Shown: in pieces, positions 1 through 43,334 of the stretch
Layout: each line of letters starts with the position of its first letter
How positions within the stretch are numbered: the first letter of the stretch is position 1
Assembly: GCA_902524105.1 (NCBI GenBank)
Contig: CABZCD010000002.1
Coordinates: 1 to 43,334 of the forward strand
Origin: an uncultured Pelagibacteraceae bacterium
GTDB taxonomy: Bacteria; Pseudomonadota; Alphaproteobacteria; Pelagibacterales; Pelagibacteraceae
Length of the DNA: 43,334 nucleotides
Direction of reading: 5' to 3'
The notes under the pieces: model-generated
What the model saw: only the letters and a program-made list of their open reading frames with translations
The model's database searches: none
What the model was told of the DNA's origin: nothing
Made by a program: the position numbers and the translations under genes

Positions 1-815
1 TCTGGTTGTCTTGTTCTATCTCCTATCCACACAAAGTGTGCAGATGTATCGTGATACTCTCCGGTAGTTGAGTCGACTCTTGTCATGGCTTCTTCGAATG
101 GTAGCAAAAGAGCTTCATGAGAAGTATAAAAATTAACAGTTCTTAATCTTCTATTATTATCAGAGTTTATTCCACAAGCTTGCATAAACGCTAAAGCATC
201 ACTAATTTTGTCTTCAATCTCTTTGTATTTACCTTTAGTTTTTTCTTTTATAAATCCTAAATTCCATAAATGAACTTGTCTTAAATCAGCAAAACCCCCT
301 TGAGAAAAAGCTCTTAATAAATTTAATGTTGATGCTGATTGTGAGTATGCCCTGAACAACCTTTTAGCATCTGGAACTCTAGTTTTTTCATTGAAATCTA
401 CTCCATTTATATTGTCACCTAAATAACTTGGTAATTCTTTTCCATCTTTTTTTTCTGTTGAAGCACTTCTTGGTTTAGAAAATTGCCCAGCTATTCTTCC
501 AACTTTAACGACTGGTACTGAAGCTGAAGCTGTTAAAACTAGCGACATCTGTAAAATTACTTTGAAAGTATCTCTTATATTGTCAGGATGGAATTCTGCA
601 AAACTTTCTGCACAATCTCCACCTTGAAGAAGAAAGGCTTTGCCTTCAACTACTTCTGCTAACGCTTTTTTTAAAGATCTTGTTTCTCCAGCAAAAACCA
701 GTGGTGGATACTTTTGTATTTTACTTAAAACTAAATCCAGCTCTTTCTTATCTACATAAGTAGGTAGATGTTTTGCAGGAAATTTACTCCAGCTATTTAA
801 TGTCCATTTTTTCAT
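1..815 (-). CDS. Class II 3-deoxy-7-phosphoheptulonate (DAHP) synthase, 3' part off the left edge
   Basis: Condenses phosphoenolpyruvate with erythrose 4-phosphate, the first step of the shikimate pathway. The frame is open from an ATG at 813-815 to the window edge, giving 271 codons of a family usually about 450-460 residues long, so roughly the N-terminal 60% is present. The N-terminus (MKKWTLNSWSKFPAKHLP) is typical of the plant/actinobacterial-type class II enzyme. The motif GGDCAESF, with metal-ligand candidate Cys68, and the later blocks VKVGRIAGQFSKPRS and SHEALLLPFEEAMTR all match this family and not the class I AroF/G/H enzymes. It lies 63 bp downstream of glmS on the same strand and may be cotranscribed with it. 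The family call is firm; the C-terminal half cannot be assessed. Confidence 0.93.
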   Translation of the reverse strand, partial: MKKWTLNSWSKFPAKHLPTYVDKKELDLVLSKIQKYPPLVFAGETRSLKKALAEVVEGKAFLLQGGDCAESFAEFHPDNIRDTFKVILQMSLVLTASASVPVVKVGRIAGQFSKPRSASTEKKDGKELPSYLGDNINGVDFNEKTRVPDAKRLFRAYSQSASTLNLLRAFSQGGFADLRQVHLWNLGFIKEKTKGKYKEIEDKISDALAFMQACGINSDNNRRLRTVNFYTSHEALLLPFEEAMTRVDSTTGEYHDTSAHFVWIGDRTRQP

Positions 816-878
816 ATTCAACCTGTGATATGTATATAGAGTATAGAGATTAAATTTCCAATAGTTAAATTAGAAAAT

Positions 879-2696
879 TTACTCAACAGTAACAGATTTA
901 GCCAAGTTTCTTGGTTTATCTATATCGCATTTTTTAAGTAGAGCCACATGATAAGCTAATAATTGAAGTGGTATGGTTAACAAAAAAGGATTTAAAAGTT
1001 CATCAATAAAAGGCATTTCAATTTTAAATCTTATATTTTCATTTATTACTTCATCATGTTTATCTGATATTAATAAAACCTTTCCTCCTCTTGCTATAAC
1101 TTCTTGCATATTAGAAATAGTTTTTTCAAAATATTTATCTTTTGGAGCCAAAATAATTACAGGTAAACCATCTTCAATCAAGGCTAGTGGACCATGTTTC
1201 ATTTCGCCAGCGGGATAACCTTCAGCGTGAAGATAAGACAATTCTTTCAATTTTAATGCTCCTTCTAATGCTATGGGGAATGAAGATCCTCTCCCTAAAA
1301 ACATTGATCCTTTGGCTGATAAAAAGTCTTTAGCAAATATTTGAATCAGTTCCTCGGTCTTTAATGAATTCTCAATTCCTTGAGGTAGATTTTTAAGATT
1401 TTTAATTTTTTCAATATAATTTTTATCATCAATATTTCCTCTGATTTTAGATATCTTTAAACTCATTATATACAAAACTAACATTTGACCTATAAAAGCT
1501 TTTGTTGATGCTACGCCTATTTCTGGGCCCGCATGAATAGGGACAACCCAATCAGAATTCCTAGCTATTGAGCTTTCAACTACATTAATTACAGAACAAG
1601 TTTTCATTTTATTTTTTTTAGCTATTTCTAAAGCTGCTGCTGTATCTGCTGTTTCTCCAGACTGAGACACAAATATATATAAAGTATTAGGGTTAAATCT
1701 TATCTTTCTATATCTAAATTCTGAAGCCACCTCAGTTTCTACATTTAAATCTGTTAATTCTTCTATCCAATATTTAGCAACTTGGCATGAATGATAAGCA
1801 GTACCACATCCAACAAGGAATATTTTATTAATTTTTTTTGGGTCAATAGGAAAATCGTAAAGATTTATATCATTTTTTATTTTGTCTATATATTCGTTCA
1901 AACAATTTTTAATAGTAGTTGGTTGATCAAATATTTCTTTAGACATAAAATTTTTATAATCACCTAACTTTGCTTCATTTTTGTCTTCAGATAAAACTAA
2001 TATTTTTTTATTAATTTTATTTTTAGAAGAATCAAAAAATTCAACACTATCTTTTGTTATCTTGCATATTTCTCCGTCATCCAAATAAGAAATTTTATTT
2101 GTCATAGCTTTAAGTGCATATGAGTCGGAACCTAAATAATTTTCATTATTTGAGTATCCAACAGCAAGTGGGCTGCCTCGTCTTGCTCCAATAATAATAT
2201 CAGATTGATCTTTAAATAATATTCCTAGTGCAAAACTTCCTTCAAGATGTTCTAAAGACTTTAATACTGCATCAATTGGGTTTGAGTCTTTTAAATATTT
2301 CGTTATCAATAATGTAATAACTTCAGTATCAGTTTGAGATTTAAATTTGTACCCCTCTTTTTCCAGTTTTTTTTTTAGAGAATTAGAATTTTCAATTATT
2401 CCATTATGAACCACTGAAACTATTTCAGAAGAATGTGGATGAGCATTGATTTCATTTGGTATGCCGTGAGTAGCCCATCTCACGTGGCCAATTCCTATAT
2501 TGCCTTGAGCTGGAGAATTAAATAATATTTTTTCAAGCTCTTCAACTCTTCCAGAGCATTTTTTTTCATTAAGATTTTTTTTAGAGATTGTCGCAATACC
2601 AGCGGAGTCGTATCCTCTATATTCTAATCTTTTTAAAGAATTTATAATATTTGAGGTAACAGACTTATTGCTCGCAATACCAATTATCCCGCACAT
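879..2696 (-). CDS. glmS: Glutamine--fructose-6-phosphate aminotransferase (isomerizing)
   Basis: Makes glucosamine 6-phosphate from fructose 6-phosphate and glutamine, the first committed step to UDP-GlcNAc for peptidoglycan and lipid A. The 605-residue length is normal for the family. It begins MCGIIGIA, leaving Cys2 as the N-terminal nucleophile of the class II glutaminase domain; GHVRWATHG and HNGIIEN are further glutaminase motifs. Two SIS sugar-isomerase domains follow (VGCGTAYHSC and SQSGETADT near residues 295-350; LGRGSSFPIALEGALKLKE near 465). The C-terminus ends PRNLAKSVTVE, the conserved active-site tail. Its start codon shares one base with the end of the upstream glmU-like gene, so the two are probably translated together and both serve UDP-GlcNAc supply. 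Confidence 0.97.
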   Translation of the reverse strand: MCGIIGIASNKSVTSNIINSLKRLEYRGYDSAGIATISKKNLNEKKCSGRVEELEKILFNSPAQGNIGIGHVRWATHGIPNEINAHPHSSEIVSVVHNGIIENSNSLKKKLEKEGYKFKSQTDTEVITLLITKYLKDSNPIDAVLKSLEHLEGSFALGILFKDQSDIIIGARRGSPLAVGYSNNENYLGSDSYALKAMTNKISYLDDGEICKITKDSVEFFDSSKNKINKKILVLSEDKNEAKLGDYKNFMSKEIFDQPTTIKNCLNEYIDKIKNDINLYDFPIDPKKINKIFLVGCGTAYHSCQVAKYWIEELTDLNVETEVASEFRYRKIRFNPNTLYIFVSQSGETADTAAALEIAKKNKMKTCSVINVVESSIARNSDWVVPIHAGPEIGVASTKAFIGQMLVLYIMSLKISKIRGNIDDKNYIEKIKNLKNLPQGIENSLKTEELIQIFAKDFLSAKGSMFLGRGSSFPIALEGALKLKELSYLHAEGYPAGEMKHGPLALIEDGLPVIILAPKDKYFEKTISNMQEVIARGGKVLLISDKHDEVINENIRFKIEMPFIDELLNPFLLTIPLQLLAYHVALLKKCDIDKPRNLAKSVTVE

Positions 2697-3340
2697 TATT
2701 TTTTTTTCCTTTTGTAATTTTTTTTAGTAATTTGTGGCGATCTTGTCAAAGCCAGTGAATTTTTTGTAATATTTTTAGTAATTACTGATCCTGCGCCTAC
2801 TACAGAATTTTCCTCGATTACTAATGGTGCCACTAAAGAAGAGTTAGAACCTATAAACACATTTTTTTTGATTTTAGTTTTGTTTTTTTTAATTCCGTCA
2901 TAATTACATGTGATAGTTCCTGCTCCGATATTACTATTTTCGCCAACTTCTGTATCACCTACATAGGATAAATGATTTACTTTGCTTTTAGATTTAATTT
3001 TAGAGTTTTTTGTTTCCACAAAATTACCTACCTTCGAACCTGGTAAAAAATGTGATCCAGGTCTAATTCTAGCATAAGGTCCAACAGTAACATTTCTTTC
3101 CAACTTAGCCCCCTCCAAATGGGAAAAAGATTTGATGGTAACATTGTTTCCAATTTTTACTTTTAATCCAATAACAACATATGGTTCAATTTTAACGTTT
3201 TTGCCAAATGTCGTATCTTTGGAAAGAAAAATTGTTTCTGGTGCAATTAACTCTACACCTTTGTTAAGGGCCTTTATTCTTAAATTATCTTGTTCAGATC
3301 TGAGTTTAATTGCTTTTTTAAGTTTTAATTTTACCTTCAT
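2696..3340 (-). CDS. glmU: Stand-alone GlmU-type glucosamine-1-phosphate N-acetyltransferase domain (no uridylyltransferase domain)
   Basis: Predicted to acetylate glucosamine 1-phosphate with acetyl-CoA. The 214 residues are a left-handed beta-helix of hexapeptide repeats matching only the C-terminal half of bifunctional GlmU (about 456 residues). From remembered E. coli GlmU numbering, a constant offset of 240 lines up every key residue: Arg93 (333), Lys111 (351), His123 (363), Tyr126 (366), Asn137 (377), Asn146 (386) and Lys152 (392). The acetyltransferase site therefore looks intact. The N-terminal nucleotidyltransferase domain is missing, and only 71 bp separate this start from the divergent HAD gene, so it is not hidden behind a frameshift. 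UTP-dependent activation of GlcNAc-1-P must come from another gene. Pairing with glmS supports the role. Confidence 0.88.
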   Translation of the reverse strand: MKVKLKLKKAIKLRSEQDNLRIKALNKGVELIAPETIFLSKDTTFGKNVKIEPYVVIGLKVKIGNNVTIKSFSHLEGAKLERNVTVGPYARIRPGSHFLPGSKVGNFVETKNSKIKSKSKVNHLSYVGDTEVGENSNIGAGTITCNYDGIKKNKTKIKKNVFIGSNSSLVAPLVIEENSVVGAGSVITKNITKNSLALTRSPQITKKNYKRKKK

Positions 3341-3411
3341 AAAAAGTTCTCTTTACATTAGAAATGGATTATAAATAAGTCACAAAATATTTCTTTTTAA
3401 AACTTTAAAAA

Positions 3412-4074
3412 ATGACTCAAAACCTAACCATTTTATTTGATCTAGACGGAACAATTGTTAATACTGCCCCAGATTTAATGTCTGCCCATAACCACGTAAT
3501 GAGAAAATTTGGTTTTGAAGAAAAAAAAATGAAAGATATAAAATCACTGGCTGGTAAAGGTGCATGGGTAATGATGCAAAGATCATTTAAAGAAGAAATT
3601 AAGAATGAAGAAACTAAAAAAGCAATGACTAAAGAGTTTATTGATTTTTATTCTAAAAATATTGATACGTACAGTAAGCCATTAAAAGGACTAGTTAAAT
3701 TTTTAGATTGGGCAAAAAACAAAAAAATCTCAATGGCCGTTTGCACAAATAAACAAGAGCGTTTAGCAATAGATTTATTGAGGAAATTAAATATTTACAA
3801 GTATTTTGAATATGTTGCGGGATCGGACACTTTTGCGTTTAATAAACCTGATCCTAGACATTTAACAGATGTTGTTGAAATTATTGGTGGAGATTTAAAT
3901 AAAACAATAATGATTGGTGACAGTGAAGTTGATGAGATGTCTGCTTATAATGCTAAATTACCTTTTATTTTAGTAAAAGATGGCTACACAGAAAAATCTG
4001 AAAATGAAATCAAGCATGATGCTTTAATTTCAGATTTCGTCGATTTCGAAAAAATCATAGAAAAATATTTATGA
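3412..4074 (+). CDS. gph: HAD-superfamily phosphatase, phosphoglycolate phosphatase-like
   Basis: A 220-residue haloacid-dehalogenase-type hydrolase. Motif I is FDLDGTIVNT near residues 10-19, with Asp nucleophile and acid/base Asp. Motif II is the Thr in AVCTNK near 117. The lysine of FNKPDP near 145 and the motif III/IV acids of MIGDSEVDE near 166 follow. Between motifs I and II is a helical cap of the type found in phosphoglycolate phosphatase, with the conserved SLAGKGAWVMM stretch. In that role it would detoxify 2-phosphoglycolate. HAD substrate range is hard to read from sequence, so other small sugar phosphates remain possible. Its stop overlaps the next start in an ATGA, indicating translational coupling to the LysE-type gene. 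Confidence 0.8.
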   Translation: MTQNLTILFDLDGTIVNTAPDLMSAHNHVMRKFGFEEKKMKDIKSLAGKGAWVMMQRSFKEEIKNEETKKAMTKEFIDFYSKNIDTYSKPLKGLVKFLDWAKNKKISMAVCTNKQERLAIDLLRKLNIYKYFEYVAGSDTFAFNKPDPRHLTDVVEIIGGDLNKTIMIGDSEVDEMSAYNAKLPFILVKDGYTEKSENEIKHDALISDFVDFEKIIEKYL

Positions 4075-4670
4075 TAACTTTTGCCCTGTTCTCGGCGTTA
4101 GCAACTTTTTATTTTACAATGTTTATAACCCCTGGCCCAAATAATGCTATGCTAACTGCCTCTGGATTAAAATTTGGTTTTTTTAGGACATTGCCTCACG
4201 TAATAGGAATTCCACTTGGTCATATATTCCAAATAGGGTTAACTTGTTTTGGTTTAGCAAATTTATTTTTAATTTATCCTCAGGTTCAATTTTATATGAA
4301 AATTTTATGTTTTTTATATTTACTTTACCTAGCTAAAACAATGATCGGTTCTTTTAGTATGACTCAAAAAGAAACAGGTAGACCTCTTAAATTTTATGAG
4401 GCTTCTATTTTTCAATTTGTAAATCCCAAAGCGTGGTCTATAGCTGTAACAGTAGCTTCAGGTTTTTTTCCCACCGAAGAAAATATTTTTATAGGTGTTG
4501 CATTTGTCACAATTACCGCGGCATTAATATGCTTTCCATCAATATGTGTATGGGCTTTATTTGGCAGCGGTTTAAGAAAATTTGTTACCAATTTAAGAAT
4601 CAAAAAAACAATAGAATATTTACTTGCAATTTTGTTAGTTTTAACGGGCTTGTTTATTTTGCTTAAATAA
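4071..4670 (+). CDS. LysE/RhtB-family amino-acid exporter
   Basis: A 199-residue inner-membrane protein with about six hydrophobic segments, the size and profile of LysE/RhtB translocators that export amino acids or related small molecules. The family signature near the N-terminus is FITPGPNNAMLTASGLKFGF (about residues 18-37), and the central motif NPKAWSIAV falls near 123. The start ATG lies in the stop of the preceding HAD gene (ATGA). The substrate cannot be told from sequence; members carry lysine, threonine, homoserine or other compounds. Confidence 0.85.
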   Translation: MITFALFSALATFYFTMFITPGPNNAMLTASGLKFGFFRTLPHVIGIPLGHIFQIGLTCFGLANLFLIYPQVQFYMKILCFLYLLYLAKTMIGSFSMTQKETGRPLKFYEASIFQFVNPKAWSIAVTVASGFFPTEENIFIGVAFVTITAALICFPSICVWALFGSGLRKFVTNLRIKKTIEYLLAILLVLTGLFILLK

Positions 4671-4711
4671 TCTTTGATTTTTATACTCTGCTCTAATATA
4701 AATTTTGGCAA

Positions 4712-5617
4712 ATGCACTTTACAAAAAAAACAGTGGTAGAAAAAAGATCTGACTTAATAAAAAAATTACAATCAAAAAAACTATTGAGGTTTCCTGGCGC
4801 TTACAATCCATTATGTGCAAAGTTAATTGCTGAAATTGGTTTTGATGGTGTCTACGTTTCTGGCGGAGTAATGTCAAATGACTTGGGGCTGCCGGATATA
4901 GGTCTAACATCATTGGAGCAAGTTAGCTATAGAAGCAGTCAAATAGCGAGAGTTACAGATTTGCCTACGATAGTAGATATAGATACCGGTTTTGGTGATT
5001 GTAAAAAAACAATTGAAGTTTTTGAAAATAAAGGTTTAGCTGGTTGTCATCTTGAAGATCAAGTTGCTGAAAAAAGATGTGGTCATTTAGATAACAAAGA
5101 ACTTATTTCAAAAGAGGAGATGATTAAAAAAATCCAAGAATGCGTCAAATCAAGAAAAGATAAGAATTTTTTAATAATTGCTAGAACAGATGCAAACACA
5201 GTAGAAGGACTAGATAAAACAATTGATAGAATAAAATCATATGAGAGTGCAGGTGCTGACATGATATTCCCTGAGGCTTTAAAAGATGAGAGTGATTTTG
5301 AAAAGGTAAGAAAAAATACAAATGGATTTTTATTAGCTAACATGACTGAGTTTGGTAAATCTAAACTTTTAGATAAAAAACAATTAGAAAATTTGGGTTA
5401 TAATTTGGTAATTTATCCAGTGACAACTCAAAGATTGGCTATGAAAAGTGCTGAAGATGGACTGAAATCTATTTTTAAAGACGGTCATCAGAATAATATC
5501 ATTGACAAAATGCAGACTAGAAAAAGGTTGTATGAGCTTGTAGAATATGAGAAGTACAATACGCCAGATAAAAAAAAATTACAGATTTTTCTACTGAGGG
5601 ACACGAATAATGAGTGA
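4712..5617 (+). CDS. prpB: 2-methylisocitrate lyase (PrpB-like, isocitrate lyase/PEP mutase superfamily)
   Basis: Predicted to cleave 2-methylisocitrate to pyruvate and succinate, the last step of the methylcitrate cycle that burns propionyl-CoA. The 301 residues fit PrpB. The diagnostic KRCGH motif is at 121-125, with catalytic Cys123. Metal- and substrate-binding acids are in VDIDTGFG (88-95) and HLEDQ (113-117), and IARTDA near 158 is also typical. Closely related PEP mutases and carboxy-PEP mutases lack KRCGH, which favours a lyase. It overlaps prpC by 8 bp, so the two are a translationally coupled pair. No prpD or acnD is adjacent. Confidence 0.88.
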   Translation: MHFTKKTVVEKRSDLIKKLQSKKLLRFPGAYNPLCAKLIAEIGFDGVYVSGGVMSNDLGLPDIGLTSLEQVSYRSSQIARVTDLPTIVDIDTGFGDCKKTIEVFENKGLAGCHLEDQVAEKRCGHLDNKELISKEEMIKKIQECVKSRKDKNFLIIARTDANTVEGLDKTIDRIKSYESAGADMIFPEALKDESDFEKVRKNTNGFLLANMTEFGKSKLLDKKQLENLGYNLVIYPVTTQRLAMKSAEDGLKSIFKDGHQNNIIDKMQTRKRLYELVEYEKYNTPDKKKLQIFLLRDTNNE

Positions 5618-6734
5618 AGAAATAAAAAAAGGTTTATTAGGTATAGTTGTTGACGAAACTACAATATCACACGTTGTTCCAGAATTAAGCACACTTACTT
5701 ATAGAGGTTATACCGTTCAAGAATTATGTGATAAATGTGACTTTGAGGAAGTAGCCTACTTAGTTTTACACGGAGAATTACCTAACAAAAAACAACTTAA
5801 AAAATTCATTAAAGAAGAGCGATCTGAAAGAAAGCTGTCAAAACAAATTTTAAATGATATTCAAAAAATGCCAAAGACTGCTCACCCTATGGATGTTATT
5901 AGGACCTGTGTTAGCTTAATGGCATTAGAGGATAAAGATACTAAAGATAATTCCCCAAAAGCCAACATGAGAAAAGCAATGAGAATTTTTTCTAAAGCAC
6001 CAACAGCTGTTGCAGCCTATTTTAGGTGCAGAAAAGGAAAAAAAATAATTTCTCCAGATAAAAAACTATCTTTTTCAGAAAATTTTTTTAAAATGATGTT
6101 TAATAAAGTTCCAGATAAAGAAATAGTAAGAGCATTTGATATATCTTTAATTCTTTACGCTGAGCACAGTTTTAATGTATCTACATTTACTGCTAGAACT
6201 ATCACAAGTAGTTTGTCAGATTTACATGGTGCAATTACAGGAGCTATAGCATCTTTAAAAGGTCCTTTACATGGAGGAGCTAATGAAGCTGTTATGCATA
6301 TGATGAAAGAAATAAAAAAACCTGAGAAAGCTAAAGCTTGGATTGAAAACGCATTAGCAAAGAAAAAAGTTATAATGGGATTTGGTCATAGAGTTTATAG
6401 GACTGGTGACTCAAGAGTTCCTACAATGAAACATTATATGTTTAAAGTTGCTAAACTTTTGAAAAAAGAAAAATACACTCAAATCTACGAAATTTTAGAG
6501 AAAGCAATGTTAGAGAAAAAGAATATACATCCAAACGTAGATTTTCCATGTGGTCCAACTTATTACATGATGGGAATAGATATAGACTTTTATACCCCAA
6601 TATTTGTTATGTCTCGGATAACGGGATGGTCAGCGCATATTATGGAACAGCATACTTCCAATAAACTAATAAGACCTTTATCAAAATATAAGGGTCAAGA
6701 AGTAAGAGAAGTTATGCTTCTAAACCAAAGATAA
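5610..6734 (+). CDS. prpC: Citrate synthase family enzyme, probably 2-methylcitrate synthase
   Basis: Condenses an acyl-CoA with oxaloacetate. The 374-residue length fits the short citrate/2-methylcitrate synthases rather than the longer hexameric GltA of about 430. The catalytic triad is visible: His221 in GPLHGGANE, His260 in GFGHRVYR and Asp311 in NVDFPCG. The C-terminal block SRITGWSAHIMEQ binds substrate. Sequence alone does not exclude ordinary citrate synthase activity, but coupling to prpB makes propionyl-CoA the likely acyl donor. It converges with the methyltransferase gene at 6735 with no gap, so no terminator space exists between them. Confidence 0.85.
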   Translation: MSEEIKKGLLGIVVDETTISHVVPELSTLTYRGYTVQELCDKCDFEEVAYLVLHGELPNKKQLKKFIKEERSERKLSKQILNDIQKMPKTAHPMDVIRTCVSLMALEDKDTKDNSPKANMRKAMRIFSKAPTAVAAYFRCRKGKKIISPDKKLSFSENFFKMMFNKVPDKEIVRAFDISLILYAEHSFNVSTFTARTITSSLSDLHGAITGAIASLKGPLHGGANEAVMHMMKEIKKPEKAKAWIENALAKKKVIMGFGHRVYRTGDSRVPTMKHYMFKVAKLLKKEKYTQIYEILEKAMLEKKNIHPNVDFPCGPTYYMMGIDIDFYTPIFVMSRITGWSAHIMEQHTSNKLIRPLSKYKGQEVREVMLLNQR

Positions 6735-7379
6735 TTAAAAATCGATTACGGCGAATTTTCCCTCAATAACTCTTAAAGATAAACTTTCTTTTTTTACATA
6801 ATCATCTATCGCTTTTTTAACATCTGTTATATAACTAGCATCTTGATAATCATCGCAGACAATTGTTCCCTTTTTGCCTTTCATATTTTTATAAACAATT
6901 TCTAGATCATTTAGTGTGGTTTGATAGCTATGACCACCATCGATAAAGGCAAAATCAATTTTGCGGATGTCTAATTTCTTCAGCACTTCATTTGAATTGC
7001 CTTTATGAAGATTAACCTTATCTTCAAAATCTTTTAAAAATTTTCTTACACTGCTAAGAGAATTAAGATTTTCTCTCATTATCAAATTATAATAAAGATG
7101 TTTAAAGGGGTTCGAAAATTTTTGATGTTTTATATACGTTGGTTTCTTTTCATTATTATCCTTATTTTCTTCTCCGAAAAGATCTATTCCAGTATAGGTA
7201 AAGTTTCCACGATGAATTAAATTCAAAAATTCACATATATTTCTTGATGTTACTCCGCAAAAAACACCAATTTCTAAAAAGTGATTAGGTTTTTTTTCGT
7301 TTACTAATTTAATTAATTTATTTCCCCAATTGGAGTTTAATCCAGTTTTTCGCCAATATTTTTTGAATTTGAAATTCAA
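6735..7379 (-). CDS. Class I SAM-dependent methyltransferase (Methyltransf_24/CmcI-like)
   Basis: A 214-residue Rossmann-fold protein with no membrane segment. Motif I is FLEIGVFCGVTSRN near 34-47 (SAM glycine loop). The acidic post-motif YTGIDLFGEE lies near 63-72. IDFAFIDGGHSYQTTLNDLE near 138-157 and the IVCDDY strand are typical of the Methyltransf_24 / cephalosporin hydroxylase-like group, many of which act on sugars or sit in glycan clusters. The substrate is unknown. It is 6 bp downstream of nrdB on the same strand and probably shares its transcript, though no functional link to nucleotide reduction is evident. Confidence 0.75.
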   Translation of the reverse strand: MNFKFKKYWRKTGLNSNWGNKLIKLVNEKKPNHFLEIGVFCGVTSRNICEFLNLIHRGNFTYTGIDLFGEENKDNNEKKPTYIKHQKFSNPFKHLYYNLIMRENLNSLSSVRKFLKDFEDKVNLHKGNSNEVLKKLDIRKIDFAFIDGGHSYQTTLNDLEIVYKNMKGKKGTIVCDDYQDASYITDVKKAIDDYVKKESLSLRVIEGKFAVIDF

Positions 7380-7385
7380 TAAATT

Positions 7386-8396
7386 TTAGGAAAATGCATC
7401 GACCCACGATCCTTTTGTTGAGGCTTTAGAATATTCTGTTGCTCTACCTTCAAAAAAGTTCATGTGTTCCACTGCATTAAGCATAGTATCTAACCACGTT
7501 AATGGATTTTTCTTGATGTCATAAATTGGCTCTAAGCCTAATTGAACTAAACGTCTGTTACCAATAAATCTTATATAGTCTTTTACTTCTTGTGCTGTCA
7601 AACCCTTCATTGGCCCCATTTCAAAAGCTAAATCAATAAAAGCATCCTCGTGATTAACTATTGTTCTGCAAGCTTCATAAAGCTCTTTTTTTAATTCAGG
7701 TGTCCATATTTCAGGATTTTCTTTTATAAACTCCCTAAATATTCTAATCATTGAATTACAATGTAAAGTTTCATCTCTGACTGACCAAGTTACTATTTGG
7801 CCCATACCTTTAAGTTTATTGTGTCTGGGAAAATTTAAAAGAATTGCGAAACTAGCAAATAACTGTAGTCCTTCTGTGAAGGCGCTAAAGACTGCAACTG
7901 TTTTAGCGATGTCTTCTTTTGAATTAACGTTGAAGCCTTGCATATAATCATATTTATCTTTCATTTCTTTATATTTCATGAAGGCAGAGTATTCTGACTC
8001 TGGCATACCAATTGTGTCTAATAAATGCGAATAAGCAGCTACGTGGACAGTCTCCATCGATGCGAAGGCTGTCATCATCATTAATACTTCTGTAGGTTTA
8101 AAAACACTCGTGTAATGTCTTAAATAACAATTGTTAACCTCAACATCCGCTTGTGTGAAAAATCTGAAGATTTGTGTAACCAGATTTTTTTCAGGCTGTG
8201 ACAAGTTTTTTTGCCAGTCTCTTACATCATCGCCTAGCGGAACTTCTTCAGGTAACCAATGAATTCTTTGTTGAGTTAACCATGCATCATAACACCATGG
8301 GTATCTAAATGGTTTATAAACAGGGTTTTCTACTAATAGTCCCATTTTTTTTGGTTCAATAATTTTTTTAGTATTTTCTTTTTTTGCTACTGACAT
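7386..8396 (-). CDS. nrdB: Class Ia ribonucleoside-diphosphate reductase, beta (radical) subunit
   Basis: Holds the diiron-tyrosyl radical that NrdA uses to reduce ribonucleotides. I choose the ATG at 8394-8396, not the in-frame GTG 9 bp upstream, because a strong GAGGAG ribosome site lies 8 nt before the ATG and abuts the GTG. The protein is then 336 residues. Diiron ligands and the radical site are visible: Glu115, His118 and Tyr122 in METVHVAAYSH, an Asp in TQADVEV, a helix with AFTEG, and RDETLHCNSM. With this start, the radical Tyr carries the same number as in E. coli NrdB, which supports the choice. The start lies inside the last 10 bp of nrdA, so subunit synthesis is coupled. Confidence 0.95.
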   Translation of the reverse strand: MSVAKKENTKKIIEPKKMGLLVENPVYKPFRYPWCYDAWLTQQRIHWLPEEVPLGDDVRDWQKNLSQPEKNLVTQIFRFFTQADVEVNNCYLRHYTSVFKPTEVLMMMTAFASMETVHVAAYSHLLDTIGMPESEYSAFMKYKEMKDKYDYMQGFNVNSKEDIAKTVAVFSAFTEGLQLFASFAILLNFPRHNKLKGMGQIVTWSVRDETLHCNSMIRIFREFIKENPEIWTPELKKELYEACRTIVNHEDAFIDLAFEMGPMKGLTAQEVKDYIRFIGNRRLVQLGLEPIYDIKKNPLTWLDTMLNAVEHMNFFEGRATEYSKASTKGSWVDAFS

Positions 8397-10336
8397 GATA
8401 AACACTCCTCATATTTGTTTTCTTCATTAGTTGATTCTTCGTTGGCTTTATAAACGTTTTTTGTCACATCTGTTGAAGAACCAGTGTTAACGTTCTCAGC
8501 TCTTTGTATTGATTTAGATCTGCAATAATACAGACTCTTCAATCCTTTTTTCCATGCTTGAAAATGTATTTGATGTAAATCTTTTTTATGAATATCCGCC
8601 GGAACAAAAACATTTATAGACTGAGCCTGAGATATATTTGGTGTTCTATCTGCTCCAAGTTCTACAATCCATCTTTGATCTATTTCAAATGCTGTTTTAA
8701 AAGTATCTTTTTCAACATCTGTTAAAAAATCTAAATGCGATACAGATCCCTGATTTGTTGTAATTGAAGACCAGGTTTCGTCATCATTTTTTCCATGTTT
8801 TTTTAGAATCTTAGCTAGATATTTATTTCTTACGTTAAATGAGCCGGACAAAGTTTTATGAGTATAACTATTTGCTGCAATAGGTTCAATTCCAGGAGAT
8901 GCGCCACCACATATAACTGAAATGGAAGCAGTTGGAGCTATTGCAGTTTTATTAGAAAATCTTTCTTTTATACCATACTCTTCAGCATCAGGACATGCTC
9001 CTCTTTCTTCTGCCAATTTAACAGAAGCTTGGTCAGCTTTTTCCTGTATGTGTCTAAAGATCTTTTGGTTCCACACTTTACTCATCACTGATCCAAAAGG
9101 AATATTTTTTTGTTGGAAAAAAGAGTGTAAACCCATAACACCTAAGCCTACGCTTCTTTCTCTCATAGCAGAATATTTAGCGTTACTGAAACTGTCGGGG
9201 GCTCTATTAATAAAATCAGACATTACGTTGTCTAAAAATCTCATTACATCTTCTACGAACATTGTATCATCTTTCCACTGATCATACATTTCAATGTTTA
9301 ATGATGATAAACAACAAACTGCTGTTCTCTCTTTTCCTGTGTTATCTGTTCCTGTTGGTAAAGTAATCTCACTACACAAATTAGATGTTTTAACTTTCAA
9401 ACCTGCAAGTTTATGATGTTGAGGAATCTGTCTGTTAACTGTATCAATATAAACAATGTAAGGTTCGCCTGTTTCGACTCTCGCAGTTAATAATCTGATC
9501 CACAAATTTCTTGCTGGTAATGTTGATTGCACAGAGCCATCTTTTGGACTTCTTAAGGCCCACTGACCATCTGTCTCTACTGCTCTCATAAAATCGTCAG
9601 AAACTAAAACGCCATGATGCAGGTTTAAAGATCTTCTATTTACATCTCCACCAGTTGGTCTTCTCATCTCTATAAATTCTTCAATTTCAGGATGATCTAT
9701 TGGAAGATAACATGCAGCAGACCCTCTTCTTAATGATCCTTGGCTTATAGCTAAAGTTAAAGAATCCATAACTTTTATAAATGGGATGATCCCTGAAGTT
9801 TTGCCTACTTTGCCAATTTTTTCTCCAATTGATCTTAAATTACCCCAGTAACTCCCTATGCCTCCACCTCTAGCTGCTAACCAAACATTTTCACTCCAAA
9901 GACCTAATATTCCTTCTAAGCTGTCTCCTGCCTCATTTAAAAAACAGGATATTGGTAAACCTCTCTCTGTCCCGCCATTTGATAATACTGGAGTTGCTGG
10001 CATGAACCATAAGTTGCTTATGTAGTTATATAATCTTTGAGCATGTAAATTGTCATCTGCATAAGTGCTTGCAACCCTAGCGAAAAGATCCTGAAAAGAC
10101 TCATTCGGACCCAAGTATCGATCTAATAATGTTGCTCTGCCAAAATCTGTTAAATTAGCATCTCTTGATCTATCAATCTTAATAGTAATCCCTTTTTCAT
10201 TTTGAAATAATTCTGTTTCGCCTGAAAGAGAAAATAAATCTGGTTTTTTAGGACCGTTTACAACCAGGTCATTTTGGTTCAACTGGCTTAAGTTGCCCAT
10301 AGCTTTTTTTATTGCCAATGATACGTTTTTACTCAT
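8387..10336 (-). CDS. nrdA: Class Ia ribonucleoside-diphosphate reductase, alpha (catalytic) subunit
   Basis: Reduces ribonucleoside diphosphates to deoxyribonucleotides with NrdB. It has 649 residues against 761 in E. coli. The active site is complete: Asn319-x-Cys321-x-Glu323 (NLCSEI), redox-pair cysteines Cys131 (ISCFL) and Cys341 or Cys342 (VCCLSS), the tyrosine pair of the radical path in SLYYCRS near the end, and a C-terminal CLSCQ shuttle. The first roughly 50 residues before the barrel are too short for an ATP-cone, so inhibition by dATP at the usual activity site is probably absent. Likely regulated by NrdR, from two sites upstream (10372-10418). It starts the nrdA-nrdB-methyltransferase run. 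Confidence 0.95.
   Translation of the reverse strand: MSKNVSLAIKKAMGNLSQLNQNDLVVNGPKKPDLFSLSGETELFQNEKGITIKIDRSRDANLTDFGRATLLDRYLGPNESFQDLFARVASTYADDNLHAQRLYNYISNLWFMPATPVLSNGGTERGLPISCFLNEAGDSLEGILGLWSENVWLAARGGGIGSYWGNLRSIGEKIGKVGKTSGIIPFIKVMDSLTLAISQGSLRRGSAACYLPIDHPEIEEFIEMRRPTGGDVNRRSLNLHHGVLVSDDFMRAVETDGQWALRSPKDGSVQSTLPARNLWIRLLTARVETGEPYIVYIDTVNRQIPQHHKLAGLKVKTSNLCSEITLPTGTDNTGKERTAVCCLSSLNIEMYDQWKDDTMFVEDVMRFLDNVMSDFINRAPDSFSNAKYSAMRERSVGLGVMGLHSFFQQKNIPFGSVMSKVWNQKIFRHIQEKADQASVKLAEERGACPDAEEYGIKERFSNKTAIAPTASISVICGGASPGIEPIAANSYTHKTLSGSFNVRNKYLAKILKKHGKNDDETWSSITTNQGSVSHLDFLTDVEKDTFKTAFEIDQRWIVELGADRTPNISQAQSINVFVPADIHKKDLHQIHFQAWKKGLKSLYYCRSKSIQRAENVNTGSSTDVTKNVYKANEESTNEENKYEECLSCQ
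8405..8410 (-). promoter_or_regulatory. Strong Shine-Dalgarno sequence for nrdB
   Basis: On the minus strand this reads GAGGAG and ends 8 nt before the ATG at 8396. It lies within the 3' end of nrdA and decides the nrdB start over the in-frame GTG at 8403-8405. Such complete ribosome sites are uncommon elsewhere in this window. Confidence 0.75.
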
Positions 10337-10371
10337 ATTTTTACTTGTTTTACTGGTTAAATGTTAATAAA

Positions 10372-10387
10372 CAACTATATGTTGTGT
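10372..10387. promoter_or_regulatory. NrdR box 1 upstream of nrdA
   Basis: The sequence CAACTATATGTTGTGT matches the known NrdR consensus acaCwAtATaTwGtgt at about 13 of 16 positions, including both core halves. It lies 36 bp before the nrdA start. NrdR is the ATP/dATP-sensing repressor of ribonucleotide reductase operons. The alignment was made by eye. Confidence 0.75.
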
Positions 10388-10402
10388 TACAGTTATGTTA
10401 AT

Positions 10403-10418
10403 ATACTATATAACAGCA
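10403..10418. promoter_or_regulatory. NrdR box 2 upstream of nrdA (degenerate right half)
   Basis: ATACTATATAACAGCA keeps the left half of the NrdR consensus (aCTATATa) but not the right half. Its core C is 31 bp from that of box 1, about three helical turns, which is the usual spacing of paired NrdR boxes. The spacing makes a weak match more credible. The rest of the 188 bp gap (10337-10524) must hold the divergent promoters of nrdA and of the phosphohexomutase; I could not pick out convincing -35/-10 pairs. Confidence 0.55.
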
Positions 10419-10524
10419 AAATCAACAGAACATTATAAGAACATTTGATTATTTTTGCAAGTGGAAAATATTGTTAATAAAACATTTAATAACAAATGCC
10501 TTTATTCTTTAGTATTTATATCTC

Positions 10525-11967
10525 ATGAAAATCAATCCAAATGGTTTTAGAGAGTATGATGCTAGGTGGGTCTTTGAAAAAGAGATCGATTTGGAGGGAA
10601 TCACTGATCTGGGTAAGGGCTTAGGTACTCAAATTACAAATCATACAAAAAAAAATAATCCAAGAGTTACTGTGGGGCATGATTATAGATCATACAGCGA
10701 AAAAATTAAAAAAGCTCTTATAGATGGTTTGATTTCAACAGGATGTTATGTTGAAGATTTAGGACTCTCTCTTTCTCCGATGGTTTACTTTGCTCAATTT
10801 AGTTTAAATTCTGATGCAGTCGCAATGGTAACTGCAAGTCATAATGAAAATGGCTGGACAGGAGTTAAAATGGGAGTCAAAAAAGGACTTACGCATGCGC
10901 CAGATGAGATGTCTGAGCTAAAAGATATTACTCTTAAAAAAAAATTTAAATCGGGTAAAGGAACTGTTAAAAAAATTAAAAATTTTAAGAACATATATAT
11001 GCAAGATTTAATTAAAAAAAATAAGATTAATAAAAAGATTAAAGCTGTGGTCGCTTGTGGCAATGGAACAGCAGGAGTTTTTGCGCCAGATATTTTGAGA
11101 GGTATAGGTTGCGAAGTAATAGAATTAGATTGCAAGTTAGATTGGTCTTTTCCAAAGTACAATCCCAATCCAGAAGATTTAGAAATGCTTCATGCTATTT
11201 CTGAAGCCGTCAAACAAAATAACGCAGATATAGGCTTTGGATTTGATGGAGATGGAGATAGATGCGGTGTTATAGATAATAAAGGTATTGAAATATTTTC
11301 AGATAAAATAGGTTTACTTATTGCTAGAAACCTATCTAAAAAATATAAAAATTCAAAATTTGTTGTAGATGTAAAATCAACTGGCCTTTTCTTAGAAGAT
11401 GAAGTTCTTTCTAATAATAATTGCAAAACTATTTACTGGAAAACTGGTCATTCTCATATAAAAAGAAAAGTTAATATTGAAAAAGCTCTTGCAGGTTTTG
11501 AAAAAAGTGGTCATTTCTTTTTTAATAAACCATTGGGCTACGGATATGATGATGGAATCAACTCCGCAATTCAAGTATGTCATCTTTTAGAAAATCAAAA
11601 TAAAAAAATGAGTGATATTATAAATACCTTGCCTGTTACTTACCAGACACCCACAATGGCACCCTATTGTAAGGATGAGGAAAAATATGAAGTTGTTAAT
11701 AACTTGATTAAACAAGTTGAACAACTTAAAAAAGATAACACTAAAATTGATGGTCAATTAATAACAAATATATTAACAGTGAATGGAGTAAGATTTTCTT
11801 TAGAGGATGGTTCATGGGGTTTAATACGTGCTTCTTCAAATAAACCATCACTTGTCGTTGTGACAGAAAGCCCAACATCAGACTCAAGAAAAAAAAGTAT
11901 ATTTAAATTTATTGATAGATTATTACAGCAAACCGGAAAAGTCGGTGAATATGATCAAAAAATATAA
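10525..11967 (+). CDS. Phosphomannomutase/phosphoglucomutase (alpha-D-phosphohexomutase family)
   Basis: Interconverts hexose 1- and 6-phosphates, feeding GDP-mannose or glucose-1-P into glycan synthesis. The 480 residues have the four-domain layout: a phosphoserine loop TASHNENGWTGVKMG near 105-119, a metal loop FDGDGDRCG near 243-251, a sugar-specificity loop GFEKSGHFFFN near 326-336, and a C-terminal phosphate-binding stretch RASSNKPSLVVVTES near 438-452. The GFEKSGH loop is of the type shared by dual PMM/PGM enzymes (ManB/AlgC-like), rather than the GEMSGH motif of many PMMs or the GlmM type. It converges with the formyltransferase gene 4 bp away. Dual specificity is inferred. Confidence 0.85.
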   Translation: MKINPNGFREYDARWVFEKEIDLEGITDLGKGLGTQITNHTKKNNPRVTVGHDYRSYSEKIKKALIDGLISTGCYVEDLGLSLSPMVYFAQFSLNSDAVAMVTASHNENGWTGVKMGVKKGLTHAPDEMSELKDITLKKKFKSGKGTVKKIKNFKNIYMQDLIKKNKINKKIKAVVACGNGTAGVFAPDILRGIGCEVIELDCKLDWSFPKYNPNPEDLEMLHAISEAVKQNNADIGFGFDGDGDRCGVIDNKGIEIFSDKIGLLIARNLSKKYKNSKFVVDVKSTGLFLEDEVLSNNNCKTIYWKTGHSHIKRKVNIEKALAGFEKSGHFFFNKPLGYGYDDGINSAIQVCHLLENQNKKMSDIINTLPVTYQTPTMAPYCKDEEKYEVVNNLIKQVEQLKKDNTKIDGQLITNILTVNGVRFSLEDGSWGLIRASSNKPSLVVVTESPTSDSRKKSIFKFIDRLLQQTGKVGEYDQKI

Positions 11968-11971
11968 TTTT

Positions 11972-12757
11972 CTACTTTGGGCTTTTTAAGAATTTTTTTT
12001 TATTGAGATAGCTTTTGTTAACTATGTAATATGTCTTTGACCCAATATCAAATTGAGGTGGGGTAAAGGGTTCATGCAACATTGATCTAATATACTTTAG
12101 TATTTTTTTACCTTTCCATCTCCAATTTATAGTGCCTTTATTAGGTAGTTCTTTCTTTCTATATTTAGACGAGGAAAAATTAATATTCTTATATTTAAAT
12201 TTTTCTTTCTTTAAAATTTTTAAGTATATTTTCTTAAACTCATTAAATGATACTAGGGTAAACTTTTTGTAAATAGTTTCAGCTGTATCATGGTCATGTA
12301 TTTTAATTTTGATTTGAGAAATCACTTTTCCTGTATCAATTTTTTTTCCTATCCAATGGGTTGAGATACCTGTGTATCTTTCGCCATTGAATATAGCGTG
12401 CGGAATTGAATATCTTCCTCTATATTTTGGTAATAAAGAAGGATGTATATTTAATGCTCCTAGCTTTGATTTATCCAAAATATTTAAAGGCAAAATTTGA
12501 CTTGAGCCTATAGAAAAAATTACATCTATATTAAAGTTTTTATTGTTAAGTAATTTAGAAAGTTTTTTTAAAGAGACTATTTTAATCTTATTTTTTATTC
12601 CAAGTTTTTTTAAAGACTTATTAAAAACATTGTCCTTACCAGTGTCATCTAAATTTGGGACTAAATATATTGGTTTATTTTTTTTTTTTATTAGATAATT
12701 TAAACAATAATAACCTAGTTGTTTTCCTCCAATAAAAATGTAGTTTAATTTGTTCAT
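11972..12757 (-). CDS. Formyltransferase-family enzyme, possibly an amino-sugar N-formyltransferase
   Basis: A 261-residue protein with the 10-formyltetrahydrofolate-dependent formyltransferase core. The catalytic triad is visible as Asn103 and His105 in LNIHPSLLPKYRG and Asp141 in KKIDTGKVIS. Family members include methionyl-tRNA formyltransferase, PurN, and sugar N-formyltransferases that act on dTDP-amino sugars. Met-tRNA enzymes are usually about 310 residues with an OB-fold tail. Here the C-terminal part after residue 200 is short and basic, so a sugar role is favoured. Neighbouring phosphohexomutase, C-methyltransferase and aminotransferase genes fit surface sugar synthesis. The substrate is not proven. 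Confidence 0.7.
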   Translation of the reverse strand: MNKLNYIFIGGKQLGYYCLNYLIKKKNKPIYLVPNLDDTGKDNVFNKSLKKLGIKNKIKIVSLKKLSKLLNNKNFNIDVIFSIGSSQILPLNILDKSKLGALNIHPSLLPKYRGRYSIPHAIFNGERYTGISTHWIGKKIDTGKVISQIKIKIHDHDTAETIYKKFTLVSFNEFKKIYLKILKKEKFKYKNINFSSSKYRKKELPNKGTINWRWKGKKILKYIRSMLHEPFTPPQFDIGSKTYYIVNKSYLNKKKFLKSPK

Positions 12758-12811
12758 ATTTTACATTAAAAATATTAATTAACTAATTAAACATGTTTAT
12801 TTTACATATCA

Positions 12812-14107
12812 ATGAGTTTTAAAACAACAAACAATATATCACTATTTCATTTAATTTTTTCTTGCTTAATAGTTTTGCTATATTTCGTGGGTTTTATATT
12901 TAAAGAAAACGTGCCTGGAGGCAGCCCAGAAGATTTTAATGCTTTTGTTTGGAAAAATATAAATAGTTTTAAAGACAATTTTTATTATTCTTTAATAAAT
13001 TATAACGAAATGGCTGATGCCAATTTTCCTGGTTTTTACATTATATCATCCTTAAATCCTTTTTCACATTCAGTCGAAACATTTCATTTATTTAGTTTGA
13101 TAATAGGGTTTTTAACTTTTGTCGTCTTTGGCTTTTTATTATCACTAAATGATAATTCTAATAATAAAACAATAAGCTTTTCAATAGCATCGTTAATTTT
13201 AATACTACCTTTTTTTATTTCAAGAAATTATTGGGGGACGTCGGGCGGGCTTGCTTGGTTCGTTTTTATTTTATGTTTATTTTATTTTCAAACAATCAAA
13301 AATAAAATTGAAAACAACGTAATTGTACCCTTGCACAATATCTTTGTGTTATGTTTATTAACCTCAATTTTATTATATATTCGAGCTTCATATGTTTTTT
13401 TAGCATTGTATATTGTTTTATATTTTTTATTAATTGTAAAAAAAAATAAAATTACAATACTTGTCTTATTATTTTATTTTATTTGTTCACTGCCAGGATT
13501 ATATTTAATTTACATGTGGAATTATTCTACCAGTGATGACATAAATGCTTTAAAATTTATTAACTTTAAAAATATATTATTAAATTTTCCAATTTTATCT
13601 TCTTATTTAACTTTTTATCTTTTTCCTCTTTTAATTATAGGCATTAAATTTGTTACCAAAAAAACATTTATTAAATATCTTAAAATTTTTTCTATATTTT
13701 TTATATTTTATTTATTTTTATTACTGCTTGATAAGTTTGAATATTTAGGTTCATATAATTATGGAGGTGGTGCTATATTAAAATTAAATTATATTTTAAT
13801 AGAAAATAATTATTTTTTGCTTTTATTATCAAGTTTAATTGGCTGTTGTTTATTATACGCTTTTTTGGAAAAAAATTTTTTAGAAAATATTATTCTTATT
13901 ATACCTATTCTACTAATTTATGGCTTGACTGATTATCCGTTTCAAGACTACTTTGAGCCGCTAATTATCTTTTTGTTTTTCTCTGGGATGATCAAATGTT
14001 CATTTTACAGCTTCTTTGTTCAAAACAAAAAAATAATTTTTTATATTTATTCTTTTTATTTTATATCTTTCTTAACTGCTTCTATATATATAAAAAACTT
14101 TGTTTAA
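12812..14107 (+). CDS. Multi-pass membrane protein of unknown function (glycosyltransferase C-like topology)
   Basis: I do not recognise a family with confidence. The 431 residues contain about ten or eleven hydrophobic helices, starting with LIFSCLIVLLYFVGFIF near 14-30. The first periplasmic loop is long (about residues 33-70, with PEDFNAF and NEMADANFPGF). An acidic first loop ahead of an N-P/F-P-G segment is reminiscent of GT-C polyprenol-dependent glycosyltransferases, but no diagnostic motif is clear. Codon use is extremely AT-rich, except for a short GC pocket encoding YWGTSGGLAWF near 141-151. It lies between sugar-modification genes, so a part in surface polymer assembly is plausible. 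It ends against the convergent C-methyltransferase without overlap. Confidence 0.6.
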   Translation: MSFKTTNNISLFHLIFSCLIVLLYFVGFIFKENVPGGSPEDFNAFVWKNINSFKDNFYYSLINYNEMADANFPGFYIISSLNPFSHSVETFHLFSLIIGFLTFVVFGFLLSLNDNSNNKTISFSIASLILILPFFISRNYWGTSGGLAWFVFILCLFYFQTIKNKIENNVIVPLHNIFVLCLLTSILLYIRASYVFLALYIVLYFLLIVKKNKITILVLLFYFICSLPGLYLIYMWNYSTSDDINALKFINFKNILLNFPILSSYLTFYLFPLLIIGIKFVTKKTFIKYLKIFSIFFIFYLFLLLLDKFEYLGSYNYGGGAILKLNYILIENNYFLLLLSSLIGCCLLYAFLEKNFLENIILIIPILLIYGLTDYPFQDYFEPLIIFLFFSGMIKCSFYSFFVQNKKIIFYIYSFYFISFLTASIYIKNFV

Positions 14108-15337
14108 TTAAATTATCTTAGGAAAGGGAAGAGGAACTATAAATTTGCCTTTGTAACCCTTGACTTTTAAATTTTTCATTATGCTTTTGCCATAATGCCA
14201 GGACAATATTAAAGCATATTCTGGTTGGTTTTCAAAAAAATTTTCCTCATCTAAAACTGGTATATGTGTATTTGGTGTAAATAAATTAAGTTTTAATGAG
14301 CTACTTTGTTCTGCAATATAATCAATTATATCTCTATTAATATTGCAATATGATAGTAAAGTTATTGATCGTCCCGGACAGCCTATTCCTACAATATTTT
14401 TTCCCTCTTTTTTAATTTTTCGTAAAATATTTAATAAGTTATTTTTACTTTTAATAACATCTTTACTAAATTTTTTGTATTTTGATGTTTTAAAAAATCC
14501 TTTCTTTTTCTCTAAATCTAGTAGTTGTTTTACATTCCTGTTTGGACTTATATTTTTGTTTAAAGTTGCACAAATTCTTATTGAGCCACCATAATTAGGA
14601 ATTCTGATTGCATCTATTATTTTAAGTCCATGTTTTTCCATAAGATATATTAATGGTTTAATTAGATAAAATCTTAGGTGTTCATGATAAATTGAGTCAT
14701 ATTGTAAATCTTCAATTATATCGACTGCATAATGAGACTCTGTAACAAAAACTCCCTCTTTGGGATCTAAAAGGATTTTTATAGCTTTCATAAAAGAGTT
14801 AAGTTTATCTACATGTGCGAAAAGATTAGTGCCAGTAATTACAGATGCTTTTTTATATCTTTTTGAAATATATTTAGCAGTAGATACACTAAAGAACTTT
14901 TGAATTGTTTTTATTCCACTTTTATTAGCAATTTTGGATATATTAGTGGGCTCAACCCCAAGTGTCTGAAACTTCATTTGCTTAAATCCTTTAAGCAATG
15001 TTCCATCGTTAGAACCTATGTCTATAGCTAAAGGTTTTTTTGAAAACTTAAACCTTTTTTTGAGATAAACTGATGTTCCTTGCAATAACTTCACCAACGG
15101 TTTAGTTATGCTTGATTTGTATGGATAGTCTAAATGAAATAATTCTTTGTTATCTACGATAAAGTCTAATTGTAATAATTGACAATTGTGACATCTTACT
15201 AAATTTAATGGATAGCTTTTTTCTTTACGTTTTGTTTCTTCATAAGTTAACAAAGTATCACAAAGACCTGTGGCTCCAAGGCTTATAATTTTCTTAATTT
15301 TTTTTGAGCTACAAATTTGACATCGATTTATTTTCAT
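14108..15337 (-). CDS. Sugar C-methyltransferase-like protein (Zn-finger + SAM methyltransferase + C-terminal domain)
   Basis: Three-part architecture of NDP-hexose C-methyltransferases such as the TylCIII/NovU group. An N-terminal zinc-binding region has CxxC pairs (CQICSSKK near 5-12 and CHNCQLLQ near 45-52). A SAM domain follows, with AIDIGSNDGTLLKGF near 104-118. The C-terminal domain contains GYGCPG-like NIVGIGCPGRS near 332-342. I start at ATG 15335-15337, placing the first cysteine pair five residues in as in the family; an in-frame TTG at 15389-15391 would add 18 unrelated hydrophobic residues. Some family members lack catalysis. It diverges from the GT2 gene at 15401 and is probably part of a deoxysugar pathway. 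Confidence 0.75.
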   Translation of the reverse strand: MKINRCQICSSKKIKKIISLGATGLCDTLLTYEETKRKEKSYPLNLVRCHNCQLLQLDFIVDNKELFHLDYPYKSSITKPLVKLLQGTSVYLKKRFKFSKKPLAIDIGSNDGTLLKGFKQMKFQTLGVEPTNISKIANKSGIKTIQKFFSVSTAKYISKRYKKASVITGTNLFAHVDKLNSFMKAIKILLDPKEGVFVTESHYAVDIIEDLQYDSIYHEHLRFYLIKPLIYLMEKHGLKIIDAIRIPNYGGSIRICATLNKNISPNRNVKQLLDLEKKKGFFKTSKYKKFSKDVIKSKNNLLNILRKIKKEGKNIVGIGCPGRSITLLSYCNINRDIIDYIAEQSSSLKLNLFTPNTHIPVLDEENFFENQPEYALILSWHYGKSIMKNLKVKGYKGKFIVPLPFPKII

Positions 15338-15400
15338 TGGCTTATCAATTAAAATTATGTAAATATAATAGACAATATTAACTAAACACAAAAGTAGTAT

Positions 15401-16135
15401 TTGAAAAAAGAATTATCAATAATTTTACCTGTATTCAACGAAAAAGATAGTCTTCCAATTATGGTGAGGTTGCTCAATTCAACAATTAAATTTAAAAAAG
15501 AGATTATAATTGTGTATGATGATCAAAATGATAACAGCGTAGAAGTAGCAAAAGAGTTGGCAGCGGAGTTACCAGATATAACTTTAGTTCATAATAATAT
15601 TGGCAAAGGAGCTAAATATGCAGTTGAAATGGGTGTACGTATTTCAAAATATGAAAATATTTTAATTACTGCTGTAGATGAGATTTTTCCAATTATTTCT
15701 GTTGAGAATATGTTAAATAAACTAATCAAAGAAAATTTAGACTTAGTCAGCGGGACAAGGTATTCTAAAGGAGGAGTTCGATTAGGCGGGTCATTAATAG
15801 GTGCAGTACTTTCAAAAATAGCAAATAAATCTTTTTATTTTCTCACTAATATTCCTTTAAGTGATTGCACAACCGGTATCAAAATGATGAAGAAGAGTCT
15901 TTGGAAATCAATTAAGATAGACTCAAAACCTATCGCATGGGCTTTTGCATTCGAACTGTCTATAAAAGCATACTTAAATAATTATAGAATTGATGAATAT
16001 CCATTAAAATCTGTTGATAGACTGTTTGGAGGAAGCTCAACTTTCAAATTAGGTCCATGGGTAAAAGAATACTTGAAATGGTTTATTTGGGGTTATTTAA
16101 ACATAAAAAAAAGGAATAGAAATGAAAAAAATTAA
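15401..16135 (+). CDS. Family 2 glycosyltransferase (dolichol-phosphate mannosyltransferase-like)
   Basis: A 244-residue GT-A fold enzyme. It starts at a TTG, and no later start would keep the N-terminal nucleotide-binding strand LSIILPVFNEKDSLP (residues 5-19). IIIVYDDQNDNS follows near 36-47, and IGKGAKYAVEMG near 67-78. The position of the metal-binding DxD reads TAVDEIFP near 92-99, a changed version of the usual DADL. SGTRYSKGG near 118-126 and DCTTGIKMM near 156-164 match polyprenyl-phosphate sugar transferases. There is no C-terminal membrane domain. Probably transfers a sugar to a lipid carrier or glycan. It overlaps the aminotransferase by 14 bp. Confidence 0.8.
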   Translation: MKKELSIILPVFNEKDSLPIMVRLLNSTIKFKKEIIIVYDDQNDNSVEVAKELAAELPDITLVHNNIGKGAKYAVEMGVRISKYENILITAVDEIFPIISVENMLNKLIKENLDLVSGTRYSKGGVRLGGSLIGAVLSKIANKSFYFLTNIPLSDCTTGIKMMKKSLWKSIKIDSKPIAWAFAFELSIKAYLNNYRIDEYPLKSVDRLFGGSSTFKLGPWVKEYLKWFIWGYLNIKKRNRNEKN

Positions 16136-17216
16136 TTTTTGGGAAACAGATGTTGGTTTAAAAGATTTTATCTATCAAAAAAAAATTTTCCAACAAAATT
16201 TTCCTAATGAAGGAAATTATGTAATTAAACTTCAAAATCAAATTAAAAAAATGTTACAAGTTAAGTATTGTATTGCGTTACCTAGTTGCACAAGCGCTTT
16301 GTATTTAGCAGTAAAAATTCTTAATCTCAAAAAAAATCAAGAAATTTTAATACCTAATATAACTTTTGCTGCGTCAGCCAATGCTGCTTTCATGGCAGGG
16401 GTGAAAATTAAATTTGTAGATGTTAATCCTGAAACTCTAAATATAGATTTATCTGATTTAAAAAAAAAAATTAATAAGAATACCAAAGCTATAATGCCAG
16501 TTCATGTTTCTGGTAGAGCTTGCGATATGAGCTCAATAATGAAAATTGCAAAGAAAAAAAAACTATATGTGATAGAAGATGCTGCAGAGGCTTTTTTATC
16601 TAAATATAAAAAAAAATTTTTAGGTACTATTGGTGATATGGGTTGTTTTTCCTTGTCACCAAATAAGATTTTTACATCTGGTCAGGGTGGTTTACTAGTA
16701 ACAAATAACAAACAATTTTATAAAAAACTAAGTGTGTTTAAAACTCAAGGGAGAGTTGGCTCAACAACTGGAGGAAATGACTTGCATATCTCAGTTGGAG
16801 GTAATTTTAAGCTATCAAATATAAGTGCTGGACTGGCTATTACCCAACTTAAAAAAGTCAATTCTAGAAAAAAAATTCTAATTAAAAATCATTTAAATTA
16901 CAAAAATGGTCTTAAAAAACTTCAAAAATTAAAAATTGTTAATTTTGATATTAAAAATAATGAATTGCCACTATGGACAGATATAATTTGTGAAAAAAGA
17001 GACAAATTATTCAATTACCTTAAAAAAAACAATATTATTTGTAGAAAATTTTGGTATCCATTAAGTAAAAAAAACTTTTATTCTAATCAAAAACATAATT
17101 CATTTAAAAATACAAAAAAAATTGAAAATAAAATAATGTGGTTACCATCTTCTTTTATGATGAAGTCAAAAGACCAAAGATATATTATTAATAAAATCTT
17201 AAAGTTTTATACATGA
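16122..17216 (+). CDS. DegT/DnrJ/EryC1/StrS-family PLP-dependent sugar aminotransferase
   Basis: Predicted to aminate a keto-sugar nucleotide. The 364 residues follow the family order: substrate/PLP phosphate stretch PSCTSALYLAV near 54-64, PNITFAASANA near 78-88, cofactor Asp153 in VIEDAAEAF, and Lys182 (Schiff-base lysine) in SLSPNKIFTSGQGG. Its ATG lies inside the end of the GT2 gene, behind an AAGGAA ribosome site, so translation is coupled. With the nearby formyltransferase it could make an N-formylated sugar, though that link is inference. Confidence 0.87.
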   Translation: MKKINFWETDVGLKDFIYQKKIFQQNFPNEGNYVIKLQNQIKKMLQVKYCIALPSCTSALYLAVKILNLKKNQEILIPNITFAASANAAFMAGVKIKFVDVNPETLNIDLSDLKKKINKNTKAIMPVHVSGRACDMSSIMKIAKKKKLYVIEDAAEAFLSKYKKKFLGTIGDMGCFSLSPNKIFTSGQGGLLVTNNKQFYKKLSVFKTQGRVGSTTGGNDLHISVGGNFKLSNISAGLAITQLKKVNSRKKILIKNHLNYKNGLKKLQKLKIVNFDIKNNELPLWTDIICEKRDKLFNYLKKNNIICRKFWYPLSKKNFYSNQKHNSFKNTKKIENKIMWLPSSFMMKSKDQRYIINKILKFYT

Positions 17217-17229
17217 TTGAAAAATTTAA

Positions 17230-18060
17230 TTATAATTGAAAGTAATCGTACAAAAACTTAGAGCCAATTATAATTAAAAATAGCCCAAAATACTTAGTTA
17301 GTTTTTTCTTTTCTAACCTATGACTTGTTTTTGCTCCTAATCTTGCCATAAGTGTTGTAATAGGTACAAAAATTAGGAAAGCCGGAATATTTATAAATCC
17401 TAAGCTTAGGGGTAAATTAACATTTAAATAAGTACCTGAAATAAAAAACCCTATTGCACCAAATAGCGCAATAACAAAACCAATAGCTGCAGCACTGCCT
17501 ATTGCTTTATTAATCGGATACCCAAAAAATTTTAATATAGGTACATTCATCACTGCTCCACCAATTCCCATAGGGGCGGATATAAAACCTGTAACCAATC
17601 CGCTTAATACTTTTGAAATAAATCCCATGTTTACTTTTAAATCTTTCTCTTTTTCTTTGAGAAAAAGTAAGTAAAATGAGAGGACAAACACTACAACTGA
17701 AAAAAATAAAATTAGTGGCTTTGTTTTCAAACTTGCGGCGAAAATTGTCCCAAGAATTACACCAGAAATAACAAACAATCCATAATCTTTAACAACTCCA
17801 AAGTCTACAGCTTTATGTTGATGATGCGTTATTACAGAAACTGTGGATGTAGGTATAATTATAGCAAATGACGTTCCTACAGCTAAGTGCATTAAATAAG
17901 TTGGGTTTATACCTGCGTTATTAAAAATATAATAAAGAATTGGCACTGTAATTAAACCTCCGCCTATGCCAAAAAGACCAGCTGCGAAACCTGCAGGAGC
18001 TGCCGTTATTACCATTATCAAGATTAGATAGATAATTTCTGATTGAGAAAGTATTTCCAA
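17230..18060 (-). CDS. TauE/SafE-family membrane transporter (sulfite/sulfoacetate-type exporter)
   Basis: A 276-residue integral membrane protein with seven to eight helices. Two repeated family motifs, AAGLFGIGGGLITVPIL near 26-42 and GFISAPMGIGGAVMNVP near 154-170, mark the internal duplication of TauE/SafE (DUF81) proteins. The family exports sulfur-containing anions in studied cases, but many members have unknown cargo. Its start is 2 bp after the end of dusA on the same strand, so it is likely the last gene of an MFS-rpoZ-dusA-tauE run. Confidence 0.83.
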   Translation of the reverse strand: MEILSQSEIIYLILIMVITAAPAGFAAGLFGIGGGLITVPILYYIFNNAGINPTYLMHLAVGTSFAIIIPTSTVSVITHHQHKAVDFGVVKDYGLFVISGVILGTIFAASLKTKPLILFFSVVVFVLSFYLLFLKEKEKDLKVNMGFISKVLSGLVTGFISAPMGIGGAVMNVPILKFFGYPINKAIGSAAAIGFVIALFGAIGFFISGTYLNVNLPLSLGFINIPAFLIFVPITTLMARLGAKTSHRLEKKKLTKYFGLFLIIIGSKFLYDYFQL

Positions 18061-18062
18061 AA

Positions 18063-19046
18063 TTATCTTTCTAAAGAAATTGGGTTATATTTTTTTAGCT
18101 GATCCATTATGTGGTTAACCTTTTGAAGATCTGCGTCTCTGATACACATATTTTTTGAAAGATATTGTTTCCAAATCTTTGAGCCATTCTGACCATGAAA
18201 AAGACCAACAGTATGCCTCATAATATGATTCAATTGAGTGCCTTTAGATGTTTCATCTTGAATATATGGTATTAATTTCTCCATCACCTCTGATCTAGTT
18301 GGTACATTTTTATTTTTGAATACTTCTCTCTCAATATCAGCCAAAAAATACGGAGAATGATAAATAGCTCTCCCAATCATAACTCCATCAACTTTTTGAA
18401 GATGCAAATTGATATCTTCAATGGATTTAATGCCACCATTAATTATAATTTCATCATTTTTAAAATATTCTTTTAATTTATAAACAAAATCATATTTTAG
18501 TGGAGGAATATTTAAATTTTCTTTTGGAGTGAGTTTTTTTAATAAAGCCTTTCTCGCATGAATAATAAATTTTTTTGAGCCTGCATTTTTTGTTGTCGTA
18601 ATAAAAGATTTTAAAAATTCAAAGTTTTCAATTTCGTTGTAACCAATTCTAGTTTTAATTGTTATAGGAAGATTTGTGGCTTTAGACATAGACTCTATAC
18701 AACTTGCAACTAGTTTAGGTTCTTGCATTAAGCAGGCTCCAAATTTATTTTTTTGAACTTTTTTACTTGGACATCCTAAATTTAAATTAATTTCTTTATA
18801 ACCGTAATCTTCAGATATTTTGCAAGCCTCTGCTAGTTCGGCTGGGTTGGAACCTCCAATTTGTAAGGTTACCGGATTTGGAATTTTCTTAAATGTTAAA
18901 AGTTTATTACGATCGCCTCTGATAATTGCATTCGCAACAATCATCTCGGTATATAGATGAATATTTTTACTGATCAGACTTAAGAAAAATATTTCATGTT
19001 TATCAGTGCAATCCATCATTGGAGCAACTGAGATTGATTTATTCAT
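18063..19046 (-). CDS. dusA: tRNA-dihydrouridine synthase A
   Basis: FMN-dependent reduction of uridine to dihydrouridine in the tRNA D-loop (DusA acts mainly at U20/U20a). It is 327 residues, normal for DusA. VAPMMDCTDKHEIFF near 7-21 begins the barrel, followed by ATLYTEM-like HLYTEMIVANAI. NLGCPSKKVQKNKFGACLM carries the catalytic Cys near 104. IKTRIGYNE, FIIHARKA, INGGI and MIGRAIYHSPYFL are the FMN-phosphate and RNA-binding blocks. The MDCTDKH start and RAIYHSPY motif favour DusA over DusB or DusC. It begins one base after the rpoZ stop codon. Confidence 0.93.
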   Translation of the reverse strand: MNKSISVAPMMDCTDKHEIFFLSLISKNIHLYTEMIVANAIIRGDRNKLLTFKKIPNPVTLQIGGSNPAELAEACKISEDYGYKEINLNLGCPSKKVQKNKFGACLMQEPKLVASCIESMSKATNLPITIKTRIGYNEIENFEFLKSFITTTKNAGSKKFIIHARKALLKKLTPKENLNIPPLKYDFVYKLKEYFKNDEIIINGGIKSIEDINLHLQKVDGVMIGRAIYHSPYFLADIEREVFKNKNVPTRSEVMEKLIPYIQDETSKGTQLNHIMRHTVGLFHGQNGSKIWKQYLSKNMCIRDADLQKVNHIMDQLKKYNPISLER

Positions 19047-19538
19047 TTATTTCTCTTCGGGTTTATCTACTTCTTCTTTGAGCTCTAATGGTGCTTCTTC
19101 TTCTAAACTTTCTTGCTTAATTTCAGGCTGTTCAGACTTAAGTTCAGATAATGCCTCTTTAACTAAATTACTTGTTGGTTTTTGTTCTGGGGTTCTTCGC
19201 GTTCTTTTAGACGGTAAAACAGCAATTCCACTTTTTGACACTTGTCCTTTATAAATGTTTTCAAAATCGTCGTTTACTTCCTCTTCAGTATCTTCTAGTT
19301 CTTCAACTTCATCCGGTTCTTTTCTTAATCTTGTAATAGCGTTTTTTTCAAGCTCTTTTACAGATAATTTTCCATCTCCAATTTCTCTGAGTGCTATGAT
19401 TGTTTTTTTATCATTATCTTCTTCAACAAGCATTGGTGATCCGGAATTTAATTGAGCTGTTCTCTCTTTTGCTAATAAAACGAGATCATATTGATTATCA
19501 ATTTTTTCTAAACAATCTTCTACTGTAATTCTTGCCAT
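19047..19538 (-). CDS. rpoZ: DNA-directed RNA polymerase omega subunit with acidic C-terminal extension
   Basis: Small subunit that helps fold and assemble the beta' subunit. [20 protein letters not shown] and the following [12 protein letters not shown] helix match the conserved omega core, and [13 protein letters not shown] near 47-59 ends it. The total of 163 residues is longer than the usual 70-130. From about residue 64 on, the chain is rich in Glu and Asp ([16 protein letters not shown]), then Pro/Ser/Lys, and looks disordered. The gap of 33 bp to the upstream MFS gene could hold its own promoter, but readthrough is also possible. Confidence 0.93.
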
Positions 19539-19571
19539 GATGAGGTTTATAGTGCATTTGATAAGAAAAGA

Positions 19572-20792
19572 TCAAGCTTTTTTTAAGATTATTGGATTGA
19601 TCTTGTTACTTATCGTTAAAAGAAGCAAAAACACCGAAATTATATAAAGAGCAGATATTAAAGAAATAGTCTCTATGGACAAGCCTAAATCTATGAAATA
19701 ACCAAAAATCGCGGTTCCGAATGCTGTTGAAAAAACCATTAATGCTGTGGTTAAAGCTTTTATGCTTCCAATATATTTTACTCCATAGATTTCCGCCCAT
19801 GTTGAAGATCCTAACACATTAGCCAAACCATTAGAGACACCTAGTAAACCAAAAAAAATATAAGCAATAAATTGTTGATTTAAAAAGTACAAAATAATTA
19901 AACCCACTAGTAAAGGAGCATTGATAAAATAGATTAATTTTCGACTTGTAAATCTATCAACTAAAAATCCAGACAAAATTAAAGTCAATATAGAAGAAAT
20001 TGAATAAATCATAAATGATTTAGGTATAGTATAAATTTCCCAAGATTTAGAGTCAGAAATAAAAGACTGGTATACAAATACGCCTGTCGCAATCCATGGC
20101 ATAGCTAGCATATTTAACGATATAATATAAAATTTAACGTCTTTAATTACCTCTGATCTTTTCCAACTTTTTATCCTATTTAAAGATCTGTCAAAAATAT
20201 TATTACTTTCCCTAGAGTCTATAGATAAGTTTTTGATTGTTGACAAAACTACAATTGGTAAAATTATCAACATTAGTAAAGAAATAAATTGCCAAATGGA
20301 TCTCCATGATAAAAAAGTTAACATAAATACTATTAATATAGGTAAAATAAATTCTGCAGCTGAAAGTCCAAACCAAACTGCACTTAAAGCTTTACCTCTT
20401 CGCTGATTAAAATATCTCGATATAGTTGTTGTAGATGTATGAGACATTAGACCTTGTCCTGAAAATCTCATTAAAAAAATACCTATAATTAAAAGATATA
20501 AATTGTTAATTAAAGAGAAAAAGAAACTTGATAGAATTAAAAAAAAAATAACAATAAAAGAGTAATTTAATAATTTAAATTCATCAATTTTTTTCCCAAA
20601 CCAAATTAGTGTTAAACTAGAAAATATAGTGGCCAAAGCATAAATTGAGCCAAATTGTCCATGTGAAATATTTAGGTCATTTCTGATGCTTGGGTTAAAC
20701 AATCCCAAAAAAAAACTCTGTCCAAAACTAGAAAAAAATGTAAATATAAATCCAAATATAATAACTTTTTTATTTAAACTAAGGTTAATCAT
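19572..20792 (-). CDS. Major facilitator superfamily (MFS) transporter
   Basis: A membrane carrier with about 12 helices. I start at ATG 20790-20792, giving 406 residues; the open frame extends 7 codons further, but those lie within the divergent gene, and the first helix begins only about six residues after this ATG. The loop between helices 2 and 3 has WFGKKIDEFK, a variant of the MFS motif A. The long central loop (RSLNRIKSWKRSEVIKD) separates the two halves. The fold resembles oxalate/monocarboxylate-type MFS, but the cargo cannot be told. Its start codon is only 2 bp from the start codon of the opposite-strand dehydrogenase. Confidence 0.85.
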   Translation of the reverse strand: MINLSLNKKVIIFGFIFTFFSSFGQSFFLGLFNPSIRNDLNISHGQFGSIYALATIFSSLTLIWFGKKIDEFKLLNYSFIVIFFLILSSFFFSLINNLYLLIIGIFLMRFSGQGLMSHTSTTTISRYFNQRRGKALSAVWFGLSAAEFILPILIVFMLTFLSWRSIWQFISLLMLIILPIVVLSTIKNLSIDSRESNNIFDRSLNRIKSWKRSEVIKDVKFYIISLNMLAMPWIATGVFVYQSFISDSKSWEIYTIPKSFMIYSISSILTLILSGFLVDRFTSRKLIYFINAPLLVGLIILYFLNQQFIAYIFFGLLGVSNGLANVLGSSTWAEIYGVKYIGSIKALTTALMVFSTAFGTAIFGYFIDLGLSIETISLISALYIISVFLLLLTISNKINPIILKKA

Positions 20793-20794
20793 TG

Positions 20795-21664
20795 ATGACT
20801 TGTAAAGTAGCATTCATAGGTTTAGGTGTAATGGGATATCCCATGGCAGGATTTATATCAAAAGCAGGTCATAATGTAACTGTTTATAATAGAACTAAAT
20901 CAAAAGCAGAAAAATGGATTAAAGAATATAAGGGCAATATCGCAGAAACACCTATGGATGCAGCAAAAGATTGTGATTTTATATTTACATGTGTGGGAAA
21001 CGACAACGACTTAAGAGAAGTTACTCTAGGTGACAAAGGGTTGTTCAAATCTGCAAAAAGGGGGGCAGTTTACATAGATAATACAACTGCTTCAGCTGAT
21101 ATCGCCCGGGAGCTATACAACGAAGCTAAGTCAAAAGGATTTGAATTTCTAGATGCGCCTATTTCTGGCGGTCAAGCAGGTGCAGAAGGTGGAATTTTAA
21201 CTGTTATGGTGGGAGGTGATGAGGTTCCTTTTAAAAAAGCAGAATCAGTAATCGACTGTTATAGTAAAAAAATAAAATTATTGGGTCCTTCTGGAAGTGG
21301 TCAATTAACTAAAATGGTGAATCAGATTTGTATAGCTGGTCTAGTTCAAGGATTATCTGAAGCAATAAATTTTGGAATGAATGCAGGTTTAAACATGCAT
21401 GACGTAATTGAAGTAATTTCAAAAGGTGCGGCCCAATCCTGGCAAATGGAAAATAGACACAAAACTATGATAGAGGATAAGTTTGATTATGGATTTGCAG
21501 TAGATTGGATGCGTAAAGATTTAAAAATTGCTATGGATGAAGCAAAAAAGAATAACTCTCCTTTGCCTATAACAAAAATAATTGATGATTATTATTCCGA
21601 GGTTCAAAAAATGGGTGGACAAAGATGGGATACTTCCAGCCTAATAAAAAGATTTAGAAAATAG
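20795..21664 (+). CDS. Beta-hydroxyacid dehydrogenase (3-hydroxyisobutyrate dehydrogenase / tartronate semialdehyde reductase family)
   Basis: NAD(P)-dependent oxidoreductase of 289 residues from ATG 20795 (an in-frame TTG lies one codon earlier). The dinucleotide fold is VAFIGLGVMGYPMAG near 4-18, followed by NRTKSKAE where an Asn-Arg pair suggests NADP preference. Substrate loop DAPISGGQAGAEGG is near 120-133. The catalytic Lys is in GSGQLTKMVNQ near 167-177, and DWMRKDLKIAMDEA near 237-250 is also conserved. Substrate could be 3-hydroxyisobutyrate, tartronate semialdehyde or succinic semialdehyde. Its stop shares one base with the GTG start of the next gene. Confidence 0.87.
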   Translation: MTCKVAFIGLGVMGYPMAGFISKAGHNVTVYNRTKSKAEKWIKEYKGNIAETPMDAAKDCDFIFTCVGNDNDLREVTLGDKGLFKSAKRGAVYIDNTTASADIARELYNEAKSKGFEFLDAPISGGQAGAEGGILTVMVGGDEVPFKKAESVIDCYSKKIKLLGPSGSGQLTKMVNQICIAGLVQGLSEAINFGMNAGLNMHDVIEVISKGAAQSWQMENRHKTMIEDKFDYGFAVDWMRKDLKIAMDEAKKNNSPLPITKIIDDYYSEVQKMGGQRWDTSSLIKRFRK

Positions 21665-22275
21665 TGTCAGTAGAAAAAGTCAGTTATTATGAAGATTTTA
21701 AGGAAATAGAGAAAAAATTATGGTCCTTATTAGTACGAGCAGTAAATGACCGTAACTCAGAATTTAGAACTCCGGTATTTATTTGCGGAGATAAAGATAA
21801 CTTAGATGGAAGAGTAGTTGTTTTAAGGCAAGCAGATTATAATAATAATATTGTTCAATTTCATAGTGACATAAGATCAACAAAAATATCAATGATAAAA
21901 AGTAATCCGAATTGTTCCCTGCTGTTTTACGGAAAAAAAGAAAAAATACAACTGAGAATGAAGGTCAATTGTGAAATACATTATAACGATAAGATTGCAA
22001 GGGAGTCATGGAATAAAACCGGACATATTAGTAGAAAATGTTACTTAGTTACCGATGGTCCAGGAACTAAATCAGAAAAACCAACTTCAGGACTTAATGA
22101 TAAATTTGATAATTTTGATTTTTCAAAAGAGGAAAGTGAAGAAGGATATAAAAATTTTTGTGTCATCAAATGTAAAATTAAAAGCATTGAGTGGTTATAT
22201 CTAGCTGCAAAAGGTCACCGTAGAGCTTTAATAGATTTAAATGAAGCAAAAAAATTCACTTGGTTAGTTCCCTAA
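21664..22275 (+). CDS. Pyridoxamine 5'-phosphate oxidase-family flavoprotein (PNPOx-like)
   Basis: A 203-residue split-barrel FMN-binding protein starting at GTG, which overlaps the upstream stop by one base. VVVLRQADYNNNIVQFHSDIRS (about 49-70) is the strand pair that carries FMN phosphate contacts in PNPOx, and LLFYGKKEKIQLRMK (about 86-100) follows, matching the PNPOx pattern of a W/Y-x-x-x-x-x-Q-x-R segment. The C-terminal end WLYLAAKGHRRALID resembles the classic WxxxRLxP... ending but lacks the standard PdxH signature, so a true PdxH function is uncertain. The C-terminal 12 bp overlap the convergent carbonic-anhydrase-like gene. Confidence 0.75.
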   Translation: MSVEKVSYYEDFKEIEKKLWSLLVRAVNDRNSEFRTPVFICGDKDNLDGRVVVLRQADYNNNIVQFHSDIRSTKISMIKSNPNCSLLFYGKKEKIQLRMKVNCEIHYNDKIARESWNKTGHISRKCYLVTDGPGTKSEKPTSGLNDKFDNFDFSKEESEEGYKNFCVIKCKIKSIEWLYLAAKGHRRALIDLNEAKKFTWLVP

Positions 22276-22776
22276 CTTTTTATATTTTTTGTAATTATTA
22301 ACGTAATGTTCAGCATTTTCTCTTATGTGTTTAATTTCTTCATCAGTAACCTGTCTGATAACTTTACCTGGGCTTCCTATTACTAAAGACCTTTCCGGAA
22401 TTACTTTATTTTCAGTTATTAATGCATTTGCTCCAATAATAGAATTTTTTCCTATCTTAACTTTATTTAATATCGTACTTCCTATTCCAATAAGACAGTC
22501 ATCTTCAATTATACATCCGTGTAACATTACTAAATGTCCTACAGTAACATTTTTACCAATCTTAACTGGACAACCTGGATCAGTGTGAATAACGCTGCCA
22601 TCTTGGATATTTGATCCCTCTCCTATTGTGATGGGTTCGACGTCGCCTCTCAAGGTTGCATTGAACCAAATGTTTGCATCTTTTTTTAAAGTGACGTTAC
22701 CAATTAAAACCGAATTGGGAGCAAACCAACTATCTTTGTCAATCTTAGGACTAATATTGTTGAAATTATAAATCAT
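22264..22776 (-). CDS. Gamma-carbonic anhydrase-like hexapeptide-repeat protein (YrdA/PaaY type)
   Basis: A 170-residue left-handed beta-helix. The three zinc-ligand histidines of gamma-class carbonic anhydrases are in place: IHTDPG near 69, then VGHLVMLHG with two His five residues apart near 86-91. The N-terminus (WFAPNSVLIGNVTL, ANIWFNATLRGDVEPI) is typical. Many bacterial members lack measured carbonic anhydrase activity and may act as acyl- or metal-dependent accessory enzymes, so the biochemical role stays open. Confidence 0.85.
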   Translation of the reverse strand: MIYNFNNISPKIDKDSWFAPNSVLIGNVTLKKDANIWFNATLRGDVEPITIGEGSNIQDGSVIHTDPGCPVKIGKNVTVGHLVMLHGCIIEDDCLIGIGSTILNKVKIGKNSIIGANALITENKVIPERSLVIGSPGKVIRQVTDEEIKHIRENAEHYVNNYKKYKKLGN

Positions 22777-22796
22777 TAATATAATTATAATATATT

Positions 22797-23351
22797 ATGG
22801 TCTTAACAAAAACCCCAATCTGCAATTTTAAAGAAAAAGCAACTGAATTTAATCTAAAAGGAGTAGATAATAAATTTTACAAACTTGAAAATTGTGTTGG
22901 AAACAGGGGGACTATTATAATGTTTATTTGCAACCACTGCCCATATGTAAAAGCTATAATTAAAGATTTAGTAGAAGATATAAATGAATTAAAAAAAAGT
23001 GGAATTCAAACAGTAGCTATCATGTCGAATGATGTCAAAAATTATCCAGAAGATTCTTTTGATAATATGTTGACATTTTCAAAAATAAACAAATTCAATT
23101 TTCCATATTTATTTGATGAAACACAAATCGTTGCTAAAAGGTATGGAGCTGTATGCACTCCAGATTTTTTTGGTTACAACAAAAATTTAGAACTTCAGTA
23201 TCGAGGTAGGTTTAGAGAATTAAAAGAACTAGTTCAAATTAAGAATGGAAATAGTGATTTAAAATTAGCTATGGAAATGATTTCTAAAACACAAAATGGT
23301 CCAAAAGATCAAATACCAAGTATGGGCTGTAATATAAAGTGGATTAAATAA
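22797..23351 (+). CDS. Thioredoxin-fold redoxin (AhpC/TSA-like)
   Basis: A 184-residue thioredoxin-like protein without signal peptide. The redox centre is CNHCPYVKA near 44-52, where the two Cys form a CxxC pair. The cis-Pro loop reads AVCTPDFFGYN near 118-128, and RGRFRELKE follows, as in the redoxin group annotated as thioredoxin-family proteins or resA-like. Likely a cytosolic thiol reductase or peroxidase relative. The substrate is unknown. Its TAA stop shares one base with the ATG of the glycosyltransferase gene downstream, an unexpected functional partner. Confidence 0.82.
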   Translation: MVLTKTPICNFKEKATEFNLKGVDNKFYKLENCVGNRGTIIMFICNHCPYVKAIIKDLVEDINELKKSGIQTVAIMSNDVKNYPEDSFDNMLTFSKINKFNFPYLFDETQIVAKRYGAVCTPDFFGYNKNLELQYRGRFRELKELVQIKNGNSDLKLAMEMISKTQNGPKDQIPSMGCNIKWIK

Positions 23352-24442
23352 TGTTTGTTATATCAACTAGAAATTTTCCACCAGATGTAGGTGGAATACA
23401 AAATTTAATGAGTGGACTATCACTATCTTTATTAAAACATGGTCCAGTAAAAGTTTTTGCGGAACAGACGACGGAGATAAATGATTTTGATAAAAAAACT
23501 GGTCTCGATTTAACCAGAATTTCTGGTTTTAAATTTTTAAGAAAATATAGAAAAGCAAATTTAATTAGAGATTTTTCCTTAAAAAATTCCGTAAGAGCCT
23601 TTTTTTTCGATCATTGGAAAAGTATAGAAAAAATAGATGAGAAAGTTTTAAAAAATGCACCATCATTTTGTTTAATACATTCAAAGGAAATTAATCATAC
23701 ACAAGGAAGTTTTCTTAATAAAAGAATGATTAAATCTTTAAATAAAGCAAGCTTTGTAATTTCAAATTCTGAATTTACAAAAAATCTTGCTATAAAAAAT
23801 GGTTTTGAAGAAAAAAAAATTAAGATAATACATCCGGGATGTAATTACCCTATTAAAATAGATAATAAAAATTTAGAAACAGCAAAAGAATTATACAGAA
23901 ATTCATTTCCAAAAATAATTACAGTTGCAAGGCTAGATAAAAGAAAAAGTCATCGAAATATTTTGATGACAATTAAAAACTTAAAGCCTAGATTTCCAAA
24001 TATTAAATATATTTCAATTGGTGATGGAGAAGAAATGGAAAATCTTAAAAGTCTTAAAAATGAATTAGGACTAGGCAATGAAGTTGTTCTTTTGAAAGAA
24101 TCTACAGAACTTTTAAAAGTAGCACTATTAGAACAATCTGATCTTTTTTTAATGCCATCAATTATTTATAAAAAATCTGTTGAAGGATTTGGAATATCTT
24201 TCATAGAAGCCGCTGCATATGGCACCGGTTCAATTGGTGGAATTGCAGGAGGAGCCTCTGATGCTATTCAAGATGGTATCTCTGGATATTTATGTAATGG
24301 AGAAAGTTTAAATTCAATTTACGATACTATTGTTAAATTTTTTGATAATAATAATTTTAAACAATTGGGCAAAAATGCTTTTACTTTTTCAAAAAACTTT
24401 CATTGGGAAAAAGTTGTCAAAAAATATATAAAACTAATTTAA
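23351..24442 (+). CDS. Family 4 glycosyltransferase (GT-B fold)
   Basis: A 363-residue retaining glycosyltransferase. The N-terminal acceptor half starts TRNFPPDVGGIQNLMSGL (about 5-22), the classic P-x-x-G-G-x loop. VISNSEFTKNLAIKNGF near 135-151 leads into the donor half, with TVARLDKRKSHRNIL near 192-206. The EX7E signature is in SVEGFGISFIEAAAYG near 273-288. Such enzymes build lipopolysaccharide or glycolipids from nucleotide sugars. The gene ends 9 bp inside the convergent GT9 gene. Confidence 0.9.
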   Translation: MFVISTRNFPPDVGGIQNLMSGLSLSLLKHGPVKVFAEQTTEINDFDKKTGLDLTRISGFKFLRKYRKANLIRDFSLKNSVRAFFFDHWKSIEKIDEKVLKNAPSFCLIHSKEINHTQGSFLNKRMIKSLNKASFVISNSEFTKNLAIKNGFEEKKIKIIHPGCNYPIKIDNKNLETAKELYRNSFPKIITVARLDKRKSHRNILMTIKNLKPRFPNIKYISIGDGEEMENLKSLKNELGLGNEVVLLKESTELLKVALLEQSDLFLMPSIIYKKSVEGFGISFIEAAAYGTGSIGGIAGGASDAIQDGISGYLCNGESLNSIYDTIVKFFDNNNFKQLGKNAFTFSKNFHWEKVVKKYIKLI

Positions 24443-25366
24443 ATCTTTTTTCATATTTTCTAAAACTTCTTCAACTTTTAGTTCAGACAAAAGATCTACA
24501 GTAATAGTCTTAAAATTTATATTTCCAATATTCACTTTTTTGGCAGTTGTGTGACTTCCGAATAAAGCTAAACCTTTTTTATTTAAATGAGAACAAATGT
24601 GGGCAGGTCCTGTGTCGTTTGAAATTATATACTTGGCTGAGTTTATTAATGAAATAAGAAAATTAATCTTTACTGATTTTCTATTATCTAAGACAATCTT
24701 TGCATTAAGTTCTCTGGCTTCCTCTAATTCTTCCGGTCCAGGGGCAATTAATATTGGATATTTATTTTTATAAACTTCTTTAATCTTAACGATTAGCTCT
24801 GAAAAATAAGGCCATTTTTTCTGTGTATGTTTTTTTGAACAAAAGGGAAAGATCAAAATATAGTCCCCATTTGTATATTGCTTTAAGTTTCTTGAAATAT
24901 CTTTTATGCACCAAGTTAAATTTATATCTTTAGTATTTTTAATTTTTATATTGCTTTTTTTTAATTGTTTCTCTATTCGATTTAAAACTGAGTCTTGATT
25001 AAAATCAGATAATTTTTCCCCAGTCTCAAGAGAGGTTTCCGATGTAGACCAAACAGGATCTTTAAGTATAAAATTTTTATAGAACTTTGTTCTTTTCGAG
25101 TTTTGCAAATCAAAGACATGAGAAAATTTATACTTATGCAATAATTTTTTTAAACTTAATAAATAAAGCAAATTCCATCTAGGCAACCTTTGATCTAAAA
25201 GTACCCCATCAACATAAGGACACTCTGACATAAATTCTAAGTAAGCTCTAGAAGTCAAAAGTAATATTTTAGAATTTTTGAATGAATTTTTAATATCCTG
25301 AATTGCCCCATTTGCTTGAATTAAGTCGCCTAATGACCCGTGCTTTATAATTAAGATATTTGACAT
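24434..25366 (-). CDS. Family 9 glycosyltransferase (ADP-heptose:LPS heptosyltransferase-like)
   Basis: GT-B fold enzyme of 310 residues from ATG 25364-25366; an in-frame start 13 codons upstream would precede the first strand with an unrelated segment. The N-terminus ILIIKHGSLGDLIQANGAI has the conserved G-D-x-I/L-x-x-x-G/P of heptosyltransferases, and YIISNDTGPAHICSHL near 250-265 carries the D-T/S-G-x-x-H donor motif. It likely adds a heptose or similar sugar to an LPS core. The divergent DUF6165 gene begins 50 bp away, leaving a shared promoter region. Confidence 0.87.
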   Translation of the reverse strand: MSNILIIKHGSLGDLIQANGAIQDIKNSFKNSKILLLTSRAYLEFMSECPYVDGVLLDQRLPRWNLLYLLSLKKLLHKYKFSHVFDLQNSKRTKFYKNFILKDPVWSTSETSLETGEKLSDFNQDSVLNRIEKQLKKSNIKIKNTKDINLTWCIKDISRNLKQYTNGDYILIFPFCSKKHTQKKWPYFSELIVKIKEVYKNKYPILIAPGPEELEEARELNAKIVLDNRKSVKINFLISLINSAKYIISNDTGPAHICSHLNKKGLALFGSHTTAKKVNIGNINFKTITVDLLSELKVEEVLENMKKDLN

Positions 25367-25416
25367 AATTTTAACTTTATATAATGAATTAATTAGTATA
25401 ATCAAAAAAAAACTTT

Positions 25417-25812
25417 ATGAATACAAAATTAAATCAAATATTAGCTGAAATCTCTGCTGGTGAATTGCTAGATAAAATAACTATTCTTGAAATCAAAAAA
25501 GAAAAAATAAAAAACAGAGAAAAATTAGAAGATATTGATAAAGAACTAAGATCCTTAAATATTACATCAAAAGAGAAAATACCAGATAAAAGTAAAATTA
25601 GTGATTTAATAACTAATTTAAAAAAAATAAATTTAAAGCTTTGGGATATTGAAGAAAATAAAAGACTGGCTGAGAAAAATCAAAAATTTGAAGAAGAATT
25701 TATAAAATTATCTAGAGAAGTTTACAAAACTAATGATGAAAGAGCTAAAATTAAATTGAAGATTAATGAAATATTAGGTTCAAATATTAAAGAAGTTAAA
25801 TCTCATTATTAG
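25417..25812 (+). CDS. DUF6165-type helical protein
   Basis: A 131-residue, highly charged, almost entirely helical protein. The N-terminus (AEISAGELLDKITILEIKKE) resembles the DUF6165 family as I remember it (V/I-S-x-G-E-x-x-D-K/R-x-x-I-L-E-I-K). It probably forms a coiled-coil; heptad-like Leu/Ile/Lys patterns run from about residue 10 to 125. No catalytic motif is visible and function is unknown. Family members are often near sugar-transferase genes, as here beside GT9 and GT4. It converges with the nitrilase gene, overlapping by 4 bp. Confidence 0.7.
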   Translation: MNTKLNQILAEISAGELLDKITILEIKKEKIKNREKLEDIDKELRSLNITSKEKIPDKSKISDLITNLKKINLKLWDIEENKRLAEKNQKFEEEFIKLSREVYKTNDERAKIKLKINEILGSNIKEVKSHY

Positions 25813-26603
25813 TCGTAGTAAATACTTGGGATAGTTTTCCTTAATTCTTTTGGTTTTTTTGGGTCTATAGTTGTTGTAATTACACCTTCTTTTTTTCCCA
25901 ATTCTTTTAAAATTTTTCCATCAGGAGAAACGATCATTGAGTGTCCATAAGTCTTTCTGCCATTACAATGTTTTCCTGCCTGACCCGGTGCGAATACATA
26001 TGAAAAATTTTCTATTGCTCTGGCTCTCAATAAGGTATGCCAGTGTCTTTTTCCTGTGGTTTCTGTAAAAGCTGATGGGATACTTAAAAAAATTGCACCT
26101 TTCTTTGACATTTTTCTATACATGTTTGGAAATCTTAAATCATAACATATTGAGAGACCTAATTTACCCCACGGAAGTTTTACTACCTTTATATTTTTTC
26201 CTGCTTTAAAGGTTTTTGACTCAAAATATTTTTCTGATTTACTTAATTTTGCATCATACATATGAATTTTATCATAAAATGATTTGATATTCCCTTTATC
26301 GTTAATTAGCACTGATCTGTTTAAAAGTTTTTTTTTGTTTTTAATGATTAATGAGCCTATTAAAATCCATTTTTTATATTTCTTCGCTAATTTTTTTATT
26401 CCTAAAAGGTAAGAGTCGTTATTCATTGCAGTTGCTACTTCTAAAAGTTTTTTTTTATTTAATGAGAACTTAGATGATACTTCGGGGGTAATAATAAGAT
26501 TAGCTTTTTGACTTACTGCTTTTTTAATCAATCTTTCACTTCTTTCAAGGTTGCTTTTTATGCAGTCAGAAGAGCATAATTGGATACATGAAACTCTAAA
26601 CAT
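25809..26603 (-). CDS. Carbon-nitrogen hydrolase of the nitrilase superfamily (Nit1/omega-amidase-like)
   Basis: A 264-residue amidase with the nitrilase catalytic set: Glu41 (ITPEVSS), Lys112 (FYDKIHMYD) and Cys153 (LSICYDLRFP). The YDLRFP block and HMYDAKL loop place it with bacterial Nit proteins, which hydrolyse deaminated glutathione or alpha-ketoglutaramate-like omega-amides. An omega-amidase also occurs in some methionine-salvage clusters (MtnU), and this gene lies 65 bp downstream of the speD-speE and mtn genes on the same strand. A link to that pathway is therefore possible, but metabolite repair is at least as likely. Confidence 0.82.
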   Translation of the reverse strand: MFRVSCIQLCSSDCIKSNLERSERLIKKAVSQKANLIITPEVSSKFSLNKKKLLEVATAMNNDSYLLGIKKLAKKYKKWILIGSLIIKNKKKLLNRSVLINDKGNIKSFYDKIHMYDAKLSKSEKYFESKTFKAGKNIKVVKLPWGKLGLSICYDLRFPNMYRKMSKKGAIFLSIPSAFTETTGKRHWHTLLRARAIENFSYVFAPGQAGKHCNGRKTYGHSMIVSPDGKILKELGKKEGVITTTIDPKKPKELRKTIPSIYYD

Positions 26604-26668
26604 TTATAATTATTCTAAGGAATTCAAAAGGAATATACTAGTATTTAGTTAATGCAGAATATTGGGGT

Positions 26669-27709
26669 TTAACGCATGATTGATGATGCAAAATTCCATT
26701 TACAATCAAAACTCGGCACATATGCACCTGAAAGTTTAACATTACCAAAGTTTTTCTCTAAAACATTACACCACTTGTCGACTTGTTTAGGTTTTTTATC
26801 TTGGCTTCCTACTTGAGCCGTTATCACTCCACCTTTTTTAAGAATTCTTTTTAAACCACGCATATTTTTTTTTGCTAAATCAATACAATATTGATCGTCA
26901 TTTAGATCTACAAATATTTTATCATACTTTGAGTCTTCTATTTCTTTAATACTTTTAAAAGCATCTCCCCAAAAAGTTTTAATTTTGTTACTTTTTTTTA
27001 CCTTCGTGCATACTTTTGGCAAATGTTTATAACAAACGTCTACTATTTCAGGATCTAGCTCAAACCAATCAATAAAATTTGAATTATTATCTAAACAAGC
27101 TCTAGCTACACCTCCATCGCCGCCTCCAATAATAGCGACGTTATTATTTTTTTTACTAAGATCATAACTAGACTTAAAAAAACTTGAACTATAAATTTTC
27201 TCATCTTTTTCTGCTACTTGTATCTCATGATCAATAAATAAAGCGTGACCAAACTCCTCTAAATCCATAATTTCAACAAATTGACCAACTTTTGAAGTAA
27301 ATTTTTCTAAAACGTTTTTAACGACATAAAACTTTTTTTGTCCTGGAGTACTATAAATATCGTCATAGAGTCCGATGCTGCTTCTATCAAAAGCATTCGT
27401 AACTACCCTTTCATGCTGAATTTCTTTTCTTAAAATTTTTAATGCAACTTTCGGATTTACTTTTCCGCATGTGAAAAAATCAAAACTAATTACGCCTTTT
27501 TCTGGAAAAGTGTGAAAGCTAAAATGACTTTCCGCAAGTAATGCAACTAGTGTAAAACCTTGTGGTTGAAACCGATGAGATGCTACATTTAAAATTTCAA
27601 CTTTTGCCGCTTTAGCAATTGTGTATATGATTTTTTCGTAAAATCCGGGGGTGTAGTCTTTTTTTACACCAAGAAAATCAATTGTAATGTGCTCACCAAC
27701 TTTAACCAT
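26669..27709 (-). CDS. speD/speE: Fused S-adenosylmethionine decarboxylase + spermidine synthase-like protein
   Basis: One 346-residue chain carries two steps of spermidine synthesis. Residues 1-125 are a prokaryotic class 1b AdoMet decarboxylase: Glu60-Ser61 (self-cleavage site; Ser61 becomes the pyruvoyl group), His66 and Cys81, with spacings equal to those of the T. maritima enzyme (Ser63, His68, Cys83). Residues about 140-346 are a spermidine-synthase-type aminopropyltransferase, with IGGGDGGVARACL near 194-206 and FELDPEIVDV near 216-225. Two usual acceptor-site signatures are altered: the Y-H-E block reads YSSS near 173-176, and the D-S/T-x-D-P loop reads DLNDD at 268-272. The true amine acceptor is therefore uncertain. 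Last gene of the mtn operon, 6 bp after the aldolase. Confidence 0.9.
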   Translation of the reverse strand: MVKVGEHITIDFLGVKKDYTPGFYEKIIYTIAKAAKVEILNVASHRFQPQGFTLVALLAESHFSFHTFPEKGVISFDFFTCGKVNPKVALKILRKEIQHERVVTNAFDRSSIGLYDDIYSTPGQKKFYVVKNVLEKFTSKVGQFVEIMDLEEFGHALFIDHEIQVAEKDEKIYSSSFFKSSYDLSKKNNNVAIIGGGDGGVARACLDNNSNFIDWFELDPEIVDVCYKHLPKVCTKVKKSNKIKTFWGDAFKSIKEIEDSKYDKIFVDLNDDQYCIDLAKKNMRGLKRILKKGGVITAQVGSQDKKPKQVDKWCNVLEKNFGNVKLSGAYVPSFDCKWNFASSIMR

Positions 27710-27715
27710 AAAAAA

Positions 27716-28360
27716 TTACCCTTTTTTATAATTTTTGAACTTCCCTAAAACTATTTTCATTTCTTTTTTAGAAAGAATCTTAGGTATTCCGATTCTTATG
27801 GCATTAATGTATTGATGGCAAATATTTTCGATCTCTTGTGCAAGCTCAAAAGTGTTTTCCAAATTTTCACCAAAAGCAACTTGACCGTGATTAGCAATCA
27901 AACAAGCTGTCCTATTTTTTAAAGCTTTAATAATATTTTTAGAAAGATTTTTAGTTCCAAAAGTTGCATATTTAGTACATTTAATGTCCTCCCCGCCTGC
28001 AACTGCAACCATGTAGTGAAAAGCTGGAATGTTTTTTTGATGTGAAGATACTGCTGTAGCGCAAGTTGAATGAGCATGAACAATAGCTTTGGCTTCCTTT
28101 TTATTCACATAAATATCTTGGTGAAATCTCCATTCTGATGAAGGTTTTCCTTTTTTTTTATCAAAAATTCCTTTTAAGGAAATAAAGACTATGTCCCTGG
28201 GTTTCAGTGATGAATATTTCCTTCCTGATGGAGTTATATAAAAACCATCTACGCCTTTTTCTTTTGCTCTCACCGATATATTGCCAGATCTTAAAGCTGA
28301 TAGATTAGTAATATTTAATTTTTTTGAATATTTGATTACTTCTGTTTTAAGTTTACTCAC
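27716..28360 (-). CDS. Class II aldolase, probable 5-(methylthio)ribulose-1-phosphate aldolase (DHAP shunt)
   Basis: Metal-dependent aldolase of the FucA/AraD family, 214 residues, starting at GTG that overlaps the mtnA stop by 4 bp. Zinc ligands His95, His97 (VHAHST) and His158 (ANHGQ), and acid Glu76 (SSEWRFH), sit three positions beyond the FucA residues 92, 94, 155 and 73, so the aldolase centre is intact. In this operon the expected substrate is methylthioribulose 1-phosphate, split to DHAP and methylthioacetaldehyde as in the MTA/DHAP shunt. The alternative is the dehydratase MtnB of the same superfamily. No mtnC, mtnD or other Met-salvage gene is nearby, which favours the shunt. Substrate assignment is inference. 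Confidence 0.75.
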   Translation of the reverse strand: MSKLKTEVIKYSKKLNITNLSALRSGNISVRAKEKGVDGFYITPSGRKYSSLKPRDIVFISLKGIFDKKKGKPSSEWRFHQDIYVNKKEAKAIVHAHSTCATAVSSHQKNIPAFHYMVAVAGGEDIKCTKYATFGTKNLSKNIIKALKNRTACLIANHGQVAFGENLENTFELAQEIENICHQYINAIRIGIPKILSKKEMKIVLGKFKNYKKG

Positions 28361-29427
28361 TTAAATAATCCTTTTAATCCTTTTTCTGAAGCTTCACAAA
28401 TACCTTTTTCTGTTATTAATCCTGTAACTAGTTTTGCAGGCGTTATATCAAAGGCTAAGTTTAATGACTTACTTTTAAAAGGGTAAATTCTTACTCTTTT
28501 AATGTTATTATTTTCATCAACTCCTTCTACGTGAGACAGTTCTTCAGGATTTCTCTCCTCAATAGGAATTTGTTTGTGGTCTTTAATATTCCAGTCAATT
28601 GTTGAACTTGGTAATGCAACATAAAAAGGAACGTTATTATCTTTTGCAGACAATGCTTTCAAATAAGTGCCTATCTTATTGCATACATCTCCATTTGATA
28701 AGGTTCTGTCGGTTCCAACAATACACATGTCGATCTTTCCTCTTTGCATTAAAATTCCTCCAGTATTATCTGTAATAATAGTATTAGGAATTTTTTCCTC
28801 ATTAAGTTCATAAGATGTTAAATTAGCCCCCTGATTTCTTGGTCTTGTCTCATCAACCCAAACATGTACTTTTATTCCTTTTTGGTGAGCATGATAAATT
28901 GGTGAAGTTGCTGTACCCCAGTCTATTGTCGCTAACCATCCTGCATTACAATGAGTTAAAATATTTACTACACCTTTTTTCTTTTTAGATATTTCCTCAA
29001 TAATTTTAAGTCCATTAATCCCTATATTTTTGCAAAACTTTACATCTTCCTCTGTAATTGCTTTTGCCTCATCTAAAGCTATTTTCAAAATGTCGCTGTT
29101 ATTAACTCCCGATAATTTTTTCATCATGCGATCTACTGACCATTTCAAATTTATTGCTGTGGGCCTTGAGGCAATCAAGTCTTCACTTGATTTTTTTAAA
29201 AAGGATAAATCATTTTTTTCAATTATAGACAAAACCAATCCATAAGCTGCGGTAGCTCCAATAAGAGGCGCCCCTCTTACTTCCATAGTTTTTATAGCTT
29301 TAATTGCATCTTTTATATTTTTTAAACTTTTAATTATAAATTTATGAGGAAGTTTTGTTTGATCAATAATTTTAACCTCATTATTTTCAAACCAAATTGT
29401 TCGGTATTTTTTACCTTTGATTTTCAT
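28357..29427 (-). CDS. mtnA: S-methyl-5-thioribose-1-phosphate isomerase
   Basis: Converts methylthioribose 1-phosphate to methylthioribulose 1-phosphate. The 356 residues include VRGAPLIGATAAYGL near 50-64 and the catalytic pair Cys160 (THCNAGWL) and Asp240 (VGTDRTLSNGD), the same numbers as reported for the B. subtilis enzyme. RPRNQGANLTSYEL near 195-208 and TDNTGG near 219-224 complete the signature that separates MtnA from eIF2B relatives. The ATG overlaps the stop of the hydrolase gene (ATGA). Supplies substrate to the class II aldolase downstream. Confidence 0.93.
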   Translation of the reverse strand: MKIKGKKYRTIWFENNEVKIIDQTKLPHKFIIKSLKNIKDAIKAIKTMEVRGAPLIGATAAYGLVLSIIEKNDLSFLKKSSEDLIASRPTAINLKWSVDRMMKKLSGVNNSDILKIALDEAKAITEEDVKFCKNIGINGLKIIEEISKKKKGVVNILTHCNAGWLATIDWGTATSPIYHAHQKGIKVHVWVDETRPRNQGANLTSYELNEEKIPNTIITDNTGGILMQRGKIDMCIVGTDRTLSNGDVCNKIGTYLKALSAKDNNVPFYVALPSSTIDWNIKDHKQIPIEERNPEELSHVEGVDENNNIKRVRIYPFKSKSLNLAFDITPAKLVTGLITEKGICEASEKGLKGLFK

Positions 29428-30353
29428 TGAATTCGTGAGGCAATATATTCTATGATTACAGGATTATAGTGCTGAAAACAAATTCCTTGACTCATTTCAT
29501 GACCACCATTTTTTCTTTCAGAAACTTTTTGTTGCCAGTCATTTCCTTTAATGACACAGTTTTTTTCATTAATTTTAAAATCCTCTGAAATCACAATTCT
29601 TTTAACACCCGGAACTTCCTCTAACCAATCAGATAACAGACCCTCATACTTATCTTTTGGATGTGTAAAAGCAAGAACAGGCACGCTGTTTATTTTTTTT
29701 ATATTATCAATCTGTCTTTGTCTCAGTTCAGCACCCCCCGGGTATTTTTTTGCAAATTTTGCAAGCGCCTCCTTAGAACCAACTTTTTTTACTTTATATT
29801 TAGATGAAAGTTTACCGTAACAAGCTTGCATATAAGATATACCTCCACCTACTTTGTCAGGATGAGAAGCCAATAACATTAAAGTTAATAGACCCCCACA
29901 AGAGTGGCCTGATATAATAATCTGTTTTGTAGGCACGCCTATATTTACAAATTTATCCACTAATTCTAAATTTTTTCCAATTCTTTTATCTAATTTATGT
30001 ATACCTTCATAAGGTTCTTTAAACTTCCAGTATTTTTTTGGTGACATGTCTCCAGCTAAATAGTTAGTACAAAAGTTATAAACCATAATTTTTTTACCAT
30101 TTATTTCCACATCTACCAGTGAAGCTTGATTTTTTATTTGATTAACCCAAATGCATTCATTCTTTATTGCTTTATCATTTTTATTTTGTCCATGATTGTA
30201 AATAATTATAATCTTATTTTTTGGGTCTTTAACGTCCATACCCTCTTCTACTGAAGCTGATTTAGTAATAAACCCACTTTTTAAAATTTTACCATTAGCA
30301 TAAACTGTATTTGAGACTGAAAAAAATAAAAGAATTAACAATATTTTTTTCAT
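29424..30353 (-). CDS. Secreted alpha/beta-hydrolase-like protein of unknown function within the MTA operon
   Basis: A 309-residue protein with a signal peptide: MKKILLILLFFSVSNTVYA, then Asn20, a likely signal-peptidase I site. The nucleophile elbow is SGHSCGG with Ser151, and an oxyanion HG pair lies in IIYNHGQN near 50-57. Candidate acid and base are Asp in HPKDKYEG near 236 and His in GGHEMS near 285. Several cysteines (67, 95, 152, 179) could form periplasmic disulfides. It is coupled by 4-bp overlaps to mtnP upstream and mtnA downstream, which is odd because those enzymes are cytosolic. I do not recognise a named family; an esterase or peptidase role is possible. Confidence 0.7.
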   Translation of the reverse strand: MKKILLILLFFSVSNTVYANGKILKSGFITKSASVEEGMDVKDPKNKIIIIYNHGQNKNDKAIKNECIWVNQIKNQASLVDVEINGKKIMVYNFCTNYLAGDMSPKKYWKFKEPYEGIHKLDKRIGKNLELVDKFVNIGVPTKQIIISGHSCGGLLTLMLLASHPDKVGGGISYMQACYGKLSSKYKVKKVGSKEALAKFAKKYPGGAELRQRQIDNIKKINSVPVLAFTHPKDKYEGLLSDWLEEVPGVKRIVISEDFKINEKNCVIKGNDWQQKVSERKNGGHEMSQGICFQHYNPVIIEYIASRIQ

Positions 30354-31222
30354 TTTTTTAAAACTCTACCTGCAATGTATTTTAACTTTTTGACTGTGCT
30401 TTTAGTTTGAAATTTTTTTGGTGTAATAATTGCAGTATCTAAACAATCATTAGCAGGATCTCCTTTTGTGTTAAAAGACTCAAAAGTTTTAATTATTTCA
30501 ATAATCATATTTTGAGCATTAGAAGCATTTTGCTGCAAAGTTTTTATAACGGTAGGAACATCAACAACGTCATGATCTGGATGCCAGCAATCAAAATCTG
30601 TAACCATTGCAACTGTACAATATCTAATTTCTGCTTCTCTTGCTAATTTTGCCTCTGGCATATTTGTCATTCCAATTACATCTGCTTTCCAAGTCCTATA
30701 CATTTTAGACTCTGCTAAACTTGAAAATTGAGGTCCCTCCATAACTAAATATGTTCCTCCTACCTGATGTGGTATTTGACATTTTACAAGAGCAGACTCA
30801 CAACATTTCATCAAAGCAGGACTTGTTGGTTTAGCCATCGAAACATGAGCAACTATTTCTTTATTAAAAAAGGTTTTAATTCTGGCAAAAGTTCTATCAA
30901 TAAATTGATCAACTACCACAAAAGATCCAGGTTTTAAGTGCTCTTGTAGAGAACCGACAGCTGAGACAGAAACAATATCTGTTACTCCCATTTTTTTAAG
31001 CGCCTCTATATTGGCTCTAAAATTTATATTTGATGGACTTATTCTATGTCCTCTTTTATGTCTCGGAATAAAGTAAACTTCTTTTTTGTTTAATGTTGCT
31101 GATAAAATTCTATCTGAAGGCTCACCCCAAGAAGTACTCACCTTTTTCCACTTAATATTTTCTAAACCTTCTATTTGATAAAGGCCGCTGCCACCAATTA
31201 TCCCAAGAATTCTTTTTTTCAT
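30350..31222 (-). CDS. mtnP: S-methyl-5'-thioadenosine phosphorylase
   Basis: Phosphorolysis of methylthioadenosine to adenine and methylthioribose 1-phosphate. The 290-residue chain is of the trimeric MTAP type. The phosphate loop is IGGSGLYQIEG near 9-19, with PRHKRGHRISP near 53-63. The base- and sugar-binding block MEGPQFSSLAESKMYRTW (about 166-183) is nearly that of human MTAP, and VTDFDCWH near 212-219 also matches it. Close relatives act on guanosine or inosine, but the operon favours MTA. First gene of the mtnP-hydrolase-mtnA-aldolase-speDE unit. Divergent from apt with about 43 bp between starts, which must hold both promoters. Confidence 0.92.
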   Translation of the reverse strand: MKKRILGIIGGSGLYQIEGLENIKWKKVSTSWGEPSDRILSATLNKKEVYFIPRHKRGHRISPSNINFRANIEALKKMGVTDIVSVSAVGSLQEHLKPGSFVVVDQFIDRTFARIKTFFNKEIVAHVSMAKPTSPALMKCCESALVKCQIPHQVGGTYLVMEGPQFSSLAESKMYRTWKADVIGMTNMPEAKLAREAEIRYCTVAMVTDFDCWHPDHDVVDVPTVIKTLQQNASNAQNMIIEIIKTFESFNTKGDPANDCLDTAIITPKKFQTKSTVKKLKYIAGRVLKK

Positions 31223-31265
31223 TATTTAAAATCTAGCCTTTTTTTGTTAGATATTGAAGCTAAAT

Positions 31266-31793
31266 ATGGATTTAAAAAAATATATAAGATCTATACCTGA
31301 TTACCCTAAAAAGGGAATATTATTTAGAGATATAACTACTTTAATAAAAAATCCTCAAGCATTTAAATATACTGTAGATAAAATTATTGAGATTTCAAAA
31401 AAAATTAAATTTGACAAGGTTTCGGCAATTGAATCCAGAGGTTTTATTTTTGCATCAGCCGTATCTTATTTGCTTAATAAACCCCTTGTTCTTTTAAGAA
31501 AAAAAAATAAGTTGCCTTCAGAAAGACATTCCGTTGATTTTAAGTTAGAATATGGAGAAGCTACTATTGAAGTTCATAAAGACTCAATAAATAAAAATGA
31601 AAGTATTTTGGTTATAGACGACTTAATCGCAACAGGGGGAACTGCTGATGCTGCAGCAAAGCTAATTGAATTATCTGGAGGATCAGTTGCTGGTTTTATA
31701 TTTGTAATAAATCTTTTTGATTTACCAGGCAACGATCTTCTTAAAAAAAAGTCTTATTTTACTGAAAGTTTAATTGAGTTTCCCGGTCATTAG
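31266..31793 (+). CDS. apt: Adenine phosphoribosyltransferase
   Basis: Joins adenine with PRPP to form AMP. I take ATG 31266 (175 residues); an in-frame TTG at 31254 would add four residues. The N-terminus IRSIPDYPKKGILFRDITTL is the standard Apt opening, ESRGFIFASAV near 56-66 is the hood, and VLVIDDLIATGGTADAAAKL near 116-135 is the PRPP loop. It faces away from mtnP, the enzyme that releases adenine from methylthioadenosine, so the pair forms a salvage loop. Its 3' end overlaps the convergent epimerase gene by 4 bp. Confidence 0.95.
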   Translation: MDLKKYIRSIPDYPKKGILFRDITTLIKNPQAFKYTVDKIIEISKKIKFDKVSAIESRGFIFASAVSYLLNKPLVLLRKKNKLPSERHSVDFKLEYGEATIEVHKDSINKNESILVIDDLIATGGTADAAAKLIELSGGSVAGFIFVINLFDLPGNDLLKKKSYFTESLIEFPGH

Positions 31794-32806
31794 ATCTCCT
31801 TATTTTTCCAAGTATCTGGGGTGAGATCATTATTTATTTCTAAATTAATGCGATATTCAAATGGTTTAACACCTCTTTTTTTAATATAATCAAACGTCTT
31901 TTGAATTCCTTCTTTGAGTGAAACTTTTGTTTTATAATTTAATAATTGTCTTGCCTTATCAGCTGAACAAATTGCATGTTTTACCTCCTGTGGTCTATCT
32001 TTTTTATAGATAGGGGGCAAATTTATACCAGTTACATTTGAGCAAAGCTCAGCAACTTTATTAATTGTCACAAACTCTTCATCTGGTCCGATATTAATTA
32101 TTTGTTTGTTAAGTTTTTTTTCATCTAACATAGGTATTAAACAGGATAAACAATCGTCAATGTACGAAAAACATCTTGTTTGCTCGCCATCTCCATATAT
32201 TATTGGTGCCTTGCCTTGCATCATTCTATTAATCATTATTGAAACAACATTTCTAAATGGATCATCATATTTTTGTCTTGGACCAATTATATTATGAGGC
32301 ACTGCGATCACCCATTCAATTTTATTCAATTCGCATAAATTAATAAGAACTTGCTCAGCTGCGACCTTAGAAATAGCATAAGGATCTACTGGCTTTGGTT
32401 TCATTGTTTCGATAAATGGATATTCTTGTGAACCATATCTTGCCATTGATGAACAAAAAATTATTCTTTTTACTTTTTCATTAACAGCTGCTGAAAAAAT
32501 AGAAACTGAAGCTAAATAATTATTTTTAGTTATCTCATAAGGAGAAAAAACTGATAAACCCTCATGGGCTGTAGCAGCGCAGTGATAAACTATTTGGACC
32601 CCTTTCATAATTTCCTTTATTTTTTCAAAATCGCAACAGTCAATATTATGAAATTCTACTTCTTTTGGAATGTTATCTTTATATCCACCAATCATGTTGT
32701 CTATTCCAATAACTTTATGACCTAGTTCTGAAAGTTGTTCTGATAAATGAGATCCAAGAAATCCAGCGACTCCTGTAACAAGTATTTTATATTGATTATT
32801 GCTCAC
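31790..32806 (-). CDS. NAD-dependent nucleotide-sugar epimerase/dehydratase (extended SDR)
   Basis: A 338-residue extended short-chain dehydrogenase/reductase starting at GTG. The NAD loop is VTGVAGFLGSHLSEQL near 10-25, HCAATAHEG lies near 74-82, and the active-site Tyr-x3-Lys is YAISKVAAE near 145-153. The strand before it reads FCSSMARYGS where many epimerases have SSSxVYG. The acceptor block NIIGPRQKYDDPFRNVVS is of the UDP-glucose/UDP-GlcNAc 4-epimerase kind (GalE/WbpP/Gne-like). It probably supplies a sugar nucleotide to nearby transferases. The exact substrate is unknown. Confidence 0.85.
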   Translation of the reverse strand: MSNNQYKILVTGVAGFLGSHLSEQLSELGHKVIGIDNMIGGYKDNIPKEVEFHNIDCCDFEKIKEIMKGVQIVYHCAATAHEGLSVFSPYEITKNNYLASVSIFSAAVNEKVKRIIFCSSMARYGSQEYPFIETMKPKPVDPYAISKVAAEQVLINLCELNKIEWVIAVPHNIIGPRQKYDDPFRNVVSIMINRMMQGKAPIIYGDGEQTRCFSYIDDCLSCLIPMLDEKKLNKQIINIGPDEEFVTINKVAELCSNVTGINLPPIYKKDRPQEVKHAICSADKARQLLNYKTKVSLKEGIQKTFDYIKKRGVKPFEYRINLEINNDLTPDTWKNKEI

Positions 32807-32844
32807 TGCAGAATATTTATAATTTTAATTAGTATAAATCAACT

Positions 32845-33690
32845 TTAATTAATTTTAGGTCTATACCACGACTTTCTCATTAATATTGAATTTAATATTC
32901 CCTTTAGTCGACAGTAATAAATATCTTTTTTTTCTTTATTTGAAACAATTTTAAAAAAACAAGTTTTAAAAATAGATGATAAGAATTTGGGTAATATCTT
33001 TAAAAATGCAATTAAATAGCCGTAATGCTTATAATGAAAATAAAAAGTCGACCACATCCAGTGCCAATTTCTTGATTTTTCCATTTCATGATTTATTGAC
33101 TCATCGTGTGAAGTTCCTCCTGAATGATTGATTTTTATATTTGTATCTAAAAATATTTTTTTATTTTTTTGAATTAATCTCCTACAAAAATCTATCTCTT
33201 CAAAATAAATAAAAAAGTTTTCATCAAAAAATCCGACATCTTTACACTGTTCTAAGTTTAAAAACATTGCAAAACCTTTTACATTTTTAACTTCAAAAAT
33301 TCCATTTTTTTTATTCGTTATGAAGTCTTGATTGTTTTTTTCTTGAATATAAGGTGCAATTATCGCAAAGTTAGGTTTGTTACTGGCTGTTAAAAAAAAA
33401 TTATCAATTGCTTTATTTTGAACTTCTGCATCGGGATTAATTATCAAAGCATACTTCGTATTTACCATAGTTAAACCAAGATTATTCCCTTTGGCATAAC
33501 CCAAGTTTTGATCGGACAAAATACAATTTATATTCGAATATTCTTTTTCTAATTTTTCTTTTAATTTTTTATCGTTAGAATTTTCTATGATTATAATTTT
33601 AAAGTCTTTTCCCAAAGATTTTATACAGTTTAAGATCTTAGTTTCACTCTTAAAAGACGTGATAACTGCAGTAATATCTTTATTGTTCAT
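32845..33690 (-). CDS. Family 2 glycosyltransferase (rhamnosyltransferase-like), paralog A
   Basis: GT-A fold transferase of 281 residues. AVITSFKSETKI near 9-20 and IIIIENSND near 32-40 begin the nucleotide-binding half. QNLGYAKGNNLGL near 60-72 precedes the metal site NPDAEVQN near 84-91 (DxD-like D-A-E). FIYFEEIDFCRR near 161-172 holds the catalytic acids (ED-type) of this group. The C-terminus, from NWHWMWSTFYFHYKHYG on, is shared with the GT2 at 36475-37347, so the two are paralogs. Likely adds a deoxysugar to a surface glycan. Confidence 0.85.
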   Translation of the reverse strand: MNNKDITAVITSFKSETKILNCIKSLGKDFKIIIIENSNDKKLKEKLEKEYSNINCILSDQNLGYAKGNNLGLTMVNTKYALIINPDAEVQNKAIDNFFLTASNKPNFAIIAPYIQEKNNQDFITNKKNGIFEVKNVKGFAMFLNLEQCKDVGFFDENFFIYFEEIDFCRRLIQKNKKIFLDTNIKINHSGGTSHDESINHEMEKSRNWHWMWSTFYFHYKHYGYLIAFLKILPKFLSSIFKTCFFKIVSNKEKKDIYYCRLKGILNSILMRKSWYRPKIN

Positions 33691-33766
33691 TTTATATGTT
33701 ATTAATTGATTTTGTATAATAATTCTTTATTTTAACACAATTACACTAAATATTCTTTATTCAAAT

Positions 33767-34789
33767 ATGAAAAAAATAATAGTTACGGGTGGTTCTGGCT
33801 TTATAGGTAGTAATTTGGTTAACTATTTGGTCAAAAAAAAATATTTTGTTATAAATATAGACAAATTAACTTATTCTTCAAATACATATCCTAATTATAA
33901 TCTTTCAAAAAAAAATTACAAATTTTTTAAAATTGATATTAATAAAAAATTAATATTAAAAAAAATAATAAAAAAGTATAAACCTGAATGTATTTTTAAT
34001 CTCGCAGCTGAAACACATGTTGATAGATCGATAGACTCCCCTTTTCAATTCATACATTCAAATATATTGGGTGTTTATAATCTTTTAGAAGCTATAAAGG
34101 AAAACAATAAAAAAAATAAAAAAATAAAACTTATTCATATATCTACAGATGAAGTATACGGAGATATTATAACAAATCGATCAAATGAAAAATTTCCATA
34201 TAACCCTAGTTCACCATACTCAGCATCAAAAGCAAGTGCTGATCATCTAATTAAATCGTATATCAGAACTTATAAAATTCCAGCTATGATATCTAATTGT
34301 TGTAATAATTATGGTCCATATCAGTTTCCAGAAAAACTTATACCAAAAATGATTTCTAATATTTTAAATAATAAACCTCTGCCTATTTACGCTAAAGGAC
34401 AAAACTCAAGAGAATGGATTCACGTTGAAGATCATTGTGATGCTTTGTATGAAATTTTTAAAAAAGGTAAAATTGGTGAAAGTTATAATGTAGGATCAAA
34501 CATTAATCTCAAAAATATAGATTTAGTAAAAACAATTTTAAGAATATTTAAAAAGGAAAAATTTATCATTGGAAAAAAAGTTAAGATAAATTATGTAAAA
34601 GATCGACCTGGTCATGATTTTAGATATGCTCTAAATAGTTTAAAGATAAAAAAACAAATTGGTTGGAAATCAAAGATTAGTCTAATTAAAGGTTTGCATA
34701 TGACAATTGATTGGTATTTAAATAATAAAAAATTTATTAATTCAATATCTAAAAAATATTATGTTAGGAGGTTAGGTTTAAAAATATGA
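33767..34789 (+). CDS. rmlB: dTDP-glucose 4,6-dehydratase
   Basis: Makes dTDP-4-keto-6-deoxyglucose. The 340 residues begin with NAD loop VTGGSGFIGSNLVNYL; NIDKLTYSSN near 31-40 and NLAAETHVDRSIDSP near 80-94 are RmlB-specific. The catalytic Thr-Asp-Glu is in ISTDEVYGD near 124-132, and YSASKASADHL near 151-161 carries Tyr and Lys. NNYGPYQFPEKLIPKM and GQNSREWIHVEDH are the dTDP-sugar blocks. The stop overlaps the rmlA ATG by 4 bp. rmlC and rmlD are absent from the window, so the final sugar need not be rhamnose. Confidence 0.95.
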   Translation: MKKIIVTGGSGFIGSNLVNYLVKKKYFVINIDKLTYSSNTYPNYNLSKKNYKFFKIDINKKLILKKIIKKYKPECIFNLAAETHVDRSIDSPFQFIHSNILGVYNLLEAIKENNKKNKKIKLIHISTDEVYGDIITNRSNEKFPYNPSSPYSASKASADHLIKSYIRTYKIPAMISNCCNNYGPYQFPEKLIPKMISNILNNKPLPIYAKGQNSREWIHVEDHCDALYEIFKKGKIGESYNVGSNINLKNIDLVKTILRIFKKEKFIIGKKVKINYVKDRPGHDFRYALNSLKIKKQIGWKSKISLIKGLHMTIDWYLNNKKFINSISKKYYVRRLGLKI

Positions 34790-35652
34790 TTAAAAAAGGA
34801 ATAATTTTAGCTGGTGGTCTTGGTACACGGATGAGTCCAATAACAAAATCTGTAAATAAACAACTTCTGCCAATTTATGATAAACCATTAATATATTATC
34901 CATTATCTGTGCTTATGCTTGCAGGTATAAAAGAAGTTCTGATAATAGTTAATAGAGGTCAAGTAAGTCAATTTAAAAAGGTTTTAAAAAATGGAGAAAG
35001 TTTTGGTATTAGAATACATTATAAAGAACAAAAACAACCAAACGGTTTGCCTGAGGCATTTATTATTGGTGAAAAATTTATCGATAAAAATGGTGTAGCG
35101 CTAATTCTAGGAGATAATTTTTTTTATGCTCAAAGTTTAACTAAAACTTTGCAAAACGCAACTAAGCTAAAAAATGGGGCAAAAGTTTTTTTGCATCCTG
35201 TTAGTAATCCAAAACTTTACGGAATAGCTTCGATAAAGAATAAAAAAATCGTAAGCTTAAAAGAAAAACCTACGTCTGCAAATTCTAATTTAGCAGTTAC
35301 AGGTTTATATTTTTTTGACAAAAATGTTGTTAGTATTAGTAAAACACTTAAACCATCAAAGAGAAAAGAATTAGAGATTATTGATCTTTTAAACATATAT
35401 AGAAAAAAAAATAGACTAAGCGCAGAATTTTTAGGAAGAGGCGGTGCTTGGTTAGACGCTGGATCTATAGATGATTATTATGATACAACTTCTTTTGTTT
35501 CAACTATACAAAAGAGACAGGGTTTTAAAATTGCTTGCCTAGAGGAAATTGCATTTACAAAAAAATGGATAAATAAGAATACCTTAAAAGATAGTATCAA
35601 ATTTTATGGTAATTGCGATTATTCAAAGTATTTAAGACGACTATTATTTTAA
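34786..35652 (+). CDS. rmlA: Glucose-1-phosphate thymidylyltransferase
   Basis: Activates glucose 1-phosphate with dTTP to dTDP-glucose, substrate of the adjacent RmlB. The 288-residue chain begins GIILAGGLGTRMSPITKSVN (about 5-24), the nucleotidyltransferase loop, then KQLLPIYDKPLIYYPL. ALILGDNFFYAQ near 105-116 contains the metal-binding Asp. EKPTSANSNLAVTGLYFFD and GRGGAWLDAGSIDDY further support RmlA over GalU. The first loop reads GLGTRMS instead of the common GSGTRLY. Coupled to rmlB; the 3' end overlaps the convergent DUF4422-like gene by 4 bp. Confidence 0.95.
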   Translation: MIKKGIILAGGLGTRMSPITKSVNKQLLPIYDKPLIYYPLSVLMLAGIKEVLIIVNRGQVSQFKKVLKNGESFGIRIHYKEQKQPNGLPEAFIIGEKFIDKNGVALILGDNFFYAQSLTKTLQNATKLKNGAKVFLHPVSNPKLYGIASIKNKKIVSLKEKPTSANSNLAVTGLYFFDKNVVSISKTLKPSKRKELEIIDLLNIYRKKNRLSAEFLGRGGAWLDAGSIDDYYDTTSFVSTIQKRQGFKIACLEEIAFTKKWINKNTLKDSIKFYGNCDYSKYLRRLLF

Positions 35653-36470
35653 TTCGCGCCAATATCATGAAATAGAATTGGTAATTCTTTAAATTTAGCA
35701 TTTTTTTTAAACCAATAAGACATGAATCTTTCCGCTAAAAAACCGTATATTCTTGTTAATCCATAACCTTTAAGATCTTTAAAACCAAATAATTGTTCAC
35801 ATTTTTCTAGCCAAGGAAAAATTTCATTATAGTATGAATTTAATAGTTTTTTGGATTTACAAATGAACATATTATGAGGATTAAAAGATACTTCTTTGTT
35901 TACAAAATTTCTGAAATCAACTTTATTTTCCTGGTCTAGCAAGTCTATTGCTTTATCTAAATTGTCTCTACCATGCATTAAATCAAAGTGAAATTTTATA
36001 TTTCTTGCTTTCTCATTAAACAATACTTTGGGATTAGACGCCACTAAAGGAAAACCATTTTTTAAAAATTTCATTATTTTCCTTTTATTTACAAAAAAAG
36101 GATCTCCTAAAATTACTTCAAATTGGCTGAAATCATCGGGAATTTTTTTTAAAACTTTATTATTTAAATTACTTAAATTTAATTCATTGTTAGGAGTAAA
36201 ATTTAAAGCCCAAAATTTTCTATATTGACAAAATCCAATCCATTCTTGATTTATATGATTTAAATAGTTTTTCCATAACCAATAATGAAAAGTATATTCT
36301 CCATAATATTTGTTTTTATGAGATATATTAATTCCATTTTTATCACCTAAACAATCTTTGGGGAAAAGTTTTTCTCCTAATCCAACAGGAGTATAATCTA
36401 AAGTTTTGATAAACTTAAGATGAGATGGCTCTAATGTTAGACAGAACATTCTTAAATTTTTTTCATTCAT
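35649..36470 (-). CDS. DUF4422-like putative glycosyltransferase
   Basis: A 273-residue soluble protein. Motifs fit the DUF4422 group, a set of predicted glycosyltransferases in polysaccharide loci: GEYTFHYWLWKNYL near 57-70, EWIGFCQYRKFWAL near 76-89 (compare the usual D-Y-I-G-L-C-H-Y-R-R), and GLTRIYGFLAERFMSYWF near 237-254. Recognition is from these blocks only. It follows the GT2 gene by 4 bp and the tRNA-Met gene beyond that, on the same strand. Activity and sugar are unknown. Confidence 0.68.
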   Translation of the reverse strand: MNEKNLRMFCLTLEPSHLKFIKTLDYTPVGLGEKLFPKDCLGDKNGINISHKNKYYGEYTFHYWLWKNYLNHINQEWIGFCQYRKFWALNFTPNNELNLSNLNNKVLKKIPDDFSQFEVILGDPFFVNKRKIMKFLKNGFPLVASNPKVLFNEKARNIKFHFDLMHGRDNLDKAIDLLDQENKVDFRNFVNKEVSFNPHNMFICKSKKLLNSYYNEIFPWLEKCEQLFGFKDLKGYGLTRIYGFLAERFMSYWFKKNAKFKELPILFHDIGAN

Positions 36471-36474
36471 AATT

Positions 36475-37347
36475 TTATTTCAATTTTGGTCTAAATAAGG
36501 ATTTTTTCAAAAAGATAGAGTTAAAAATTCCAGATAAGCTTGCCGCATGAAGCTTAAGATGAAAAAAATTAAGTCTGAATATTGAAGCAATGATACCTAA
36601 TAAACTTTGATAGATATTTGGTATCACTTTTTTTAAGGCATAAGGAAAATTAAAATTTTTTTTAAAAAAATAAAATTTTGACCAACTAAAATGCCAATTC
36701 CTATTTATTAAGATTTCATTAACATATTTCTTTTTTGTGGAGCCAGTTCCTATATGTTCAAAATTTAAATTTTTAATAACGTACATCTTATGATTTTTAT
36801 TCATAAGTTCATTACATAGATCTATTGTTTCAAAATACATAAAATAATTTTCGTCCAATATCTTTGTAGATTTGAATTTTTTTTTGTTAATAATACAAAA
36901 ACACCAATCAATTTCTTTAACATTTTCAATAATAAAATTCTTAACTTTTTTAAGTCTGCTAGGGCTATCTCTATTAAATGAACTAAAATTTTTATAAATA
37001 TTTTGATTCCTATATTCTGGAGCAATTAAAGTGAAATTTTTAAAACTATTTAATAATTTTTCTATACTATGTATTAGGTTTTTGTTTATTATAACATCAG
37101 GAGTTAATGTCAAAACAATATCATTTTTACAATTTTTAAGTGCCAAATTAAAAGCCTTAGCATATCCTAAGTTTTCTTTAGGAATAATTACTTTAGTATT
37201 TTTAAATTTTTTTTCAATTTTGCTTTTCATCGATTTTAATTGAGAATTTTCAACGATTATAATTTGATGTTTTTTTGGAAAATTTTTCAACAGCTTTTTT
37301 AATAAATGCTCACTTTGAAAAGATATTATAACAATTGATAATTTCAT
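36475..37347 (-). CDS. Family 2 glycosyltransferase (rhamnosyltransferase-like), paralog B
   Basis: A 290-residue GT-A fold transferase. SIVIISFQSEHLL near 4-16, IIIVENSQ near 29-36, ENLGYAKAFNLAL near 58-70 and the metal region LTPDVIIN near 81-88 are present. The catalytic acid region is YFMYFETIDLCNE near 163-175. Order, length and C-terminal block (NWHFSWSKFYFFKKNF, ending FRPKLK) mirror the GT2 at 32845-33690, indicating duplication. Its start codon is only 8 bp from the 3' end of tRNA-Met on the same strand, so it is probably cotranscribed with the tRNA. Confidence 0.83.
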   Translation of the reverse strand: MKLSIVIISFQSEHLLKKLLKNFPKKHQIIIVENSQLKSMKSKIEKKFKNTKVIIPKENLGYAKAFNLALKNCKNDIVLTLTPDVIINKNLIHSIEKLLNSFKNFTLIAPEYRNQNIYKNFSSFNRDSPSRLKKVKNFIIENVKEIDWCFCIINKKKFKSTKILDENYFMYFETIDLCNELMNKNHKMYVIKNLNFEHIGTGSTKKKYVNEILINRNWHFSWSKFYFFKKNFNFPYALKKVIPNIYQSLLGIIASIFRLNFFHLKLHAASLSGIFNSIFLKKSLFRPKLK

Positions 37348-37355
37348 AGTTTTGA

Positions 37356-37432
37356 TGGTAGCGAGGGGCGGAGTCGAACCGCCGACCCCAGGCTTATGAG
37401 TCCTGTGCTCTAACCAACTGAGCTACCTCGCC
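37356..37432 (-). tRNA. tRNA-Met (anticodon CAT), elongator type
   Basis: The minus strand folds as a 77-nt cloverleaf. The acceptor is GGCGAGG pairing with CCTCGCT (first pair G-U), the D-arm is GCTCAGTTGGTTAGAGC, the anticodon loop CTCATAA holds CAT, and the T-arm loop is GGTTCGACTCC. A73 and the 3' CCA are encoded. The body resembles alphaproteobacterial elongator tRNA-Met. Initiator features (C1-A72 mismatch, three G-C pairs in the anticodon stem) are absent, and it does not look like tRNA-Ile with lysidine, though that reading is not fully excluded by sequence. Confidence 0.93.
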
Positions 37433-37444
37433 AAATTAAGATCA

Positions 37445-37472
37445 GTTATATTACATTCTAAATTTCGTTCAA
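37445..37472 (-). promoter_or_regulatory. Putative sigma70-type promoter of tRNA-Met
   Basis: On the minus strand, TTGAAC (37467-37472) and TATAAC (37445-37450) are separated by 16 bp, and the -10 element ends 12 bp before the tRNA 5' end. The match is good, but in DNA this AT-rich chance resemblance is common. Confidence 0.5.
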
Positions 37473-37496
37473 TAAACATTTTTAATTAAGATTGCG

Positions 37497-38291
37497 CTAG
37501 TCAGAAAATGAGAAAAATAAATCTTCTTTATATGGATTATTTGGATAATCTAAGTTTTTAATTGGAAATTTTTTGACGTACTCTCCACTATCTTTTTGAT
37601 AATCTTTATTTATAAAAGTTAATTCTAAAGCGATAGGTAAACCAGATTCTAATTTTTCGCAGTGATTATTACCATGTATGTGAATAATATTAAAATCCTT
37701 TTTAATTTTTTTAACAGCCTCAGTAAAAATTTCCTCATTTTGATCCAAGCAGTGAAACTCAAATATAATCATAGCAATTTTTGATTTATATTTAATTATA
37801 TCATTTATTAATTTAAATTCAGTTCCTTCAATATCAATTTTTAATACAACTTTTTTTTCATTGGGTATTCTTGAAAATACTTTATCAATATCCGCATCAT
37901 TTTTATTTTTTTTAATATTTGTAATTTTTTCTTGATAAAATTTTACCGAGTCAATTTTAAAAAAATCTAAATAATTCTTTAATAAAGTTATTCTTATTTT
38001 TAAATCATTGTATTTGCATCTAAATGTTAAAAATCTTTTTAAATACTTTAAAATTTCTTTTATATATGGTTTTTTACTTACAAAACAATCGTACATGAAA
38101 ATTTTTACTTTTTTATTAATTTTAATGTAGTCTAGCTCGAAAGACCAATCAGATCCCATTCCAAAGCTTATTAAATAATCAACGCTAGCTACAACCTTCT
38201 CATCTACAATATAGCCACCATCGGCTTCTCTTCCAACTCGAATAAGATTTTGGTTTTTAAGAGGTTTTAAAAAATTAAATTTTTTGTCCAT
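37497..38291 (-). CDS. FkbM-type SAM-dependent methyltransferase
   Basis: A 264-residue protein from ATG 38289-38291 (a TTG lies one codon earlier). VGREADGGYIVDE near 18-30 and LISFGMGSDWSFELDYI near 41-57 form the SAM-binding N-half, in which the usual glycine loop is reduced to FGMGSDW. VVLKIDIEGTEFKLIND near 147-163 is the FkbM-family hallmark (D-I-E-G). IHIHGNNHC near 206-214 and ALELTFIN near 224-231 follow. FkbM enzymes O-methylate sugars or polyketides; here a glycan is likely. Unlinked by strand to the plus-strand trio that begins 137 bp away. Confidence 0.75.
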   Translation of the reverse strand: MDKKFNFLKPLKNQNLIRVGREADGGYIVDEKVVASVDYLISFGMGSDWSFELDYIKINKKVKIFMYDCFVSKKPYIKEILKYLKRFLTFRCKYNDLKIRITLLKNYLDFFKIDSVKFYQEKITNIKKNKNDADIDKVFSRIPNEKKVVLKIDIEGTEFKLINDIIKYKSKIAMIIFEFHCLDQNEEIFTEAVKKIKKDFNIIHIHGNNHCEKLESGLPIALELTFINKDYQKDSGEYVKKFPIKNLDYPNNPYKEDLFFSFSD

Positions 38292-38427
38292 CAATTATAA
38301 AATATTTTATCTATTTTAATTTCCTTTAAAAGGTAAAAAAACAAAATTTATAGCACTAATTTAAGTATTTCTTTTGAATAAATTAAGTGACTTATGAAAA
38401 GTGATTTGATAATAGTTTGTTTATACA

Positions 38428-39045
38428 ATGGATGAATTAAAAGCATTAATACTATTAATATCGAGTGGATTAATAATAAGATATTCTTTAACGTTAACTG
38501 GTCAAGCGTGGGCAAAATCTCATTCTCAAACTGTCGCCTTTATGATTTTACCAGTAATCACCTACGTAATTACAAAAACAATTGCTGGTAACATAGCTTT
38601 ATCACTTGGAATGATTGGTGCTTTATCAATTGTAAGGTTTAGACACCCAGTAAAAAGTGCTTTAGAGTTAATAATGTACTTTGATCTTATAACAATTGGT
38701 ATTGCAACGAGTGTTAGAACTAAATGGGCTATTCAACTAGTATTATGCACTGTCATAATAATTTTTGCAGTAAAATTTATACAAAAAATTTTAAATAAAT
38801 CAGGTTCGTCTTTTTATAACATGTCTTTTAATGAGGGTAATACTGCTAACACTATTGAAATTGTCTCAAAACAAAAAATTGAATTTATTGAAAAAAGTGA
38901 GTTCTTATTAAATTCTTTAAATGATAAAAATAATCAAGAATTTACTTACAGATTATCTTTTAATAATAAAAAAGAGTTACGAGATTTTAAAGTTAAGTTG
39001 GAAAATGATAAAAATATTGAAAGAGTAAATACTATCTATAATTAA
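38428..39045 (+). CDS. DUF4956 membrane protein
   Basis: A 205-residue protein with about four hydrophobic helices in its first 115 residues, then a soluble domain of about 90. The hallmark GMIGALSIVRFRHPVKSAL (about 71-89) matches DUF4956 as I recall it (G-M-V/I-G-A-L-S-I-V-R-F-R). It is the first of three plus-strand genes with tight spacing (3 bp to the CotH-like gene, which is 12 bp from the VTC gene). DUF4956, CotH and VTC domains recur together in distant bacteria, so it probably forms part of a membrane-linked system with them. No biochemical activity is known to me. Confidence 0.82.
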   Translation: MDELKALILLISSGLIIRYSLTLTGQAWAKSHSQTVAFMILPVITYVITKTIAGNIALSLGMIGALSIVRFRHPVKSALELIMYFDLITIGIATSVRTKWAIQLVLCTVIIIFAVKFIQKILNKSGSSFYNMSFNEGNTANTIEIVSKQKIEFIEKSEFLLNSLNDKNNQEFTYRLSFNNKKELRDFKVKLENDKNIERVNTIYN

Positions 39046-39048
39046 ATT

Positions 39049-41388
39049 ATGAAAAAGATTGTTTTTCTTTTTTTTATTTTTACTTTTTTTTCTTTTGAAG
39101 TGCTGGGGGATAAAAAACTATACGAAAAAGATTTCACAGGCTGTAACTATAACATTAACGAAAAAAACCTTAAAGAAATCAATTATTTAAAAATAAAAAA
39201 AATTGGGGTAGATGTTCATAATTACAGAAACTGGATTGTAAATAGTATTAGGATATTAACCAGTCGATCACGATATGTTTCAGATACATATAAGCAAAGA
39301 TTTAAATCAAATATATCTGTTGAATTTGAGGACGGTACTTTTTGTAACTTTACAGGAAGAATTAGGCATCATGGGGATGAAAAAGATCACATTAGTCTAA
39401 CAGGAAACACAATTACACAAAGTATAGATGTACATTTAGATAATGGAAATATAAGAGGAATTACTAAATTTAAACTTCTTAGGCCAAATACAAGAGGAAA
39501 GCTTGAAGACGAAATTTTTTTAACAGAACTTCTCAGGAACTTAAATTTTTTAGCACCAAGAACTATGAGAGTTGATGTTAGAATTAATGAAGCAAATTCT
39601 GTTATGATTTTTCAAGAAAAAGCGGCAAAGGAGTTATTAGAGTTCAATAATAGAAGAGAGGGACCAATATTTGAAGGTGACGAAAGATTTTTTTTTAGAA
39701 CCGTAAAAAAATTACCATCTAATCAAAAAAGTAATTGGGATATTGGTGTCGTACCACTAATGAACAAAAGTGTTAAACATCTTTTGGCACGTCAAGTTAA
39801 TACTAATATAATGCAAAAAAGTGATGGTTTGAATAAGATGTCTTTCAACTCTTCAACAAACCTTAATTTAATATATCTTTATTACTCAAATAGATTCCAA
39901 GATGGAACAAATAATTTTAATTATTTTGATTATGACTTAGATAACACTTTACTTGCTATGTTTAACCCGGAAAATATAATGAAATTAGATGCATATAATC
40001 TACTTATTCAATCTACAAATAGTCAACACGGTTTAGCTGCTAATAACAGAAAATTTTTTTGGAACTCTATTGAAAATTACTATGAACCAATAAATTATGA
40101 CTCAAATCCAAACATAGATTTAAAAAAACTAATTACAACAACGGCGATATACAGGCTTCCCATATCAGAAAGCTTTATAAAGGCTTTTGGGTTTCTCGAA
40201 GAAAAACTTCTAAATCTGAATTTAAAAAATGTAAGCGCTAACATTGATAATTCTGGAATTAACATGACAGAAAAAGAAGTCTCTGAGAAAGTTAATAAGA
40301 TATTAAATAATCTTAATGTAATAAAAATTAATTACTTAAATATAGATAATCAAGCGTTGCTAGAGCATAATAAATTTAAACCTATAGATAATTTATTGGA
40401 TAGATTTAATGAAACTTTGAATGAAGTAGAGCCAAATGTTTTTCTTGTGAAATATAATGAAAAAAATGGAAATTTACAAAGATGTAAAATCTTTTTAAAA
40501 GACTGTAAAGATTACAATTTTACTCAAGAAAACTTAACAGATTTATTAGAAGGTGAATTGATATTAAATGAAAAAATATATCAATTTTTAGGGAAAAGCT
40601 TCAATTTTGATAGTATCAAAAAGAATAGAAATTTTAACAAAATTAATTTTGGTGACTCAAATATCTTTTATGAAGATGGAATAACCTTAAAAATAGATCA
40701 ACAAAATAAATTGTTAGAAATCATTCAAAATGAAGTGGGATCTAGAGCTTATATTATAAACGGAACTTTATCTGATCTTAAAATGAAGTTTTATGGTTTA
40801 AATTATAAAATGACAACCACAAAGCCAAAAAATTTTCCTAATGATAGTAGCGGACTGACAGGTTGCTTATCATTAATAAATTTAGAGGTTAAGAACATTG
40901 ATTTGTTTGCTGAAAATTCAAATTGTGAAGATGCAATTAATTTAATTAATGTAAAAGGTTCGGTCAACGAAGTCATTGTCAAAAATTCATATAGTGACGG
41001 TTTTGATGTAGATTTCTCTAATGTTAAAATTAAAAACTTAAACATTCAAAATTCAAAAAATGATTGTGTAGATTTTTCCTCTGGAAATTATGTTTTAGGT
41101 GAATTAATTTTAAATAATTGTGGAGATAAAGCTTTATCTGTTGGAGAAGGGTCTAAAATAAATATTCAAAACTTAAAGGCGTCAAATTCGAACATGGGTG
41201 TGGCATCAAAGGATAGCTCTATTGTTAATTTAGATAATTTAAAAGTTAATAATGTATCAACATGTTTAGCCGCTTATAAAAAAAAACAAGAATTTAATGG
41301 AGGAGTGATTAATATAAATAATAATTTTTATTGTAATAATTTTAAGGATAAACTAACAACAGATGAGTTTTCTATAATTAATAACTAA
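39049..41388 (+). CDS. Secreted CotH-like kinase-fold protein with C-terminal beta-helix
   Basis: A 779-residue protein. Residues 1-20 are a signal peptide ending EVLGD. Residues about 85-360 resemble the CotH family (atypical protein kinases such as spore-coat CotH): RIRHHGDEKDH near 104-114, KFKLLRPNTRGKLEDEIF near 140-157, Glu190 in IFQEKA (ATP-site candidate), Asp314 in MKLDAYN, then NNRKFFWN near 332-339 and Asp351 in EPINYDSN, where CotH has the metal-binding WDxD. A middle region with little similarity follows. Residues about 610-770 carry repeated V/I-x-N-x-N/D strands such as VIVKNSYSDGFDVDFSNVKI, typical of a right-handed beta-helix. Part of the DUF4956-CotH-VTC trio; target unknown. 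DxD-like changes leave catalysis unproven. Confidence 0.72.
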   Translation: MKKIVFLFFIFTFFSFEVLGDKKLYEKDFTGCNYNINEKNLKEINYLKIKKIGVDVHNYRNWIVNSIRILTSRSRYVSDTYKQRFKSNISVEFEDGTFCNFTGRIRHHGDEKDHISLTGNTITQSIDVHLDNGNIRGITKFKLLRPNTRGKLEDEIFLTELLRNLNFLAPRTMRVDVRINEANSVMIFQEKAAKELLEFNNRREGPIFEGDERFFFRTVKKLPSNQKSNWDIGVVPLMNKSVKHLLARQVNTNIMQKSDGLNKMSFNSSTNLNLIYLYYSNRFQDGTNNFNYFDYDLDNTLLAMFNPENIMKLDAYNLLIQSTNSQHGLAANNRKFFWNSIENYYEPINYDSNPNIDLKKLITTTAIYRLPISESFIKAFGFLEEKLLNLNLKNVSANIDNSGINMTEKEVSEKVNKILNNLNVIKINYLNIDNQALLEHNKFKPIDNLLDRFNETLNEVEPNVFLVKYNEKNGNLQRCKIFLKDCKDYNFTQENLTDLLEGELILNEKIYQFLGKSFNFDSIKKNRNFNKINFGDSNIFYEDGITLKIDQQNKLLEIIQNEVGSRAYIINGTLSDLKMKFYGLNYKMTTTKPKNFPNDSSGLTGCLSLINLEVKNIDLFAENSNCEDAINLINVKGSVNEVIVKNSYSDGFDVDFSNVKIKNLNIQNSKNDCVDFSSGNYVLGELILNNCGDKALSVGEGSKINIQNLKASNSNMGVASKDSSIVNLDNLKVNNVSTCLAAYKKKQEFNGGVININNNFYCNNFKDKLTTDEFSIINN

Positions 41389-41400
41389 ATTAAAACAATT

Positions 41401-41994
41401 ATGAGCTTCAGAAAAGAAGAAAAACTTTATATCAAATCCGAACATATTTTTAATTTTAAAAAATTTCTAGAGGATCGTTCTGTAAAAAATTTATATAAGC
41501 CAAGAAAAATTAATAGTTTATATTTTGATAATTTAAATTTTGATATGTATAATGACTCTATCGAAGGTGTTGTACCAAGAAAAAAGATTAGAGTAAGAGA
41601 ATATCCAGGTGAAATCGATAAAAAATATTATTTAGAAATTAAACACTCATCTGTAGAGGGAAGATTCAAAACAAGAGAAATAGTTAAAAAAGAAAGATTT
41701 GAATTTTTAAAAAAAACAGGAATTTTAGACATTAGATATGGTACTTGCCTACCAAATTATTACGTTTCGTACGATAGAGAATATTTAATTATTAATGATG
41801 TTAGAATATCAATAGACACAAATCTTGTATATCAAGATTTTAAATCAAATTTAAAATATGCTGACAGAAATTGTATTGTTGAGTTGAAAACCTCAATTAA
41901 TAAAGATCATGATAAATTAATTGAAGAATTTCCTTTTCAAAGAATTAGGTTTTCAAAATACTGTTTTGCTGTTGAAAACTTAAGTTACAAATAA
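41401..41994 (+). CDS. VTC-domain protein (polyphosphate polymerase-like)
   Basis: A 197-residue protein with the triphosphate-tunnel fold of VTC proteins. It shows RKEEKLYIK near 4-12, INSLYFDN near 38-45, the basic strand RKKIRVREY (60-68), and LEIKHS (78-83) with Glu79 and Lys81. KTRE is near 90-93. VELKTS sits near 160-165, and a C-terminal RFSKYCFAVE is near 182-191. In yeast Vtc4 such residues line the polyphosphate-synthesising tunnel. In bacteria, members occur with CotH and DUF4956 and their product is not settled for me. It is third in the trio and ends 10 bp inside the convergent GT61 gene. Confidence 0.82.
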   Translation: MSFRKEEKLYIKSEHIFNFKKFLEDRSVKNLYKPRKINSLYFDNLNFDMYNDSIEGVVPRKKIRVREYPGEIDKKYYLEIKHSSVEGRFKTREIVKKERFEFLKKTGILDIRYGTCLPNYYVSYDREYLIINDVRISIDTNLVYQDFKSNLKYADRNCIVELKTSINKDHDKLIEEFPFQRIRFSKYCFAVENLSYK

Positions 41995-43094
41995 TTTAAT
42001 ATCTCTTTAAAATCCACTCTAATATATCCATGTTGATTGTTTTGATTAAATTTCTCAGGCACTTTTGCAATAGAGTTATAATTTAATGAGCACTTCTTAG
42101 CTAGGTTTTCATACATCATTCCAGCACCTGAAGGTTTAAGTTCAATAATTTTTGTTCCAGGTTTACAAAATACTAAGTTTGTAAATCCTCCTCCATGAAG
42201 ACCTATTATGATGTCTGCGTTTTGAAAAATTTTCACTTGTTTAACAAAAGATAAATTACTTAATTTAATGCTTTTAAAACCGATCTTATCTAGCTGACTT
42301 TTAATCTCATTATCATTTATAATTTTTCGCATCATGCTTAGATTTGAAGTTGCATCGCTCCTATCAATATAAATTTTTTTTGGTAAATCTTCGTTCTGAT
42401 TAATTTCAATTTCTTTTAAAAAAGTTTCTTGTAACCACCTTATTATCCACATCGGAACATTTTGAATTTCATCGGTTGCATTGTTTTTGATTACATAAGG
42501 ATGATCAGTACATATTATTTCTTCGCAAGATAAATGTCTGTTTTTTAAACTAGATAATCTTTTTGAATTTGGAATTTTAAAAAAATTAATGGTCTCTTGT
42601 TGAAATTTTTTTTCTAAATTAGGAAATAAAAAATAGTCTTTTTCATCAAAGGCTATCTTTTTTGAAAGTATCTTAATTCTAGGCAATACATCAAACATCC
42701 AATGCCAGTAATTATGATTTCCTGCGCCTCCAGTCAAAAGAGAAAACAATCTGTTATTTAATTTTTTTTTTAATCTTGGGGTGCCTTTATTTAAAACTAT
42801 ATTTTTTTTTATATCTTCAAATTTTACATCTCTTATTTGAAAAGAGGGGCCTTCAATAATCTTATTATCCTGAATAATAGCAGTATCATTTACAGTGTCT
42901 GTATAAATTCTTGCATGATAATTATAATAAATCTTATAATTAAAACTATCATCAACTTTAGATAATTCGACAAAAGAATTTTTGTCTGATCCTGCTTTTT
43001 TAAAATCTTTTATTTGCCCATATAAGATTTTAAATATCCCATAACCTGTTTTTTTAAATATAGATTGTAATTTTTTATTAATATTATTTATCAA
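41985..43094 (-). CDS. Family 61 glycosyltransferase (DUF563)
   Basis: A 369-residue soluble transferase that appears to begin at TTG 43092-43094, since no later Met would keep the N-terminal half. GGAGNHNYWHWMFDVLPRI near 117-135 is the GT61 hallmark. KIYIDRSDATSNLSMMRKI near 245-263 follows, and DIIIGLHGGGFTNLVFCKPG near 295-314 is the donor-site signature. GT61 enzymes in bacteria add xylose, GlcNAc or other sugars in polysaccharide clusters. It begins 7 bp downstream of the gene fragment at the right edge, so the two probably share a transcript. Confidence 0.85.
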   Translation of the reverse strand: MINNINKKLQSIFKKTGYGIFKILYGQIKDFKKAGSDKNSFVELSKVDDSFNYKIYYNYHARIYTDTVNDTAIIQDNKIIEGPSFQIRDVKFEDIKKNIVLNKGTPRLKKKLNNRLFSLLTGGAGNHNYWHWMFDVLPRIKILSKKIAFDEKDYFLFPNLEKKFQQETINFFKIPNSKRLSSLKNRHLSCEEIICTDHPYVIKNNATDEIQNVPMWIIRWLQETFLKEIEINQNEDLPKKIYIDRSDATSNLSMMRKIINDNEIKSQLDKIGFKSIKLSNLSFVKQVKIFQNADIIIGLHGGGFTNLVFCKPGTKIIELKPSGAGMMYENLAKKCSLNYNSIAKVPEKFNQNNQHGYIRVDFKEILNYL

Positions 43095-43101
43095 TTTTTT
43101 T

Positions 43102-43334
43102 TTAGATTTTTGTTTCTACATATAATTTTTCAAAAAACATTTCAAAATGAACTTGGTGATAAAAATCATAGGCCTTTTTTCCAACCGGAAAGACTACTGG
43201 AAAATCGGGTGATGCTTCTAATAATCTTGGAACTTTTAACCCTTCAGCAACTGAATAAGCAAAACACTCATTACCTATAAATAATCTACAGGATTTTATA
43301 ATTTGGGCCAATTCAAGAAAATCTTTGCAATTGT
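43102..43334 (-). CDS. C-terminal fragment of a glycosyltransferase-like (GT9-type?) protein
   Basis: The reading frame is open to the right window edge and ends in a TAA at 43102-43104; 77 codons are visible. The block IIKSCRLFIGNECFAYSVAE followed by GLKVPRLLEASPDFP resembles the donor-site end of GT-B enzymes such as GT9 (LFIGxxSxxxHxAxGLxxP), in which the sequence F-I-G-N-E-x-x-x-Y-x-V-A-E-G replaces the usual one. Most of the protein is missing, so only a weak call is possible. It is followed by GT61 on the same strand. Confidence 0.45.
   Translation of the reverse strand, partial: NCKDFLELAQIIKSCRLFIGNECFAYSVAEGLKVPRLLEASPDFPVVFPVGKKAYDFYHQVHFEMFFEKLYVETKI

Follow-up and report, generated by a model that had tools for sequence, protein, structure and literature searches.

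The window analyzed here, a stretch of 43,334 nucleotides, raises the question of what is accomplished by three genes that lie side by side in it and that combine a membrane protein, a presumably secreted protein, and a putative polyphosphate polymerase. The trio consists of three plus-strand open reading frames at 38428-41994, namely those of a DUF4956 membrane protein (38428-39045; 205 aa), a CotH-like protein with a C-terminal β-helix (39049-41388; 779 aa), and a protein with the VTC (polyphosphate-polymerase, triphosphate-tunnel) domain (41401-41994; 197 aa), and the intergenic gaps are 3 bp and then 12 bp, as an earlier note on this DNA had described. A convergent gene of glycosyltransferase family 61 on the minus strand (41985-43094; PF04577, 95.8 bits) shares 10 bp with the 3′ end of the VTC gene, and minus-strand genes for DUF4422 (PF14393), glycosyltransferase family 2, and FkbM-methyltransferase-like proteins occupy 35649-38294; the setting of the trio is a gene island of the surface-glycan type. 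We also noticed that the FkbM-methyltransferase-like gene scores below the cut-offs in both Pfam and NCBIfam. The host genome is of the SAR11 type: among named sources, uncultured Pelagibacteraceae AG-912-A04 (locus L061, 96%) carries the nearest counterpart of the trio.

The trio is a conserved unit. A β-helix motif, which may favor trio members because it was derived from proteins beside VTC, fetched 80 loci, and all three genes are present in 67 of them; in 61 loci, the genes are single-copy, co-directional, and arranged in the order of the window, and the median gaps between them are -4 and 3 bp. The hosts of the trio loci are SAR11, SAR86, roseobacters, Marinomonas, Actinomarina, and Bacteroidota. 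Over the 67 trios, the identity matrices of the three proteins are correlated with a Mantel r of 0.90-0.93, which none of 999 permutations reached, and the three proteins thus diverge in step; dN/dS values were 0.016, 0.124, and 0.337. In terms of gene neighborhood, furthermore, DUF4956 and VTC form the core pair of the module: in 299 genomes of the phylum, where the window counts as one locus, all seven VTC loci over the cut-off have a DUF4956 neighbor and seven of the eight DUF4956 loci have a VTC neighbor, with a Fisher p of 3e-10 for their genome-level co-occurrence (window included). Both were also found in the same three of the 14 control genomes. The statement that the three domains travel together in unrelated bacteria is thus borne out by the 67 loci and by this adjacency check. 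The earlier note mentioned neither the core pair nor the β-helix.

A PHO4-family transporter gene adjoins the DUF4956-VTC pair in two of the three loci that have no CotH gene (in NCBIfam, sulfate permease scores above PitA for these neighbors, both being below the cut-off), and a phosphoethanolamine-transferase-like gene adjoins VTC in locus L025; both kinds of neighbor speak for a link to phosphate. Among 150 SAR11 genomes searched, own genome included, VTC was found in only 19 and at several genomic places; it is therefore a patchy accessory and not a core module in SAR11, and the suggestion that a compact genome holds on to the trio is not supported.

The DUF4956 protein passes the curated cut-off of PF16316 (42.4 bits versus 30.6), and its predicted structure (AF2; pLDDT 86.7, pTM 0.64) shows several membrane helices and a basic loop that is invariant in the family. 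The predicted helices span residues 2-23, 32-52, 56-72, 78-96, and 98-125 and are followed by a predicted soluble β-α-β-β-α-β domain at residues 138-205. Helices 3 and 4 are joined by this loop, which carries an invariant R70-x-R72 motif plus K/R76; R70, R72, and E80 are kept in all 65 rows of the alignment, while position 76 is Lys in 49 and Arg in 16. Foldseek with this model gave no match at E 0.001 or better, and the C-terminal domain was matched by VIA only as a common ferredoxin-like arrangement (rows at about 134-205, Z 7.3-8.5); naming of the DUF4956 fold was dropped on these grounds. Among the VIA rows listed, those shown spanning only about 134-205, there was neither a channel nor an MgtC match. 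A possible channel role of DUF4956 accordingly rests on the gene pairing and the basic loop, because no VTC channel subunit or Vtc transmembrane chain appeared among its matches.

The VTC protein also passes its curated cut-off by a wide score (PF09359; 82.3 bits versus 23), so that both of these labels given earlier stand. Its best profile match is VTC4 (3g3q, E 5.3e-15), and K8, R64, R66, K81, R126, E161, and K186 are kept in all 52 rows of the alignment. We take K200 and K458 of yeast VTC4 to be catalytic tunnel residues; their equivalents are K8 and K186, both kept in 52/52 rows. R64, R66, and E161 of the window align with R264, R266, and E426 of yeast VTC4 (again 52/52), and the yeast complex is inactive when these three are changed together (PMC9911596). 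The VTC protein thus keeps every polyphosphate-polymerase tunnel residue tested, which supports the polymer-making role first suggested for it. No signal was read in its sequence, and VTC was the only Pfam match in the 197 residues at E up to 0.1, with no SPX domain.

The 779-aa protein was more demanding to identify. It matched no Pfam family, PF08757 included, and NCBIfam gave only a chance-level match (nusG, E 0.024, 14.5 bits versus a cut-off of 135.7); among 63 aligned members, PF08757 matches six at E up to 0.1 and leaves 57 without a match. Its AF2 model (pLDDT 91.3, pTM 0.89), nonetheless, matched CotH in Foldseek (5jda, E 8.5e-9), and residues 48-430 (39190-40338) were superposed by VIA-align on CotH 5jd9 with a Z of 17.8 and an rmsd of 4.6 over 301 residues. 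CotH was also the sole match up to E 1 in a PDB profile search with the CotH region, at E 0.14. An HMM-HMM comparison of this region with nine canonical CotH proteins gave E 1.4e-8 and a probability of 95.5% over 133 columns in the first half only, and a second run (-M first -glob) gave E 4.3e-7 and 87% over 363 columns. The CotH label, which HMMs miss, is hence correct by the fold of the predicted model. The N-terminus is hydrophobic and signal-like, and the protein is hence probably secreted.

The active site is where the trio family departs from canonical CotH. The catalytic Asp (D228 in Bacillus subtilis) is present in all nine canonical proteins and stands 23 residues before the second active-site Asp in the first row of that set, whereas in the window H327 and G328 occupy this site and T123 and Q124 the place where the canonical Lys is absent. 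When the site is read from spacing and motif rather than from residue-level superposition, none of the 63 trio members has Asp at positions 327 and 328, which were both counted because H327 could sit one place off the Asp site, and at most seven of 63 have Asp at any position of 322-331. The D228Q variant of CotH is inactive (PMC7821199). With no Asp at the canonical site in 63/63, therefore, ordinary action as an ATP kinase is doubtful. D351, the equivalent of the second active-site Asp (D251 in B. subtilis), is present together with E190, K194, and E198 in all 63 members, and these invariant charged residues suggest chemistry rather than a dead fold, although the domain could be a dead scaffold.

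A right-handed β-helix follows at residues 529-779 (40633-41385) of the AF2 model, and its core is the best conserved part of the protein, with 33 of 161 positions conserved at 90% or more, a level that the CotH fold reaches at 20 of 383. The β-helix carries a nearly invariant ladder of charged residues (E627, D628, D650, D653, D655, D672, D675, D693, K694, E700, K721, D722, K745, K746, and E748), of which the motifs presumably resemble GH28 active-site strings. The VIA matches include phage tailspike 6w4q (Z 20.4), AlgE4 2pyg (19.9), polygalacturonase 1k5c (18.9), and AlgG 4ozy (18.3), and a single-sequence phmmer search gave 1k5c weakly, at E 0.095. A 29-row profile of the β-helix alone, however, had no match in the PDB at E values up to 1; homology to GH28 was reduced to a likeness of fold, and the substrate class is a fold-level guess because of this result. 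Among these fold matches, phage tailspikes score on a par with enzymes of sugar polymers. With regard to mobile carriage, tblastn found no match for the CotH-like protein in plasmids and phages or for VTC in plasmids; of the matches in a viral structure library, three reached E 0.001 or better, and the others were mostly of β-helix and tail-fibre type.

We tentatively favor, at somewhat less than an even chance, the reading of the trio as a trans-envelope phosphate-polymer module that resembles a stripped-down VTC complex with an outer enzyme. The VTC protein would convert ATP to polyphosphate at the inner membrane face; the basic cytosolic loop of DUF4956 would bind the polyphosphate, the chain would pass through DUF4956, and the cytosolic ACT/PII-like domain of the latter may act as a regulator in place of SPX. 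To our knowledge, the periplasm contains no ATP. There, the β-helix would hold a glycan or other envelope polymer, which the CotH/β-helix protein may modify with polyphosphate as a donor or building block; in SAR11, the acceptor would probably be a surface glycan made by the neighboring glycosyltransferases. This topology of cytosol, membrane, and periplasm appears to fit the sequence and the model. The most specific version, namely a bacterial VTC-type complex in which cytosolic polyphosphate threaded via DUF4956 is the phosphoryl source with which a CotH-fold enzyme, put to a new use, modifies a β-helix-bound glycan, is rather unlikely as it stands.

Alternatively, the trio might be a regulatory module, in which phosphate or a phosphorylated ligand is sensed by VTC and DUF4956, which adjust the export of a surface polymer accordingly, while the CotH-like protein, as a pseudokinase scaffold, binds the polymer via its β-helix. 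This explanation, unlikely but a real contender, would be consistent with the absence of the catalytic-site Asp and, in the window, of the canonical Lys, with the ACT/PII-like domain of DUF4956 (matched as a common fold only), and with Streptococcus intermedius, in which Pel rises when the membrane gene is lost and no effect is reported, in the available portions of the source, when the VTC gene is lost. The tested polymerase residues kept in 52/52 VTC rows would, however, be unusual for a pure sensor, and the invariance of E190, K194, E198, and D351 again suggests chemistry. The triphosphate-tunnel fold, furthermore, supports several chemistries across its superfamily, and the VTC protein is small and has no SPX domain found; it might thus make a small signal instead of polyphosphate, as a nucleotide cyclase, tripolyphosphatase, or similar. 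We consider this improbable in view of VTC4 as the best profile match with equivalents of R264, R266, E426, and K458 kept, VTC as the only Pfam family matched, and the PHO4-family neighbor at two loci.

The earlier proposal that CotH phosphorylates its target fares worse still as far as an ordinary kinase is meant, which would use ATP to phosphorylate proteins of the envelope, as CotH does on Bacillus spores, and have a polyphosphate gene beside it. The fold and the D251-equivalent D351 speak for such a secreted kinase, but it is quite improbable given that none of the 63 aligned members has Asp at position 327 or 328, where CotH requires D228, that the canonical Lys is absent in the window, and given that the periplasm is generally held to lack ATP. 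Plain intracellular phosphate storage by VTC, also put forward at first and modeled by the yeast vacuolar polyphosphate stores that VTC makes (PMC9911596), is just as improbable: PPK1 had no match in the window's own genome (66.7% complete) but is present in 10 of the 25 genomes of the genus searched and in six of the 19 VTC carriers, so that a second cytosolic store is less needed, and storage requires neither a secreted β-helix protein nor a position in a glycan island.

As far as the available portions of the literature go, the trio was previously known as an accessory, without explanation, to Gram-positive pel operons, and some of it also from a Clostridium perfringens locus; we found no printed record of it elsewhere in the open-licence literature. 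New here are a free-standing and apparently exchanged trio module in ocean bacteria, without PelG and with DUF4956 and VTC as its core pair, and an uncatalogued secreted CotH/β-helix family that is mostly missed by Pfam. If the most specific version of our reading is true, polyphosphate use would explain how an exported kinase-fold protein works without ATP. The module raises direct questions on polyphosphate synthesis by VTC, on export by DUF4956, and on whether kinase-fold proteins outside the cytosol draw their phosphate from polyphosphate.

Among known systems, the Bacillus spore-coat kinase CotH (5jd9, 5jda) shares with the trio protein the fold (Z 17.8) and the second active-site Asp, whereas the latter lacks the catalytic-site Asp and, in the window, the canonical Lys, is fused to a β-helix, and belongs to a family of which PF08757 misses 57 of 63 aligned members. 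AlgE4, AlgG, GH28 polygalacturonase, and RbmB have the β-helix fold in common with it (Z 16.8-19.9), but its profile matches no PDB sequence and it has its own D/K/E ladder; phage tailspike 6w4q (Z 20.4) matches equally well. The eukaryotic VTC complex (Vtc1/3/4; 3g3q, 8i6v, 7ytj) resembles the trio in its tunnel domain, whose catalytic residues are shared, in a membrane partner that carries basic residues, and in a separate, possibly regulatory domain; the trio differs in having no SPX found, no vacuole, no Vtc transmembrane chain among the DUF4956 matches, and an extra secreted protein. In Gram-positive pel operons, finally, cotH, polyphosphate-polymerase, and DUF4956 genes are described in the available portions of the reports as adjoining accessory genes, and in S. 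intermedius the Pel level goes down on deletion of the CotH gene and up on deletion of the membrane gene (PMC7112168; PMC12345266), with no effect on aggregation or Pel reported there for deletion of SIR_1593, the polyphosphate-polymerase gene (PMC12345266). The likeness is in the same three adjoining domain types tied to an envelope polymer. PelG (PF16933), however, was matched in none of the 19 VTC-bearing SAR11 genomes, all less than 90% complete, and in one of the 14 controls, Thermotoga maritima; a scan of seven genes of the window around the trio gave no DUF4832. For the CotH partner in S. intermedius, an FN3 domain is described, where the trio protein has a β-helix. While the authors of the 2025 pel study, in its available portions, found no such arrangement outside pel (PMC12345266), it is frequent here in marine bacteria.

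The three plus-strand genes lie where the earlier note had placed them, namely DUF4956 at 38428-39045 (205 aa), the CotH-like gene at 39049-41388 (779 aa), and VTC at 41401-41994 (197 aa), separated by 3 and then 12 bp, and the labels DUF4956 and VTC hold, both proteins scoring above the Pfam cut-offs. The label CotH was not supported by profile searches of the middle protein, in which Pfam matched no family and NCBIfam gave only a chance-level match (nusG, E 0.024), but was supported by predicted structure. Indeed, when the window protein and 62 relatives were used to build an AlphaFold2 model (pLDDT 91.3, pTM 0.89), its best Foldseek match was Bacillus cereus CotH (5jda, E 8.5e-9), and 5jd9 aligned with Z 17.8 and rmsd 4.6 over 301 residues, spanning 48-430 of the model; with E 1 as the limit, CotH (E 0.14) was also the sole PDB sequence match of the family profile. 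The middle protein is hence predicted to hold the CotH fold, followed in the model by a second domain, a right-handed beta-helix (residues 529-779).

When genome contigs were scanned by the family alignment and a single 9-residue beta-helix motif, with neighbours ignored, 343 relatives were retrieved, and all three genes were present at 67 of the best 80, although the motif may favour trio members because its seeds were found beside VTC. Single copies of all three, arranged on the plus strand as in the window, occur at 61 of the 80, where the median gaps are -4 and 3 bp. Among the 13 loci without one or two trio genes, nine are explained by a contig end: the contig begins within the CotH gene in six (L089, L096, L101, L105, L109, L114), begins just before it in two (L124, L131; hence no DUF4956), and ends within it in one (L120; hence no VTC). 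In the other four, neither gene was found beside the CotH-like gene of a deltaproteobacterium (L116), VTC was not found despite room downstream (L121, L129), and DUF4956 was not found despite room upstream (L122). The hosts of the 67 trios include SAR11, SAR86, Roseobacter, Brevirhabdus, Amylibacter, Marinomonas, Actinomarina, Kordiimonadaceae, Saprospiraceae and other Bacteroidota, in agreement with the earlier claim that the domains travel together in unrelated bacteria. For 67 trios (the window, loci L048 and L050, and 64 of the 80, short pieces being dropped), the three proteins give concordant identity matrices (Mantel r 0.919, 0.929 and 0.900; values reached by none of 999 permutations). 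A tree of the concatenated proteins unites Marinomonas with a SAR11 locus at support 96 and places SAR86 beside Roseobacter at 99; exchange between classes is thereby suggested, with several long branches unsure. Also, a Kordiimonadaceae MAG carries a tandem pair of trios plus one further CotH-like gene (L117:7339-18232), and a Saprospiraceae locus (L127) has three CotH-like genes.

In a random sample of 299 Pseudomonadota genomes including that of the window, DUF4956 was found at 8 loci of 6 genomes, VTC over the cut-off at 7 loci of 5 genomes (G303 has one more, below it), and Pfam CotH at 24 places, one of them below the cut-off, in 20 genomes. All seven over-cut-off VTC loci, the window being one, adjoin DUF4956, and seven of the eight DUF4956 loci adjoin VTC, that of G356 standing alone; the genome-level Fisher p for this pair is 3e-10. 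Of the 24 Pfam CotH places, 21 lie away from such pairs. Pfam CotH joins the pair at three of the seven loci (one in G250, two in G186); in the window the CotH-like gene does so, and the loci of G232 and G248 (two) have no CotH. As to presence rather than adjacency, the DUF4956 and VTC profiles matched one shared set of three among 14 control genomes (Bacteroides ihuae, Corynebacterium glutamicum and Methanosarcina acetivorans). In SAR11, the complete trio lies on a single strand in 18 of 20 regions from 17 other VTC-bearing genomes, and a contig end cuts the remaining two, the profiles having been built partly from those regions; many SAR11 motif loci also come from the same genomes as this survey, and the two sets are not independent. 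These adjacency counts show that DUF4956 and VTC are the core and that the CotH-like protein is the usual third partner. The pairs without CotH (L045:6621-9772, L046:5023-8012, L047:6882-8284) are those of G232 and G248, two genomes from a single family.

The host genome (737,563 bases, 66.7% complete) is SAR11-type, since the nearest named relative of the trio (96%) is from uncultured Pelagibacteraceae AG-912-A04. The earlier note took retention in a compact genome as a sign of benefit; VTC was, however, found in 19 of 150 genomes (its own included), all in one genus of 11, and the trio is therefore accessory, not core. In the window it neighbours glycosyltransferase, DUF4422 and FkbM-like genes, and in other relatives it lies at different places. 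A divergent SAR11 trio (L032-L034, L036, L039, L044) occupies a site common to several genomes and, unlike the glycan-island trios, adjoins what we take to be an adenylyl-sulfate reductase locus. A variant at L025:2133-9751 has the order DUF4956, a 342-aa protein with no significant Pfam match, CotH plus beta-helix (both Pfam-positive), VTC, and a phosphoethanolamine-transferase-like protein. Two SAR11 loci (L055:5734-11003, L093:3887-9174) each have a CotH-like protein enlarged to ~1000 aa and, upstream of DUF4956, an additional CotH-like gene of ~535 aa.

Nine canonical CotH proteins of Pseudomonadota share two invariant Asp residues, 23 residues apart in the first row, which is the spacing of D228 and D251 in B. 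subtilis CotH; excerpts of PMC7821199 describe D228Q as inactive. The second Asp is D351 in all 63 aligned family members (the window included), whereas the first site is H327 in 61 and no Asp occurs at 327 or 328 (position 328: G 36, A 19, S 3, H 2, N 2, I 1), the highest Asp count over 322-331 being 7 of 63 at position 326. The canonical Lys before Ser is also absent from the window protein (T123 Q124 S125), while KK is kept there in remoter members, among them L025 and L026, which match PF08757. Given also the family invariants E190, K194 and E198, the aligned sequences therefore indicate a changed active site, either dead or of other chemistry.

The beta-helix is the best conserved part of this protein: conservation reaches or exceeds 90% at 33 of its 161 core positions, versus 20 of 383 in the CotH fold. 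Its nearest solved folds are nearly tied (phage tailspike 6w4q, Z 20.4; AlgE4, 19.9; polygalacturonase, 18.9; AlgG, 18.3), and D628, D650, D672 and D693, spaced by 22, 22 and 21 residues, would place about one Asp on each helix turn. The beta-helix profile matched 5 of 289 genomes of the class, four of them (the window included) with trios and the fifth, G656, with a lone 400-aa beta-helix protein. Such a stand-alone 400-aa protein, at L150:6074-7276, has the same beta-helix ladder, and DUF4956 and VTC were not found in the 13-kb stretch around it.

In VTC, R4, K8, R64, R66, E79, K81, R126, R135, D139, E161, K163 and K186 are invariant in 52 of 52 rows. The profile matches yeast VTC4 (3g3q, E 5.3e-15), along which R64, R66 and E161 lie opposite R264, R266 and E426, residues changed jointly to inactivate the yeast complex (PMC9911596, in excerpt). 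The DUF4956 model (pLDDT 86.7, pTM 0.64) shows five long helices followed by a beta-alpha-beta fold at the C terminus, the one part to which solved structures match, and then only as a common arrangement; R70, R72 and E80 occur in 65 of 65 rows, as does K or R at 76, and by the positive-inside rule the R70/R72 loop and C-terminal domain would face the cytosol. Between the window and locus L061, dN/dS is 0.016 for DUF4956, 0.124 for CotH-like and 0.337 for VTC.

From these observed parts and their linkage, we infer every step of the following transfer: VTC would make a phosphate polymer inside the cell, DUF4956 would pass and regulate it, and the CotH/beta-helix protein would use it outside on a bound polymer. 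As to phosphate, a PHO4-family transporter directly follows the pair at two of the three CotH-less loci (L045 and L046; 352 and 335 bits), for which sulfate permease outranks PitA in NCBIfam, neither reaching its cut-off, and the VTC neighbour at L025 has a sulfatase fold (70.9 bits; CptA-like in NCBIfam, below cut-off). PPK1 is patchy in SAR11 (6 of 19 VTC-bearing genomes versus 4 of 6 hand-picked others), a difference that may mean nothing because no VTC-bearing genome reaches 90% completeness.

A 2020 paper (PMC7112168, in excerpt) had already described genes with these three domains, side by side, as accessories of pel. In Streptococcus intermedius, according to excerpts of PMC12345266, pel is flanked by the same three domain types; Pel falls when the CotH gene is lost and rises when the gene for a transmembrane and ACT-domain protein, which we take to be DUF4956, is lost, and for the polymerase gene no effect of its loss on aggregation or Pel is reported there. 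These data fit a role on an envelope polymer, though not yet a need for polyphosphate. Excerpts on Clostridium perfringens NELoc-2 place VTC and CotH genes together (PMC2879425, PMC11677781), and the 222- and 226-aa "tubulin/FtsZ" proteins of its "VTC-tubulin" pairs, both listed as cytoplasmic-membrane (PMC2879425), may be DUF4956 proteins. While the 2025 authors, in the excerpted text, did not find the arrangement outside pel (PMC12345266), the trio is common in the marine bacteria examined here, and PelG had no match in any of 19 SAR11 genomes with VTC, each less than 90% complete. Within the open-licence literature searched, what is new is the pel-free distribution of the trio, the DUF4956 and VTC core pair, and a CotH/beta-helix family that Pfam misses in 57 of 63 members and whose active site appears changed.
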